A stretch of DNA of 64,000 bases from Solimonas fluminis (GTDB lineage: Bacteria; Pseudomonadota; Gammaproteobacteria; Nevskiales; Nevskiaceae): positions 1 to 64,000 of the forward strand of contig NZ_PSNW01000014.1 of the NCBI RefSeq assembly GCF_002930645.1, written 5' to 3'. Made by a program: the position numbers and the translations under genes. Position 1 is the first letter of the stretch; every line of letters begins with the position of its first letter. Positions 1-64,000 of this stretch are shown one piece after another. Below the pieces are notes generated by a model. It was given only the letters and a program-made list of their open reading frames with translations. It was not told the origin of the DNA and ran no database searches.

Positions 1-131
1 ATCACCGCCGGGCTGGCGTAGTTCTCCGAGGCGATCAGCTCGATGTGCGCTTCCTGCCGCCCCGCTTCCTTCTGGATCGCGGCGTGCAGCTCAGGGTCGT
101 ATTGGGCGAGGCTCGGGGCGTTGGTCCACAT
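1..131 (-). CDS. glyA: Serine hydroxymethyltransferase, N-terminal fragment
   Basis: The first 43 codons of a gene running off the left edge. The reading starts [15 protein letters not shown] and contains [15 protein letters not shown], the hallmark N-terminal segment of serine hydroxymethyltransferase. The family is PLP-dependent, interconverts serine and glycine, and feeds the one-carbon folate pool in the cytoplasm. The ATG is at 129-131. nadA lies upstream on the same strand, but a terminator at about 164-188 separates the two, so glyA probably has its own promoter in the short gap. The PLP lysine and the rest of the enzyme lie outside the window. Confidence 0.93.
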
Positions 132-163
132 GGCTTGGTCTGGCTACGGTGAAAAGGTGAAAT

Positions 164-188
164 GAAAACGGACAGGGCTACCCTGTCC
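164..188 (-). terminator. Rho-independent terminator after nadA
   Basis: A perfect 8-bp stem (170-177 with 181-188) with a 3-base loop lies just past the nadA stop. On the minus strand it is followed by a T-rich stretch (GTTTTCATTTC). It should end nadA transcription before glyA. Confidence 0.75.
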
Positions 189-194
189 GGCGCA

Positions 195-1292
195 TCAGTC
201 GACGACTTCGAGCATCAGCTCCAGCGCCGCCTTGGCGGGCCTGGCGATGTCCGCCGGGACGCGGATCTGGTTGACCACCTTGCCGGCGACCAGGTTGTCC
301 AGGGTCCAGGCCAGGTGCTGGGGGTCGGTGCGGAACATGGTGGAGCACATGCACACGGTGGGCGACATGAACTCCACCTTGACGCCCTTGGGCTTCATCT
401 CGTCGGCCAGGCGGTTCACCAGGTTCAGCTCGGTGCCCACCAGCCAGTGGTCACCCGGCTGCGAGGCGCGCACGGTGCGCAGGATGTACTCGGTGCTGCC
501 GACGAAGTCGCTCTTCTCGCAGACCTGCAGGGCATTCTCCGGATGGCTGATGACCTTGCCTTCCGGGTGACGGCTGCGGAAATTGTCGATGTGCGCCGGC
601 TGGAACATCTGGTGGACCGAGCAGAAGCCCTTCCACAGGATCATCCTGGCCGCCCGGATCGCCTCGGGCGTATTGCCGCCCAGGGGCTTGTTGAAGTCCC
701 AGACGATCATCTGGTCCAGGCCGATGCCCATGTTCTTGGCGGTATTGCGGCCCAGGTGCTGGTCGGGGAAGAACAGCACCTTCTCGCGGCGGGCGAAGCT
801 CCACTCCAGTACCGCGCGGGCGTTGCTGGAGGTGCAGACGATGCCGCCGTGGTTGCCGCAGAAAGCCTTCAGGTCGGCCGCGGAGTTGATGTAGGTTACC
901 GGCGTAACCATCTGATCCGGATCAAGAATCTCGGACAGCTCCGCCCAGCACTTGTTGACCTTCACCAGGTTGGCCATATCGGCCATGGAGCAGCCGGCCG
1001 CGAGGTCCGGCAGGATCACGGAGCGCTGGCCGTCGGTGAGGATGTCCGCCACCTCGGCCATGAAGTGCACGCCGCAGAACACGATGAATTCGGCGTCGGT
1101 CTTCGAGGCCAGCTGTGACAGCTTCAGGGAATCCCCTGTGAAATCAGCGTGTTTGAAGACTTCGTTGCGCTGGTAATGATGCCCGAGGATGCACAGGCGT
1201 TTGCCCAGCAGCTTCTTGGCGGCGACGATGCGTGCGTCGCATTCGCCGTCGTCCAGCAGGTTGAAATGCTCGATCTTGAGCGCGGCAGCCAT
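195..1292 (-). CDS. nadA: Quinolinate synthase NadA
   Basis: 365 aa, a normal length for the larger gammaproteobacterial form. NadA condenses iminoaspartate with dihydroxyacetone phosphate to give quinolinate, the second step of de novo NAD synthesis, using a [4Fe-4S] cluster. Family motifs seen are GHHYQRNEV near residue 37, VFCGVHFMAE near 71, and cysteines in the contexts AGCSMAD (about 101), GFCSVHQMF and CMCSTM. I take one cysteine from each of these contexts as the three cluster ligands. The start ATG has a good Shine-Dalgarno (GGAGG) just upstream. nadC, the next enzyme of the pathway, is not adjacent: it lies near 15.2 kb beside argF. No nadB is in the window. Confidence 0.97.
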   Translation of the reverse strand: MAAALKIEHFNLLDDGECDARIVAAKKLLGKRLCILGHHYQRNEVFKHADFTGDSLKLSQLASKTDAEFIVFCGVHFMAEVADILTDGQRSVILPDLAAGCSMADMANLVKVNKCWAELSEILDPDQMVTPVTYINSAADLKAFCGNHGGIVCTSSNARAVLEWSFARREKVLFFPDQHLGRNTAKNMGIGLDQMIVWDFNKPLGGNTPEAIRAARMILWKGFCSVHQMFQPAHIDNFRSRHPEGKVISHPENALQVCEKSDFVGSTEYILRTVRASQPGDHWLVGTELNLVNRLADEMKPKGVKVEFMSPTVCMCSTMFRTDPQHLAWTLDNLVAGKVVNQIRVPADIARPAKAALELMLEVVD

Positions 1293-1343
1293 GTCGGCCT
1301 CCAGGCCTGAAAATGCCCGTCAGTAGCCAGACATTGTAGCGCG

Positions 1344-1381
1344 CCCGGCCCCCGACCACTACCAGTGGTACGGGGGCCGGG
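1344..1381. terminator. Strong hairpin between nadA and the lipoprotein gene
   Basis: Arms 1344-1354 (CCCGGCCCCCG) and 1371-1381 pair perfectly over 11 bp. The interior 1355-1360/1364-1369 pairs again (ACCACT/AGTGGT), giving a nearly 17-bp stem with one bulged base. It lies immediately 3' of the lipoprotein stop codon on the minus strand. No T-run follows, so it may be a transcript-stabilising 3' hairpin or a non-canonical terminator. Confidence 0.5.
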
Positions 1382-1387
1382 ACGGAA

Positions 1388-2989
1388 TCACTTGGAGATC
1401 GTCGCCGTGACCGTCTGGGTCTTGGTGGTGCTGGCGCGCTCGTTGGTGGCCTTGATCTTGACCGTGCGGTCCTGCAGCGGCGTGCCGTTGCTGTCGTCGG
1501 TGTCGGTATTCACCTGGAAGGCGGAGATCGCGGTGCCCGAGATCACGCTGTTCAGGCCGCCGATGGCCACCTTGGTGGAGCTGGTGGTGCCGTCGTTGGC
1601 GAAGACCGTCCAGGCGACCTGGCGGGTGATGTCCTGCTGGAAGCCCTCGTCGAAGGTGCCGACCGCGCGGAACTGAAGGCTCTTGTAGGCCTCGATCACC
1701 GGAGCGTCACCATCATCCGGCTTGACCGCAATGCCGGTCAGCGTCGACTTGCGGGCCTTGAACACGATCGTCGCCTTGGTCGGCTTGCCCTCCCAGCACT
1801 TGGACACGTAGTCGGTCGGGCGCGGATCGGGAACCGGCTCGGGCTGGCAGTAGGTGATGGTCACGTCCTCGCTCAGCTGCGGCGTCGTGGTGCCGGTACC
1901 GGTGGCCAGCGCTCGGACCGCCGTCGGCACCAGGCTGACGCCACCGCTGGTGTTGGTCAGGAAGACGCTCGTCGTGATGACTTCCGGCTTGCTGGACGAC
2001 GCCAGGACCTGGGACGAGAGATCCTGTGCCGGCCCGGTGACGTCCGCGAACGTGGCGTAGGTGCGCAGCACCTCGGTGGTCTGGGACTGGGTGGCCGTGG
2101 TGGTCGTGGAATCCGGGATCACGGCCAGCACGTTGCCGTTGACCGGGCTTTCGAGTTCGCGCTGGATCAGCAGGCCGGTAGGCTGTGCCACGGTGACGTC
2201 GAGCTTCGCATCGGCGAACAAGGCCTTGGTCGCGGCCGGCAGCGCAGGATCATCGCCCTTGCAGGCGATCAGCGTCGGCAGGACCGTGCGGGTCGGAATC
2301 TTGCCGGTGAGGTCCTTGACCGCCTGGACGATGGTGGTGGCCTGGCCGCTGACGACCACGAAGTTGGCGGCCGCCTCGTCGTCGTCGTCCGGGTCCGTGA
2401 AGGACATCCCGCTCAGCGCCGAGGCCAGGTCGGTCTCGTAGCCCTCCAGCGTCCCCACCAGCTGCAGCTGCTGGATGGTGTTGGGGCTCATCTTGATGGC
2501 GGTGGCGGCCTGGTCGCCGTAGCCGGTGGCCTTGATGCGGAAGTTGCCGTCCGGGTTCTTCACCGTCATCGGGAATTCCTTCTGGATCCGCCCCAGGGCG
2601 GTCGCCTTGATGACGACGTCGCCCGGCGCGCGGGGCAGGACCAGGCCCGACACCGTGTAGACCAGCGGCTTGCCATCCTCGTCGAACTCGGCAGGGTCGA
2701 CCGGATCGCCCCGGTTGGTGACGATCGCGATGCTGGGGTTGCTCGACTCCCACCTGGAGCGGTCGTTGAAGTTCTCCTGGCCGCCGTTGCTGAAGCCGAT
2801 GGAGTACAGGAGCTGCTGCGGCACGCAGGTGAAGAGCTTGTTCTCCCCGAAGGCGGTGGTGCCGCCGACCTTCTGGATGCGCGCCGTATCCGGGTCCGGC
2901 GCGCTGCCGTCACCCACGCCGTCGCAGCCCGCGAGCACCAGCACCGACGCGGCCAGCATCGCCGCGATTCCGCCCTGCTTGATTCCCAT
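1388..2989 (-). CDS. Lipoprotein with Ig-like (Big_2-type) repeats, unknown function
   Basis: 533 aa. The start ATG at 2987-2989 is preceded by GAGGA and gives a clear lipoprotein signal: MGIKQGG, a hydrophobic run, then a lipobox LVLAGC. The longer open frame upstream overlaps aspS and is not used. The mature chain has several stretches resembling bacterial Ig-like modules, for example [20 protein letters not shown] near the N-terminus and [10 protein letters not shown] followed by [10 protein letters not shown] at the C-terminus. It is rich in Thr, Asp and Ser. Probably anchored in the outer membrane or periplasm. It follows aspS by 20 bases and could be cotranscribed. No enzymatic motif is seen and I do not recognise a named family. 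Confidence 0.8.
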
Positions 2990-3009
2990 CTTCAGCGATC
3001 CTCGATTCT

Positions 3010-4806
3010 TCAGGCCGGCTTCGCCGGCTCCTTGGGCTGCACGGTGCTGCGAATGCTGAGTTCCCTCAGCTGCTTGGCGTCCACCGGGCTGGGCGCATTG
3101 GTCAGCGGGCAATGCGCGGTCTGCGTCTTGGGGAAGGCGATCACCTCGCGGATGCTCTGCCCGCCCGCCATCAGCATGACCAGGCGATCCACGCCGATGG
3201 CCAGGCCGCCATGCGGAGGCGCGCCGAACGAGAGCGCCTCCAGCAGGAAGCCGAACTTCTCCTGCTGCTCCTCCGCGCCGATGCCCAGCAGGTCGAACAC
3301 GGCCTGCTGGATGTCCGCACGGTGGATACGCACCGAACCGCCGCCCAGCTCGATGCCGTTCAGCACGATGTCGTAGCCCTGGGACAGGATCGTGCCCGGA
3401 TTGTTCCGGATCTCGGCCGCGTCGAACTGCTTGGGGGCGGTGAACGGGTGATGCAGGGAGGCCCAGCGGCCGCCCTCGCGGTCGTCCCACTCGAACATCG
3501 GCCAATCCACCACCCACAGGGCCTTCCAGCCCTGGGCAGTGAAGCCGAGATCGTTGCCCACCTTCAGGCGCAGGGCGCCGAGCGCGTCGGACACCACGCC
3601 GCGCTTGTCGGCACCGAAGAACAGCACGTCGCCGTCCTGCGCGCCGGTGCGTTCCAGGATGCCGGCCAGCGCCGCGTCATGCAGGTTCTTGACGATCGGC
3701 GACTGCAGGCCGTCGCGGCCCTTGGCCTTGTCGTTGACGACGATGTAGGCCAGGCCCTTGGCGCCGTAGATCTTGACGAACTCGGTGTACTTGTCGATCT
3801 CGCCGCGCGACAGGCGCTCGCGGCCGCCGGGCACGCGCAGCGCGGTGACGCGGCACTTGGGGTCGTTGGCCGGGCCGGCGAAGACCTTGAAGTCCACGTC
3901 CTTGACCAGGTCGGCCACGTCCACCAGTTCCAGCGGGTTGCGCAGGTCCGGCTTGTCGGAGCCGTAGCGCGTCATCGCCTCGGCGTAGCTCATGTGCGGC
4001 AGGGTGCCCAGGTCCACGCCCAGCACTTCCTGGAACAGCTCCTTCACCAGGCCCTCGATCAGGGCCATGATCTCCTCCTGCGTCAGGAAGGAGGTCTCGA
4101 CGTCGAGCTGGGTGAACTCCGGCTGGCGGTCGGCGCGCAGGTCCTCGTCGCGGAAGCAGCGCGCGATCTGGTAGTAGCGGTCCAGGCCCGACATCATCAG
4201 CAGCTGCTTGAACAGCTGCGGCGACTGCGGCAGCGCGAAGAACTGGCCCGGATGGGTGCGGCTGGGCACCAGGTAGTCGCGGGCGCCCTCGGGCGTGGCC
4301 TTGGTCAGGATCGGCGTCTCGACGTCGACGAAGCCGTTGGCATCCATGTAGTTGCGCATGCGCCGCACCACTTCGTGGCGCAGGCGCAGGTTCTTCTGCA
4401 TCTGCGTACGGCGCAGGTCGATGTAGCGGTACTTGAGGCGGATGTCCTCGCCGGCGGTCTCGTCGTCCGGGTGGAACGGCGGGGTTTCCGCCTTGTTCAG
4501 CAGTTCCAGCTCCTTGGCCAGCAGCTCGATCTTGCCGGTGGTCAGCCCCGCATTCTCGGTGCCGGTGGGACGCGGCCGCACGCGGCCGGTGATCTTGACC
4601 ACGTACTCGGAGCGCAGCTTGTCGGCCAGGGCGAAGGCCTCCGGGGTATCCGGGTCGAACACGCACTGCAGCAGGCCTTCGCGATCGCGAAGGTCGATGA
4701 AGATCACACCGCCATGGTCGCGGCGGCGGTGGACCCAGCCGGAAACGGTAACGGTCTGGCCGGTCAGCTCTTCGGTGACCTGGCCGCAGTAGTGGGAACG
4801 CATCAT
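3010..4806 (-). CDS. aspS: Aspartyl-tRNA synthetase
   Basis: 598 aa, class II synthetase of the bacterial type, which charges tRNA-Asp. An N-terminal OB-fold anticodon-binding domain carries [14 protein letters not shown] (about 22-35). The motif 2 region [18 protein letters not shown] follows, then the bacterial GAD insertion (roughly 290-420) and motif 3 GLAIGVDRL near the C-terminus. Two adjacent ATGs (4804-4806 and 4801-4803) could start it. The MRSHYCGQ form of the second matches the usual start, and many relatives carry both Met. It follows the FmdB-family gene, a common pairing in proteobacteria. Confidence 0.97.
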
Positions 4807-4913
4807 GTTGGAATCTTTGAGGTTTACGCCGGGCCGAACAATCGCGGCCGGAACGACGGGCCGCGTAGTGTAACCGCCCCCCGGGCGCCGGAGCCAACTC
4901 CCGGCGCCTGAAA

Positions 4914-4942
4914 CGAAAAACGGCGCCCGAAGGCGCCGTTTC
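4914..4942 (-). terminator. Rho-independent terminator after the FmdB gene
   Basis: Stem AACGGCGCC (4919-4927) with GGCGCCGTT (4932-4940) and a 4-base loop. On the minus strand it is followed by TTTTCG. It lies between the FmdB-family stop and aspS, so aspS probably also has its own promoter. Confidence 0.75.
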
Positions 4943-4960
4943 AGGTCCCTGCCCGGCCGT

Positions 4961-5248
4961 TCAGGCCGCGGCGCAGCCCGGCTTGTCGCAGCCTGACGGG
5001 GTACAGGCCGCGCCCGCCGAAGCGCCGCTGTCGGCCTTGGAGTCGGCCGTGAGGTTCTTCTTGTTGCCGGACTTGAAGTCGGTCTCGTACCAGCCGCCGC
5101 CGCTGAGGCGGAAGCCGGCCGCCGACACCACCTTGGTCAGGGCCGACTTGCCGCAGGAGGGGCAAACGGTCTCCGGCGCATCGGAAATGCGCTGCATGAT
5201 CTCGGTCTCGACCCCGCAATCCTGGCAAACGTACTCGTAAATCGGCAT
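4961..5248 (-). CDS. FmdB-family zinc ribbon protein
   Basis: 95 aa. Starts [16 protein letters not shown] and has a second CPSCGK pair near residues 29-34. These two CxxC pairs form the small zinc ribbon typical of the FmdB/CxxC_CxxC_SSSS family. The second half ([21 protein letters not shown]) is the conserved family tail, followed by a variable Ser/Ala/Lys-rich end with three cysteines. The family was named for a putative regulator of formamidase, but its role in most bacteria is unknown. It commonly sits just upstream of aspS, as here. The start is fixed by the conserved MPIYEY sequence; longer in-frame extensions overlap the kinase gene and are spurious. Confidence 0.9.
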
Positions 5249-5331
5249 GGCAACCTCGGTGAATCGGCAAAAAACGGCAACGGGCGCGGAGGCTATAGGG
5301 TCGGGCCGGTGCTTTTCAAGGGGTGGCGCGC

Positions 5332-6519
5332 CTAGCGCACATCCGGCGGGATGCTGCGGGCCGGCTTCAGGGTGGCGGGCTGGACCGGCAGCTGGATGTG
5401 GAACTCGGCGCCCCTGGAGCGGCTTTCCGCCCAGATCTGGCCGCCGTGGTAGGCCACGATCTTGCGGCAGATGGCCAGGCCGATGCCGGTACCCTCGTAT
5501 TCCTCGGGTCCGTGCAGCCGGCGGAACACCGCGAACACGTTCTCGAGCTGGTCGGCCGGGATGCCGATGCCGTTGTCGATCACGGTGATGTGCCAGTCGT
5601 CCTTGCGGCGATCGCAGTAGACCTCGATCACCGGCTTGCCGCCCTGGGGCTGGAACTTGATGGCATTGCCGATCAGGTTCTGGAACAGCTGCAGCAGCAG
5701 GTTGTGGTCGGCGGTGATCTCCGGCAGGTCTTCCGCGATCAGCGTGGCCCCGGAGCGTTCGAACTCGCTCTCCAGCGCCTTGCGCACCTTGTCCAGCGTG
5801 TCGCCGAGCGGCTTCTTCTCGAACGGGGAATCGGTGCGGCCGACGCGCGACAGCGCCAGCAGGTCGTTGATCAGGGTCTGCATCTGCCGGGTGCCCTGCT
5901 CGATGAACTCGAGGAACTCCAGGGCATCGCCGTCGAGCTTGCTCTTGTAGCGCTGCGACAGCAGGCGCGAGAAGCCGGAGATGTTGCGCAGCGGCGCCTG
6001 CAGGTCGTGCGAGGTGATGTAGGCGAACTGCTCCAGCTCCGCCGCGGCGCGCTTCTGCTCGCCCAGGGACTTGCGCAGGTTGCGCTCGGCGGACTCGCGC
6101 AGCAGGATTTCCTCCTGCAGGCGGTGGTTGGATTCCTGCAGCTCCTGCGCGGAGCGCATCGCCAGCAGCCGGGGCACCAGCGGGATGATCGCCAGCGCGG
6201 TGGCCAGCGATACCAGGGCGGTCAGGACCTTGATCCAGCCCTGCAGGTAGTAGACCGGCTGCCAGATCGTGATGATGCCGAAGACATGGGTGATGCCGCA
6301 GAGCGTGATGAAGGCCGCGAACAGCCCGATCGCCCAGTTGAAGCTGATGCGGTTCTGGTAGCGCCGCAGGAAGTACAGCATGGTCACCGGAATCATGAAG
6401 TACGCCAGCGCGATGGTCAGGTCGCTCAGGACGTGCAGCAGGATCAGGTCCTTGCGGCCGACAAAGCAGAAGGCATGCGGCATCAGCGGCGTGGGGTCCA
6501 GCCAGGTCAGCAAGTTCAT
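5332..6519 (-). CDS. Histidine kinase with an ethylene-receptor-like membrane domain
   Basis: 395 aa. The N-terminus (about 25-120) has three membrane helices that read like the ethylene-binding domain of plant ETR1 and cyanobacterial Etr1: SDLTIALAYFMIP, then AAFITLCGITH, then KVLTALVSLATALA. The ETR1 residues Asp25, Tyr32, Ile35, Pro36, Ile62, Cys65 and His69 correspond to D33, Y40, I43, P44, I71, C74 and H78; in ETR1 the Cys and His hold Cu(I). A coiled coil (about 122-165) follows. Then come a HisKA H-box with H171 in SHDLQAPLR and a HATPase with N-box NLIGNAIKF (281-289), DNGIGI (315-320) and GTGIGLAI (343-350). There is no PAS, GAF or receiver domain. Its ATG overlaps the stop of the upstream receiver-GGDEF-EAL gene (ATGA), so the two are translationally coupled. 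Ethylene or copper binding is inferred from residues only. Confidence 0.9.
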   Translation of the reverse strand: MNLLTWLDPTPLMPHAFCFVGRKDLILLHVLSDLTIALAYFMIPVTMLYFLRRYQNRISFNWAIGLFAAFITLCGITHVFGIITIWQPVYYLQGWIKVLTALVSLATALAIIPLVPRLLAMRSAQELQESNHRLQEEILLRESAERNLRKSLGEQKRAAAELEQFAYITSHDLQAPLRNISGFSRLLSQRYKSKLDGDALEFLEFIEQGTRQMQTLINDLLALSRVGRTDSPFEKKPLGDTLDKVRKALESEFERSGATLIAEDLPEITADHNLLLQLFQNLIGNAIKFQPQGGKPVIEVYCDRRKDDWHITVIDNGIGIPADQLENVFAVFRRLHGPEEYEGTGIGLAICRKIVAYHGGQIWAESRSRGAEFHIQLPVQPATLKPARSIPPDVR

Positions 6520-8297
6520 ACCTCGAAGTCGGCAGTCCGGGAATCGGTCCGGCGTCGGCCGGCATCCCCTCGAAGGTAATCGGCCAGCGCCGCGGGCGCC
6601 AGCGGCGGACAGGGCCAGAAGCCCTGCACGTAGCGGAAGTCCAGGCCGGCAAAGCCTTCCAGTTCCTCTCCGGACTCGATGCCGGTGAAGAAGACCTGCA
6701 GCTGCAGCGCCGAAGCGGCCGCCAGCAGGCCCAGCAGAAAGCGGTGCGGGGTGCTGTTGCGGCCGTCGCGCGCGGCGGAGCGCAGCAGCCGGCGGTCCAG
6801 CTTGACGCCGGTGATCGCCGGCGAGGCCAGCGCATGCAGGTCGCCATTGCCCGGCAGGAAACCTTCCAGCACCATCGTGAAGCCGGCCTCGCGGAAGCGC
6901 TCCACGGGCACCGCCAGGCGGCCGTCGGAGGTGCCCATGGCCGCGGCATCCACCTCCAGCTGGACCTGGCCGGGGCTGATGCCTTCCTGGGCCAGCAGCG
7001 CCACCAGGCGCTCGGCCTGCTGCGGCGCCTGCAGTTCGGCGCCGGACAGGTTCAGCGCCAGCATCCCCGGCGCCAGGCCTTCTTCCCGCCAGCGGCGCCA
7101 GTCCCGCACCGCCAGGCGCGCCAGTTCCAGGCCGATGTCGGGCATGCGTCCCCCGCGCTCGAGCAGGGGCAGGAATTCGGCCGGCAACAGCAGGCCCTCC
7201 GGCCGGCGCCAGCGCAGCAAGGCCTCGATGCCGGCGACCTCGCCGGTGCCGTAGTGCAGCCAGGGCTGGAAATGGATCTCGAAACCGCCGTCGGCCACCG
7301 CCCTGGCCGCGTCGGTCGCGAGCTGACGCGCCAGCTCGCCGTCCCCGGCGGTGAAGTCGTCGCGCAGCGACAGGACGCCGCCGCCGCTGCCCTTGGCGCG
7401 GTACATGGCGGCGTCGGAGTGGTGCAGCAGCTCCTCCAGCGTCTCGCCGTGCTCCGGATACAGCGCGATGCCGACGCTGCAGCCGACCGAGACCGGCCGG
7501 CCCTCGATGCTCTCGATGCCGCGGATGCGCTCGACGATGCGCTCCGCCACCTCGCGGGCACGCGCCAGTTCGCCGATGGATGCCAGCAGGATCGCGAACT
7601 CGTCGCCGCCGATGCGAGCCAGGGTATCGCTGTCGCGCACCGATTCCCGCAGGATCTGGGCGATGCGCAGCAGCAGGGCGTCGCCCACGGCATGGCCGTG
7701 CCGGTCATTGACCGCCTTGAAGCGGTCCAGGTCCAGGAAACAGATGGCAAAACGCCGGTCCGCGGCGGCGGCCAGGTGTTGGCGCGCGCGTTCCTCGAAC
7801 AGCTTGCGGTTGATCAGCCCGGTCACCGGGTCATGGCTGGCCAGCTCGAACTGGCGCGCGCTGCGCTCCTCCAGTTCATGGACCTGGCGGTTGCGTTCCA
7901 GGGCATGGCGCACCACCTTCAGCAGGCGCTCGCCTTCGTACTGGCCCTTGACCACGTACTCCTGGGCGCCGAGCTGCAGGGCGCGGATCGCCGAGCTCTC
8001 GCAGTCCAGGCCGGTCAGCACGATCACCGCCAGCTGCGGCTGCAGGCTGCGCAGGCGTTCGACATTGGCCAGGCCCTGGCCGTCCGGCAGGCCCAGGTCC
8101 AGCAGGGCGCAATCGTGGTGGCTGCGGCGCAGCTCCTCCTCGGCATCGGCGATGCTGCGCACGGTCTTGAGCACCAGCTCGCCGCGGTCGATGGCCTCGC
8201 GCAGCGACTCCTTCAGCAGGCGCGCGTCGGCCGGCGAATCCTCGACCGCGAGGATCGAGAACGGGGCGACGACGGGTGGCTGCGGGGCGGCGGACAC
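6516..8297 (-). CDS. Receiver-GGDEF-EAL response regulator with a degenerate EAL domain
   Basis: 593 aa. The receiver (about 13-135) has acidic pocket E19-D20 and phosphoacceptor D67 in LLDLGLPDG. The GGDEF domain (about 150-310) has an intact GGDEF motif at 230-234 and an inhibitory-site RxxD at 221-224, so it should be able to make cyclic di-GMP. The EAL-type domain (about 325-580) keeps EALLRW (358-363), NLS (416-418) and K499. It has lost key metal-binding residues: the usual DDFGTG reads EGFLPG (478-483), AEGVET reads FTGIES (537-542), and the second E of LEITES is A451. It is therefore probably a binding or regulatory domain, not an active phosphodiesterase. Start is GTG (8295-8297) with GGAG 5 bases upstream. 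Second gene of the three-gene signalling operon. Confidence 0.93.
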   Translation of the reverse strand: MSAAPQPPVVAPFSILAVEDSPADARLLKESLREAIDRGELVLKTVRSIADAEEELRRSHHDCALLDLGLPDGQGLANVERLRSLQPQLAVIVLTGLDCESSAIRALQLGAQEYVVKGQYEGERLLKVVRHALERNRQVHELEERSARQFELASHDPVTGLINRKLFEERARQHLAAAADRRFAICFLDLDRFKAVNDRHGHAVGDALLLRIAQILRESVRDSDTLARIGGDEFAILLASIGELARAREVAERIVERIRGIESIEGRPVSVGCSVGIALYPEHGETLEELLHHSDAAMYRAKGSGGGVLSLRDDFTAGDGELARQLATDAARAVADGGFEIHFQPWLHYGTGEVAGIEALLRWRRPEGLLLPAEFLPLLERGGRMPDIGLELARLAVRDWRRWREEGLAPGMLALNLSGAELQAPQQAERLVALLAQEGISPGQVQLEVDAAAMGTSDGRLAVPVERFREAGFTMVLEGFLPGNGDLHALASPAITGVKLDRRLLRSAARDGRNSTPHRFLLGLLAAASALQLQVFFTGIESGEELEGFAGLDFRYVQGFWPCPPLAPAALADYLRGDAGRRRTDSRTADFEV

Positions 8298-8307
8298 GGC
8301 GACTCCA

Positions 8308-8790
8308 TCACTCCATGCGGGGCGGCAACTGGATCATGCCCAGCCAGCAGTCGCGGATCATGCTGGCCAGGCGCTCGAATTCCTCGAGGTCCACCGGCTT
8401 CACCAGGTAGGCATTGGCATGCGACTGGTAGCACTCGACGACGTCGCGCTCGGCCTTGGACGTGCTGAGGATCAGGACCGGGATCTGGCGCAGCCGGGGG
8501 TCGGCCTTGACCTCGCGCAGCACTTCGCGGCCGTCGCGGCGCGGCAGGTTCAGGTCCAGCAGGACCAGGTCCGGCAGCGGCAGGCGGGCATGCTCGCCCT
8601 CCCGGCGGAGCATGCGCAATGCCTGTTCCCCGTCCCGTGCAACATGCAGGCGATGGCGGAAGCCGGCGTCGCGGAAGACCTCCTGGGCCAGCCGCACATC
8701 GGCCGGGCTGTCCTCCACCAGCATCAGCACGTACTCGCGGCCATCCGCTCCCGCGGATACCGGCGCTCCCTCGCTGTCGATCATGGCCAT
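8308..8790 (-). CDS. Stand-alone receiver protein (Rcp1-like response regulator)
   Basis: 160 aa, a single CheY-like receiver. It has LMLVEDSPADVRLAQEVF, the phosphoacceptor Asp in LVLLDLNLPRRDG, the conserved ILSTSKAERD switch segment and Lys in AYLVKPVDLEEF. This subtype, with a long loop after beta 3, is typical of the small regulators that partner phytochrome-like kinases (Rcp1 type). There is no output domain, so it probably shuttles phosphate or acts by protein contact. I chose ATG at 8788-8790 because GGAG lies 8 bases upstream. A GTG at 8799 and an ATG at 8784 are alternatives. First gene of the operon with the GGDEF-EAL protein and the ethylene-receptor-like kinase. Confidence 0.9.
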   Translation of the reverse strand: MAMIDSEGAPVSAGADGREYVLMLVEDSPADVRLAQEVFRDAGFRHRLHVARDGEQALRMLRREGEHARLPLPDLVLLDLNLPRRDGREVLREVKADPRLRQIPVLILSTSKAERDVVECYQSHANAYLVKPVDLEEFERLASMIRDCWLGMIQLPPRME

Positions 8791-8899
8791 CCTCGGCACT
8801 CCATACGATACGGTAAAATTTAGCAGTGGAAATGGGGGCTTTCCTTGGATTGTTTATACCGTTTCCCGCCCTTCCATCGCTCCCCCCCATCCTTCCATC

Positions 8900-9763
8900 A
8901 TGCAGAACGACCTCAAGCGCGGCGCCGCCCACGCCATCTACGCGGCGGCGGCCTTTTCGCTGACCGGTGTCTGCGTCAAGGCGGCCAGCGCCCACGCGCC
9001 GAACGAGGTCGTGGTGTTCTTCCGCTGCCTGGTCAGCCTGCTGGTCCTGATGCCCTGGGTCCTGCGCCAGGGCGCCGACAGCCTGCGCTCGCAGCGGGTC
9101 GGCGGGCATCTGTGGCGGGCCGCCTTCGGCGTGGCGGCGATGTATGCCTTTTTCTACGCCATCGGCCGGCTGCCCCTGGCCGAGGCCATGCTGCTGACCT
9201 ACTCCACACCCCTGTGGGTGCCCTTCATCGCCTGGGCCTGGATCGGCGAACGCCCCCCGGCCGTGGCTTTCCCGGCCGCCCTGCTGGGCCTGATCGGCAT
9301 CGCCTTCATCGTCAAGCCGGGACATGCCCGGATCGACTGGCTGGCGGGGATCGTGGGCGTGGCCTCCGGGATTCTGGCCGGCTGCGCCATGGTCAGCATC
9401 CGCCGGATTTCCGATACGGAGCCGGCCCAGCGCATCGTCCTGTACTTCATGATCCTGGCCACGGCGATCTCGGCCGTTCCCCTGCTCTGGGCCTGGCAGA
9501 CCCCGGGCTGGGGCACCCTGGCCCTGCTGGTCGGGGCCGGCGTCACCGCCACGGCAGGGCAACTCAACCTGACCCGCGCCTATGCCTGGGCACCGGCCGC
9601 CCTGGTCGGCCCCTTCACCTACACCTCGGTGGTGTTCTCCGCCCTGCTCGCCTGGTGGATCTGGGACGAGAATCTCGACGGCTGGTCGGCCCTGGGCATG
9701 CTGCTGGTGGTGGCGACCTGCGCGCTGGTGGGCTGGAAGCGGACGCCGGCGGCAGAGGCGTGA
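8900..9763 (+). CDS. EamA-family (drug/metabolite transporter) permease
   Basis: 287 aa, about ten hydrophobic helices in two EamA repeats (roughly 8-135 and 148-280). Each repeat has the usual Pro/Gly-rich features, e.g. LAEAMLLTYSTPLWVPFIAW in the first and ALVGPFTYTSVVFSALLAWW in the second. Members export amino acids, purines, quaternary compounds or other small metabolites through the inner membrane. The substrate cannot be read from sequence. It is divergent from the receiver operon across about 110 bases and convergent with the CinA-like gene downstream. A single REP-like half-site (AGGAGCGGCCG) lies just after the stop at about 9774-9785. Confidence 0.9.
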   Translation: MQNDLKRGAAHAIYAAAAFSLTGVCVKAASAHAPNEVVVFFRCLVSLLVLMPWVLRQGADSLRSQRVGGHLWRAAFGVAAMYAFFYAIGRLPLAEAMLLTYSTPLWVPFIAWAWIGERPPAVAFPAALLGLIGIAFIVKPGHARIDWLAGIVGVASGILAGCAMVSIRRISDTEPAQRIVLYFMILATAISAVPLLWAWQTPGWGTLALLVGAGVTATAGQLNLTRAYAWAPAALVGPFTYTSVVFSALLAWWIWDENLDGWSALGMLLVVATCALVGWKRTPAAEA

Positions 9764-9793
9764 AGGCTCTTGCAGGAGCGGCCGCCACCCCGA

Positions 9794-10555
9794 TCAGGGC
9801 CGGCTCAGCTCCTCGACCTCGATCTGCGGCCAGGCCTTCAGCCCCTCGCGAAAGCTGGCATAGGCCGCCGCCGCATCCGCACGGGGCCCCTTGAAGCCGA
9901 ACTCGATCTGCCGGGGCCGCTCGGGCGAACCGCGAAACGGCAGGCTCGACAGCTTGATCGAGGGAAACCGCGCCAGCGTGGCCTGCATCAGCGGCAGCAG
10001 GTCGCCCTCGGTCACCGGGCCGATGGCGTTGAAGGAGTACTCCACTGCAGGCTCGGCCTGGTGCAGGTGGCGCAGGCGCTGGTCCAGGACCCACTCCAGC
10101 ATGGGCCAGGCCATCTCCGGGAAGCCGGGGACGAAGTAGCAGCCGCCCACCGAAAAGCCCGCCACCCGGTTCACCGGGTTGGGGATCAGCTCCGCCCCGG
10201 CCGGGAAATCCGCCATCAGCACGCGGTTGGGCAGCGCCTGCTCGCCGTACTGGGCCAGGATCAGGGCCTCGCCCTCCGGATGCCGCACGATGGGCCGGCC
10301 GAAGGCCTGGGCCGCCGCCTGGCGGGTGCAGTCGTCCGGCGTGGCGCCGATCCCGCCGCAGGACAGCACGGTATCGCCACGCCCGGCGGCCGCGGCGATG
10401 GCGGCGGCGATGCGATCCTGGTCGTCGCCCAGAAACTGCGCCCAGTCCAGCGCCATGCCCCGCTCCGCCAGCAGGCCGATGACCCGGGCCAGGTGCTTGT
10501 CCTGCCGCTTGCCCGACAGGATTTCGTCGCCGATCACGAACAGCCCCAGACTCAT
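9794..10555 (-). CDS. CinA-like / molybdopterin-binding domain protein
   Basis: 253 aa. The N-terminal half is a MoCF_biosynth (MogA/CinA-N) fold: LFVIGDEILSGKRQDKHLA at 5-23 and CGGIGATPDD at 66-75. The rest (about 170-253) lacks the CinA C-terminal nicotinamide-nucleotide amidase domain. It is therefore the shorter competence/damage-inducible CinA-N-type protein often annotated as molybdopterin-binding. The first ATG of the open frame lies seven codons upstream. I chose ATG 10553-10555 because MSLGLFVIGDEI is the conserved start. Function is uncertain: CinA-N domains have ADP-ribose pyrophosphatase activity in some bacteria. Confidence 0.85.
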   Translation of the reverse strand: MSLGLFVIGDEILSGKRQDKHLARVIGLLAERGMALDWAQFLGDDQDRIAAAIAAAAGRGDTVLSCGGIGATPDDCTRQAAAQAFGRPIVRHPEGEALILAQYGEQALPNRVLMADFPAGAELIPNPVNRVAGFSVGGCYFVPGFPEMAWPMLEWVLDQRLRHLHQAEPAVEYSFNAIGPVTEGDLLPLMQATLARFPSIKLSSLPFRGSPERPRQIEFGFKGPRADAAAAYASFREGLKAWPQIEVEELSRP

Positions 10556-10627
10556 GTCCCACCCTCCACGGTCCAAACAGAAGGGGCGGCCTGCGCCGCC
10601 CCATGACTCGAAGACAGCCGCGCGGCT

Positions 10628-12400
<1,773 letters not shown>

Positions 12401-12512
12401 CTTTCGTTCTCCGGTATTAATTTTTTGAATCAGGGCGGAAGCGAAAAGGGCTGTGGCATTCTAGCACCGTGCCCTGTGCGCGGTTCCCAACACAACAAGA
12501 GGAGATCCCCAT

Positions 12513-13055
12513 ATGAATGCCCTGGTAGTCATCGCCCACGGTTCGGAATCCCTGGAAGCCGTCACCCTCGTCAACGTGCTGCGGCGGGCGGAGGTGGAGG
12601 TCACCATCGCCAGCATCGAATCGAGCAGGACGGTCGAGGGCAGCCGCGGCCTGACGCTGACGGCGGACGCGCTATGGCCCGAGGTGGAGGGCCGGGAGTT
12701 CGACCTGATCGCCCTGCCGGGCGGCGAACAGGGAGCGCGAGCCCTCGCGGCCCATGCCGGCCTGGTCGGCAAGCTCCGGACCCAGCGCCAGGCCCACCGA
12801 TGGACCGGGGCGATCTGCGCCTCCCCGGCCCTGGTCCTGTCGGCCCATGGCCTGCTCGACGGCAAGAAAGCCACCTGCTACCCCTCCTTCCGCGACCAGC
12901 TGCTGCACTACGTCGATCTGCCGGTGGTGGTGGACGGTCATTGCGTCACCGGCCAGGGCCCGGCCAGCGCCGTCGCCTTCGGCCTGGAACTGGTGGAGGT
13001 GCTTTGCGGGGCGGAAAAGCGCCGCTCGGTCGCCCAGGGGCTGCTCGCGGCCTGA
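12513..13055 (+). CDS. DJ-1/PfpI family protein (YajL-like)
   Basis: 180 aa, the full length of the DJ-1/YajL class. The nucleophile-elbow cysteine is C102 in GAICASPALVL, with the partner acidic residue near E15. LIALPGGEQGA (about 65-75) is the conserved loop preceding it. Bacterial relatives act as oxidative-stress chaperones and have been reported as glyoxalases or deglycases; the physiological role is debated. The start ATG has AGAGGAG upstream. It ends facing grxD across a shared bidirectional terminator, near other redox genes (grxD, sodB), which fits a stress role. Confidence 0.9.
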   Translation: MNALVVIAHGSESLEAVTLVNVLRRAEVEVTIASIESSRTVEGSRGLTLTADALWPEVEGREFDLIALPGGEQGARALAAHAGLVGKLRTQRQAHRWTGAICASPALVLSAHGLLDGKKATCYPSFRDQLLHYVDLPVVVDGHCVTGQGPASAVAFGLELVEVLCGAEKRRSVAQGLLAA

Positions 13056-13077
13056 GCCCCTTGCGGGGCTGCAACGA

Positions 13078-13103
13078 AAAACGCCCGCTTGCGCGGGCGT
13101 TTT
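13078..13103. terminator. Bidirectional terminator between the DJ-1 gene and grxD
   Basis: An 8-bp GC stem (13081-13088 with 13093-13100) is flanked by AAAA on the left and TTT on the right, so it can end transcripts from both convergent genes. Confidence 0.85.
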
Positions 13104-13122
13104 CTTGTTCCGGGCCGGAAAA

Positions 13123-13452
13123 TCAGGCCGCTTTCTTGTCCGCGACCGCTTCCTGCAGCATTTTCTGCAGCTCGCCGGACTGGTAGAGGTCCAGCGTGAT
13201 GTCGCAGCCGCCCACCAGCTCGCCCTTGACGTAGAGCTGCGGGAACGTCGGCCAGTTGGCGTACTTGGGCAGGGCGCGGTAGACCTCCTCGTCTTCGAAG
13301 ATGTTGACGTAGGCGAACGGCACGTTGCAGGCCTTGAGGGCCTGGACCGCACGGGCGGAAAAACCACACTGCGGAAAATCCGGCGAGCCCTTCATGTAGA
13401 TCATGATGGGGTTGTCGGTGACCTGCTTCTTGATGCGCTCCAGCGCGTCCAT
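13123..13452 (-). CDS. grxD: Monothiol glutaredoxin, Grx4 family
   Basis: 109 aa, full length. The active site is the monothiol CGFS (C29-S32), with the GSH-binding WPTFPQLYVKGELVGGCDI segment following it. This class binds a glutathione-ligated [2Fe-2S] cluster as a dimer or with BolA and moves clusters from assembly systems to target proteins. Residues MDALERIKKQVTDNP match the usual N-terminus. It ends in a Lys/Ala tail (DKKAA). Divergent from sodB across 199 bases; both are Fe- and oxidative-stress linked. The main cluster assembly system of this window (suf) is at 32.9 kb. Confidence 0.96.
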   Translation of the reverse strand: MDALERIKKQVTDNPIMIYMKGSPDFPQCGFSARAVQALKACNVPFAYVNIFEDEEVYRALPKYANWPTFPQLYVKGELVGGCDITLDLYQSGELQKMLQEAVADKKAA

Positions 13453-13651
13453 TTTGCCTTCTCCGGCTGCTGGTAAGGGTACGGCGGGCGCGGATTATAC
13501 GCGCACTGCCCCGGGAATGAACCTCTGCAAATTCCGGTCCAAGTCCATGTGCGGTATTGAATTTGCGCCCCCGCTCGCCTATTTTGTCGGCCCCACTTGC
13601 AGCCGGCCGGCGCATCCCCGGCGCCGCTTAGCAACAAAAGGAATCAAATCA

Positions 13652-14227
13652 ATGGCTCTGACGCTCCCTGAACTTCCCTACGCCCGCGACGCCCTCGCCC
13701 CCCACATGTCGGCCGAGACGCTGGACTTCCACTACGGCAAGCACCACAAGGCCTACGTGGACAACGGCAACAAGCTGATCGCCGGCACCGAGTTCGAGAA
13801 CATGGCGCTCGAGGACATCGTCCGGAAGTCCTCCGGCAAGATCTTCAACAACGCCGCCCAGGTCTGGAACCACACCTTCTTCTGGAACTGCCTGACCCCG
13901 AAGCAGACCCCGCCGGGCAAGAAGCTCACCGACGCGCTGGTCAAGCAGTTCGGCGGCGTTGAGGACTTCAAGAAGCAGTTCACCGAGGTGGCGATGAACA
14001 CCTTCGGCTCGGGCTGGGCCTGGCTGGTGCAGAACGCCGACGGCAGCCTTGCCCTGGTCAGCACCTCCAATGCCGGCTGCCCGCTGACCGCCGGTCAGAA
14101 GCCCCTGCTCACCGCCGACGTCTGGGAGCACGCCTACTACGTCGACTACCGCAACGCCCGCGCCAGCTTCCTCGAGCACTTCTGGGCTCTGGTGAACTGG
14201 CAGTTCGTCGAGAGCAATCTCGGCTAG
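13652..14227 (+). CDS. sodB: Iron superoxide dismutase
   Basis: 191 aa. Converts superoxide to oxygen and hydrogen peroxide in the cytoplasm. Metal ligands H27, H74 (VWNHTFFWNC), D156 and H160 (DVWEHAYYVDY) are all present. The AAQVWNHTFFWNC context and the GSGWAWLV motif are of the Fe-type. The ATG is at 13652; an open frame continues far upstream but the conserved start is MALTLPELPY. A terminator follows immediately. No clear Fur box was found in the 199-base upstream gap by eye. Confidence 0.97.
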   Translation: MALTLPELPYARDALAPHMSAETLDFHYGKHHKAYVDNGNKLIAGTEFENMALEDIVRKSSGKIFNNAAQVWNHTFFWNCLTPKQTPPGKKLTDALVKQFGGVEDFKKQFTEVAMNTFGSGWAWLVQNADGSLALVSTSNAGCPLTAGQKPLLTADVWEHAYYVDYRNARASFLEHFWALVNWQFVESNLG

Positions 14228-14246
14228 GCTTTAGCCATACCGCAAC

Positions 14247-14276
14247 GGGGCCGTTCCATCGCGAACGGCCCTTTTG
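14247..14276 (+). terminator. Rho-independent terminator after sodB
   Basis: A 9-bp stem (14248-14256 with 14263-14271), a 6-base loop and a following T-rich tail (TTTTGCTTTTTT). It separates sodB from argF. Confidence 0.9.
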
Positions 14277-14302
14277 CTTTTTTAAAGGGATAGAAAGTCG
14301 TC

Positions 14303-15214
14303 ATGACCCGGCACCTGCTGAAGCTGTCCGATCTGAGCGCTGACGAAGCGCAGGCGATCGTGGCGCGCGCCATCGCGCTCAAGAACAGCCGTGACCCGTC
14401 GTACCGCCCCTTCGTGGGCAAGACGCTGGCGATGCTGTTCACCAAGAACTCGACGCGCACCCGCGTCAGCTTCGAGTCCGGCATGGTGAAGTTCGGCGGG
14501 CATGCCCTGTTCCTCAGCGCCAGCGCCACCCAGATGGGCCGCGACGAGCCGCTCAGCGACACCGCCCAGGTGCTGTCGCGCATGTGCGACGCGATCATGA
14601 TCCGCAACGATTCCCAGGCCGACCAGGAAGAACTGGCGCGCCACTCGCGCGTGCCGGTGATCAACGGCCTGTCCAACCTGCACCACCCCTGCCAGCTGCT
14701 GGCGGACATGCAGGTCTGGACCGAGCACCGCGGCAACCCCAGGGGCAAGACCGCGGCCTGGGTCGGCGACGGCAACAACGTCTGCCATTCCTTCATCGAG
14801 GCGGCGAAGCTGTTCGACTTCAAGCTGCGCATCGCCGCCCCGGTGGGCTATGAGCCGGCGCAGGAAATCGTGCGCCACGGCGGCAACCTGATCGAGGTCA
14901 CCCACGACCCGAAGGCCGCCGTGGCCGGCGCCGACCTGGTGGTGACCGATACCTGGACCAGCATGGGCCAGGAAGAGGAAACCCAGCGCCGCCTGAAGGC
15001 CTTCGCCGGCTACCAGGTGGACGACGCCATGATGGCGCTGGCCAAGCCGGAAGCGATCTTCCTGCACTGCCTGCCGGCGCACCGCGGCGAGGAAGTCAGC
15101 GCCTCGGTGATCGACGGCCCGCAGTCGGTGATCTACGACGAGGCCGAGAACCGCCTGTGGGCGCAGATGGCACTGGTGGAGTTCCTGCTCGGCATGACGC
15201 CGGCAGCGAAGTAA
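14303..15214 (+). CDS. argF: Ornithine carbamoyltransferase
   Basis: 303 aa. Makes citrulline from ornithine and carbamoyl phosphate in arginine synthesis. The carbamoyl phosphate site STRTR is at 50-54, HHPCQ at 127-131 and the ornithine loop HCLPAHRG near the C-terminal third. The N-terminus MTRHLLKLSDLS is typical of the anabolic proteobacterial enzyme. No other arginine gene is adjacent. nadC starts 4 bases after the stop, so the two are very likely one transcript. Confidence 0.96.
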   Translation: MTRHLLKLSDLSADEAQAIVARAIALKNSRDPSYRPFVGKTLAMLFTKNSTRTRVSFESGMVKFGGHALFLSASATQMGRDEPLSDTAQVLSRMCDAIMIRNDSQADQEELARHSRVPVINGLSNLHHPCQLLADMQVWTEHRGNPRGKTAAWVGDGNNVCHSFIEAAKLFDFKLRIAAPVGYEPAQEIVRHGGNLIEVTHDPKAAVAGADLVVTDTWTSMGQEEETQRRLKAFAGYQVDDAMMALAKPEAIFLHCLPAHRGEEVSASVIDGPQSVIYDEAENRLWAQMALVEFLLGMTPAAK

Positions 15215-15218
15215 GGCC

Positions 15219-16073
15219 ATGACCCTCCCGGCCTACGTAACCGACCTGAAAGCAGTCGTCGCCCATGCGCTGTCCGAGGACGTCGGCGGCGGCGACGTCA
15301 CCGCCCGCCTGGTGCCGGCCGAGGAGCGGGGCCAGGCCTACGTGATCGCCCGCGAGGCCGCCGTGGTCTGCGGCCGCCCCTGGGTGGACGAGGTGTTCCG
15401 ACAGCTCGACGGCAACATCGAGGTGAAATGGCTGGTGCAGGAAGGCCAGCGGGTTGCCCCGGACCAGCGCCTGTACGAACTCCGGGGCCCTGCCCGCGCG
15501 CTGCTGACCGGCGAACGCCCGGCGCTCAACTTCCTGCAGACGCTGTCGGGCACCGCCACCGCGGTGCGCCAGTACGTGGACGCCGTGGCCGGCACCGGGG
15601 CACGCATCGCCGATACACGCAAGACCCTGCCGGGCCTGCGCAACGCGCAGAAGTACGCCGTGCTTTGCGGCGGCGGCATCAACCACCGCATCGGCCTCTA
15701 TGACGGCATCCTGATCAAGGAAAACCACATCGCTGCCGCCGGCGGCATCCGCCAGGCCATCGCCAATGCCCGCGCCCTGCAGGCCGGCGTGCCGCTGATG
15801 ACCGAGGCGGAGACGATGGCGGAAGCCCGCGCCGCGCTGGACGCCGACGTGGACCTGCTGCTGGTGGACGATTTCAGCCTGCCCGATCTGCGCGAGGCCG
15901 TGCGCCTGGTGCGCGAGCACCGCGACCGCGGCGGCAGGACGGTGATCGAGTACTCCGGCGGCGCGACGCTGCAGAACGTGCGCGGCTACGCCGAGTGCGG
16001 CGTGGACCGCATCGCCATCGGCGGCATCACCAAGCACATCCGGGCGCTGGACCTGTCGATGCGGTTTGCCTGA
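15219..16073 (+). CDS. nadC: Nicotinate-nucleotide pyrophosphorylase (quinolinate phosphoribosyltransferase)
   Basis: 284 aa. Converts quinolinate plus PRPP to nicotinate mononucleotide, the third step of de novo NAD synthesis. Typical motifs seen: EDVGGGDVTA (20-29), the GERPALNFLQTLSGTAT core helix, DTRKTLPGLR, LIKENHI and the final GVDRIAIGGITKH. The glycine-rich IEYSGGATL segment replaces the commoner ISGNVSL. It is 4 bases behind argF and probably cotranscribed. nadA is about 14 kb away on the other strand, so the pathway is split here. A REP doublet lies 21 bases after the stop. Confidence 0.96.
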   Translation: MTLPAYVTDLKAVVAHALSEDVGGGDVTARLVPAEERGQAYVIAREAAVVCGRPWVDEVFRQLDGNIEVKWLVQEGQRVAPDQRLYELRGPARALLTGERPALNFLQTLSGTATAVRQYVDAVAGTGARIADTRKTLPGLRNAQKYAVLCGGGINHRIGLYDGILIKENHIAAAGGIRQAIANARALQAGVPLMTEAETMAEARAALDADVDLLLVDDFSLPDLREAVRLVREHRDRGGRTVIEYSGGATLQNVRGYAECGVDRIAIGGITKHIRALDLSMRFA

Positions 16074-16094
16074 GGGCTATCGCATTCCGGCTTT

Positions 16095-16170
16095 GTCGCA
16101 GGAGCGGCCGTTGGCCGCGAAGCGCGGTCATCATCTCGACCTGCTTTCGCGGCCAACGGCCGCTCGTGCG
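16095..16170. repeat. REP doublet (REPIN) 1
   Basis: Two inverted copies of a REP-type palindrome: CAGGAGCGGCCGTTGGCCGC beginning at 16099, and its near-complement ending near 16168, with about 26 bases between them. It lies between the convergent nadC and murI. Same family as the elements at 32750-32817 and 47195-47253. Such doublets are usually mobilised by a RAYT transposase encoded elsewhere in the genome. Confidence 0.8.
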
Positions 16171-16174
16171 TCGC

Positions 16175-16945
16175 TTATGAGCCGTCCGGCATCAGCAGCC
16201 GCCGCAGCTTTTCCAGCTGCACGGCATCGCCGCTGCCCTGCCATTCGATGCTGCCGGCCGTCCCGGCATCGTTGACCAGCCCTTCCCGCTCCAGCAGGCG
16301 CTGGGCCTGCCGCGCCACCGCGGCGCCGGTGTCGATCAGGCTCACGTCCTTGCCCACCACGTCCTGGATCAGCGGGCGCAGGAAGGGATAATGGGTGCAG
16401 CCCAGCACCATCACGTCGGCGCCCTGCTGCAGCAGCGGCGCGGTATAGCGCTCGACCAGCGCACGGGTCTCCGGCGTATCCAGCAGGCCGGCCTCGACCT
16501 GCTCCACCAGCCCTGGACAGGGCTGGGTGATCACGCGCACGCCGCGGGCATGGTCGGCGACCAGCTTGTGGAACTTGTCGCCGGCCAGGGCCGCGCCGGT
16601 GGCCAGCACGCCGACCACGCCGCTGCGGGTCTGCGCCGCCGCCGGCTTCACCGCCGGCTCCATGCCGACGAAGGGCATCGGGTAGGTGGCGCGCAGCTGC
16701 TCCACCGCCGCGATGGTGGCGGTGTTGCAGGCCACCACGATCAGCTTGGCGCCCCGCGCCATCAGGTACTCGGTGATCGCCACGGCCCGCGCCTGGATCT
16801 GCTCGCGGGTCTTGCCGCCATAGGGGCAGTGGCCGCTGTCGGCGTAGTAGACGAGATTCTCGCCGGGCAGCAGGCGCCGGATCTCGCGCAGCACCGAAAT
16901 GCCGCCGACGCCGGAGTCGAAGACGCCTATCGGAGCGGCGCTCAC
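16175..16945 (-). CDS. murI: Glutamate racemase
   Basis: 256 aa. Provides D-glutamate for peptidoglycan. The two catalytic cysteines are C73 (VACNTAT) and C183 (LGCTHYP). The N-terminal IGVFDSGVGGISVLREI and SGHCPYGGK motifs are intact. Start is GTG at 16943-16945, overlapping the TGA of the upstream alpha/beta hydrolase gene (GTGA), so translation is coupled. The N-terminus lacks the long extension of E. coli MurI that binds UDP-MurNAc-Ala, so it is of the short type. Confidence 0.96.
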   Translation of the reverse strand: MSAAPIGVFDSGVGGISVLREIRRLLPGENLVYYADSGHCPYGGKTREQIQARAVAITEYLMARGAKLIVVACNTATIAAVEQLRATYPMPFVGMEPAVKPAAAQTRSGVVGVLATGAALAGDKFHKLVADHARGVRVITQPCPGLVEQVEAGLLDTPETRALVERYTAPLLQQGADVMVLGCTHYPFLRPLIQDVVGKDVSLIDTGAAVARQAQRLLEREGLVNDAGTAGSIEWQGSGDAVQLEKLRRLLMPDGS

Positions 16946-17733
16946 GGGGCCACCTTGCGGCGGAAGAATTTCAGCAGGACCGGATTGAAGGCCTCCGGTG
17001 CTTCGGACGGCAGGCCGTGGCGTCCTTCGGCAAACCAGTGGAGATAGCCGCGCGGCAGCGCATGGGCAAACTTCACGACGTCGTCATGATCGAAGTAGTC
17101 CTGCCCGGCCCCCACCACCAGGGTCGGCATCTTCAGCTCCGGCAGACGGTCGATCACCGACCACTGCACCAGCCGGCAGAGGGAGCCCAGGTAGGCACGG
17201 CGCGTGTTGCGGGCGCCACGCGCGATCACCTTGGCCCGCAGGCCTTCGTTCTCCGGCCCCGGGAACATGCGCCGGGCACTGATGCGCGACAGGCGCGCCG
17301 GCCCCAGCAGGCCCATCACCAGCAGGCGGTAGCCGATCTCGAAGTACTGGCGCGAGGTACGCGGGCGGAAGCCCGGCACGCTGTTGGCGATCACCAGGCG
17401 CCGCACCCGCTGCGGATGCTGCAGCGCGAACTGCAGGCAGACCGCGCCGCCCATGCTGTGGCCGACCAGCAGGCAGCTTTCGACGCCGACGGCATCCAGG
17501 AAGCGGCGCAGGTCGTCCACGAACTGCGCGACCCCCGGCCCCCGCTCGCCGATCGGCGTGTCGCCGAAGCCGCGCAGGTCCGGCGCCAGCACGCGGTAGT
17601 GCTCGCCGAAGGCGCGGATCTGGTAGTCCCAGTCGGCCCAGGAACCGCCGAGCCCATGAACCAGCACCAGCGGGTCACCGGCGCCCGCCTCGACGTAGTG
17701 GACGTCGATGTCGCCGATGCCGATCCTAGGCAT
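16942..17733 (-). CDS. Alpha/beta-fold hydrolase
   Basis: 263 aa. Oxyanion segment VLVHGLGG (23-30), nucleophile S93 in GHSMGG, an acid in VGAGQDYFD and the catalytic His in EGRHGLPSE near the C-terminus: a full catalytic triad. The fold is of the MhpC/lactonase/esterase kind; the substrate is unknown. The open frame extends 28 codons upstream, but those codons run through a hairpin-rich, low-information stretch (17734-17820). I therefore chose ATG 17731-17733 (MPRIGIGDIDVHY). Overlaps murI by 4 bases. Confidence 0.87.
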   Translation of the reverse strand: MPRIGIGDIDVHYVEAGAGDPLVLVHGLGGSWADWDYQIRAFGEHYRVLAPDLRGFGDTPIGERGPGVAQFVDDLRRFLDAVGVESCLLVGHSMGGAVCLQFALQHPQRVRRLVIANSVPGFRPRTSRQYFEIGYRLLVMGLLGPARLSRISARRMFPGPENEGLRAKVIARGARNTRRAYLGSLCRLVQWSVIDRLPELKMPTLVVGAGQDYFDHDDVVKFAHALPRGYLHWFAEGRHGLPSEAPEAFNPVLLKFFRRKVAP

Positions 17734-17755
17734 GCGGCGAAGCTCCGCCTCCCCG

Positions 17756-17800
17756 CTCCCTCCCAGCGGGAGAGAGGGGGACCGCCGGCAGAGCCGGCGG
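17756..17800. repeat. Hairpin-rich intergenic segment between sppA and the hydrolase gene
   Basis: Contains a perfect 8-bp stem-loop (CCGCCGGC at 17782-17789 with 17793-17800, loop AGA). A smaller hairpin lies around TCCCAGCGGGA (17761-17771). No T-run follows, so this is more likely RNA structure, or a fragment of a dispersed repeat, than a standard terminator. Confidence 0.4.
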
Positions 17801-17823
17801 TGCGCAGAGGGAGGCATCAGCCA

Positions 17824-19701
17824 TCAGCGTCCCATGATGCTGCCGCCCATGCTCGGCGTGCAATAGCAGTTGGCGTACATGCCACGCGGGTCGTTGAGGC
17901 TGCGCAGGGCGCGTTCGGCGTCGGTGCGCTGCAGCAGGGTCGCCAGCCAGCGCGTGGTGCCGGCCGGCAGGAAATCAAGCCTGATGCTGCCGGAGAACGG
18001 CAGAAGGAAGTCGAAGGGGAAGCCGCGGTCGGGGCTGTACTCCTCCAGCTGGTAGCTTTCCGGATCGAGGCTGGCGAGCTTGGCCGCGGCATCCGCCGCG
18101 TCCTCCAGGCCGCCGAGCTGATCGACCAGCCCCAGGGCCTTGGCGTCGCCGCCGCTCCAGACACGGCCGCGAGCGATCTCGTCCACCTTCTCCAGCGGCA
18201 GCTTGCGCGCCTTGGAGACGCCGCCGATGAAGTCACGGTAGCCCTTGTCGATCTGGGACTGGATGATGCTGGAGATTTCCGGCGACAGCGGGCGGTCCAG
18301 CCGCAGGCTGCCGGCGAGAGGCGTGGTGCCGACGCCGTCGGTATGCACGCCGACCTTGCCCAGCGCCTGGTCGATGGTCGGGATCAGGCCGAAGATGCCG
18401 ATGGAGCCGGTGATCGTGGTGCTGTGCGCCCAGATCTGGTTGGCATCCATCGAGATCCAGTAGCCGCCGCTGGCGGCGACGGTGGACATCGAGGCCACCA
18501 CCGGCTTGCCCTCGGCCTTGAGCGCCTCCACCTCGCGGCGGATCTGCTCGGAGGCCCAGACGCTGCCGCCCGGGGAGTCCACGCGCAGCACGACGGCGGC
18601 CACATCCTTGTCGCGGCGCGCCTGGTCCAGCAGGTCGGAAATGGTGTCGCCACCCGCCTGGCCGACGTCGCCCGGGCCATCGACGATCTCGCCCTGCACC
18701 ACCACCAGCGCGACCTTGCCGGCCTTGCCGGTTGCGGACGGCATCTTGGCATGCTGCATGGCGCGCAGGTACTCGCTGAAGTGCACCTGGCGGAAGCTGC
18801 CGTGGTCGTCGTCGATGCCGACGATCGCGCCCATGCGCTGGCGGAACTGCTTGAGCGTCTCGACGTGCGTGACCAGCCCGGCCTTCCTTGCATAGGCCGC
18901 GGTGTCGCCGCCACCGGCTTCCAGCGCCTGGCGCATGCCGCTGACATAGTTCACCACGCCGTTCTCGGGCAGCTTGCGCGCACCGCCCACGCCCTGGGCG
19001 TAGTCGGTCCAGAGATCGCCCAGCCAGGCGATGTTGGCCTGCCGCGCATCCTCGGACATGTCGTTGCGCGTGAACGGCTCCACCGCCGACTTGTACTCGC
19101 CGACGCGGAACACGTTGATGCGCACGCCCAGCTTGTCGAGCGCGTCCTTGAAGTAGTTCTGGTAGACGCTGAAGCCCTCGATGTGGACCATGCCCTGCGG
19201 GTCCACCACCACCTCGTCGGCCAGCGCGGCGGCGAAGTACGGCGCCTGCTCGTACCACGGGCTGTAGGCAATGACCTTCTTGCCGGCGGCCTGGAAGCGC
19301 TTGATCGCGGCGCCCAGTTCCTCGAGCTGCGGCAGGCCGGCGTCGGCCAGGGCGTCGAGCTTGAGCACGGCGAAGGCGATGCGCGAGTCGTCGCGGGCCA
19401 GGTCCAGGGCGTCGATCAGGTCGCGCAGCAGCGTCTGCGAGGGCGGCTCGCCGCGCAGGTTCTCCACCAGGTGCTGGCCCGGGTCCTGGTCGATCTGCTC
19501 GACCAGGGCTCCGCTGGGCGCCAGGATCAGCGCCACGTTGTCCTCGATCTTCGGCGGCGTGCCGCCGCTGAAGAAGGTGAACATCACGAACAGGCCGATC
19601 GCCAGGCTGAGGATGAACAGGGCGCGGTAGACGATGACCGCGACCTTCCAGAGCCGGTTGAAGAAGCGGCCGAGGGCCGAGGAGGATTGCTGTTCGCTCA
19701 T
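17824..19701 (-). CDS. sppA: Signal peptide peptidase SppA, long (67K) type
   Basis: 625 aa, matching the duplicated long form found in E. coli. An N-terminal membrane anchor (about 20-44) is followed by two tandem S49 domains. The catalytic dyad residues are K204 in GEYKSAVEPF (first repeat) and S411 in MSTVAASGGYW (second repeat). RVDSPGGSVWASE marks the second-domain oxyanion region. It cleaves remnant signal peptides in the inner membrane. The C-terminus ends in an unusual Cys/Met/Gly-rich tail (YCTPSMGGSIMGR). Confidence 0.95.
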   Translation of the reverse strand: MSEQQSSSALGRFFNRLWKVAVIVYRALFILSLAIGLFVMFTFFSGGTPPKIEDNVALILAPSGALVEQIDQDPGQHLVENLRGEPPSQTLLRDLIDALDLARDDSRIAFAVLKLDALADAGLPQLEELGAAIKRFQAAGKKVIAYSPWYEQAPYFAAALADEVVVDPQGMVHIEGFSVYQNYFKDALDKLGVRINVFRVGEYKSAVEPFTRNDMSEDARQANIAWLGDLWTDYAQGVGGARKLPENGVVNYVSGMRQALEAGGGDTAAYARKAGLVTHVETLKQFRQRMGAIVGIDDDHGSFRQVHFSEYLRAMQHAKMPSATGKAGKVALVVVQGEIVDGPGDVGQAGGDTISDLLDQARRDKDVAAVVLRVDSPGGSVWASEQIRREVEALKAEGKPVVASMSTVAASGGYWISMDANQIWAHSTTITGSIGIFGLIPTIDQALGKVGVHTDGVGTTPLAGSLRLDRPLSPEISSIIQSQIDKGYRDFIGGVSKARKLPLEKVDEIARGRVWSGGDAKALGLVDQLGGLEDAADAAAKLASLDPESYQLEEYSPDRGFPFDFLLPFSGSIRLDFLPAGTTRWLATLLQRTDAERALRSLNDPRGMYANCYCTPSMGGSIMGR

Positions 19702-19753
19702 GGGTGCCTGTGTGACCTGAAGTGGCGCTTGGACCGCTGCTGCGGGGCCGGGT

Positions 19754-20875
<1,122 letters not shown>

Positions 20876-20971
20876 GGGGGAATCCGGGAGAATGGGGGGG
20901 CAAGGTGATGGACCGATTCTAGCCTGCCGGCCGGCTCGGCGGCGGGAAATCCCGCCTTCCCCGGCCGGGGT

Positions 20972-22381
20972 TCAGGCCAGCGGCCAGCCGGCGGCGGCGG
21001 CGGCGTGGCGCAGCACCAGGCCGGGCTCGCGCTCGTAGCGGATGGACAGGTGGGAACCCTGGTACCAGGTGACCGGCACGCCCCAGTGCCGAGCCAGCCT
21101 CTGCGGGTGGTCGGGCAGGACGATGCGGTCGGCGGCGGCGGCGACCAGGTGCAGCCGCTCGCGCGGCAGCAGCGGCGCCCTCGCCAGGGGAGAGACCACC
21201 TGCAGGATGTCGCGGTAGCGCTGTTCGTCCAGGCCATGCTCGCGGTAGTAGCGCAGGTGTCCGGGTGGCACGAAGCGCATCAGTGCCGAGGCGAAGTCCG
21301 TCACCGGGATCACCGCCAGCGTGAAGTCGAGCTCGCGCTCGTAGGACGCCAGCAAGGCGGCGTTGTAGCCCCCCAGCGAGTAGCCCATGACCCCGACCCG
21401 CGCCCGGCCCTCGTTCTGGCGCAGCCAGGCCAGGCTCCGCCGCAGGTCCCACAGCGCCTGCGACTGGGCGTGGACCAGGTCCAGCGGATCGCCGTCCAGG
21501 TAATGATCGCCGCTGCGGGCGGCGATGCGGCGCGGCCCATGCAGCGGCAGTACCGGCAGGATCAGGTTGAAGCCCAGGCGATGATGCAGCCAGCGGGGAC
21601 TGAACAGGCTGAAGTCCAGCCACGGCGTGCCCATGCGGTAGCCGTGGATGCACAGCAGCCAGGGTCGCGGCGGCCCCGGGTGGCGCAGCAGGCGCACATG
21701 GCACTCACGGTTGCGCTCATGGGCGTTCCAGGCCGCCGCTCCCGGCAGGCCCGCATCGGGCACGAAGCCGCTGTCGAAGCGCAGGACTTCATGGTCCTGC
21801 CCCCGGTGGCGGGCCTTCTGGATGTAGGCGCGTGCCGGAGCCGGCGGTTCCGGATGCAGCGCGGCGGGATCCCGGTCCAGCCCACGCTGGCGGATGGCGG
21901 CGAGCATCTGCTCGGCCTGCCGACAGACCTGCAGCGCCTGCTCCCCGGCCGGCATGCGCGCACCGCCGACGAAGTAGCCCAGCACGGCCTCATCCATGCC
22001 GACCTTGAGGTCCATCCGGGGACCGCGCTCCGGCGCCGGCACCTCCAGTCCCTGGGGCTCGCGGGTCAGCGCCGCGCGGCCGGCGGCCATGAAGCTCGCG
22101 GCGCTGCCGGCCAGCGCCAGCAGCGCCGGCCAGAAGCCGCCCGCGATCCAGGCCGGCAGGAAGAACAGCACGCCCAGGAAGCCGGCCAGGGCCATGTAGG
22201 CGCTGATGCGCGGATCACCGGGGAACAGCAGCAGCGCCGTGCCGCAGGACAGCAGCAGCACGCCGGGCGGCAGTGCCCACAGCAGCCAGCCGCCACCCGC
22301 GTCCGGCAGCAGCCAGCACAGCCCGGCGAGGATCGGCACGAAGCTGAGGGGCTCCCACTGCCGCGGCGGTGGCAGTTGCAT
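20972..22381 (-). CDS. Membrane-anchored alpha/beta hydrolase, unknown substrate
   Basis: 469 aa. Three or four N-terminal membrane helices (about 12-100) precede a hydrolase domain. The oxyanion segment is LLCIHGYRMG (242-251), the nucleophile S335 in GYSLGGY, the probable acid D418 in AAADRIVLPDHP and the His H444 in YQGSHLS, so the triad is complete. The catalytic domain probably faces the cytoplasm or periplasm close to the membrane; orientation is not clear. I do not recognise a named family. Followed by the KAS III-like gene after 96 bases, so a lipid-related role is possible but only inferred. Confidence 0.8.
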   Translation of the reverse strand: MQLPPPRQWEPLSFVPILAGLCWLLPDAGGGWLLWALPPGVLLLSCGTALLLFPGDPRISAYMALAGFLGVLFFLPAWIAGGFWPALLALAGSAASFMAAGRAALTREPQGLEVPAPERGPRMDLKVGMDEAVLGYFVGGARMPAGEQALQVCRQAEQMLAAIRQRGLDRDPAALHPEPPAPARAYIQKARHRGQDHEVLRFDSGFVPDAGLPGAAAWNAHERNRECHVRLLRHPGPPRPWLLCIHGYRMGTPWLDFSLFSPRWLHHRLGFNLILPVLPLHGPRRIAARSGDHYLDGDPLDLVHAQSQALWDLRRSLAWLRQNEGRARVGVMGYSLGGYNAALLASYERELDFTLAVIPVTDFASALMRFVPPGHLRYYREHGLDEQRYRDILQVVSPLARAPLLPRERLHLVAAAADRIVLPDHPQRLARHWGVPVTWYQGSHLSIRYEREPGLVLRHAAAAAGWPLA

Positions 22382-22389
22382 CGGATGCC

Positions 22390-22683
22390 TTAGAGCAGCG
22401 CGCGGTACAGGATGCCGCCGCCGGCGGCGATGCCCAGGAACAGCACCGCCTCCATCGGCCAGCGCCAGGTCTTCTCCCGGCGGTGGGCGTAGAACGTCAG
22501 CGCCGACAGCAGCAGCAGCACGCAGAACACCAGGAAGGTCGTCAGCACCAGCGGCCAGTCCTCGCGCAGGCGCGGCTCGGCGTCGAGGTAGACGGCATAC
22601 AGCAGGGTGACCACGCCGATGGTGGCCGCAAAGGAAGCGGCCGTCGCCATGGCGACGGCATTGAAGATCTGTATGCCTTTCAT
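22390..22683 (-). CDS. Small membrane protein, unknown
   Basis: 97 aa with three predicted membrane helices (about 8-30, 45-65 and 76-95). A short basic stretch (YAHRREKTWRW) precedes the last helix. Its ATG overlaps the stop of the upstream small gene (ATGA at 22680-22683). The membrane hydrolase follows 8 bases later, so the three genes look like one operon. No family recognised. Confidence 0.72.
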   Translation of the reverse strand: MKGIQIFNAVAMATAASFAATIGVVTLLYAVYLDAEPRLREDWPLVLTTFLVFCVLLLLSALTFYAHRREKTWRWPMEAVLFLGIAAGGGILYRALL

Positions 22684-22994
22684 GAACGCTTGTTGCGCAG
22701 CAGCTTGAGCAGGGGGAACACTTCGCCGGCGACCTTGGGCTGCTTCAGCCCGGCACGCACCAGCAGGCCGACAAAGCCGCGCACGATCTTGTCGCGGTTC
22801 TTGAACACGTTGTCGACCATCGGGATCGAGCGGTCGTCCATCATGGTGATGACGTCGTCCGCCTCGTCGCCGAACTTGAAGCGCATGGTCATGCGCACTT
22901 CCAGCGGCTGCTTGCGCTCGCGCCGGCGCTTGCGGCGGCGCTCGGCCAGGCTCAGGCGCTCGCCGTCCGCCTGCTTGTCCTCGTCGGGCTTCAT
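22680..22994 (-). CDS. Small basic cytoplasmic protein, unknown
   Basis: 104 aa. A strongly basic N-terminal stretch (ERRRKRRRERK at about 18-28) is followed by a conserved-looking core, MRFKFGDEADDVITMMDD, and a C-terminal KLLRNKRS tail. No signal or membrane segment. First gene of the small operon with the membrane protein and membrane hydrolase. Divergent from the YqiA-like gene with only 30 bases between the starts. Confidence 0.72.
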   Translation of the reverse strand: MKPDEDKQADGERLSLAERRRKRRRERKQPLEVRMTMRFKFGDEADDVITMMDDRSIPMVDNVFKNRDKIVRGFVGLLVRAGLKQPKVAGEVFPLLKLLRNKRS

Positions 22995-23024
22995 AATGCT
23001 CCGGTCGTCAGCCAGCGTTCAGAC

Positions 23025-23537
23025 ATGAAAGACATTCCCGCTCGTCTCGTGGTTTTCGCCCATGGCAAGGAATCCGGCCCCTGGGGCACCAAGATCCAGC
23101 ACCTCGCCGTGACCGCGCGGCAGCGCGGCTACGAAGTCCTCAGCCCGGATTATAGTCACACCCACGATGCCCGCGAGCGCGTGGCCCAGTTGCTCGCCCT
23201 GGCACCGCGGGCGCGGCAGAGCCTGGTGCTGGCGGGCTCGAGCATGGGCGGCTACGTCTCGGCGCAGGCCTGCGCGGCCCTGCGCCCGCGCGCCCTGTTC
23301 CTGATGGCTCCTGCCCTGTACTTCCCGGGCTGGGACGAGGAGCCGCAGGGCATCCCTGCCCTGTGCAGCGTGGTCCACGGCTGGAGCGACGACATCGTGC
23401 CGGTGGAACGCGGCCTCGACTTTGCGCGCCGCAACCGCGCGGAACTGCACCTGCTGGACTCCGGGCATACGCTCAACGACCAGCTCGAAACCCTGGCCCT
23501 GCTGTTCGACGACCTGCTGGCGCGCGCGGCGGCGTGA
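23025..23537 (+). CDS. YqiA/UPF0227-like small alpha/beta hydrolase
   Basis: 170 aa, a compact hydrolase. FAHGKESGPWGTK (11-23) is the oxyanion region, nucleophile S73 is in AGSSMGGYVSA, an acid lies in HGWSDDIVPV (about 119-127) and H148 is in SGHTL. The size and GSSMGGY signature match the YqiA-type esterase group; the natural substrate is unknown. It is followed by a DUF3293 gene with a 4-base overlap. Confidence 0.85.
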   Translation: MKDIPARLVVFAHGKESGPWGTKIQHLAVTARQRGYEVLSPDYSHTHDARERVAQLLALAPRARQSLVLAGSSMGGYVSAQACAALRPRALFLMAPALYFPGWDEEPQGIPALCSVVHGWSDDIVPVERGLDFARRNRAELHLLDSGHTLNDQLETLALLFDDLLARAAA

Positions 23538-23968
23538 ACAGGGCCGGGCTGGAGAAGGCCTACCGCCAGGCGCTGTACCTGGCCTGGCTGCCGGACGGCG
23601 AACTGGTCCTGCGCGTCGGCCCCGCCGACCCGCAGGCGGACCGCCGCCTGGCGGGGAGCGGCAGCTGCCGCCGGAACTGGGCACTGCTGACGCCCTGCAA
23701 CCCCCGTTCGGAACGCCTTGACGCGGCTGCCAATCAGCGTCTTTACAATCAGTTGGAAGGCGAACTTCATGCCCTTTCGCAAGCGTGGCATCGCAGCCTG
23801 CATCGCGATCCGTCGGGGCAGTGGCCCGATGAACCGGGTTTCCTGCTGATCGATCCGCCCCCTGAACGAGCCGTCGAACTCGGGCGGCGTTACCGGCAGA
23901 ATGCGATCGTCGCCGCAGAACTGGGACAGGAATCCCGCGTGGTCTGGCTGGATGATGCCGCGATGTGA
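23534..23968 (+). CDS. DUF3293 domain protein
   Basis: 144 aa from GTG 23534-23536, which overlaps the TGA of the preceding hydrolase (GTGA). The segment ALLTPCNPRSERLDAAAN in the first half and GFLLIDPPPERAVELGRRYRQNAIV in the second are the conserved core of DUF3293 proteins, whose function is unknown. No membrane or signal segment. The frame is open upstream into the hydrolase gene, but that part is a shadow. Confidence 0.82.
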   Translation: MNRAGLEKAYRQALYLAWLPDGELVLRVGPADPQADRRLAGSGSCRRNWALLTPCNPRSERLDAAANQRLYNQLEGELHALSQAWHRSLHRDPSGQWPDEPGFLLIDPPPERAVELGRRYRQNAIVAAELGQESRVVWLDDAAM

Positions 23969-24046
23969 CGCGCCACACGACGGGCGGGGGCGTCCGCTGA
24001 CAGCATGGCGGGCAAGTGTACGCAGGGGAGCCGGGGGGCTGCCGTC

Positions 24047-27000
24047 ATGACAGAAAAGAGGCCGGGATTCCGCAGGCAGCTCATAGCAAGGCTGGCAGCG
24101 GCCGCCGGCTTCGCCCCGGGGCTCGCGCTGGCCACGCCCTCGGGCGGCGTCGTCACGGCCGGCGCGGCCAGCATCGGCAGTCCCCTGCCGGGCACGCTGC
24201 ACATCGACCAGACCTCGTCCGCGGCCATCATCAACTGGCAGGATTTCTCGATCGCGCAGGGCGAGTTCGTGCAATTCTCGCAGCCCAGCGCCTCGGCCGC
24301 GGTACTGAACCGCGTGGTCGGCGGCCTGCCCTCGGAGATCCTGGGCAACCTGTCCGCCAACGGCCGGGTCTTCATCATCAATCCGCAGGGCGTGATGTTC
24401 GGCGCCGGCGCGCGGGTGGATACCGCATCGCTGGTGGCGACGACGCTGGACATCGCCGACCAGGACTTTCTTTCCGGGAGGCTGGTCTTCGCCGGCAGCG
24501 CCGGCAGCCAGGCCCGCGTCGTCAACCATGGGCACATCGAAGCCGCCGACGGCGGCTTCGTCGTGCTGGCCGCTGCCGGAGTCTCGAACGAGGGCCTGGT
24601 TTCGGCGCAGCTCGGCGAGGTGGCCCTGGTTTCCGGCACCGCCATGACGCTCTCGCTGGACGGCAGCGGCCTGGTCGGTTTCTCCATCGACCGCGCGGCG
24701 CTGGGGGCCGCGGCCGGCGCCGACAATGGCGGCGAGATCACCGCCAACGGCGGCCGTGTGCTGATGAGTGCGCAGCTGGCCCAGGGGCTGGTCGGCATGG
24801 CAGTGAACAACCGCGGGCGCATCACGGCGCAGTCCATCGAGGAGCATGATGGCGCCGTGTTCCTGCGGGCAGAGGGCGGCGATATCGCACATGCCGGCGT
24901 CATCGACGCCTCCGGCGTGGACGGCCAGGACGGCGGGCAAGTCCGGATGGACAGCGATGCGGACATCCGGATCCTGGACGGATCGCGGATTCTCACCATC
25001 GGCGGCGGTCCGGATGCCGCGGGCGGCCGCGTCGGCGCCCTCGCGCAGGGCGTGCTGCGCTTCGAGCGTGGCGCGGGCATCGATGCCCGCGGCGACCGGC
25101 GCGGCGGCGAGGCAGGACTATCCGGCTACCAGGACCTCTACGTGCATGGCGACATCCGCGTGGGAGCCGGGGGGCGTGTCCGCCTGGACCCCGCCGCCAA
25201 TCCCCTGGTGATCGGCAACGGCTCCGCCAATGGCGGCTGCGACGCCAACATCTGCGAGGACGACCTGGAGTCCCGGCTGGCCGTCGGCGAAAGCTACATC
25301 GTCGCTTCCGCCGACGGCGTACGGGTCGAGGACCTGAGCGACCTGGATGCGGACGGCAACATCGTCGACGGCGTGCTCGATGGCCGCTCGACCGTCGCCG
25401 GCGTCCTTGGCGGCAGCCTGCTGCTGGGCGCCGGCACGATCAATTCCGACAACGGCCTGTTCGACCGCGGCAGCGACGGCTCGGTGAGCTTCGCCAACAC
25501 CGCCAACCGCGTCCGGCTCGACGGTGGCTTCGAAGCCTACTCCGGCACCGACAGCGGTTCGATCACCACCGGCGCGGTCGAGGCGGGTTACTTCATCGTC
25601 ATGCAGGCCGCTCAGGGCATCAGCACCGGCGACCTGGCGGTCCGCGGCAACCTCGCCCTCACCGCGGAGGATGGCGGCCTGAACAGCATCGTGGCGGCCG
25701 CGATCGCGCTCGACGGCGGCAGCGGCCCGATCACCGTCAATGGCGGCATCAGGGCCGAGGGCACGGTCGCCGGCTTCGACGGCGCCGACGATTTCGCGGT
25801 GCGCGGCGCCCGGGTCGACCTCTTTAGCGACGGCGGCGACATCACGGTGACGGGCCTGATCGATCTCGATGGCCATGTCGGCGCCGTGAACGGCACCAGC
25901 GACTGGTCGGCGATCGGTGCCCAGCTGCGCGTGGAGGCGGCGGGCGGCAGCGTCGACCTGCGCGGCCCGGTCGAGGTGGAGGGCAGCCTGGAGAGCGCCG
26001 GTGCCGACGGCGGCGCCACCGCCCGGGTCTTCGGCCGCGGCGCCGAGGTCGCCATCGGCCAGTTCGACGGCGGAGACCTGCCGCCCACCCTCCAGGTCAA
26101 GCTCGGCGGACCGGTGACGGTGAAGGGCACGGTCGGCCGCTTCGGCGCCGAAAGCGAGAGCGAAGCCATCGGCGCGTTCTTCCAGGTGCTGGCCAGCGGC
26201 GGCCCCGGCCAGGGCGATGACCTCTCCGCAGCCCATTTGCTGGGCCCGGTCGACATCCAGGGCAGCGTCGGGCCGGTCACCGGACACACCGCGCTGAAGG
26301 TCCGTGGCGGCTATGCCGAGATGGTGGTCTCCGGCGGCCTGCTGGACCTCGACGCCGCCCTGACGGTCAGGGGCCGCGCAACCGGCGCCGACGTCAGCAG
26401 CGACGTCGAGGTCAACGGCGCGGCGCTGTTCCTGCAGCAGAACGACGGCGACATCGACCTGGCGGGCCCCGTCACGGTCGACGGCGACATCGGCATCGAC
26501 GAGGACGGCCTGGAGAGCGGCCAGGTGGTGGCGTCGTTCTACACCGAGACCCGCGCCGCCGACGCGGTCATCACCGCCAGCGGCGGCAGCATCGGCACCG
26601 CCGGCCTGGACATCAGCGGCGACACCAGCCGGGTCGTCTCCGGCGGCGACAGCAACAGCAACGGTGTCTTCCTCAAGCTCGAGGCTCCGGACGGCGACCT
26701 GACGGTGAACGGCGACATCGTCGCCACCGGCACCCTGCTCTCGGCCAGCGCCCCCGACAGCCTGAGCGCCTCCGCAGCACAGGTGCTGCTGACCGGCGGC
26801 AGCGTGTACACCGACGAGGCCGGCACGCGCTATCTGCTGGCCGCGGGCAATGTCGATGTCGGCGGCGACATCCGCCTCCGCGGCACCACCGGCACCGTGA
26901 CCACCAGCGGTCCCGCCACGGTCAGCGGCAGCTCGCTCGGCATCAATGCCTACGGCGGCCGCTTCAGGCTGCAGGCGGCGCCAGCGGACCCGGGTTCCCT

Positions 27001-30000
27001 GGCCGCGGCAGCCACGGGCAGCATCGACCTCACCGGCGGCCTGGGCGCCACCGCCGGCGCGGCCCAGCTGACGGCGGAAGCCAGCAACGTGGCGATCAAT
27101 GCGACCACGGTGTCCATCGACGGGTCCGTGATCCTGGCCGGCACCGCCAGCGGCATCGTCACCGGCGACAACTCGGTGATTTCCGGCAGCCTGCTCAGCA
27201 TCCAGGCCGACGATACGCTGGGCGTCGGCGGCGACGTCGACGTCAGCGGCACCCTCGGCCCGGTCAACGAGGATGCGCCTGCGGAACAGGCGGCGGCCAA
27301 TGGACTCTTCGTGCGTGCGGCGAGCGCCGTGCTGAATGCCGATGGCGAGTGGGTCGACAGCGGGGACGGCGACGCCACTCTGCGCCTGCAGGGCCAGCTC
27401 AGGCTCGCCGGCACGACACAGGAAACGGTCGTGGTCGGCAGCGACAGCTTCGTCAACGGCGCCTATGCCGGCATCTTCGCGGCCTACGGCAACATCGCGC
27501 TGGACGGAGGCGTCGACGCCACCGGCCGCATGGACACGACCCTGGGCGGCGACTACCTCGCGGCCCAGGCCGCGGAGCTGCGCGTGGTGGCGCAGGACCT
27601 CTCGGTGGGAGACGACATCCGGCTCACCGGGCAGAACCGCGTGGTCGAGGGCGGCTACCAGAGCTTCGCCTCGGCCAGCTTCCTCCGGCTCAGCGCCCTC
27701 GGCGGCGACATCGCGGTCGATGGGGAACTGGCGGCTACCGGCAATGCCGAGGCCGGCGCAGAGCCCAGCCGCATCGTCGTCGGCGGGGAGTCCTACGTCC
27801 AGGCGGTGTCGCTGAACGCGGATGCCGACTACGGTTCCATCCGTGTCACGGGGCCGATCCGCGCCGAAGGCCATCTCGGCTACAGCGAAGCGGCGTACTC
27901 CAGTTTCATCAACGGCGCCTTCCTCGACATCCGCAGCGGCGGCCTCTTCTCCGCCGGCACCGAAGCGTCCGTGGACGACGGCATCGAGGTGCGGGGCACG
28001 CTCGGCTCGGTGAAGGGAGGCTTCGACACCAGCGCGGAGGCCGCCGACGTGCTGGTCGACGCCGCGGCCATCGACATCGCCGGAGACATCGTCCTCGAAG
28101 GCGGGACCGGCATGGTCGAGGCCGGCCACGCCTCGGCGATTTCCGGCAGCTATCTCGCACTCACGTCGAGCTACGACCAGCAGATCCGGGGCGGGCTCGA
28201 CGTCCGGGGCAGCATCGACAGCGTCGCGGGTCTCGAAGACGGAGACGGCGGAATCCTGCCGCCGGACCATCTCTATGCCCGGGCGGTGAGCGTCAGCGCG
28301 CGAAGCTACCTGGATGGCAGCCTCGGCATCGATGGCCCGGTGGTGCTGGACGGTTCCGTGGACAGCGTCGAGGCCGGCATGGACGCCTTCGTCAACGGCG
28401 TCTACCTGAACCTGGGCGGCACGGACGATTCCGGCGCGGGTTTCCTGAACCGGATCCGGATCGGCGGCGATGTCCGCGCCATGGGCAGCCTGGGCACCGT
28501 CAGCGCCGGCGACAGGCTGTTCGCGCGCGCCACCGAAATCGGCCTGACGGCCGTCGACGGCTCCTACTCCGAGGACGGCGCCGCCCTGGTCCTGGAGGGT
28601 GCCCTGGTCCTGGGCGGCGATGCCACCGGACGCATCGAAGGCGGCTTCCAGAGCTTCGTCAACGGCATCTCGGTACTGATGGGCGCCGCATGGGGCGACA
28701 TGCTGCTGGGCACCGGCATCACCCCTGACAGCAGCATCCTGGTCGACGGCGTGCCCTTGCAGGGCACCTCGATCTATGCCGCCGGCCGGCTGCAGGAGGT
28801 ACAGGTCTACGGCGGCTCCTTCGTGCAGGCCACCGAGTTCGACCTGTCGACCTCCAGCTTCGGCCACGTCGACGTCACCGGCGATACCCGTCTCCTGGGC
28901 AGCATCGGCGCCATCACCTCGGCGGAATCGGACCTGCTGACCGTCAACGCCGTCAGCGCCCGCTTCAACACGGAGCTGGGCGACATCCTGCTGCACGGCA
29001 ACCTGGGCGCCAGCGGCACGCTGAACGGCGTCGGCGCCGGCTCCAGCCTGTTCGCGCGCGGCATCGAACTGGGGGTGTTCGCCGGCAACGGCAAGCTGGA
29101 GATCGACGGTGACCTGGATGTCGCCGGCAGCAGCAATGGCGAGGTCACCGGCTTCAACGATCTCTACGTCAACGGCGCCTACGTGCAGCTGATCACCGTG
29201 GACGACGACGTGATCATCGACGGCGACGTCCGCCTCTTCGGCAGCGTCGCCCGCGTCCAGGGCGAGGACTACGTGTTTGCCTCCGGGGCCGAATTGCAGG
29301 GCCTGCCGGACGGCGCCTTCGTCATCGGCGGCGGCCTGGATGTCGAGGGTTCGGTCAGCAGCTACGAGGCTCGCGACTCCAGCGGCCTGTTCGGCGGCGA
29401 AGTGTTCATCTTCTCCGGCAGCACCGACCAGGAAGGCCGCACCGAGATCGACGGCCCCGTCAGCGTGACCGGCACGCTGGGCACGGTCACCGGCGGCCAG
29501 GACCTTTACGGCTACGGCGCCTTCGCCTCCTTCAAGAGCCTGCAGGGCGACGTCAGGCTGCTGGGGCCCGTCACCGTCACTGGCGAGATCGCCCGCATCA
29601 CCGCCGGCGACAACCTGACCCTCAGCGGCTCCGGCTTCTGGGCCGACGCCGACGACGGCAGCGTACAGCTCGCCGGCCCCCTGCAGGTCTCCGGCACCGT
29701 CGGCTTCGTGGATGGCGCCCACGGCGCCTTCCTCAACGGCAGCTTCGCCTACCTGACGGCCACGGAGGGCGACCTCGAAATCTCCGGCGGCGCGGAACCG
29801 GAAGGCCCGGTCCCGCTCGCGGAAGCGCCGCGGGTCTCGGTCACGGGCAGCCTGGTCGAGGTCCTCGGCGACAGCGGCATCGCCGCCTCCGGCGCCGACC
29901 TCCTGCTGGAACGCTCCGGCAGCGAGCCCGGCGGCCTGCTCAGCATCGCCGGCGACATCGTCGAGACCGGGTCCGTCGGCCTGTTCGATGTCGCCGATCT

Positions 30001-31315
30001 GGAGAGCAGCTCGCGCTTCAGCGGCGGCCTGCTGCTCAACGCCAACGACGGCGGCGTCGCCTTCCGCAATATCACGGCCGACCACGGCTTCATCTACTTC
30101 AACCAGGACTCCGCGATCGGCGAGGCGACACTGACCGGACGGGAATACCTGGAGATCGTGACCCCGTCGGGCGCGCCGACACTGGATGCACAGCGCCTGC
30201 GCCTGGAGGCCCCGGAGCTGTTCGTGAGCGCCAACCTCGAAGCCGGGCTGCTGGAGCTCTCCGCCGGCGAGGCCCTGGCCGTCTCCGCGGCCACCCTCGG
30301 CGGAGGCCAGGTCCATCTCTCCAGCGGCGGCCTGCTGCAGTTGGCGGACGACCGCGAAACGACCGGCGCCGCCACCGTGATACGCGGCGACCGGCTGCGG
30401 CTCGAAGGCGCCCGCATCATCAGCGACGAAGGCACCCTGATCGACGCCGGCGGGCTGGACGTGGTGGCCGGCGAGACCATCCGCCTCGCCGGCCTGGTGC
30501 GCGTCGGCGATGGCCAGGCGCAGTACAGCGGCGACCCGGCGCTGCTCGAGCAGATCGGTGCCGGCCTGCCCGGCGTACTGCCGGCCTCGGCGCGACCCAA
30601 TGCCTACTTCCAGGCGCCGACGGTGGCCCTGGCCGAGCTGGAGCTGGCCGGCGACTACCTGCACATCGAGGCCAACACCCTGCGCCTGGGCTCACTGACG
30701 CTGAACGACGGCACGCTGGTGCAGCTGGACCCGCTGGTGAACCTGCCCTTCTTCACCGAGAGCGTGGACGTGACCGACGCCGGCCTGGACAGCGTCAAGG
30801 ATCGCCTGGCTACCGAGGACAACCGCGTCATCCCCAACCTGGGCAGCTTCAACAGCGACGAGGGCGAGACCGGCGATCGCAAGCTCGGCGATCGCCCGGT
30901 GCTGAACGACGGCCGCACCGATGCCGCCGGCAATCCGCAGTTCCAGGTCGGCGACGGCGTACCCAACCTGGGCCAGCTGATCCTGCAGTCGGGCCTGGCC
31001 GACAACACCGTGGTGATCGGCGCCAGCGACTACACCGCCGGCATCCAGGTCGCCGACCAGCTGGTGGTGGACGTGCTGCCCAGCAGCACCAACTTCGTCT
31101 TCGCCACCTCGGCCAAGATGCTGATCACCGAACCGATCCGCACCAACGGCCGGGTGCTGGTGCTGGGCGGCGGCGTGGAGACCGACCGCAATACGTTCTA
31201 CTCGGCCGTGGTGGACCAGATCAACGCCTACTACGACGCCCTGGACCCCGATCCGGCGGAAGAGGACGACGGCGAGGTCGAGGAGAAGAGCACCGACGGC
31301 CAGGAGTGCAACTGA
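24047..31315 (+). CDS. Giant two-partner-secretion exoprotein with many beta-helix repeats
   Basis: 2,422 aa from ATG 24047; an earlier in-frame ATG at 24005 is less likely. Residues 1-30 are a signal peptide (basic RRQLIAR, hydrophobic run, ALA). About 30-280 is the TPS/filamentous-haemagglutinin N-terminal domain, with NWQDFSIAQGEFVQFSQP and the signature INPQGVMFGAG (NPQGV in place of the usual NPNGI). The rest is repetitive, Gly/Asp/Val-rich and predicted to be a long beta-helix. It has no RGD, toxin or peptidase motif that I can see. The C-terminal 150 residues differ in composition, end in an acidic tail (EEDDGEVEEK) and finish with a Cys. A TpsB transporter gene is needed for export, but none lies next to it. 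Probably a secreted adhesin or surface fibre. The codon pattern leaves the antisense strand open for 1,848 codons, which is an artefact. Confidence 0.93.
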   Translation: MTEKRPGFRRQLIARLAAAAGFAPGLALATPSGGVVTAGAASIGSPLPGTLHIDQTSSAAIINWQDFSIAQGEFVQFSQPSASAAVLNRVVGGLPSEILGNLSANGRVFIINPQGVMFGAGARVDTASLVATTLDIADQDFLSGRLVFAGSAGSQARVVNHGHIEAADGGFVVLAAAGVSNEGLVSAQLGEVALVSGTAMTLSLDGSGLVGFSIDRAALGAAAGADNGGEITANGGRVLMSAQLAQGLVGMAVNNRGRITAQSIEEHDGAVFLRAEGGDIAHAGVIDASGVDGQDGGQVRMDSDADIRILDGSRILTIGGGPDAAGGRVGALAQGVLRFERGAGIDARGDRRGGEAGLSGYQDLYVHGDIRVGAGGRVRLDPAANPLVIGNGSANGGCDANICEDDLESRLAVGESYIVASADGVRVEDLSDLDADGNIVDGVLDGRSTVAGVLGGSLLLGAGTINSDNGLFDRGSDGSVSFANTANRVRLDGGFEAYSGTDSGSITTGAVEAGYFIVMQAAQGISTGDLAVRGNLALTAEDGGLNSIVAAAIALDGGSGPITVNGGIRAEGTVAGFDGADDFAVRGARVDLFSDGGDITVTGLIDLDGHVGAVNGTSDWSAIGAQLRVEAAGGSVDLRGPVEVEGSLESAGADGGATARVFGRGAEVAIGQFDGGDLPPTLQVKLGGPVTVKGTVGRFGAESESEAIGAFFQVLASGGPGQGDDLSAAHLLGPVDIQGSVGPVTGHTALKVRGGYAEMVVSGGLLDLDAALTVRGRATGADVSSDVEVNGAALFLQQNDGDIDLAGPVTVDGDIGIDEDGLESGQVVASFYTETRAADAVITASGGSIGTAGLDISGDTSRVVSGGDSNSNGVFLKLEAPDGDLTVNGDIVATGTLLSASAPDSLSASAAQVLLTGGSVYTDEAGTRYLLAAGNVDVGGDIRLRGTTGTVTTSGPATVSGSSLGINAYGGRFRLQAAPADPGSLAAAATGSIDLTGGLGATAGAAQLTAEASNVAINATTVSIDGSVILAGTASGIVTGDNSVISGSLLSIQADDTLGVGGDVDVSGTLGPVNEDAPAEQAAANGLFVRAASAVLNADGEWVDSGDGDATLRLQGQLRLAGTTQETVVVGSDSFVNGAYAGIFAAYGNIALDGGVDATGRMDTTLGGDYLAAQAAELRVVAQDLSVGDDIRLTGQNRVVEGGYQSFASASFLRLSALGGDIAVDGELAATGNAEAGAEPSRIVVGGESYVQAVSLNADADYGSIRVTGPIRAEGHLGYSEAAYSSFINGAFLDIRSGGLFSAGTEASVDDGIEVRGTLGSVKGGFDTSAEAADVLVDAAAIDIAGDIVLEGGTGMVEAGHASAISGSYLALTSSYDQQIRGGLDVRGSIDSVAGLEDGDGGILPPDHLYARAVSVSARSYLDGSLGIDGPVVLDGSVDSVEAGMDAFVNGVYLNLGGTDDSGAGFLNRIRIGGDVRAMGSLGTVSAGDRLFARATEIGLTAVDGSYSEDGAALVLEGALVLGGDATGRIEGGFQSFVNGISVLMGAAWGDMLLGTGITPDSSILVDGVPLQGTSIYAAGRLQEVQVYGGSFVQATEFDLSTSSFGHVDVTGDTRLLGSIGAITSAESDLLTVNAVSARFNTELGDILLHGNLGASGTLNGVGAGSSLFARGIELGVFAGNGKLEIDGDLDVAGSSNGEVTGFNDLYVNGAYVQLITVDDDVIIDGDVRLFGSVARVQGEDYVFASGAELQGLPDGAFVIGGGLDVEGSVSSYEARDSSGLFGGEVFIFSGSTDQEGRTEIDGPVSVTGTLGTVTGGQDLYGYGAFASFKSLQGDVRLLGPVTVTGEIARITAGDNLTLSGSGFWADADDGSVQLAGPLQVSGTVGFVDGAHGAFLNGSFAYLTATEGDLEISGGAEPEGPVPLAEAPRVSVTGSLVEVLGDSGIAASGADLLLERSGSEPGGLLSIAGDIVETGSVGLFDVADLESSSRFSGGLLLNANDGGVAFRNITADHGFIYFNQDSAIGEATLTGREYLEIVTPSGAPTLDAQRLRLEAPELFVSANLEAGLLELSAGEALAVSAATLGGGQVHLSSGGLLQLADDRETTGAATVIRGDRLRLEGARIISDEGTLIDAGGLDVVAGETIRLAGLVRVGDGQAQYSGDPALLEQIGAGLPGVLPASARPNAYFQAPTVALAELELAGDYLHIEANTLRLGSLTLNDGTLVQLDPLVNLPFFTESVDVTDAGLDSVKDRLATEDNRVIPNLGSFNSDEGETGDRKLGDRPVLNDGRTDAAGNPQFQVGDGVPNLGQLILQSGLADNTVVIGASDYTAGIQVADQLVVDVLPSSTNFVFATSAKMLITEPIRTNGRVLVLGGGVETDRNTFYSAVVDQINAYYDALDPDPAEEDDGEVEEKSTDGQECN
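26690..29770 (+). repeat. Imperfect tandem coding repeats in the exoprotein
   Basis: Units of about 40 residues recur, often pairing into 70-90-residue blocks (about 210-270 bases). A typical unit reads I-x-G-x-L-x-V-x-G-x-x-G-x-V-x-G followed by SFVNGxYLxL or LFARAxEIGL. Clear SFVNG-like signatures start near 27448, 27901 (SFINGAF), 28384 (AFVNGVY), 28651 (SFVNGIS), 29164 (LYVNGAY) and 29725 (AFLNGSF). Conservation is at the protein level, so these are old, diverged repeats. Confidence 0.75.
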
Positions 31316-31327
31316 GGCCGCTCCGAT

Positions 31328-31789
31328 TCAGGCCGGTATCGGCAGCGCCGGCACGTAGGCCTTGAGGAATGCCTCCGGCTGGCGCCGCGGCCGGCCGGTC
31401 TTCATGTCGATGCAGACCCAGTGGGTCTGTCCACGCAGGACGGTCTTGCCGTCGGCCGCGCGGATGATCTGGTAGCGGCGCCACATGCTGAGCTTGCCGT
31501 CGTTCTCGTGGATCCAGGTGGCGGCCAGCAGTTCGTCACCGGCGAAGGTCGCCGCCAGGTAGTCCAGCTCGTGCCGGCGCGCCACGCAGCCCACGCCGGT
31601 ACGCTCGTAGTCCTCGAAGCCGAAGCCGAGGCTCACCGAATGCGCCCAGGCGACCTTCTCCAGCCATTGCAGGTAGACCACGTTGTTGGTGTGGCCGAAG
31701 GCGTCGAGGTGCTCCGGCCCCACCGTGATGGACTGGACGAAGGGGTTCTGCACGTCCCAGGCGGGTGCCGGCCTTGCTTGTTCTGTCAT
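31328..31789 (-). CDS. Acyl-CoA thioesterase, hot-dog fold (4HBT/YbgC-like)
   Basis: 153 aa. The signature DAFGHTNNVVYLQWLEKVAW (29-48), with catalytic-type D29 and the HxNN turn, is characteristic of the 4-hydroxybenzoyl-CoA thioesterase branch. RGQTHWVCIDMKTGRPRR forms the central strand region. It hydrolyses acyl-CoA thioesters in the cytoplasm; chain specificity is not readable. Convergent with the exoprotein gene (12 bases apart) and divergent from the phosphodiesterase lipoprotein gene. Confidence 0.88.
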   Translation of the reverse strand: MTEQARPAPAWDVQNPFVQSITVGPEHLDAFGHTNNVVYLQWLEKVAWAHSVSLGFGFEDYERTGVGCVARRHELDYLAATFAGDELLAATWIHENDGKLSMWRRYQIIRAADGKTVLRGQTHWVCIDMKTGRPRRQPEAFLKAYVPALPIPA

Positions 31790-31829
31790 ACGCGGAGGTT
31801 AACCTGTGCGGATACATCCGGGATATCGA

Positions 31830-32735
31830 ATGCGCCTTGCCCTGTTCATCCTCGTCGGCCTGCTGGCCGCCTGCGGTTCCTCGGTCGAGCCCGACGGCGC
31901 GGACATCCCGCCCCTGAAGACCGACCAGGTGATCGTGGCCCACCGTGGCGCCTCGGGCCATGCCCCGGAACACACCCTCGCCGCCTACGACCTGGCCCTG
32001 GAAATGGGCGCCGAGTACATCGAGCAGGACGTCTACTCCACCGCCGACGGCGTGCTGGTCTGCCTGCACGACACCACGCTGGACCGCACCGCGCGCGGCC
32101 CGGCGGAGAACTGTAGCGGCAGCGTCGGCAGCAAGACCCTGGCCCAGCTGAAGACCTGCGACATGGGCAGCTGGTTCAACGAAACCCATCCGGACCGCGC
32201 CCGGCCGGAATACGTCGGGCAGAGGATTCCGACGCTGGAGGAGGTGTTCCAGCGCTATGGCCGCGAGGTCAACTACTACATCGAGATCAAGCCGGGCCTG
32301 GACCTGACGCCGCCCTCGGTGGCGCAGCGCCTGCTGGACCTGATGAACCGGTACGGCCTGCGCGAGGGCTCGGTGCAGCGCCGCCAGGTGCTGGTGCAGT
32401 CCTTCATCCCCACCGTGCTGCTGGAGATGCGCCGGCTGGATCCGGAAATTCCGCTGATCCAGCTGATGCAGCCGTTCACCACCAATGCCGCCACCATGGC
32501 CCTGATCGCCGGCTACAGCTTCGGCATCGGCCCGCCGGTGAGCGACGTCAGTGCCAGCCTGGTGCAGCAGGCCCACGGCCTGGGGCTGGCGATGCATCCC
32601 TATACCGTCGACGAGCCCATGGACCTGGAGCGCATCGCGGGCTATTGCGTGGACGGCCTGTTCACGAACTTCCCGGATCGGTATCGCGCGGTGCTGGAAG
32701 CCAACCCGTACGACTGCCCGGCGCCGATCCGCTAG
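31830..32735 (+). CDS. Glycerophosphodiester phosphodiesterase, lipoprotein
   Basis: 301 aa from ATG 31830; an upstream ATG at 31806 would spoil the signal. The N-terminus MRLALFILVGLLAACGS is a lipoprotein signal with lipobox Cys at 15. GDPD catalytic features: HRGASGHAPEHT (38-49), EQD (65-67) and the second His in CLHDTTLDRT (80-). Further on, YIEIK and MHPYTVDE complete the TIM-barrel set. It hydrolyses deacylated phospholipids to glycerol-3-phosphate and an alcohol, probably in the periplasm. A REP doublet follows the stop. Confidence 0.92.
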   Translation: MRLALFILVGLLAACGSSVEPDGADIPPLKTDQVIVAHRGASGHAPEHTLAAYDLALEMGAEYIEQDVYSTADGVLVCLHDTTLDRTARGPAENCSGSVGSKTLAQLKTCDMGSWFNETHPDRARPEYVGQRIPTLEEVFQRYGREVNYYIEIKPGLDLTPPSVAQRLLDLMNRYGLREGSVQRRQVLVQSFIPTVLLEMRRLDPEIPLIQLMQPFTTNAATMALIAGYSFGIGPPVSDVSASLVQQAHGLGLAMHPYTVDEPMDLERIAGYCVDGLFTNFPDRYRAVLEANPYDCPAPIR

Positions 32736-32749
32736 ACCCCGGCCTCCCC

Positions 32750-32817
32750 GTGGGAGCGGCCTTGGCCGCGATCCTTTCCAGCCGGTGAAAGATCGCGGCC
32801 AAGGCCGCTCCCGCGTG
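32750..32817. repeat. REP doublet (REPIN) 2
   Basis: Inverted pair of REP palindromes: GTGGGAGCGGCCTTGGCCGC begins at 32750, and the complementary arm ends at about 32817, with about 20 bases between. It lies between the phosphodiesterase gene and the suf promoter. Same core as the other two elements in the window. Confidence 0.85.
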
Positions 32818-32842
32818 AAAAGGCCCCTCCACCGGCCAAGGG

Positions 32843-32871
32843 TTGTCCTGGCTGGCGCACAGCAGTAACAT
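32843..32871 (+). promoter_or_regulatory. Predicted sigma70 promoter of the suf operon
   Basis: -35 TTGTCC (32843-32848), 17-base spacer, -10 TAACAT (32866-32871). The predicted start of transcription is near 32878, just before the palindromic operator. Placement 5' of the Rrf2 regulator gene supports it. Confidence 0.6.
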
Positions 32872-32879
32872 GCGCGCCC

Positions 32880-32906
32880 CAATCAGGACTTCTTTGGTCT
32901 TAATTG
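32880..32906. promoter_or_regulatory. Interrupted palindrome, candidate operator of the suf regulator
   Basis: CAATCAGGAC (32880-32889) and GTCTTAATTG (32897-32906) are inverted repeats matching 8 of 10, separated by 7 bases. Size and symmetry fit an Rrf2-family dimer site. It begins at the predicted transcription start and ends one base before the regulator ATG, leaving no room for a Shine-Dalgarno outside it. Autorepression is the simple reading. Confidence 0.6.
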
Positions 32907-32907
32907 C

Positions 32908-33360
32908 ATGCTCAAGCTCAGCAAGCTGGCCGATTACGCCACCGTGGTGATGAGTCTCATCGCCGCCGAGCCGGCGCGCGTGCATACCGGGGTGGAGTTG
33001 GCCGAACGCAGCCACATTCCCGCCCCGACGGTCGCCAAGCTATTGAAAACATTGACCCGAGGCGGCCTGCTGGAGTCGATCCGCGGCGCCCATGGCGGCT
33101 ACCGGCTGGTGCGGGCCCCGGCCCAGGTCTCGGTGGCCGAGGTGATCCGGGCCCTGGAAGGCCCCATCGGGGTCACCGAATGCTCGATCCACGAGGGCAG
33201 CTGCGGCATCGAGTCCCAGTGTGGCACCCGCCAGGGCTGGCGCCTGATCAACACGGCGATCCGCGAGGCCCTGGAGGCCGTGACGCTGGACCAGCTCGCC
33301 GCCCCGCAACGCCGGTCCGAGATGCCGGTCCAATTCATTACCGCCCCCCAGAGGGCATGA
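32908..33360 (+). CDS. Rrf2-family regulator of the SUF Fe-S assembly operon
   Basis: 150 aa. The N-terminal winged helix includes [14 protein letters not shown] and the recognition region [20 protein letters not shown]. The wing is [11 protein letters not shown] (60-70). Three cysteines (C92, C99, C105) in [15 protein letters not shown] are the expected Fe-S ligands, as in IscR. The family senses cluster status and represses or activates suf genes. First gene of the operon, and its own operator candidate lies at 32880-32906. Its stop overlaps a weak alternative start of sufB. Confidence 0.93.
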
Positions 33361-33362
33361 CC

Positions 33363-34826
<1,464 letters not shown>

Positions 34827-34871
34827 CCGATGCCATAGCCAGAACCACAGGGTTCGAGCCAGAAGAACGCC

Positions 34872-35618
<747 letters not shown>

Positions 35619-35619
35619 G

Positions 35620-36714
35620 ATGCTCGACCTCGCCACCTTCCGCAGTGCCTTCGAGGCGCTGCCCGAACCGGCGCGCAGCAGCGCGCGCCGCAAGGCCCTG
35701 GATGCCTTCCTGGCCGGAGGCCTGCCCTCCACCGACCTCGAGGAGTGGAAGTACACCGACCTCTCCCCGCTGGCCGCCCTGCCCCCGGCAGCCCTGCTGC
35801 CGGAAGCCGAGGCAGCCGGTGAGGGCATCGGCTTCACCGACGCCCTGGACGCGCTCAATGCCGCCTTCGCCGGCGGCAGCACGGAACTGCGCATCGCCGC
35901 CGATACGCGCCGCGACGAGCCGATCCGCCCGGCAGACCGCGCGCACCAGCGCCACCGCCTGCACCTGGAGCGCGGCGCCGAGGCGACGCTGATCCTCAAC
36001 ACCTCGGGCGATGGCGCCTTCGAGACCGTGTTCGCCGACATCCGGCTGGACGCGGGCGCGCGCCTGAACCTGGTGCGCCTCAACGACGCCGGTGCCGATG
36101 CCCACCGCCTGACGCGCATCAACATGCACCTGGCCCGCGATGCCTGCGCCAACGTAGTCACCGTGGACCTCGGCGGGCGCCTGTCGCGCCATGACCTGAA
36201 CGTGGACCTCGCCGAGCCCGGCGCGGCGATCCACCTGCACGGCCTCTACGCCCCCGCCGGCGAAGGCCACGTGGACAACCACACGCGCATCGAGCACCGC
36301 GCGCCGCATTGCACCAGCCGCGAGCAGTACCGGGGCATCGCGCGCGACAAGGCCCGCGGCGTGTTCAACGGCATGATCCGCGTGCACAAGGACGCCCAGA
36401 AGACCGACTCCGAGCAGCGCATCGCGAACCTGATCCTGTCGCCCGGCGCCGAGATCAATGCCAAGCCCGAGCTGGAAATCTACGCCGACGACGTCAAGTG
36501 CGCACATGGCGCCACCTTCGGCCAGCTCGACGACGAGGCGTTGTTCTACCTGCGCTCGCGCGGCCTGCCCGAGAGCACGGCCCGCGCCCTGCTGACCTGG
36601 ACCTTTGCCCACGAGGTGCTGCAGCACATCCACCAGGAGGACGTGCGCGGCCGCGTTACCCGGCGCCTGCTGCGCCAGCTGCCGAACAGCGAGCAGCTGG
36701 AGGCCCTGCAGTGA
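35620..36714 (+). CDS. sufD: Fe-S cluster assembly protein SufD
   Basis: 364 aa, paralogue of SufB and partner in the SufBC2D complex. The N-terminal helical part ends in DLEEWKYTDLSPLAALP (about 40-57), a family hallmark. The beta-helix core contains LHGLYAPAGEGHVDNHTRIEH, and the conserved His is present in KCAHGATFGQLDDEALFYLRSRG. It ends overlapping the GTG start of sufS (GTGA at 36711-36714), so translation is coupled. Confidence 0.96.
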   Translation: MLDLATFRSAFEALPEPARSSARRKALDAFLAGGLPSTDLEEWKYTDLSPLAALPPAALLPEAEAAGEGIGFTDALDALNAAFAGGSTELRIAADTRRDEPIRPADRAHQRHRLHLERGAEATLILNTSGDGAFETVFADIRLDAGARLNLVRLNDAGADAHRLTRINMHLARDACANVVTVDLGGRLSRHDLNVDLAEPGAAIHLHGLYAPAGEGHVDNHTRIEHRAPHCTSREQYRGIARDKARGVFNGMIRVHKDAQKTDSEQRIANLILSPGAEINAKPELEIYADDVKCAHGATFGQLDDEALFYLRSRGLPESTARALLTWTFAHEVLQHIHQEDVRGRVTRRLLRQLPNSEQLEALQ

Positions 36715-37919
36715 GCGGCTACGACCTGGCGCGGGTGCGCGCCGAATTCCCGATCCTGCGCGAGACGGTGCGCGGCAAGCGCCTGGCCTACCTGGACAAC
36801 GCCGCCACCACGCAGAAGCCGGAAAGCGTGCTGCGCGCGATGGACGGCTACTACCGCAGCTCCAATGCCAACGTGCACCGTGCCGTGCACGAGCTGGCCG
36901 AGCGCGCCACCGGCCTCTACGAGGGCGCGCGAGACCGCATCGCGCGCTGGTTCAAGGCCTCGCGCGAGGAGATCGTCTTCACTCGCGGCACCACCGAGGC
37001 GATCAACCTGGTGGCGCGCAGCTTCCTGGCCCCGCGCCTGCAGCCGGGCGACGAGGTCCTGCTGACCGGCATGGAGCACCATTCCAACATCGTGCCCTGG
37101 CAGCTGGCCGGCGCGAAGACCGTGGCGGCACCGGTGAACGATGCCGGCGAACTGGTGTTCGAGGAATGGCTGAAGCGGATCGGCCCGCGCACCCGCCTGA
37201 TCAGCGTGGTGCATGTCTCCAACTCCCTGGGCACGGTCAACCCGGTAGAGGACATCGTCCGCGAGGCCCGCGCCCGCGGCATCCCGGTGCTGGTGGACGG
37301 CGCCCAGGCCATCGCCCACCTGCCGGTGGACTTCCCTGCCCTGGGCGCGGACTTCTATGTCTGCTCGGCGCACAAGGCTTACGGCCCCACCGGCTTCGGT
37401 TGCCTGGTGGCCAAGCGCGAGCACCTGGAGGCGATGCCCCCCTGGCACGGTGGCGGCGACATGATCCGTACCGTGGCCTTCGAGGGCAGCACCTGGAACG
37501 AGGTGCCCTACAAGTTCGAGGCCGGCACGCCGGACATGGCGGGGGCCATCGGCTTTGCCGCCGCGCTGGACTGGATCGAATCGGCGGGCCTGCAGGCCAT
37601 TGCCGCCCACGAGCACGCCCTGCTGGAGTACGCCACGCCGCGCGTGGCGGCGGTCCCGGGCCTGCGCCTGGTCGGCACCGCCCGCAACAAGGGCGGCATC
37701 CTGTCCTTCGTCATGCAGGGCGCCCATCCCCACGACATCGGCAGCATCCTGGACCAGGAGGGCGTGGCGATCCGCACCGGCCACCACTGCACGATGCCGC
37801 TGATGGAGCGTTTCGCCGTGCCTGCCACGGCCCGCGCTTCGCTGGCGGCCTACAACGGCGAGGACGACGTTGACCAGCTGGTTGCTGCACTGCACAAGGT
37901 GGTCCGGCTGTTCGGCTGA
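36711..37919 (+). CDS. sufS: Cysteine desulfurase SufS
   Basis: 402 aa from GTG 36711, group II cysteine desulfurase. PLP-binding lysine K222 in CSAHKAYGPTG and the persulfide cysteine C360 in RTGHHCTMPLM, on the short loop typical of SufS (not NifS/IscS). MEHHSNIVPWQ and VLVDGAQAIAH complete the PLP site. It supplies sulfur to SufB. The usual sulfur acceptor (sufE or sufU) and the carrier sufA are not in the window, so they must be elsewhere if present. Last gene of the suf operon. Confidence 0.96.
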   Translation: MSGYDLARVRAEFPILRETVRGKRLAYLDNAATTQKPESVLRAMDGYYRSSNANVHRAVHELAERATGLYEGARDRIARWFKASREEIVFTRGTTEAINLVARSFLAPRLQPGDEVLLTGMEHHSNIVPWQLAGAKTVAAPVNDAGELVFEEWLKRIGPRTRLISVVHVSNSLGTVNPVEDIVREARARGIPVLVDGAQAIAHLPVDFPALGADFYVCSAHKAYGPTGFGCLVAKREHLEAMPPWHGGGDMIRTVAFEGSTWNEVPYKFEAGTPDMAGAIGFAAALDWIESAGLQAIAAHEHALLEYATPRVAAVPGLRLVGTARNKGGILSFVMQGAHPHDIGSILDQEGVAIRTGHHCTMPLMERFAVPATARASLAAYNGEDDVDQLVAALHKVVRLFG

Positions 37920-37991
37920 GGCGCTCTGCCCTCCGGACACGATACCTGCTCTACGTTCGGGGGGCTGTGCCGCGCGGTTCCCTGTGCAATC

Positions 37992-40900
37992 ATGGCTTTC
38001 CCGATGAATGCTCAGGCCCCCTCCCCGAAAACCGCCGCCCTGCCGGTCCTGCGCTGGCACGAGACGCTGCAGTTCAAGCTGGTCGCGATGCTCACGCTGC
38101 TGCTGCTGCTGGCGCTGGTGGCGGCCGCCATCGCCGGCAAGTTCCTGGTGCACGATGAACTGACCGGCGAAACCTTCCGCTACGAGCAGGAGAGCGGCCG
38201 CCGCCTGGCGCTGGAGATCGGCCAGTACGCGGCTCAGGCCGAGGAGCTGGCGCGCAGCATCGCCGCATTGGTGCCGCATGCCCATCCGGACAGCCTGAGG
38301 ACGCTGGTCCCCGCCCTGGCAGCCGGCACCGGCTATGCCGCGGTGGGCATCTGGCCCGAGCCCTACACCCTGCGCAGCGACGCCGAGCGCGCCAGCCTGC
38401 TGTGGATGCGCGGCGCCGATGGCCGGCTGCAGCAGCGCGAGGACTACAACGATCCGCGCGTGGTGCCCTACTGGCGCGAGCGCTGGTACACGCCGGCGCG
38501 CCAGCTGCAGGAGCCGCGCTGCAGCTGGAGCCTGAGCGTACGCGATCCGCTGTCCAAGGCGGCCACCCTCATCTGCAGCCTGCCGCTGCAGCGCGAGGGG
38601 CGCTTTGCCGGCGTGGTCACCGTGGCCCTGCCGATCCCGGCCGTTCTGGAAGCCTTCGCCGCCCGCAGCCGCGACCAGCGCGGCTACTCCCTGCTGCTGG
38701 ATGCGGAGAACAACATCCTGGCCGCCTCGCCGGCCCTGGCGGAAAAGCTGCCGCAGGACAAGCCGCTCAACCTGGCCGGCCTGGCGCAGGAGTTCGCCGC
38801 CTACAACCCGCTGGCGCTGGCCCTGCACGAACGCAACGAGGCACTGCTGGCCGAGTTCGCGCAGTCGCCGCTGGCGGCGGCGGCCAAGAAGCTGAAGGCC
38901 GATACCCGCGAGATGTCGCCGGAGGAAGCCCAGACGGCGATGCTGGCGCTGTGGATGGGCGGCAAGGATCGCCCGCTGTGGGAAGCCGAGCCGGGCTTCG
39001 TGCGGCTGGGCGCGGACCCGGTGCTGGGCGGCCGCAGCTACGTCTCGGCCTTCGAACTGGGCTACCCCGGCTGGCGCCTGCTGCGCGTGACCTCGGCCAG
39101 CGAGGGTTTCGCCGGCGCCGATGCGCTGTTCCTGCGCATGCTGGGACTGACCGCGGTGGCCCTGGTCATCCTGGTCGCGCTGCTGTACCTCGGCTTCCGC
39201 GTGCTGGTGCTGGGGCCCCTGTCGAAGATGGTGGAGCGCATGTCGGAAACCTCCGGCACCAACGACACCCTGGGCCTGCTCGCCAACGACAGCGCCGCCA
39301 ACGAACTGGGACTGTTCGCGCACTGGCACAACGAGCGCGTGCGCCAGCTGCGCGACGTCACCGACCGCAACATCAGCATCAACTCGCAGCTCGCCACCGA
39401 GACCAGCGAGCGCCGCAAGCTGCAGGAATCCTCGGCGCGCCAGCTGGAGCGCCACTCGCTGGCCCTGCAGGCCCTGGACGAGGCCGTGATCAGCACCGAC
39501 GAGAACGGCCGCGTCGAGGACATGAACCCGGCCGCGGAGCGCCTCACCGGCACGCCGCTGAAGGCAGCGCGCGGCCAGGCCTTCGCCGAGGTCTGCGTCA
39601 CCCGCCACGCCGGCAGCGACGGCGCCTCCGACAGCTACTCCGATCTCGCCCGCGCGGCGATGGAGCGCGGCGCCCGCATCGAGCATGGCGACAGCATGGT
39701 GATCGTGCCGCGCGGCGGCGCCGAGCGGCCGGTGATGGCCACGGCCACGCCGATCCGCACGCGCAGCAACCGCATCGCCGGCGCGGTGGTGGTCCTGCGC
39801 GAGCGCAGCACCGCGCAGGCCGCGGCCGGGCCAGGCCGCTCGGCCACCGAATCGGCGCGGGTCGCCGGCATCAAGGATCCGCTCACCGGACTGCCCCTGC
39901 GCGGCGCCTGCGAGCAGCGCCTGCGCGAGTTGATCGACGCCGCCAAGCTGGCGCCGCGCGGCCACGCCATGCTGTGGCTGGACCTGGACCATTTCTCGCG
40001 CGTCGCCGACAGCGGCGGCACCGCGGCCGGCGATGCCGTGCTGGTCCGCCTGTCCGAGCTGCTCGCCAACCTCACCGGCAGCGCCGGCGAACTGTTCCGC
40101 ATCGGCGCCGATCGCTTCGCGATCCTGCTGGGCAATTCCAGCGCCGACCGGGCGCGGACCTTCGCCGAGGCGCTGCGGCGCACGGTGGCTTCCACCCGCT
40201 TCGCCTGGGAGGCGCGCCAGTACAACCTGACGCCGAGCATCGGCATCACCGAGTTCAATGGCCAGTCCGAGGGGGCGCTGGACGTGATGCGCCGCGCCGA
40301 GGAAGCCTGCGCCGCGGCCAAGCGCGCTGGCCGCAACAGCATCAAGGTCTACGACGAGAGCATGAGCCGCCACCGCGCGCCGGTCGATGACGCGATCTGG
40401 GCACGCCGCATCCGCAACGGCCTGGAGCAGGGCCTGCTCCACCTGACCACGCAGACCCTGCAGCAGGCTCAGCCGCGCCGCGGGCAGATGCTGGAGCTGC
40501 AGCTGGCGCTGGAGGACGAGGAAGGCTTCTGGACGCCGGCGCCGGGCTTCATGCCGGCGGCGGAGCGGCAGCGCCTGGCTGGCGAACTGGATCGCTGGAC
40601 CGTGCAGCGCATCCTAGGCCAGCTGGCACGCCAGCCGGAATCGCTGGGCGACCTGGGGCTCCTGTTCATCCCGCTGTCCGGCGTTTCGCTGATCGACCCG
40701 CGCTTCATCGAGAGCGTGATCGAGCAGCTCGGCCAGAGCAATGCCGTGACCGCGGACCGGATCTGCTTCCTGGCCGACCAGAAGGCCCTGCTGGCGCACC
40801 CGCAGTCGGCTGCGAATTTTGCCGGCACGCTGCGTTCGATGGGCTGCCGCCTGGCCATCGACGGCTTCAGCGCCCGCGGCGCGGGCGAACTGGCCCTGCT

Positions 40901-41144
40901 GCGCGCGCTGCCCGCCGAATTCCTGCGCGTGGATGCCACGCTCTACCCCGCCGCCGCCAGCGATCCGGGCGAGCAGGCCCTGGCGGAGTCCACGCTGCGC
41001 CTGGCACGTGCGCTGGAGCGCCGCCTGATCGTGCACAACCTCGACGATCCGCGCCTGGCGGAACTGTGGCGGCGCATCGGCGCCGACTACCTGCAGGGCA
41101 ACGCCCTGGCGCGCGCCGTCCCCCTGGTCTTCGCCTCCGGCTGA
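37992..41144 (+). CDS. Membrane sensor with PAS and degenerate GGDEF and EAL-like domains
   Basis: 1,050 aa. One membrane helix (about 29-52), a periplasmic Cache-like sensor (about 55-375) and a second helix (381-405). A linker with a coiled coil (about 440-485) and a PAS domain (about 486-606, ALDEAVISTDENGRVEDMN) follow. Then comes a GGDEF-type domain (about 625-785) whose signature is GADRF (705-709), and an EAL-type domain (about 800-1045). There ELQLALEDEEG replaces EALLRW, the DDFGTG position reads IDGFSAR and AEGVET reads VHNLDD. Neither output domain should be catalytic. It is more likely a cyclic di-GMP receptor that signals across the membrane, in the manner of LapD, which is inference. 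Two Met near the start (1 and 5) are both possible. Confidence 0.88.
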   Translation: MAFPMNAQAPSPKTAALPVLRWHETLQFKLVAMLTLLLLLALVAAAIAGKFLVHDELTGETFRYEQESGRRLALEIGQYAAQAEELARSIAALVPHAHPDSLRTLVPALAAGTGYAAVGIWPEPYTLRSDAERASLLWMRGADGRLQQREDYNDPRVVPYWRERWYTPARQLQEPRCSWSLSVRDPLSKAATLICSLPLQREGRFAGVVTVALPIPAVLEAFAARSRDQRGYSLLLDAENNILAASPALAEKLPQDKPLNLAGLAQEFAAYNPLALALHERNEALLAEFAQSPLAAAAKKLKADTREMSPEEAQTAMLALWMGGKDRPLWEAEPGFVRLGADPVLGGRSYVSAFELGYPGWRLLRVTSASEGFAGADALFLRMLGLTAVALVILVALLYLGFRVLVLGPLSKMVERMSETSGTNDTLGLLANDSAANELGLFAHWHNERVRQLRDVTDRNISINSQLATETSERRKLQESSARQLERHSLALQALDEAVISTDENGRVEDMNPAAERLTGTPLKAARGQAFAEVCVTRHAGSDGASDSYSDLARAAMERGARIEHGDSMVIVPRGGAERPVMATATPIRTRSNRIAGAVVVLRERSTAQAAAGPGRSATESARVAGIKDPLTGLPLRGACEQRLRELIDAAKLAPRGHAMLWLDLDHFSRVADSGGTAAGDAVLVRLSELLANLTGSAGELFRIGADRFAILLGNSSADRARTFAEALRRTVASTRFAWEARQYNLTPSIGITEFNGQSEGALDVMRRAEEACAAAKRAGRNSIKVYDESMSRHRAPVDDAIWARRIRNGLEQGLLHLTTQTLQQAQPRRGQMLELQLALEDEEGFWTPAPGFMPAAERQRLAGELDRWTVQRILGQLARQPESLGDLGLLFIPLSGVSLIDPRFIESVIEQLGQSNAVTADRICFLADQKALLAHPQSAANFAGTLRSMGCRLAIDGFSARGAGELALLRALPAEFLRVDATLYPAAASDPGEQALAESTLRLARALERRLIVHNLDDPRLAELWRRIGADYLQGNALARAVPLVFASG

Positions 41145-41319
41145 CTCCTCCAAACGGCTGATCGCGGTGCAGCAAGCACCGCCCTCCATCCGGCGGCAGC
41201 CACCGTTCGTCCACACCGCCGCTGAACCGGTTGCCCATTCGATCCGGGCCATGCCAACGTCGTTCCGCGCCGGAAGGAAAAGGCGCAGTTCCGGCTGGAT
41301 AACCCACGGAAGGTCCACG

Positions 41320-42183
41320 ATGTACACGACGTCCGCGACCATGGCTTCGGGAGCCCCGTTCCACACCGTCCTGGAACGGGAGGTGGAGGACATCCGCTGC
41401 TCGCTGGTGCAGCTCGAGCCGGATGCCCCGCGCCACGCCATCCTGCATGACCGGCTCTCCTTCTGGGTGCCGCTCAACGGCCGCCGGCTGGTCTACGACC
41501 GCCGTGCGCGCGAATACGAATGCCGCGGCGGCGACAGCATCACGATGACCTCGGGCGGCAATGTCTGGGAAGGCTTCTGGCATGGCGAGGAGTCGCAGGC
41601 CTGCGTGTTGCTCGAGGTCGGCGACAGCGTCCTGCGCGAGCACAGCCGCGGGGGACTCGTCCATCCCAATGGCGGACAGATGATCCTGCGGCAGGACGAG
41701 CGCATCCGCTACAGCATGCTGGCCCTGTACCAGGATCTGCTGCAGCCCTCGCCGGCTTCGGAGCTCTTCACCGGGCATCTCGCGCGCGGCATCACGCAGC
41801 ACTACGTCAGCCACTACTGCCGCGCCGCCGACGTTCCCGATGCCGGAGGGCGCGGCCTGTCGGCTCCGGAACTGCGGCGTGTCCGCGAATGCGTGGAAGA
41901 GCGGCTGTCGCAGAAGCTCTCGCTGCCGGAGCTGGCTCGGCTCACCGGGCTCAGCGTGCCGGCGTTCTGCCGGCGCTTCCGCGCCAGCACCGGCCTCTCA
42001 CCCTACCAGTATGTGCTCCGTGCCAAGATCGAGCATGCCAAGGCCGTGCTGGCCCGCGAGGAGATGCCGCTGACCGATCTGGCGCTGTCGCTGGGCTTCT
42101 ACGACCAGAGCCAGTTCACCAATACATTCCGCCGCATTGCCGGCGTGAGCCCCCGCGACTTCCGGCGCCGCACGGCCGCCTGA
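41320..42183 (+). CDS. AraC-family transcriptional regulator
   Basis: 287 aa from ATG 41320, preceded by GGAAGG. The N-terminal cupin-like effector domain (about 15-150) is of the AraC-binding-like type found near DUF1302/DUF1329 genes (LHDRLSFWVPLNGR, GNVWEGFWHG). The C-terminal pair of helix-turn-helix motifs (about 185-285) includes SLPELARLTGLSVPAFCRRF and LTDLALSLGFYDQSQFTNTF, ending in PRDFRRR. Convergent with the DUF1329-DUF1302 operon, whose upstream region carries two direct repeats (45328-45363) that are a plausible target. The open frame upstream of the chosen ATG lacks a conserved start. Confidence 0.9.
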   Translation: MYTTSATMASGAPFHTVLEREVEDIRCSLVQLEPDAPRHAILHDRLSFWVPLNGRRLVYDRRAREYECRGGDSITMTSGGNVWEGFWHGEESQACVLLEVGDSVLREHSRGGLVHPNGGQMILRQDERIRYSMLALYQDLLQPSPASELFTGHLARGITQHYVSHYCRAADVPDAGGRGLSAPELRRVRECVEERLSQKLSLPELARLTGLSVPAFCRRFRASTGLSPYQYVLRAKIEHAKAVLAREEMPLTDLALSLGFYDQSQFTNTFRRIAGVSPRDFRRRTAA

Positions 42184-42241
42184 GCGCAGCTGCGGGGAGC
42201 AGCACGGCGCGCAGTCGCCTGCGCGCCGGCCGCTTCCCGGT

Positions 42242-43624
42242 TCAGGTGCCGCCACGGCGGCGCACGCCGTCGGTGGTGAACTCGCCCGGCAGCGGCTGCC
42301 GGTGGTTGAACTGGTTGGAGGTGGGTTCCTCGCTGGTGATGTTCTCGGCGCTGTAGGCCCGCGAAACCAGGTCGTGGTAGAAGCTCGCGTTGAGATAGTA
42401 GAACTTGCCGTCGTAGGCGTAGGCCGCGCAGTTCTCCACCACACGCCACAGATCGCCGCGCGTGTCGTAGTTGTCGGCCAGCAGCACTTGCCAGCTGTCT
42501 TCCTCGACGTAGAGCCGGCGCTTGCCGTAGATATGGCGGCTGCCCTTCTTGAGGGTGCCCTCCACCACCCATACGCGGCGCAGTTCGTAGCGGATGAAGT
42601 CGGGCTTCGGATGACCGCTGGTGGACACCAGTTCGGCGTACTTGGTGGAGGGGTCCTCCAGCCGGTTGGTGTGGAAGGGCACGTACACCTCGCGGCGGTC
42701 CACCAGCTTCCAGTCGTAGCGCTCGGGCGAGCCGTTGAAGCCGTTCTGCTCATCGACCGTGCGCGGCCCCGAATCCATCGGGAAGTCAAAGCCGACGTCG
42801 GGCGACTTGCGCAGGCGGCGCGTGCCGGGGTCGTACTGCCAGGCCTGGCGCGGCGCGCCGAAGTAGTCGAGCGTGTTGACCGTGAACGACATCTTGCCGT
42901 TGGTGCGCGGCGGGGCCTTCTGGATGGTGATGCTCATCGACTGGATGTCGCTGTCCTTCCAGCCGGCGCGATTGTCGCCCTTCAGGTAGGGATTGAACAC
43001 CGACAGCGTGGTGCGCGACCAGCTGATGCCGCCGCCAGGCTGCACGTAGGCGCCGACGTTGGGGGCGTCGTAGATCCAGGGGCCAACCAGCGTGATGACG
43101 TTGTACACCACCTCGATGCCGGACTTCGGGATCGGGAAGGCAGGGCCGCCATAGGCGCCCTTCAGCGTCAGGCCCTCGTTGCTGAGCTGCGCGCTGGTCG
43201 CGTTCAGCTTGACGTTCTGGTTCACCAGGTCGGTGTGGCGGAAATCGCGGTGCGTCGGATAGACGATGATCCGGAACGTGTCCGGGTACTTCTTGAACAG
43301 CGCCTTCTGGCCCTCGCTGAGCTTCGCCGAATACTGCGCCATGTTGGCGGCGGTGATGGTGAAGAGCGGCTTCTCGCCGGGATAGGGATCGGCGTTGCGC
43401 TTGCCGTCGTACTTCACGTGGTCGGGCGCGCCCAGCCATTTGCCGCTCCAGGCCGGAATGCTGCCGTCGGCATTGCCGGCCATCTCCGCGCCGGTCGGCG
43501 TCAGCGTGGTGCCCAGCGCCTTGGCCTCGTCGGCGCTGACCGCGCCCTGGGCTGCAGCGGCGAACAAGGCGGGGATCGCGGCGGCGGCGAGGGTCCGGAG
43601 CCGGATGCGTCTGCTGCTGATCAT
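42242..43624 (-). CDS. DUF1329 family outer-membrane-associated protein
   Basis: 460 aa with a signal peptide (basic ISSRRIRLR, hydrophobic AAAAIPALFAAAAQGA). Family hallmarks: LGTTLTPTGAEMAGNADGSIPAW near the mature N-terminus, and RHIYGKRRLYVEEDSWQVLLADNYD in the C-terminal half. DUF1329 proteins occur with DUF1302 porin-like proteins and sometimes with RND exporters in bacteria that use hydrocarbons, steroids or other hydrophobic compounds; a LolB-like fold has been proposed. The precise role is unknown. It lies 11 bases after DUF1302, so it is the second gene of the operon. Confidence 0.92.
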   Translation of the reverse strand: MISSRRIRLRTLAAAAIPALFAAAAQGAVSADEAKALGTTLTPTGAEMAGNADGSIPAWSGKWLGAPDHVKYDGKRNADPYPGEKPLFTITAANMAQYSAKLSEGQKALFKKYPDTFRIIVYPTHRDFRHTDLVNQNVKLNATSAQLSNEGLTLKGAYGGPAFPIPKSGIEVVYNVITLVGPWIYDAPNVGAYVQPGGGISWSRTTLSVFNPYLKGDNRAGWKDSDIQSMSITIQKAPPRTNGKMSFTVNTLDYFGAPRQAWQYDPGTRRLRKSPDVGFDFPMDSGPRTVDEQNGFNGSPERYDWKLVDRREVYVPFHTNRLEDPSTKYAELVSTSGHPKPDFIRYELRRVWVVEGTLKKGSRHIYGKRRLYVEEDSWQVLLADNYDTRGDLWRVVENCAAYAYDGKFYYLNASFYHDLVSRAYSAENITSEEPTSNQFNHRQPLPGEFTTDGVRRRGGT

Positions 43625-43635
43625 GTGTCGCTCCT

Positions 43636-45216
43636 CTAGAAGCTGTACTTGATGCTGAAGGCGGCGTTGCTGCGATCGGCCAGGGGCCGCCGCGCCAGGC
43701 TCGCGCCGCCGGCATAGCCGTTGTAGGCCAGGCCGACCTCGAGATTGCCGAGATACTTGAAGGTCGGGCCGAAGCTGTAGCGGATGTCGCCCTTGCCGGT
43801 GAAGCTGCCGAGCGCGCCGGCGATCGGCGAGGTGCCTTCCAGGCCGTAGCCGTTGACCAGGATCCAGGTCAGGTCCCAGCCTGCCCAGACCTGCTGGTAG
43901 CCGGCCTGCAGCGACCATTGCAGGGCGCCGGCGTCGTGGTTGCCGGCCAGGTCGTCGACCGCTACCGGCCCGCCGGCGGTGGGCACGATCAGGGCCTCGG
44001 TGTCGGTGACATGCAGGTAGGACACCTCGCCCAGCGCGACCAGCGTGTCCCAGAAGCGCGTCGGCAGGAAGATCTTCAGCAGGTTGAAGTTGCCCTGGAT
44101 CACGTCGCCGCGGCCCGGCGTGGGAGACGAGCCGACCAGGATGTTGACGCCCGCATCCTGTCGGTAGCTGACTTCCGCACCCACCGCCGTGCCCAGCAGT
44201 TCGGTGCTGAGCGAGGCCGAGGTCATCTTGATGTCGTCGGTATAGACCACCTGGTAGCCGCTGGGGAAACCGCCCGCGGTCAGCACGTTGGCGCCGACCG
44301 GATTCTTGTCGTTGTAGCGCAGGTAGTGAAGGCTGATCTCGGTAGCGTCGCCGACGCGGTAGCGCGTGCCGATGCCCCATTGCCCGTCATCCCCCGGCTT
44401 GTCGTCGGCCGCACGCGGCAGCGCCAGGCCGAACGCCGGAATCAGCAGGCTCTCCGCTCCCGGCCCGACGAGATCGGAGGAGCTGAAGAAAGCGTCCGAG
44501 GGATTCAGCTCGGTCCCCTTCCACTGCCACTGCCAGTAGCCCATCAGGCTCAGGCGGTCGGTCGCGCCCCACTGCATGAACAGCTGGCCGGTCGGCAGCA
44601 GGATTTCCTTGACCTCGGTACCCGGCACGTTGGACTTGGTGGCATCGGCCGGCGCCTGCGCGCCGCTGGTGTTGGGGAAATACAGGCTCTCCCCCCAGGA
44701 CACCACCTGGTTGCCGGCGCGGATGTCGAGCGCGGTGTTCCCGACCGGCACGGCGGCGAAGGCATAGAGGTCCAGCATGCGTGCCCGGGCGCCGAGGCGA
44801 TCGCGCGCGTCGTCGGAGAAGCGGTCCGAGCGGCCGCCGCGATTGAGCGTGGCCTGCGAATCGTTGTCGCTGTCGTGGAAGTAGACGTCGTCGTAGAAGG
44901 CGCTGCCTCGCGCGACCAGGCCGTACTGCCGGTAGCGGAAGGTGCCCTCGGCCAGCAGCGCGAGACGGTTGTTGATCAGGGCATTCTTGTCGAAGGCACG
45001 GTTGCCGTCGTCGCCGTTGACGTTGGCCAGCAGCTCGGGGTCGGCATCGTCGGTGCGCATCGCCAGGCTGTAGGTCAGGTTGGCCGCGTAGTCCAGCGAC
45101 ATGCCGGAGCCCAGGTCGCGCGTGCCCGCCTGGGCGGGTGCGGCAGCCAGCGCAAGACCGGCCCCCAGGGTGACTGCCGTGCAGGTTCTCGCAAATGCCG
45201 GACTGGGCGGACGCAT
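43636..45216 (-). CDS. DUF1302 family outer-membrane beta-barrel protein
   Basis: 526 aa from ATG 45214-45216, which has AGGAGGAG just upstream. Signal peptide then mature GTRDLGSGMSLDYAANLTYSLA. Many alternating beta-strand segments and an aromatic C-terminus (FSIKYSF) fit an outer-membrane barrel. GNQVVSWGESLYFPN is a family signature. DUF1302 proteins are probably channels or surface proteins for hydrophobic compounds. First gene of the DUF1302-DUF1329 operon. Direct repeats 112-147 bases upstream suggest AraC-type control. Confidence 0.92.
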   Translation of the reverse strand: MRPPSPAFARTCTAVTLGAGLALAAAPAQAGTRDLGSGMSLDYAANLTYSLAMRTDDADPELLANVNGDDGNRAFDKNALINNRLALLAEGTFRYRQYGLVARGSAFYDDVYFHDSDNDSQATLNRGGRSDRFSDDARDRLGARARMLDLYAFAAVPVGNTALDIRAGNQVVSWGESLYFPNTSGAQAPADATKSNVPGTEVKEILLPTGQLFMQWGATDRLSLMGYWQWQWKGTELNPSDAFFSSSDLVGPGAESLLIPAFGLALPRAADDKPGDDGQWGIGTRYRVGDATEISLHYLRYNDKNPVGANVLTAGGFPSGYQVVYTDDIKMTSASLSTELLGTAVGAEVSYRQDAGVNILVGSSPTPGRGDVIQGNFNLLKIFLPTRFWDTLVALGEVSYLHVTDTEALIVPTAGGPVAVDDLAGNHDAGALQWSLQAGYQQVWAGWDLTWILVNGYGLEGTSPIAGALGSFTGKGDIRYSFGPTFKYLGNLEVGLAYNGYAGGASLARRPLADRSNAAFSIKYSF

Positions 45217-45327
45217 GGTTTCTCCTCCTACGCCTCTGGTTCGCATGGGCCGGTCGGTCCTTCCCCGTCCCTTGTGCGGGAAGTCCTACCGTGGCCCCGA
45301 GCTTTCCCCATCGCAAAACGCAGGGGC

Positions 45328-45363
45328 TTGGCGAATCGGATCGGATTTGGCGAATCCGATCGG
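45328..45363. promoter_or_regulatory. Two 17-bp direct repeats upstream of the DUF1302 gene
   Basis: TTGGCGAATCGGATCGG (45328-45344) and TTGGCGAATCCGATCGG (45347-45363) differ at one base, start 19 bases apart and lie on one face of DNA nearly two turns apart. This spacing is usual for AraC-family sites. They lie 112-147 bases before the DUF1302 start. Both copies also carry a GATCGG core on the plus strand. Confidence 0.55.
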
Positions 45364-45424
45364 CGCGATTTCCGTTCCAGGCAAGCGGGCCGGCTGCAGC
45401 AGGCAGGAGCAGACGCCGCGGCGC

Positions 45425-45452
45425 AACAAAAAGCCCCGCGAAGGCGGGGCTT
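45425..45452 (-). terminator. Rho-independent terminator after recJ
   Basis: A 9-bp stem (AAGCCCCGC 45431-45439 with 45444-45452) and a 4-base loop. On the minus strand it is followed by TTTTTG, immediately beyond the recJ stop. Confidence 0.8.
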
Positions 45453-45470
45453 GGAGGAAACGCGGCAGCG

Positions 45471-47174
45471 CTAGAGCGGTTGCAGGTGCTCGATGCGCAG
45501 GTCCAGCGACTCCGCGCCCTGCCAGCGGTTCACCGCCAGCGTGAACACCGCCTGCAGGCGGCTGCGCGGCGACTGCAGGCGTGCGCCGCCGTGGAAGTCC
45601 ACCGCGGTCAGCGGCGCGCCGCCGGCGGCGCTGCGCAGGCGGTACTTGGCGTGCTGGCCGTCGCTGCCGATCAGGCGCGCATCCAGCACCTCGAAGCGGC
45701 CCTCGAACATCGGCTCGGGAAACCCCTGCCCCCAGGGCCCGGCATGTTCCAGCTGCAGGGCCGTGGCCAGCTGGAGTTCCTCCGCCAGCAGCTCGCCGTC
45801 GGTCTCCAGCACGCGCTGCAGCTGGGCCTGGCTGAGCCACTCGCGGCAGATGGCGTCGAAGGCCTGGCCGAACGCGGCCAGGTGGGCCTCGGGCAGGCTC
45901 AACCCGGCCGCCATCGCATGGCCGCCGAAGCGGCCGATCAGGCCAGGCTGGCGTGCATCGATCGCCGCCAGGGCGTCGCGCACGTGCAGGCCGTCAATGG
46001 AACGCGCCGAGCCCTTCAGCAGGCCCGGCTCCTGTGCGCGCGCGAAGGCGATGGAGGGACGGTGCAGGCGCTCCTTCAGCTTGGAGGCGACCAGGCCGAC
46101 GATGCCCTCGTGCCAGTCTTCCTCGAACACCACGACGCCGACGGCTTCGCTGTCCTCGCTGAGCAGCAAGGCTTCCTCGCTCATCTGCGCCTGCAGTTCG
46201 CGGCGTTCGCGGTTGAAGCGGTCCAGCTGCGCCGCCAGGCCCTGCGCCGCCTCCTCCGAATCCGCCAGCAGGCAGTCGATGCCGGTGCGGATGTCGTCGA
46301 GCCGCCCGGCCGCGTTGATGCGCGGCCCCAGGGCGAAGCCGAGGTCCACCGAACCGACGCGCGAGGGCTCGCGGCCGGCCAGCTTCAGCAGCGCCAGCAG
46401 GCCCGGACGTGCGCGGCCGGCGCGGATGCGGCGCAGGCCGTTCTCCACCAGGATGCGGTTGTTGTAGTCCAGCCGCGCGAGGTCGGCGACGGTGCCCAGC
46501 GCCACCAGGTCCAGCCACTCCGACAGGTTCGGCTCCGGCTGTCCCTCGAAGGCGCCGCGGCGGCGCAGCTCGGCGCGCAGGGCCAGCAGCAGGTAGAACA
46601 TCACGCCGACGCCGGCCAGCGCCTTGGAGGCGAAGCCGCAGCCCGGCTGGTTGGGATTGACGATGGCGTCGGCGCCGGGCAGTTCCGGCCCCGGCAGGTG
46701 GTGGTCGGTCACCACCACGCTCAGGCCCAGTTCCTGGGCGTGTCTCACGCCGGCCAGGCTGGCGATGCCGTTGTCCACGGTCACCAGCACGCCGGCACCG
46801 GTCGCCGCTGCCAGTTCCGCCAGCTCCGGCGACAGGCCGTAGCCCATGCGGAAACGGTCCGGCACCACGTAGTGCACCTCGGCGGCGCCAAGGGCACGCA
46901 GGCCCAGCACGCCCAGCGCGGTGCCGGTGGCGCCGTCGGCATCGTAGTCCCCGGCGATGACGATGCCCTCTCCTGCCTCGATGGCGTCGGCCAGCAGTGC
47001 CGCCGCCGGCTCGATGCCGCGCAGCCCGGCGGGCGGCAGCAGATGCTTGAGCTCGAGCGAGAGTTGCGCCGCTTCCACGCCGCGCGCTGCGTAGAGGCGG
47101 CGCAGTACCGGGTGCAGGCTGTCCGGGAAACCGACGGCATCGGCGGCGGGACGGGGGCGGATCAGCAGGGTCAT
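45471..47174 (-). CDS. recJ: Single-stranded-DNA-specific exonuclease RecJ
   Basis: 567 aa (E. coli 577). 5'-3' exonuclease in mismatch repair and RecF-pathway recombination. DHH phosphoesterase motifs: IAGDYDADGATG (73-84), VTVDNGI, VTDHHLPG with DHH at 157-159, and DHHA1 motif GRFGGHAMAAG in the C-terminal half. An OB-fold follows (about 445-565). The start ATG 47172-47174 gives the usual MTLLIRPRP; a GTG or longer start upstream overlaps the REP doublet. It lies after thrC on the same strand, separated from it by a REP doublet. Confidence 0.95.
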   Translation of the reverse strand: MTLLIRPRPAADAVGFPDSLHPVLRRLYAARGVEAAQLSLELKHLLPPAGLRGIEPAAALLADAIEAGEGIVIAGDYDADGATGTALGVLGLRALGAAEVHYVVPDRFRMGYGLSPELAELAAATGAGVLVTVDNGIASLAGVRHAQELGLSVVVTDHHLPGPELPGADAIVNPNQPGCGFASKALAGVGVMFYLLLALRAELRRRGAFEGQPEPNLSEWLDLVALGTVADLARLDYNNRILVENGLRRIRAGRARPGLLALLKLAGREPSRVGSVDLGFALGPRINAAGRLDDIRTGIDCLLADSEEAAQGLAAQLDRFNRERRELQAQMSEEALLLSEDSEAVGVVVFEEDWHEGIVGLVASKLKERLHRPSIAFARAQEPGLLKGSARSIDGLHVRDALAAIDARQPGLIGRFGGHAMAAGLSLPEAHLAAFGQAFDAICREWLSQAQLQRVLETDGELLAEELQLATALQLEHAGPWGQGFPEPMFEGRFEVLDARLIGSDGQHAKYRLRSAAGGAPLTAVDFHGGARLQSPRSRLQAVFTLAVNRWQGAESLDLRIEHLQPL

Positions 47175-47194
47175 CGACGCTTCCCTTGGCACAA

Positions 47195-47253
47195 GTCGTA
47201 GGAGCGGCTGTTAGCCGCGATACTTGCGTCGCGGCTAACAGCCGCTCCTACGA
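47195..47253. repeat. REP doublet (REPIN) 3, perfect inverted repeat
   Basis: Arms 47195-47220 and 47228-47253 are perfect 26-base inverted repeats with a 7-base spacer. Each contains GTAGGAGCGGCTGTTAGCCG, the classic REP core of pseudomonads and xanthomonads. It lies between recJ and thrC, both on the minus strand. It is the least decayed copy in the window. Confidence 0.92.
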
Positions 47254-47265
47254 CACAAGCAGGCT

Positions 47266-48387
47266 TCAGGCGAGGCGATCGAGCAGCGCCTTCTCGACGG
47301 CGGCGCGCTCGGCCGGCACCTGGATCAGGCCCTGCAGGCCACCCTTGACGATGATGTCCGGGTCCTTGAGTCCGTTGCCGGTCAGCGTGCAGACCACGGT
47401 GCTGCCCTGGGCGATCTTGCCGGCCTTGATGTCGCGCAGCGCACCGCAGAGCGAGGCGGCCGAGGCCGGCTCGCAGAACACGCCTTCCCTCTCGGCCAGG
47501 AAGCGCTGGGTCTTCAGGATTTCCTCGTCGACGCACTCGTCGAACCAGCCGCCCGACTCCTCGCGCACGACCCAGGCCTGCTTCCAGGACTGCGGGTCGC
47601 CGATGCGGATGGCGGTGGCGACGGTTTCCGGATCCTTCACCGGGCCGCCGCGCATGAACGGCGCCGAGCCCGCCGCCTGGTAGCCGACCATCTTCGGGCG
47701 GTTGGAGACGATCTGGGCGGTGGAATAGTTGCGCAGTTCCGGCGGCAGGGTGTTGGCGCCGGTGGTGAAGCCCGACACCTCGGAGTAGCCGATCCAGTGC
47801 GCCGTGATGTTGCCGGCGTTGCCGACCGGCAGGCAGTGGTAGTCCGGCGCGCGGCCCAGGGCCTCGGCGATCTCGAAGGCCGCGGTCTTCTGGCCCTGCA
47901 GGCGGAAGGGGTTGATCGAGTTGACGATGGTCACCGGCGCGGTCTCGGCCACTTCCTTGACCAGGCGCATGCCGTCGTCGAAGTTGCCCTGGATCTGTAC
48001 CACGACGGCCCCGTGCACCACGGCCTGGGCCAGCTTGCCCAGGGCGATCTTGCCTTCCGGGATCAGCACGAAGGCGGTGATGCCGGCGCGCGCGGCGAAG
48101 GCGGCGGCGGCGGCCGAGGTGTTGCCGGTGGAGGCGCAGATGATGGCGCGCGAGCCCTCGTGCACGGCCTGGGTCACGGCCGAGGTCATGCCGCGGTCCT
48201 TGAAGGAGCCGGTGGGGTTCAGGCCCTCGAACTTCACGAAGATCTCGCCCTCGAAGCCGACCAGCTTCGGGATGTTCTCGAGCCTGATCAGCGGCGTGCG
48301 GCCCTCGCCCAGGGAGATCGCACGGACCTCGGGGGCAAACGGCAGGCGGGAGCGGTATTGGTCGATCAGGCCGGTATAGCGGGTCAC
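47266..48387 (-). CDS. thrC: Threonine synthase
   Basis: 373 aa, the short bacterial form. PLP lysine K63 in GSFKDRGMTSA, preceded by LGEGRTPLI and followed by CASTGNTSAAAAAFAARAG. It makes threonine from O-phosphohomoserine. The start is GTG 48385-48387 (MTRYTGLI). It is the last gene of the alaC-hom-GNAT-thrC run. The product order hom then thrC fits the threonine pathway, but thrB (homoserine kinase) is not here. Confidence 0.95.
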   Translation of the reverse strand: MTRYTGLIDQYRSRLPFAPEVRAISLGEGRTPLIRLENIPKLVGFEGEIFVKFEGLNPTGSFKDRGMTSAVTQAVHEGSRAIICASTGNTSAAAAAFAARAGITAFVLIPEGKIALGKLAQAVVHGAVVVQIQGNFDDGMRLVKEVAETAPVTIVNSINPFRLQGQKTAAFEIAEALGRAPDYHCLPVGNAGNITAHWIGYSEVSGFTTGANTLPPELRNYSTAQIVSNRPKMVGYQAAGSAPFMRGGPVKDPETVATAIRIGDPQSWKQAWVVREESGGWFDECVDEEILKTQRFLAEREGVFCEPASAASLCGALRDIKAGKIAQGSTVVCTLTGNGLKDPDIIVKGGLQGLIQVPAERAAVEKALLDRLA

Positions 48388-48433
48388 GTCGGATTCTCTA
48401 GGGGCGCCGAAGCAGGGTTTGAACAGGTGGATT

Positions 48434-49054
48434 TTACGCCAGTTTGCGTTCCAGGCCGGCCTTCACCGCCGGCCAGTCGCTGTCGATGATGCTGAAGTAC
48501 ACCGAATCCCGCAGGCGGCCGCCCTCCACGATCATGTGGCGGCGGAAGATGCCTTCCTCGGTTGCCCCGATGCGCGCCAGGGCGCGCCGCGAGGCCTGGT
48601 TGCGGGAATCGGTCTTGAACTCGACGCGGACCAGGCCCAGGGTCTCGAAGGCATGGCGCAGCATCAGGTACTTGGATTCGGTATTGGCCGCGGTGCGCTG
48701 GAAGGCCGGGGCCAGCCAGGTCCAGCCGATCTCGGCACGGCGATGGCCGGCATCGACCGCGGCGAAGCGGGTGCTGCCGATGACCCGGCCGCTGGCGGCG
48801 TCGACCTGCACGAAGGGCAGCGCCACCCCGTTGGCCTGCCAGTCCAGCGCCTGCTGGCCCCAGGCGCGCATGCGCTCCGGGCCCTGGGCGGACTGCGGAT
48901 ACCAGGCCCAGACCGCGGGGTCGGCCCCGGCCTCGACCAGCGCCGGCACGTGGCCGAGCGCCAGCGGCTCCAGCCGCAGGTGGCGCCCGGCCAGGGTGAC
49001 CGGCTCCAGCTTCAGCGGCGTGCGCGCCAGCGCGGCGTAGTGTTCGGCGTTCAT
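48434..49054 (-). CDS. GNAT acetyltransferase (RimJ/RimL-like)
   Basis: 206 aa with a full GNAT core: LRLEPLALGHVPALVEA (about 28-44), GSTRFAAVDAGHRRAEIGW, the acetyl-CoA loop region around LAPAFQRTAANTESKYLMLRHAFE and LVRVEFKTDSRNQASRRALARIGA. RimJ/RimL-type enzymes acetylate protein N-termini or small amines; the substrate is unknown. It lies between hom (23 bases) and thrC (46 bases) on the same strand, so it is probably cotranscribed with threonine genes. Confidence 0.88.
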   Translation of the reverse strand: MNAEHYAALARTPLKLEPVTLAGRHLRLEPLALGHVPALVEAGADPAVWAWYPQSAQGPERMRAWGQQALDWQANGVALPFVQVDAASGRVIGSTRFAAVDAGHRRAEIGWTWLAPAFQRTAANTESKYLMLRHAFETLGLVRVEFKTDSRNQASRRALARIGATEEGIFRRHMIVEGGRLRDSVYFSIIDSDWPAVKAGLERKLA

Positions 49055-49077
49055 GGCAACGCCGGCGCGAGCGCCGG

Positions 49078-50385
49078 CTAGTCGAACTTCTCGACGCGGA
49101 AGCGTGCGATGCCCTCGCGCACGAACGGCAGGGTCTGCATCTCGGCCATGGCGGTGGCCAGGCGCTGCTCCGACACCACCGAGGTGATCAGGGCCACCTT
49201 GGCATCCTCGCCGCCATGCGGCTCGCGCTGGATGATGGCCTCCACGCTGATGTCATGGGCGGCCAGGATCGCGGTGATCTTGGACAGCACGCCCGGCTCG
49301 TCGGCCACCCGCAGGCTCAGGTAGTTGGCCGACTCGGTGTCGGCCGCCGGCACCAGCGGCAGCGGCTTGACCGCGTCGGGCTGGAAGGCCAGCGCCGGCA
49401 CGGTGTAGCGCGACTCGCCGGTCAGCGCACGCGCGATGTCGACGATGTCGGCGACCACCGAGGAGGCGGTGGCCTCGCTGCCGGCGCCGCGGCCGTAGAA
49501 GCCGACCTGGCCCACGGCATTGCCCTTGACCAGCACCGAGTTCAGCACGCCGTCGACCTTGGCCAGCAGCTTGTCCTCGGGGATGAAGGTGGGCTGCACG
49601 CGCAGCTCCACCCCGCCCTCGCTGCGCTTGGCGATGCCCAGCAGCTTGATGCGGTAGCCGAGCTGGCGGGCGTTGGCGATGTCCTGCGAGGTCACGCGAG
49701 TGATGCCCTCGGTGGCCACGGCCTCGAAGGACAGCGGGATGCCGAAGGCGATCGAGGCCAGGATGGTCAGCTTGTGCGCCGCATCCACGCCCTCGATGTC
49801 GAAGGTCGGATCGGCCTCGGCATAGCCGAGCTTCTGCGCCGCGGCCAGGGCCTCGGCGAAGTCCTCGCCCTTCTCGGTCATCTGCGTGAGGATGTAGTTG
49901 CAGGTGCCGTTGATGATGCCGGCGACGCTTTCGATGCGGTTGCCGGCCAGGCCCTCGCGGATGGCCTTGATGATGGGAATGCCGCCGGCCACCGCCGCCT
50001 CGAAGGCCACGGCCACGCCGGCCTTGCGGGCGGCGTCGAAGATGCGGTTGCCGTCCTGGGCGATCAGCGCCTTGTTGGCGGTGACCACGGACTTGCCGCG
50101 CCCGATGGCGGCCAGGATCAGCTCGGCCGCCGGCGAGTGGCCGCCGATCAGCTCGGCGACGACGTCCACGTCGGCATCGCGGGCGATGCTCATGGAATCG
50201 GTGGTGAGCTGCACGCCCGTCAGGTCCACGCCGCGCTCGCGCGACAGGTCACGCGCGCTGGCGTGCGTCACGACCACCGGGCGGCCGACACGGCGGGTGA
50301 TTTCCTCCGCATTCTCGCGCAGGACCTTGATGACGCCCTGGCCGACGGTGCCGAGGCCGATGAGACCGACTCTGATGGGTTTCAT
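49078..50385 (-). CDS. hom: Homoserine dehydrogenase
   Basis: 435 aa, monofunctional. NAD(P) motif [12 protein letters not shown] (8-19), substrate region [10 protein letters not shown], and catalytic-type [19 protein letters not shown]. The C-terminal ACT domain (about 355-430, [19 protein letters not shown]) usually gives feedback control by threonine. It reduces aspartate semialdehyde to homoserine. Its ATG overlaps the alaC stop (ATGA at 50382-50385), a common alaC-hom pairing. Confidence 0.97.
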
Positions 50386-51572
50386 ACTCTCGATTCTTTC
50401 AACATCTTCTTGATGCCGCGGACAGCTTGGCGCGTGCGGTGCTCGTTTTCGATCAGCGCGAAGCGCACGTGGTCGTCGCCGTACTCGCCGAAGCCGATGC
50501 CCGGCGACACGGCGACCTTGGCCTCGTTCATCATCAGCTTGGAGAACTCCAGGCTGCCGAGCTTGGCGAAGGGCTCCGGGATCTTGGCCCAGATGAACAT
50601 GCTGGCCTTGGGAATCTGCACGTTCCAGCCGGCCGAATGCAGACCTTCGCAGAGCACGTCGCGGCGCTCCTGGTACATCTGCGCGATGTCCCTGACGCAG
50701 TCCTGCGGGCCTTCCAGCGCGGCGATGGAGGCGACCTGCACCGGCGTGAAGGTGCCGTAGTCCAGGTAGCTCTTCATGCGGCTGAGCGCGTAGCACAGCT
50801 CCTTGTTGCCGCACATGAAGCCGGTGCGCCAGCCCGGCATGTTGTAGCTCTTGGACAGCGTGAAGAACTCCACGCCGACGTCCTTGGCTCCCGGCACCTG
50901 CAGGAACGACGGCGCCTTCCAGCCATCGAACACGATGTCGGCGTAGGCGATGTCGTGGATCACCCAGAAGTCGTACTCCTTGGCCATCTGCACGACGCGC
51001 TCGAAGAAGTCCAGCTCCACGCACTCGGCGGTGGGGTTGCCGGGGAAGTTCAGGATCAGGAACTTCGGACGCGGCCAGCATTCCTTGATCGCCCGTTCCA
51101 GCTCGGCGAAGAAGTCGGTGCCCGGCGTCAGGCGCACATGGCGCACGTCGGCACCGGCGATGACCGCGCCGTAGGGATGGATCGGGTAAGCCGGGTTCGG
51201 CACCATGACCACGTCGCCGCGGTCCAGCGTGGCCAGCATCAGGTGCGCCAGGCCTTCCTTTGAACCGATCGTGGCGACAGCCTCGGTCTCGGGGTCCAGA
51301 TCCACGTCGAAGCGGGTCTTGTACCAGCGCGCGATCGCGCGGCGCAGGCGCGGGATGCCCTTGGACACGGAGTAGCGGAACACCGCCGGGTCTTCGCGCT
51401 GCACCACCTCGACCAGCTTGTCGATGATGTGCCGGGGCGTGGCCTGGTCGGGATTGCCCATCGAGAAATCGATGACGTCCTCGCCGCGGGCCCGCGCACC
51501 CTTCTTCAACTCGCCGATGACGTTGAAGACGTAGGGTGGCAGCCGCTGGATGCGCGGGAATTCATTCTTCAT
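50382..51572 (-). CDS. alaC: Alanine transaminase-type aminotransferase (AlaC-like)
   Basis: 396 aa, class I PLP aminotransferase. PLP lysine K241 in [26 protein letters not shown] (38-46), the NFPGNPTAE motif and the Arg in [18 protein letters not shown] are typical. The AlaC group makes alanine from pyruvate and glutamate. It commonly precedes hom, as here, and is translationally coupled to it. It starts [16 protein letters not shown]. Confidence 0.93.
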
Positions 51573-51712
51573 GAAGAGGCCTTCATGGCGGATTTCACAG
51601 GGAGTTCCAGCGGTTAGGCGGAAAAAGGGGGCGTATTATCAAGTCGCCGGGCCGGATGTTCAATGTACAGCCGCCCCCAGGAACGACCGGCACAGCCGGC
51701 CGCCGGCCGGGC

Positions 51713-52567
51713 TCAGCCCGGCTTGGCCGCCGGCTTGGACTTGGCCGGCAGGAACCCCACCGGATTCACCGGCTTGCCGCGCTCGCGGATCTCGAAGTGC
51801 AGCAGCGGCTTGTTCTCCGGCCCCAGGCCCATCTCCCCGATCGGCTGGCCGGTGGTGACGACGTCGCCTTCCTTGACGTGGCGCTGGCGGTTGTAGCCGT
51901 AGGCCGACAGGTGGACCTCGTCATGCTTGATGATGATCAGCTCGCCGTAGCCCTTCAGGGCGTTGCCGCTGTACACCACCCGCCCCGGGGCGGCGGCGAA
52001 CACCGGCTGGCCCACGCTGCCGGTGAAGTCCAGGCCCTTGTTGCCCTGCGCCGGCTCATAGCCACGCGCCACCGTGCCGTTGGTCGGCCAGGTCCATTGG
52101 AAACCGGCGGTATCCACCACCACGGCCCCCGGGGGCTCCAGCGGCGGCGGCGGGGTATCGGCGGTGATCGGCTCGGACTTGACCGGGGCCACGTCGGCCT
52201 CGGGCGCGGCGGTGGTTTCGACGTCGCCCTCGGTGAAACGCGGCCGGGGTGCCGGCGGGGGCGGCTTCAGCCGCAGCACCTGGCCGGGGCGGATGAGGTA
52301 GTCGGACCCGATGCCGTTCCAGCGCGCCAGTTCGCGGAAGTCCAGGTTGTTGCGGAAGGCGATGGCATAGACCGTGTCGCCGCGCTGGACCAGGTGGTCG
52401 TCCGCGCCGACGGGGCGTTCCGGCCGCGCCGGCGCCTCCGCGGCCGGCGCCGCCTTCTTGCCGTTGTACACCGTGCGCTCCCCGGTTTCCCAGGAAGCCA
52501 GGCCCGCGCAGCCCCCCAGCGCCAGGACGCCGAGCGACAGCATGGCGGAGCGCAGCACGGCCCTCAC
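51713..52567 (-). CDS. nlpD: NlpD-like lipoprotein, LysM plus degenerate M23 domain
   Basis: 284 aa from GTG 52565-52567, which overlaps the DedA stop (GTGA). Lipobox LALGGC with Cys at 20. A LysM peptidoglycan-binding domain (57-101, QRGDTVYAIAFRNNLDF), a Pro-rich linker and an M23/LytM domain (167-270) follow. In the LytM domain the HxxxD motif reads NKGLD and HxH reads HFE, so it is probably inactive as in NlpD. Such proteins activate amidases (AmiC) at division. The usual rpoS neighbour is absent; alaC follows instead. Confidence 0.9.
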   Translation of the reverse strand: MRAVLRSAMLSLGVLALGGCAGLASWETGERTVYNGKKAAPAAEAPARPERPVGADDHLVQRGDTVYAIAFRNNLDFRELARWNGIGSDYLIRPGQVLRLKPPPPAPRPRFTEGDVETTAAPEADVAPVKSEPITADTPPPPLEPPGAVVVDTAGFQWTWPTNGTVARGYEPAQGNKGLDFTGSVGQPVFAAAPGRVVYSGNALKGYGELIIIKHDEVHLSAYGYNRQRHVKEGDVVTTGQPIGEMGLGPENKPLLHFEIRERGKPVNPVGFLPAKSKPAAKPG

Positions 52568-53169
52568 GCGACACCCCCGGAGCGGCGGCGCAGCAGGAAC
52601 CACAGGCCGAAGACGGCCGTCAGCAGCACGGCGGCGATGCCCAGCTCATGGGTGTATTCGGTGATGGCCTGGATCGCCGGCTCGCCGAAGAAGTACCCGG
52701 CCGCCACCAGGACCGCGCACCACAGCGTGGCGCCGACGGTGGTGATCACCGCGAAGGGCAGCAGGGCCATGCCGAACACGCCGGCGGGCAGCGAGATCAG
52801 GTGGCGGATCACGGGCAGCAGACGTCCGACGAAGGTGGCCAGGTTCGCGTTCTTCAGGAACAGCGCTTCCGCCTCGTGGTACTTCTGCTCGTTGATCAGG
52901 AAGTACCTGCCGTAGCGCAGCAGGAAGGCCCGGCCGGCGTAGCGGCCCAGCGCATAGTTGGCGCTGGCGCCGATCAGGGAGCCCAGGCCGCCGGCGGCCA
53001 CCGCCAGGAAGGGGTTCAGCTGGCCCTTGGCGGCGAGATAGCCGGCCGGGATCATCACCAGCTCCGAGGGCACCGGGAACAGGCTGGATTCCAGCGCCAT
53101 CAGGAACACGATCTCGGCATAGCCGAGGTGCGCCAGGATGCCGCTGAGCCACTGGCCGAAGGCTTCCAT
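52564..53169 (-). CDS. DedA-family membrane protein (YqaA-like)
   Basis: 201 aa with about five membrane segments. The DedA core motif is ESSLFPVPSELVMIPAGYLA (27-46), and GRYFLINEQ and GRLLPVIRHLISLPAG match the second half of the family signature. DedA proteins affect lipid carrier recycling and membrane-potential homeostasis. It starts one base before the end of pcm (TGATG), and nlpD starts within its stop. Placement between pcm and nlpD is common in gammaproteobacteria. Confidence 0.92.
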   Translation of the reverse strand: MEAFGQWLSGILAHLGYAEIVFLMALESSLFPVPSELVMIPAGYLAAKGQLNPFLAVAAGGLGSLIGASANYALGRYAGRAFLLRYGRYFLINEQKYHEAEALFLKNANLATFVGRLLPVIRHLISLPAGVFGMALLPFAVITTVGATLWCAVLVAAGYFFGEPAIQAITEYTHELGIAAVLLTAVFGLWFLLRRRSGGVA

Positions 53170-53867
53170 CAGGCCTTACCCGCCAGCAGGGGCACGAAGC
53201 TCACAGGGGTGACGTCCTGTTCCTTGAAGGCTCCGGTGATGCGGCGGTCGATCACGCGCAGCACCTGGCCGCCCTGCGGCCCCACCGGGATCACCAGGCG
53301 GCCGCCCTTGTCGAGCTGCGCGAGCAGGGCCGGCGGCACGCTCTCGGCCCCGGCGGTGACCAGGATGCCGTCGTAGGGCGCATAAGGCATCCAGCCCTGC
53401 ATGCCGTCGGCGTAGCCGAAGTGCACGTTGCGGCAGCCGATCCCGGTCAGGCGCTTGCGGGCGACCTCCGACAGCGGCTTGATGCGCTCCACCGTGAACA
53501 CCACGTCCACCAGGTCGGACAGGACCGCGGTCTGGTAGCCGCTGCCGGTGCCGATCTCCAGCACGCGCTTGAGCCGCTTGCCCTGCAGCAGCAGCTGCGT
53601 CATCAGCGCCACGATGTAGGGCTGGGAGATGGTCTGGGCGTGGCCGATGGGCAGGGCGTCGTTGTCGTAGGCCCGGGTCTTCAGGGCCTCGGAGACGAAC
53701 TCGTGCCGCGGCAGCTTGGCCATGGCGGCCAGCACCTTCTCGTCGCTGATGCCCAGGCGGCGCAGTTCGTCGATCAGGCGCGAGCGCGGCGCCGGTATGG
53801 CGGCCGCGCCGCCGTTGGCCGCGGCACGAGCCTGGGCCGGCGTCTTGTTGCGCAGGTCGTACCTCAC
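53169..53867 (-). CDS. pcm: Protein-L-isoaspartate O-methyltransferase
   Basis: 232 aa from GTG 53865-53867, overlapping the surE stop. SAM-binding motif [15 protein letters not shown] and the conserved active-site segment [15 protein letters not shown] are present. The first about 25 residues (up to [13 protein letters not shown]) are longer than in E. coli. It repairs isoaspartyl damage in aged proteins. Classic surE-pcm pairing. Confidence 0.95.
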
Positions 53868-54610
53868 AGGCGGCTGGCCCACTGCCCCAGCCGGTCCAGC
53901 AGGCTGTGGCGCGTCAGGTCCACCAGGATCGGCGTGATCGAGGCGCGGTTCTGCGCCACGGCATGGAAATCGGTGCCCGGGCCGCAGTCGGCCTCGCCGC
54001 CGGCGGCGCCGATCCAGTAGATCGGCCGGCCGCGCGGGTCGGCTGACTTGGTGACGGATTCGGCGCGGTGCCGGTTGCCCAGCCGGGTGACCTCGAAGCC
54101 CTGCAGCTGCTCCCAGGGGATGTCCGGCACGTTGACGTTGAGGATCGTGTCGCCCGGCAGCGGATCTTCCGCCAGCCGCTCGACCAGGCGCAGCGTGACC
54201 CGCGCGGCGGTCTCGAAATGCTTCGGGGTATGCGAAACGCAGGACACCGCGATCGCCGACAGGCCCAGGTGGCGGCCTTCCATCGCGGCGGCCACGGTAC
54301 CGGAATACAGGGTGTCGTCGCCCAGGTTGGCGCCGGCATTGATGCCGGAAACGACCATGTCGGGCTTGGTGTCGAGCAGGCCGGTCAGCGCCAGATGCAC
54401 GCTGTCGGTGGGAGTGCCGTCGACGCACCAGACGCCGTCCGGGTGGCATTGGGCGCGGATCGGGTTCAGCAGGGTCAGCGAGTTGCTGGCGCCGCTGCGG
54501 TTGCGGTCCGGGGCCACCACGGTGACCTCGTGGTGGCGGCGGAGGTGTTCGTGCAGGCAGCGCAGGCCCGGCGCCATGCAGCCGTCGTCGTTGGAGAGCA
54601 GGATTTTCAT
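53864..54610 (-). CDS. surE: 5'/3'-nucleotidase SurE
   Basis: 248 aa. Metal ligands D8-D9 in LLSNDDG, the [12 protein letters not shown] motif near 90-100, and [12 protein letters not shown]. It hydrolyses nucleoside monophosphates and some polyphosphates; important in stationary phase. First gene of the surE-pcm-dedA-nlpD operon. Divergent from the Smr gene with 69 bases between starts, so both promoters lie there. Confidence 0.97.
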
Positions 54611-54679
54611 GCGAACCGAATTAGCTGGCCCTAGTTTACCGGTTCAGGGGCTATGATGGTTGAGTTGGAAGGATTTTTC

Positions 54680-55231
54680 ATGCCCGGACACCACCCCGAC
54701 GAAGACGACAGCGCCCTGTTCCGCGAGGCGGTCCGGGACGTGCGCCCGAAAGGCCCCAGCGAGCACGTCACCCTGAGCGGGCGGCGGCTGTCGACGGTGC
54801 CGCGTTCACGCGAGGCAGACGACCGCCAGGTGATGCGGGAACTGCTGGAAGAGCCCGACGAGCTGTTCGAAAGCGGCGACACCCTGGCCTATCGGGCCGA
54901 GGGCATCCAGGACGGCGTGTTCCGCAAGCTGCGCCGCGGCCAGTACCGGATCGAGCGGGAACTGGACCTGCATGGCCTGAACCGCGACCGCGCCCGCGAG
55001 GCCGTCAGCCGCTTCCTGGCGCTGTGCCTGGACCAGGACCTGCGCTGCGTGCGCATCATCCATGGCAAGGGCAACGGCTCGCCGAACTCCGGCCCGGTGA
55101 TCAAGAGCCTGCTCGACGGCTGGCTGCGCAAGCGCCGCGACGTGCTGGCCTTCTGCTCGGCACGCCCGGTGGACGGCGGCACCGGGGCGGTCTACGTGCT
55201 GCTGCGCCGCCGCAGCGGCGGCCCGGCGTGA
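54680..55231 (+). CDS. Smr-domain protein (SmrA/YfcN-like)
   Basis: 183 aa from ATG 54680, preceded by GGAAGGA. Charged N-terminal half, then a small MutS-related (Smr) domain (about 92-178) with RELDLHGLNRDRAREAV (DLHG at 96-99) and IIHGKGNGSPNSG (HGKG at 128-131). Stand-alone Smr proteins are nucleases acting on nucleic acids, including stalled ribosome mRNA. It overlaps the next gene by GTGA. Confidence 0.92.
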   Translation: MPGHHPDEDDSALFREAVRDVRPKGPSEHVTLSGRRLSTVPRSREADDRQVMRELLEEPDELFESGDTLAYRAEGIQDGVFRKLRRGQYRIERELDLHGLNRDRAREAVSRFLALCLDQDLRCVRIIHGKGNGSPNSGPVIKSLLDGWLRKRRDVLAFCSARPVDGGTGAVYVLLRRRSGGPA

Positions 55232-55644
55232 AGGGAGCCGGCGGCCGGCTGCTGCGCCTGGCCTGGCCCCTGCCCTGGACCCTGGCCGGCCTGCTGCTGG
55301 CCTTGCCGGCCCTGCTGGGCGGCGGCTGGCAGTGGCGCCGGGTGGATGGTACGGGAGCCCTGTGCGCCCACGGCGGCCTGAGCGGCCGGATACTGGCCCG
55401 GAGCTGGATCGGTGCCATCACCATCGGCCACCTCGTACTGGCCAGGGACAGCGCCACGCTGGAACGCACCCTGGCCCACGAACTGGTCCACGTGCGGCAG
55501 TTCGAGCGCTGGGGGCTGCTGTTCCCGCTGCTGTACCTCTGGGCCTCCTGGGAGGCCTGGCGCCATGGCGGACGAGCCTACTGGGACAACCGCTACGAAG
55601 TCGAGGCCCGGATGGCGGAGCCTGCCAGAAGCGTCCGGCACTGA
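55228..55644 (+). CDS. Small membrane protein with an HExxH motif, unknown
   Basis: 138 aa from GTG 55228, overlapping the Smr stop (GTGA). One hydrophobic segment (about 12-32), then LAHELVHVRQFERWG (HELVH at 84-88) and a second hydrophobic segment (about 95-108, LLFPLLYLWASW). The end, DNRYEVEARM, supplies an acidic residue near the usual third-ligand position (NxxExEA). A zinc-peptidase-like motif, but the domain is too small to assign a family. The ending fits the DUF4157/Fe-S-independent HELVH group seen in hypothetical proteins; activity is unproven. Confidence 0.75.
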   Translation: MKGAGGRLLRLAWPLPWTLAGLLLALPALLGGGWQWRRVDGTGALCAHGGLSGRILARSWIGAITIGHLVLARDSATLERTLAHELVHVRQFERWGLLFPLLYLWASWEAWRHGGRAYWDNRYEVEARMAEPARSVRH

Positions 55645-55784
55645 ATCACGACGGCCATGCCGTCCGGCTTCCGAATCGTGACTTCGGTCTCAATTAAATC
55701 GGCCGTTTCAGTCGAGACCAATCAAGGCCGGCGCGCCGTCAGTAAACTCCTCGCCATCCATCCGCACCGCGCTTGTGATCGCCC

Positions 55785-56591
55785 ATGAAAGCATCCTCTT
55801 CCCGGCTTGGCTCCCTTTTCGCAAGACTTGCCCTGCCCTGCCTGCTTGGCTTCGGCCTGGCAGCCTGCGGAGGCGGAGGAGGAAGCGGGGAGGAAGAGGA
55901 GGTCGGCTCGGACCGGGTGTTCTACAACTTCGACGAAGCAGGGGGTAGCATCGCCCGCAACAGCAGCTTTGATGGACTCCACGGCACGTTGATCGGCGTT
56001 CTGCGCTCCGAGGGCCATTCCGGCCAAGCGGTCGACTTCACCGCACAAGCCGGCAGCCATGTGCTGTTCGACATCTGCTGCAATGACGACGTCATTGTGG
56101 AGTTTCCCGAGAACGCGATCACTCTCGCCATGTGGTTGCGACCCGCTTCCGCCAATCCCGACCCCGACTCTTCCCGCCAGATTCTTGGTGGCACGGGAGG
56201 GGGCATACAGAGTTTCATGCTGGAGATAAAAGAGGATCGGGTCGAATTCCTGCTCTGCCAGCCCAATACGGCGGGCCCGTTCTTCTCGATCGTCAGGAGC
56301 GTATCAGCGCTTCCCGAGCAGCAATGGACCCATGTGGCGGTGGTCTATGACGGAAGCACGGCCGTGCTGTACGTCAATGGGTTGGAAGACAGCCGGACGA
56401 GCATCTCGACACCCGTATCGAGGGTTTACAACGATCTCATCCTGTCGTTCCCGGGCCGCGTCGACGATCTGTTCATGTCCTCTGCGGCGCTTACCCGGGA
56501 TCAGGTACAGGCTCTGATGGCCGGCGCCTGGGAGGCCCCGGCGGCAACGGTTCCGCCGAAGGCGCTTTTCCGACGATCCGCGGCGCCTTAA
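55785..56591 (+). CDS. Lipoprotein with a LamG-like (concanavalin A-like) domain
   Basis: 268 aa. Lipobox LAAC with Cys at 28, followed by a Gly/Glu-rich spacer (GGGGGSGEEEE). The rest (about 45-250) has jelly-roll hallmarks: FYNFDEAGGSIARNSS, LHGTLIG, ITLAMWLRPAS, WTHVAVVYDGSTAVLYVNG and FPGRVDDLFMSSAALTRDQV. LamG-like domains bind sugars or surface ligands. The base composition is a little less GC-rich than its neighbours, which may mark later acquisition. No partner gene recognised. Confidence 0.85.
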   Translation: MKASSSRLGSLFARLALPCLLGFGLAACGGGGGSGEEEEVGSDRVFYNFDEAGGSIARNSSFDGLHGTLIGVLRSEGHSGQAVDFTAQAGSHVLFDICCNDDVIVEFPENAITLAMWLRPASANPDPDSSRQILGGTGGGIQSFMLEIKEDRVEFLLCQPNTAGPFFSIVRSVSALPEQQWTHVAVVYDGSTAVLYVNGLEDSRTSISTPVSRVYNDLILSFPGRVDDLFMSSAALTRDQVQALMAGAWEAPAATVPPKALFRRSAAP

Positions 56592-56623
56592 GCGCCATCG
56601 CCACGGAGAATGCTTCGTCCGAA

Positions 56624-57109
56624 TCAGCAGGCGGCCTGCGCCAACAGCACCACGGCATGCGCCGCGATGCCTTCCTTGCGGCCGATGTGCCCCATGCCCT
56701 CGTTGGTGGTCGCCTTGACGTTGACGCAGGCGATGTCCACGCCCAGGTCGGCCGCCAGGGTCTCGCGCATGGCCTGGGTGTGGGGCGAGACGCGCGGCAC
56801 CTGCGCGATCAGGGTCAGGTCGGCGTTGACCACGCCGTAGCCGGCCTCGCGCACCCGGCGCATGACCTCGGCCAGCAGGCGGCGGCTGTCGATGCCCTTG
56901 AACCGGGCGTCGGTGTCCGGGAACAGCTTGCCGATGTCGCCGCCGCCGATGGCGCCCAGCAGGGCGTCGCAGAGGGCGTGGATCATGGCGTCGCCGTCGG
57001 AGTGGGCGATGATGCGCCAGGCGCAGGGGATGTGGACGCCACCAAGATGGACGCCCTCGCCCGCCTCGATGCGGTGGGCATCGAAGCCGTGGCCGATACG
57101 GAGTTTCAC
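56624..57109 (-). CDS. ispF: 2-C-methyl-D-erythritol 2,4-cyclodiphosphate synthase
   Basis: 161 aa from GTG 57107-57109. Metal ligands D10 and H12 in GHGFDAHR, the [18 protein letters not shown] motif and GKLFPDTD. Makes the cyclic diphosphate of the non-mevalonate isoprenoid pathway. It overlaps the ispD stop (GTGA), the common ispD-ispF coupling. truD, often next, is absent. Confidence 0.97.
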
Positions 57110-57816
57110 GGACTGTTCTCCTGTTGCGCCAGCCAGAACTCCGCCAGCGGCAGGTCTTCCGGATAGGTCACCTTGATGTTGCTCTCGCGGCCCCGCACCA
57201 GGCGCGGCTCGTAGCCGGCGCGCTCCATGGCGCTGGCTTCGTCGGTCACCGCCAGGCCGCGCTCGCTGCAGTCGCGCAGGGACTGCATCAGCAGGTCCAG
57301 CCGGAACAACTGCGGGGTCTGGGCGCGCCAGACGGACTCGCGGTCCACGGTGCCGGCCACCTTGCCCTTGCGAGCCTGCTTGAGGGTATCGCTGACCGGC
57401 AGGGCCAGCAGGCCGCCGTTCTCGTCGGCCGCCTCCTCGCAAAGGTTCTCGATGTCGCTCCAGGCGACGCAGGGCCGGGCGGCATCGTGCACCAGGGCAT
57501 AGACCTCGCCGAAGACGGCGCTGCGCCGGGCCACCACCTCCAGTCCCGCCAGCACCGATTCGGCCCGGGCGGAACCGCCGGTGGTGGTGACGATCTTGGG
57601 GTGCCGGGCGATCGGCAGGCGCTGGAACTCGGTGTCGCTGCGGGCCAGCACCACCACCACGCCGTCCACCCACTCGGACTCGATGAAGGGCGCCAGGCTC
57701 CACTCGATCAGGGAGCGGCCGCGCAAGGGGAGATACTGCTTGGGGCGGGCGGCTCCCATACGGGTACCCCCGCCGGCGGCGGGAAGCACGGCCCAGTAAC
57801 GCACCCGGGGATCCAC
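57106..57816 (-). CDS. ispD: 2-C-methyl-D-erythritol 4-phosphate cytidylyltransferase
   Basis: 236 aa from GTG 57814-57816, just after the ftsB stop. Nucleotide-binding signature [20 protein letters not shown] (11-30), with R19 and K26. VHDAARPCV and the [11 protein letters not shown] segment complete the active site. Catalyses CTP-dependent formation of CDP-methylerythritol. A second in-frame GTG five codons on (VRYWAV) is possible. The open frame extends upstream into ftsB as a shadow. Confidence 0.96.
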
Positions 57817-57821
57817 GACGA

Positions 57822-58100
57822 CTACTGGGCGACCACGAGGTAGAACGTTTCGTCCGACTTGATCATGCCCAGCGTGGTACGGGCCCGGGCCTCGATGGCC
57901 GCGGTACCGCTGCCCAGGTCCCGCACCTCGGCATCGCGGGCGGCGTTGCGCGCCCGCAGCTTGGCGTTCTCTTCCTGCTGCGCCTGGACCTGGGACTTGA
58001 GGCGGTGGGTGTGGGCCACACCGCCGTCGGCAACCCACAGCCGCCACTGCAGCCCCGTCAGCATCAGGGCGAGGACTGCAATGGCGACACGGTTGTTCAT
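57822..58100 (-). CDS. ftsB: Cell division protein FtsB
   Basis: 92 aa. Short cytoplasmic start, one membrane helix (about 5-22) and a periplasmic coiled coil (about 33-62, [20 protein letters not shown]). The conserved [18 protein letters not shown] end is typical. It links FtsQ-FtsL in the divisome. It lies between eno (9 bases) and ispD (5 bases), the classic gammaproteobacterial order. Confidence 0.95.
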
Positions 58101-58109
58101 TACCCTAGC

Positions 58110-59492
<1,383 letters not shown>

Positions 59493-61385
59493 TCAGTCCT
59501 CGGCCAGCACGATCAGCTGGTCGCGGTCGCTGAAAGACACCCGCTCCGACTTCCTCGGGTTCACCACCACGCCGTAGCCCTTGTCGCGGTCGTTGGCGTT
59601 GGCGTGCAGCCGGTAGCCGATGGCGGTCTCTCCGCGTTGGGCGGCCGCCTCCAGGACGGTGTGGAAATCCACCGGCAGGCCGGGCCGCAGGTACTGGGTG
59701 ACGGGACGGATGTAGATCTCCGAGCCCTCGGAGCTGAACAGGCTGCGGAACACCCGGTCCAGCTGCTTGTTTTCCGACAACTGCGACAGCATCAGGCTGA
59801 CCAGCTTGTCGCTGACGATGAAGTCGTCGGCGCGGGCGACCTGGGCCAGCGCGCGATTGCGCATGTCCATCATCTCGCTGACGATCGAGAGGTGGCGGCC
59901 GCAGGATTCGGAGATGTTGCGCAGGTGCAGCAGCGCGATCAGCGTCTGGGCATCGGCCTCCTGCACCGGCAGGTCGCTGTAGCTGAGCAGGATGATGTGG
60001 TTGAACTCCGGCACCCGCAGCGCATCCAGCGTGGCCCGATCGGTGATGTCGCCGCCGGCGAAGCGCAGACGCTGGCGCTGCAGGCGCTTGGACAGGGACA
60101 GCAGCGTCTCGCGCGCCCCTTCGCGGCGGCACAGCACGATCACCTCGGAGCCGGGCGCCACATAGTTGTCCAGCTCGCGGATGATGGCCTCGGCCTTCTC
60201 GTTCCAGCCCAGGATCAAGGTGCGCTCCGGCACCGCGGCGGGACGCGCGCCGTTGACGATGGCGCGCAGGTTGGGTGCCGGCGGCGGGATGTCCGACAGC
60301 ACCACGGTATCGTCGTCCTCGCTGATGGCGATCACCTGGTCGCCCGGGCCGATGCGCGTGTTCATCGGCGGGTTGACCAGGGCTTCGCCGTCGGCGCGCA
60401 TCAGGCCCATGACGGTGGACTCCTCGTAGGCGCCGAGGGCCTCGCGGTAGGTCCGGCCGACGAGGCCCGGCTCCTGCTTGAAATAGATCTCGGCGCCGTC
60501 GAAGTCCAGCAGTTCGGTGTAGACCACGCTCAGGCCCGACTGGCGGCAGGTCTGGGCGGTGACCCGCGCGATCAGGTCCTCGCCCTGGATGAAGATCGCC
60601 TCCTGCCCGCCCACCAGCGCGGCCGCCTCCAGGTTCCTGGCGTCGCGGATCTCGCCGACGATGTGGTAGGGCTCGGCCTTGCGGGCGGGGTTGTTGGTGA
60701 TGGCCAGCACCGACTTGATGACGTAGATGTCCGGGTTGTCGGACTCCGGCGCCAGCACGACGATGGACCGCGCCGAGTGCGGGTCCACCACCGCCAGGTC
60801 GTCCAGGTCCAGCGGGTTGCCGCGGCGGCAGATCACCCGGGTATTGCCGGTGTCCGGGAACTTGGCCTTGATGTCGTCCTCCATCTCCACCTTGTCCCGG
60901 TCCGCCAGGATCACGATGCGCGGATCCTTCTGGTTGGAGTTGGCGATCAGCAGCTCGCCGATGATCGAGTAGACCTTGCTGGACCAGCCCAGGATCAGGG
61001 TGTGGTTGGACTCGATCACGCGCGAGCGCCCCTTGCGCAGCTCGGTGAGCTGGGATTCCAGGCCCGAGGTGATGGTGCCGATCAGGATGCTGACCACGAA
61101 CAGGCCGCAGATCGTCACCAGCAGCATGACCGCCCGCAGGCCCCAGCCCTGGTCGCCGGCCAGCGTGCCGGTATCCAGGGCATGCATCAGGCTCAGCCAC
61201 AGGCCTTCGACCGGCCCCGCCCCCTCCGGCGCCACGCCGAACAGCATCAGCAGCAGCGAGGCGACGAGCACGACGGCGGCGGATACCAGCGCCAGCCAGC
61301 CGATGATGGCGATGGCACCCTTGGACAGGGTGTTCTCGAAGCGATAGCGCAGGTGGTCGCGCCAGTGGATCGACTTGGACGTCAT
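59493..61385 (-). CDS. CASTOR/POLLUX-type ion channel with RCK domains
   Basis: 630 aa from ATG 61383-61385. Two membrane helices (about 23-49 and 82-104) flank a pore helix and filter-like stretch LMHALDTGTLAGDQGW (66-81). They are followed by a large cytoplasmic region with tandem RCK/TrkA-N-like folds: HTLILGWSSKVYSII (128-142) and a second copy, RTLILGWNEKAEAIIREL. The tandem arrangement and the RKGRSRVIESNHTLILGW linker match the CASTOR/POLLUX (DMI1) family; plant members are nuclear ion channels in symbiosis, and bacterial homologues are little studied. It occupies the position between pyrG and eno usually held by kdsA. Confidence 0.88.
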   Translation of the reverse strand: MTSKSIHWRDHLRYRFENTLSKGAIAIIGWLALVSAAVVLVASLLLMLFGVAPEGAGPVEGLWLSLMHALDTGTLAGDQGWGLRAVMLLVTICGLFVVSILIGTITSGLESQLTELRKGRSRVIESNHTLILGWSSKVYSIIGELLIANSNQKDPRIVILADRDKVEMEDDIKAKFPDTGNTRVICRRGNPLDLDDLAVVDPHSARSIVVLAPESDNPDIYVIKSVLAITNNPARKAEPYHIVGEIRDARNLEAAALVGGQEAIFIQGEDLIARVTAQTCRQSGLSVVYTELLDFDGAEIYFKQEPGLVGRTYREALGAYEESTVMGLMRADGEALVNPPMNTRIGPGDQVIAISEDDDTVVLSDIPPPAPNLRAIVNGARPAAVPERTLILGWNEKAEAIIRELDNYVAPGSEVIVLCRREGARETLLSLSKRLQRQRLRFAGGDITDRATLDALRVPEFNHIILLSYSDLPVQEADAQTLIALLHLRNISESCGRHLSIVSEMMDMRNRALAQVARADDFIVSDKLVSLMLSQLSENKQLDRVFRSLFSSEGSEIYIRPVTQYLRPGLPVDFHTVLEAAAQRGETAIGYRLHANANDRDKGYGVVVNPRKSERVSFSDRDQLIVLAED

Positions 61386-61417
61386 GCCGCCCCCGGTTCG
61401 TGGACGTTGGAAAGCAC

Positions 61418-61440
61418 AACGCCGCCCGGAAGGCGGCGTT
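61418..61440 (-). terminator. Hairpin downstream of pyrG
   Basis: A perfect 9-bp stem (AACGCCGCC 61418-61426 with 61432-61440) and a 5-base loop. On the minus strand it is followed only by a weak T-rich run (TTGTGCTTTCC). It is about 110 bases past the pyrG stop, so it may end pyrG transcripts or form part of the leader of the channel gene. Confidence 0.5.
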
Positions 61441-61548
61441 GCGGACATCGGCGAGTATAGAGGAGCGCCTGGGCCGGACCCGGCCGCGGGCACTTCGCTC
61501 TGTGACGCAGTGCCCCGCAATCAGGGGCGAAAACGCAACCCGGCCCCT

Positions 61549-63267
<1,719 letters not shown>

Positions 63268-63289
63268 TTACAGGCTGCCCCTCCCCCTC

Positions 63290-64000
63290 TCAATGATCAG
63301 AGTGACAAAGATGCTCCGGGACACCGGGCAGGTCGTGCAGCCAGGCCGCCTGCGGCGCGCCTTCCGCGCGCCAGAACCCCGCGACGGCCAGCAGTTCGCC
63401 GCCGCGCCAGATCAGGGGTGTGCGCTGCCGCACCCAGACCGGCAGGCCGGCCTCCTGGAACAGGTTCTTCAGGCTGCGGCGGTGCTTGGCGCCGGCCGGG
63501 CGCAGTTCCTCGCCCCCGGCGGGAAAACGCACGGTCAGCGGTGCCGCAGGGAGGCGCGCCAGGCGCAGGCGCCCGCAGCCCGGCGGCAGTTCCAGCTCGC
63601 GGCGCCCCGGCCAGGCCAGCTCCAGGCCCCTGGGCGGGGGCGGCAGGGCCGGCAGCCGGTACAGGACATCCCGGTAGCGCCGCAGTTCGGCACCGTCGTG
63701 CAGCAGGCGGGGCGAGGCGTCGGGCCGGGCCGCCAGCAGCTCCCGCTCCAGGCGGTCCAGCAGGGCGGCCGGCGGCGCCTGGAGCCCGGCCTGGGCCAGC
63801 CAGTGGCGCAGCAGGTTGTTGCGCCGGGCCACCGGCAACTCCAGCAGGGCCGGGATCGCCAGCCCCCCGTCCTTCCGGGCGGATTGCAGGTCGATCTCCG
63901 CCAGGTCGGCCAGCAGGCCGGCCGCTTCCGCGGCATGGCGCGAGAAGCGCCCCAGGGTCTCGGACGCCTGGGGCCAGCGCTGCTGCAGGCGCGGCATGAC
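63290..64000 (-). CDS. tilS: tRNA(Ile)-lysidine synthetase, C-terminal part
   Basis: At least 236 codons of a gene that runs off the right edge. The stretch GAKHRRSLKNLFQEAGLPVWVRQRTPLIW is the TilS C-terminal domain, and the helical LLELPVARRNNLLRHWL is the TilS substrate-binding domain. TilS modifies C34 of tRNA-Ile2 to lysidine. The ATP-binding N-terminal domain with SGGxDS is outside the window. tilS-pyrG order is common in gammaproteobacteria. Confidence 0.92.
   Translation of the reverse strand, partial: VMPRLQQRWPQASETLGRFSRHAAEAAGLLADLAEIDLQSARKDGGLAIPALLELPVARRNNLLRHWLAQAGLQAPPAALLDRLERELLAARPDASPRLLHDGAELRRYRDVLYRLPALPPPPRGLELAWPGRRELELPPGCGRLRLARLPAAPLTVRFPAGGEELRPAGAKHRRSLKNLFQEAGLPVWVRQRTPLIWRGGELLAVAGFWRAEGAPQAAWLHDLPGVPEHLCHSDH

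Follow-up and report, generated by a model that had tools for sequence, protein, structure and literature searches.

Three adjoining reverse-strand genes in the window (by which we mean the whole stretch of 64,000 nucleotides analysed here) probably encode a two-component system of ethylene-receptor type with cyclic di-GMP (c-di-GMP) as its output, to judge from their domains and motifs. By its sequence the kinase is a member of an already known kind, since bacterial ethylene receptors have been described before (SynEtr1, AzoEtr1). What is new is the wiring of an ethylene-type kinase to a c-di-GMP enzyme, not the kinase itself.

Gene order and domain content

The genes run in the order stand-alone receiver, receiver-GGDEF-EAL protein, ETR1_N histidine kinase, with a gap of 10 nt between the first two and a 4-nt overlap at 6516-6519 between the stop of the second and the start of the third (see table). 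A promoter scan of positions 4900-9000 returned none, and the same interval holds two terminator-like sites against 1.7 expected. A relative of the divergent EamA-type transporter is a conserved neighbour in 13 of 21 kinase loci, the window's included.

Coordinates of the operon genes, their domains and the divergent neighbour
Feature	Position	Strand	Details
Receiver, stand-alone Rcp1-type	8308..8790	-	first operon gene; Response_reg 4.6e-21 (Pfam); two possible ATG starts, 8784 (158 aa) and 8790 (160 aa)
Receiver-GGDEF-EAL protein	6516..8297	-	593 aa, GTG start; Response_reg, GGDEF 1.1e-45, EAL 3.4e-39 (Pfam)
Receiver domain of that protein	7914..8255	-	residues 15-128; VEDSPAD and ALLDLGLPDG present
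GGDEF domain	7383..7841	-	residues 153-305; intact GGDEF motif at 230-234
EAL domain	6603..7310	-	residues 330-565; DDFG replaced by EGFL (VLEGFL), AEGVE by FTGIE-type
ETR1_N histidine kinase	5332..6519	-	395 aa, ATG start
ETR1_N ethylene-binding-type membrane domain	6157..6447	-	residues 25-121; three predicted helices
Key codons of ETR1_N		-	D33 6421-6423; C74 6298-6300; H78 6286-6288; K97 6229-6231
HisKA	5842..6036	-	residues 162-226; phospho-acceptor H171 (SHDLQAPL), codon 6007-6009
HATPase_c	5380..5709	-	kinase residues 271-380
EamA-type transporter, divergent	8900..9763	+	EamA 2.2e-29; any role in the system hypothetical

The kinase matches the Pfam ETR1_N profile at E 3.6e-34 and 117.4 bits against a curated cut-off of 27 (E 7.9e-35 in the genome-wide search). 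Residues D33, Y40, I43, P44, I71, C74 and H78 are all present and align with their counterparts in AzoEtr1 and GeiEtr1/2, and K97 aligns with the same residue of AzoEtr1 and GeiEtr2. An AlphaFold2 model places helices at residues 23-53, 61-86 and 90-119 and includes a long HisKA helix, the membrane part reaching a pLDDT of only about 49-70; at that level of confidence C74 and H78 stand in an i/i+4 relation on one predicted helix. Searched by itself against PDB sequences, the membrane domain had no match at E up to 10. The 50 matches listed, of 479 from a PDB fold search, are histidine kinases or proteins with their core, and they cover the kinase cores. In an alignment of 30 sequences, that of the window among them, H171 is kept in at least 90%, and Pfam found no PAS domain in the window kinase.

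The best PDB match of the stand-alone receiver is 5te9, a receiver protein without further name (4e-43); Rcp1/RcpA entries (1i3c, 1jlk, 1k68) match residues 18-155 at 8e-37 to 1e-36. Both receivers keep the phospho-acceptor aspartate and so both may be used. In the larger protein this aspartate is accompanied by the intact GGDEF motif and by an RxxD site (RDSD) five residues ahead of it, features which together mark a receiver-controlled diguanylate cyclase, and TIGR00254 (GGDEF) is the sole model above its curated cut-off among the NCBIfam matches listed (25 per protein). The EAL domain has lost three catalytic positions and lacks the full residue set of a phosphodiesterase, whose defining metal and base residues lie in DDFG and AEGVE. 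Because the GGDEF motif is intact and these three positions are gone, c-di-GMP synthesis is the predicted output, with the EAL half predicted to be inactive.

The first-pass annotation had described an ethylene-receptor-like kinase with seven ethylene/Cu(I)-associated residues and a complete core, translationally coupled to a c-di-GMP gene and lying downstream of an Rcp1-type receiver. The profile match (117 bits), the alignment to AzoEtr1 and GeiEtr1/2, the Pfam HisKA and HATPase_c domains, the start/stop overlap and the order of the three genes bear out this account, as do the Rcp1/RcpA matches, though 5te9 scores better.

Distribution within and beyond Nevskiales

The window comes from a Solimonas-like bacterium of the order Nevskiales. 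ETR1_N was found in 37 of the 61 genomes searched of the order; a sample drawn from the whole class had it in 12 of 369. Given this frequency, and given that proteobacterial receptors have been published, AzoEtr1 with binding data, the input that the first-pass annotation called unusual for a gammaproteobacterium is not unusual in this order.

The order survey yielded 41 ETR1_N places, and with one fragment (G015:C169) left out 40 loci were read. Two architectures converge on GGDEF: a kinase adjoining a receiver-GGDEF-EAL-type gene, and a direct fusion. The c-di-GMP partner is not universal, being degenerate, truncated or absent in some members of the order. Among the 21 kinase loci, such a gene adjoins the kinase in 16; its GGDEF motif is intact at 11 of these, has degenerated at 3 and is lost by deletion at 2. 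Four further loci have no gene of this type and one ends at a contig edge. In the window's genus (the window, L121, L126 and L127) the motifs of the GGDEF protein are intact and its gene adjoins or overlaps the kinase frame. As a background figure for the window's own genome, 4 of 46 HATPase_c matches above cut-off have a GGDEF match no more than 3 kb away (any protein type, window kinase included); this control left out 2 of 48 HATPase_c matches that fell below cut-off and used 31 GGDEF matches, one of them below cut-off. All seven ligand residues are present in 19 of the 21 kinases, with H78 changed to Y in the other two.

Direct ETR1_N-GGDEF fusions account for 16 of the 40 loci, all with an intact GGDEF or GGEEF motif, and the second ETR1_N gene of the window's own genome (G000:C9:62799) is a GGDEF fusion, with N at the position of D33. 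PAS domains lie between ETR1_N and GGDEF in all eight of the 16 on which Pfam was run. Twelve of the 16 have lost D33, an aspartate that plant ETR1 requires in order to bind ethylene, and a binding site so changed may serve another ligand. Three GGDEF-EAL fusions keep both DDFG and AEGVE, so that c-di-GMP breakdown is possible in those. It is possible, if somewhat doubtful, that the ethylene-type domain of Nevskiales serves specifically as an input to c-di-GMP and takes two forms, the kinase operon and a separate lineage of one-protein fusions, the latter being ethylene- or copper-gated c-di-GMP enzymes. In the accessible parts of the literature searched we did not find these fusions described; Papon & Binder 2019 and a 2019 Small Methods paper may show them.

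Outside the order the link between ETR1_N and GGDEF is weaker, with GGDEF fused or within 3 kb at only 10 of the 39 loci read in the class and phylum surveys (2 fusions and 8 neighbours). Five of these eight neighbours come from one family, including L224 with its weak ETR1_N match (35.8 bits). GGDEF lies on the opposite strand in four of them (L161, L208, L214, L224), as also at L200, and three (L165, L213, L215) are same-strand receiver-GGDEF neighbours. The class survey gave 19 ETR1_N places (3 already included, namely G000 twice and G039; 4 below cut-off; 12 read) and the phylum survey 33 (4 already included, namely G000 twice, G146 and G068; one fragment, G675:C1:1045533; one below cut-off; 27 read). 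Across the wider family the seven ligand residues are complete in 50 of 84 ETR1_N domains. D33 and K97 covary with a Fisher p of 4e-11, a value that treats related rows as if they were independent and is suggestive only. The tree of the 84 domains is built on few columns and leaves 26 of 81 inner branches open. Locus classes come from phmmer comparison with the domains of the window itself, and distant kinases are therefore under-called, 19 of 84 rows being classed 'unk'.

Nevskiales include hydrocarbon degraders. A copper monooxygenase operon with no assigned function has been reported from Solimonas aquatica. We therefore considered whether ethylene might signal food, but dropped this reading: the window's genome has no AMO-family match, and although such matches occur in 9 of the 61 order genomes, ETR1_N is present in 7 of these 9, compared with 37 of 61 for the whole set.

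Proposed signalling and alternative readings

In the mechanism we propose, the three-helix domain would bind Cu(I) through C74 and H78, and ethylene would bind on the copper and lower autophosphorylation of the kinase at H171, acting as an inverse agonist, as has been proposed for the receptors of plants and bacteria. In air, the kinase would phosphorylate the Rcp1-type receiver as well as that of the GGDEF protein. The phosphorylated GGDEF protein is predicted from its motifs to make c-di-GMP, subject to product inhibition at RxxD, with the EAL domain either inactive or a mere binding module. If these steps hold, ethylene should lower c-di-GMP and so favour motility over attachment. The first-pass suggestion that an ethylene or copper signal is turned into c-di-GMP changes is strengthened by the conservation of the operon in much of the order and by the ETR1_N-GGDEF fusion in the same genome, ethylene binding itself being putative.

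The stand-alone receiver may instead carry the main output, with the GGDEF-EAL protein as an accessory undergoing loss. This is suggested by its presence in 19 of the 21 kinase loci of the order (window included), against 16 for the GGDEF-type gene, five of which are without a usable GGDEF. It also fits AzoEtr1, where a single receiver is the only such neighbour described and the authors predict receiver signalling (PMC11819568), and where we found no GGDEF within 5 kb, as well as Novosphingobium ES2-1, whose gene table, itself incomplete, shows just the kinase and the receiver. We nevertheless consider it rather doubtful for the window, given the intact motifs of the GGDEF protein and the adjoining or overlapping genes in its genus and the phospho-acceptor aspartate in the receiver of the GGDEF protein.

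Less likely again is that the membrane domain senses a cue other than ethylene (Cu(I), another small alkene or gas, redox or membrane state) and passes it to the same kinase-to-c-di-GMP output. The ligand residues are not strictly kept, as the 50 of 84 complete sets, the two H78Y kinases and the D33 losses in the fusions attest, and nothing on point was found in titles and abstract openings of literature naming both Solimonas and ethylene. The window copy, however, has all seven residues and the D-K pair, the order kinases mostly share the full set, and ethylene does bind to the AzoEtr1 domain, in which these residues are identical (PMC11819568).

Many GGDEF-EAL proteins are phosphodiesterases in function and the EAL match of the window protein is clear (3.4e-39), but c-di-GMP breakdown by EAL, with GGDEF as a regulatory GTP-binding module, is highly improbable: in the window LEGF stands in place of DDFG and T in place of the first E of AEGVE, the GGDEF and RxxD sites are both preserved, and none of the 11 order partners with an intact GGDEF has a complete DDFG (its first Asp is kept, as LDQF, in four) or that glutamate.

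Under the preferred reading, ethylene sensing with c-di-GMP synthesis as output, the operon would be a complete short pathway, with sensor kinase, receiver and predicted diguanylate cyclase encoded together, which makes the open ethylene-to-c-di-GMP step testable. Operon and fusion alike connect a plant-type gas receptor domain with c-di-GMP in bacteria that are not photosynthetic, and the natural variants (D33 to N, H, S or E; H78Y) should be useful for probing copper-site function.

Comparison with known systems

Arabidopsis ETR1 shares the membrane domain and binding residues of the window kinase. These residues include Y32, I35, P36 and I62. D25, C65, H69 and K91 are named in the literature; the plant receptor differs in that its output runs mainly via a Ser/Thr kinase and not phosphotransfer. 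PcrK/PcrR of Xanthomonas campestris, also a gammaproteobacterium, likewise couples a plant-hormone receptor kinase to c-di-GMP through a regulator, but it has a CHASE domain, responds to cytokinin, and PcrR acts as a phosphodiesterase. SynEtr1 (Synechocystis slr1212) is an ethylene receptor kinase with phosphotransfer to a response regulator, slr1213, but is also a light sensor, and its regulator activates small-RNA transcription. Ethylene raises biofilm in Synechocystis, and the sign of its effect is therefore not universal.

GeiEtr2 of Geitlerinema (Baaleninema) PCC 7105 is an ETR1_N kinase adjoining a receiver-GGDEF-EAL gene, and its paper mentions, as grouped with it, a gene encoding a diguanylate cyclase domain; the strain that hosts GeiEtr1/2 is said there to bind ethylene. 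It differs in being a long PAS/GAF kinase with a C-terminal receiver, and at its locus the GGDEF gene comes after the kinase, the EAL match is much stronger (2.3e-80), and the stretch examined showed no stand-alone receiver.

AzoEtr1 and AzoRR-etr1 of Azospirillum brasilense resemble the window's genes in an ETR1_N domain with the same seven residues, a histidine kinase and a neighbouring single receiver (PMC11819568), whereas AzoEtr1 contains a PAS domain and no GGDEF gene is among the neighbours described for it. In the window kinase, which is coupled to a receiver-GGDEF-EAL gene, Pfam detects no PAS. In A. brasilense ethylene lowers c-di-GMP, and ethylene or loss of the receptor reduces biofilm, by a pathway that the authors of the 2025 paper call unknown (PMC11819568). 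The window operon is a candidate wiring for this effect and, if the proposal is true, could account for the way in which a plant gas leads bacteria to settle or to move.

The ethylene-type sensor and its operon

In the window, a stand-alone Rcp1-like receiver gene, a receiver-GGDEF-EAL gene and a histidine kinase gene follow one another in a single operon, with a 10-nt gap at the first junction and a 4-nt overlap at the second. The first-pass annotation had described the kinase gene as coupled to the c-di-GMP gene downstream of a stand-alone receiver, and this arrangement is confirmed. Pfam likewise bears out the proposed kinship to ethylene receptors (ETR1_N, residues 25-121, 3.6e-34) and the complete kinase core (HisKA and HATPase_c) of the 395-residue protein. 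The best-scoring named relatives listed, two Solimonas records, are 91% identical to it, which makes the host a Solimonas-like bacterium of the Nevskiales (Gammaproteobacteria).

Features discussed in the text, with positions in the window, in the source genome (G000) or in individual loci (L numbers)
Feature	Position	Strand	Remarks
Receiver, receiver-GGDEF-EAL and kinase operon	window 8790 to 5332	-	
Second ETR1_N gene of the source genome	G000:C9:62799-63080 (L112 5805-7691)	+	ETR1_N-PAS-PAS-GGDEF, two PAS stretches
ETR1_N protein, ~400 residues	L136 5931-7142	+	adjoins receiver and two kinase-like frames
ETR1_N protein, ~400 residues	L147 5139-6368	-	adjoins receiver and two kinase-like frames
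PAS-GGDEF-EAL protein, 1050 residues	window 37992-41144	+	further c-di-GMP gene
TPS (two-partner secretion) domain protein, 2436 residues	window 24005-31315	+	likely a large secreted exoprotein

Alignment with the Azospirillum brasilense receptor AzoEtr1 and the Geitlerinema receptors GeiEtr1 and GeiEtr2 upholds all seven site residues claimed for the kinase (D33, Y40, I43, P44, I71, C74 and H78). It also places K97 at the lysine which published modelling pairs with D25, the plant equivalent of D33 (PMC11819568). The AzoEtr1 domain of A. brasilense Sp7 binds ethylene according to the same paper, and GeiEtr1 and GeiEtr2 are both reported to carry all seven required residues. A weak third ETR1_N match in Geitlerinema, which serves as a negative comparison, has only 2/7. 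AlphaFold2 (alignment n=30) models three membrane helices continuing into the HisKA helix, the membrane part with modest confidence.

On the output side, the receiver-GGDEF-EAL protein has an intact receiver Asp, GGDEF motif and RxxD site, and in its EAL domain LEGF and FTGIE replace the DDFG and AEGVE motifs, which we take to be catalytic positions of EAL domains. Because GGDEF and RxxD are intact and the EAL motifs replaced, the protein would be expected to make c-di-GMP.

Conservation and background frequency

Our survey of the order Nevskiales (61 genomes: the source genome and 60 relatives, the choice favouring its own genus and family) found ETR1_N in 37 genomes, at 41 places, 40 of which were read. 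These sort into 21 kinases, 16 proteins in which ETR1_N is fused to GGDEF or GGDEF-EAL, one split frame pair (L148) and two others (L136 and L147), whose C-terminal halves match no Pfam family above its cut-off. With the window included, 19/21 kinases have an Rcp1-type receiver no more than 3 kb away on their own strand, and 16/21 have a receiver-GGDEF-EAL-type partner. Eleven of these 16 partners retain an intact GGDEF; in 3 it is degenerate and in the other 2 it has been deleted. Kinase loci L117, L131, L133 and L138 have no such partner, and at L115 the contig ends inside the adjoining EAL-type frame. Among 16 named loci, which partly overlap the survey records (Solimonas, Hydrocarboniphaga, Nevskia, Stagnimonas, Panacagrimonas and broader-named bins), the receiver occurs in every case and the partner in 12; that partner is split over two frames in L050 and lacks GGDEF in L035. 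The divergent EamA transporter has a relative at 13/21 kinase loci, which span two families, and the window operon therefore occupies an old genomic site.

In Stagnimonas-type kinases (L041 and L045, equivalent to L129 and L134) H78 is replaced by Y, and the GGDEF partner carries DQEQF/DDEQF instead of the motif; sensor and output may degrade jointly in this lineage. In L044 and L122 the GGDEF motif is gone, yet H78 is intact.

ETR1_N matched in 16/369 genomes class-wide (12 over cut-off) and 29/398 phylum-wide (28 over cut-off), samples which share some genomes and both contain the source genome. In that 4.67 Mb genome, 4/46 over-cut-off HATPase_c matches, the window kinase counted, have a GGDEF match no further than 3 kb away, in two cases on the same strand. 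Outside the order, GGDEF is linked in 10/39 loci, fused in 2 and within 3 kb in 8 (3 on the same strand); Pfam confirms receiver-GGDEF neighbours for L161, L165, L213, L215 and GeiEtr2. A Novosphingobium ES2-1 plasmid typed as conjugative (L155) carries an ETR1_N kinase with a single receiver, adjoined by a type II CRISPR-Cas locus.

Direct fusions of ETR1_N to GGDEF

The 16 fusions and L148 form one supported group, separate from the kinases (97/93). GGDEF or GGEEF is kept in all 16, DDFG and AEGVE in the three that bear EAL, and PAS was present in 8/8 scanned with Pfam. C74 is retained in 15/16 and H78 in 16/16; the position-33 aspartate is changed in 12/16 (N in 6, H in 4, E in 1, S in 1), including N in the source genome's own fusion (L112), whose start is the nearest upstream ATG, picked by script. 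Mutating the same aspartate in AtETR1 abolishes ethylene binding (PMC11819568). Descriptions of such fusions were not found in one open-access library among the matches listed, including the accessible parts of PMC11819568, PMC4686702, PMC7700396 and PMC6682694.

Comparison with known ethylene responses

The authors of PMC11819568 report that A. brasilense biofilm falls with ethylene or loss of AzoEtr1 and that ethylene lowers c-di-GMP in metabolomics; they present these data as compatible with an inverse-agonist model and call the response pathway unknown. Were the window kinase to work as such a receptor, ethylene would leave the receiver-GGDEF protein less phosphorylated and c-di-GMP lower, a sign that we infer. 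In Synechocystis, by contrast, the effect on biofilm is opposite to that in A. brasilense. The window kinase is an additional member of a known family; what is new is the wiring, with ETR1_N linked to GGDEF both through an operon that contains a receiver-GGDEF gene and by direct fusion.
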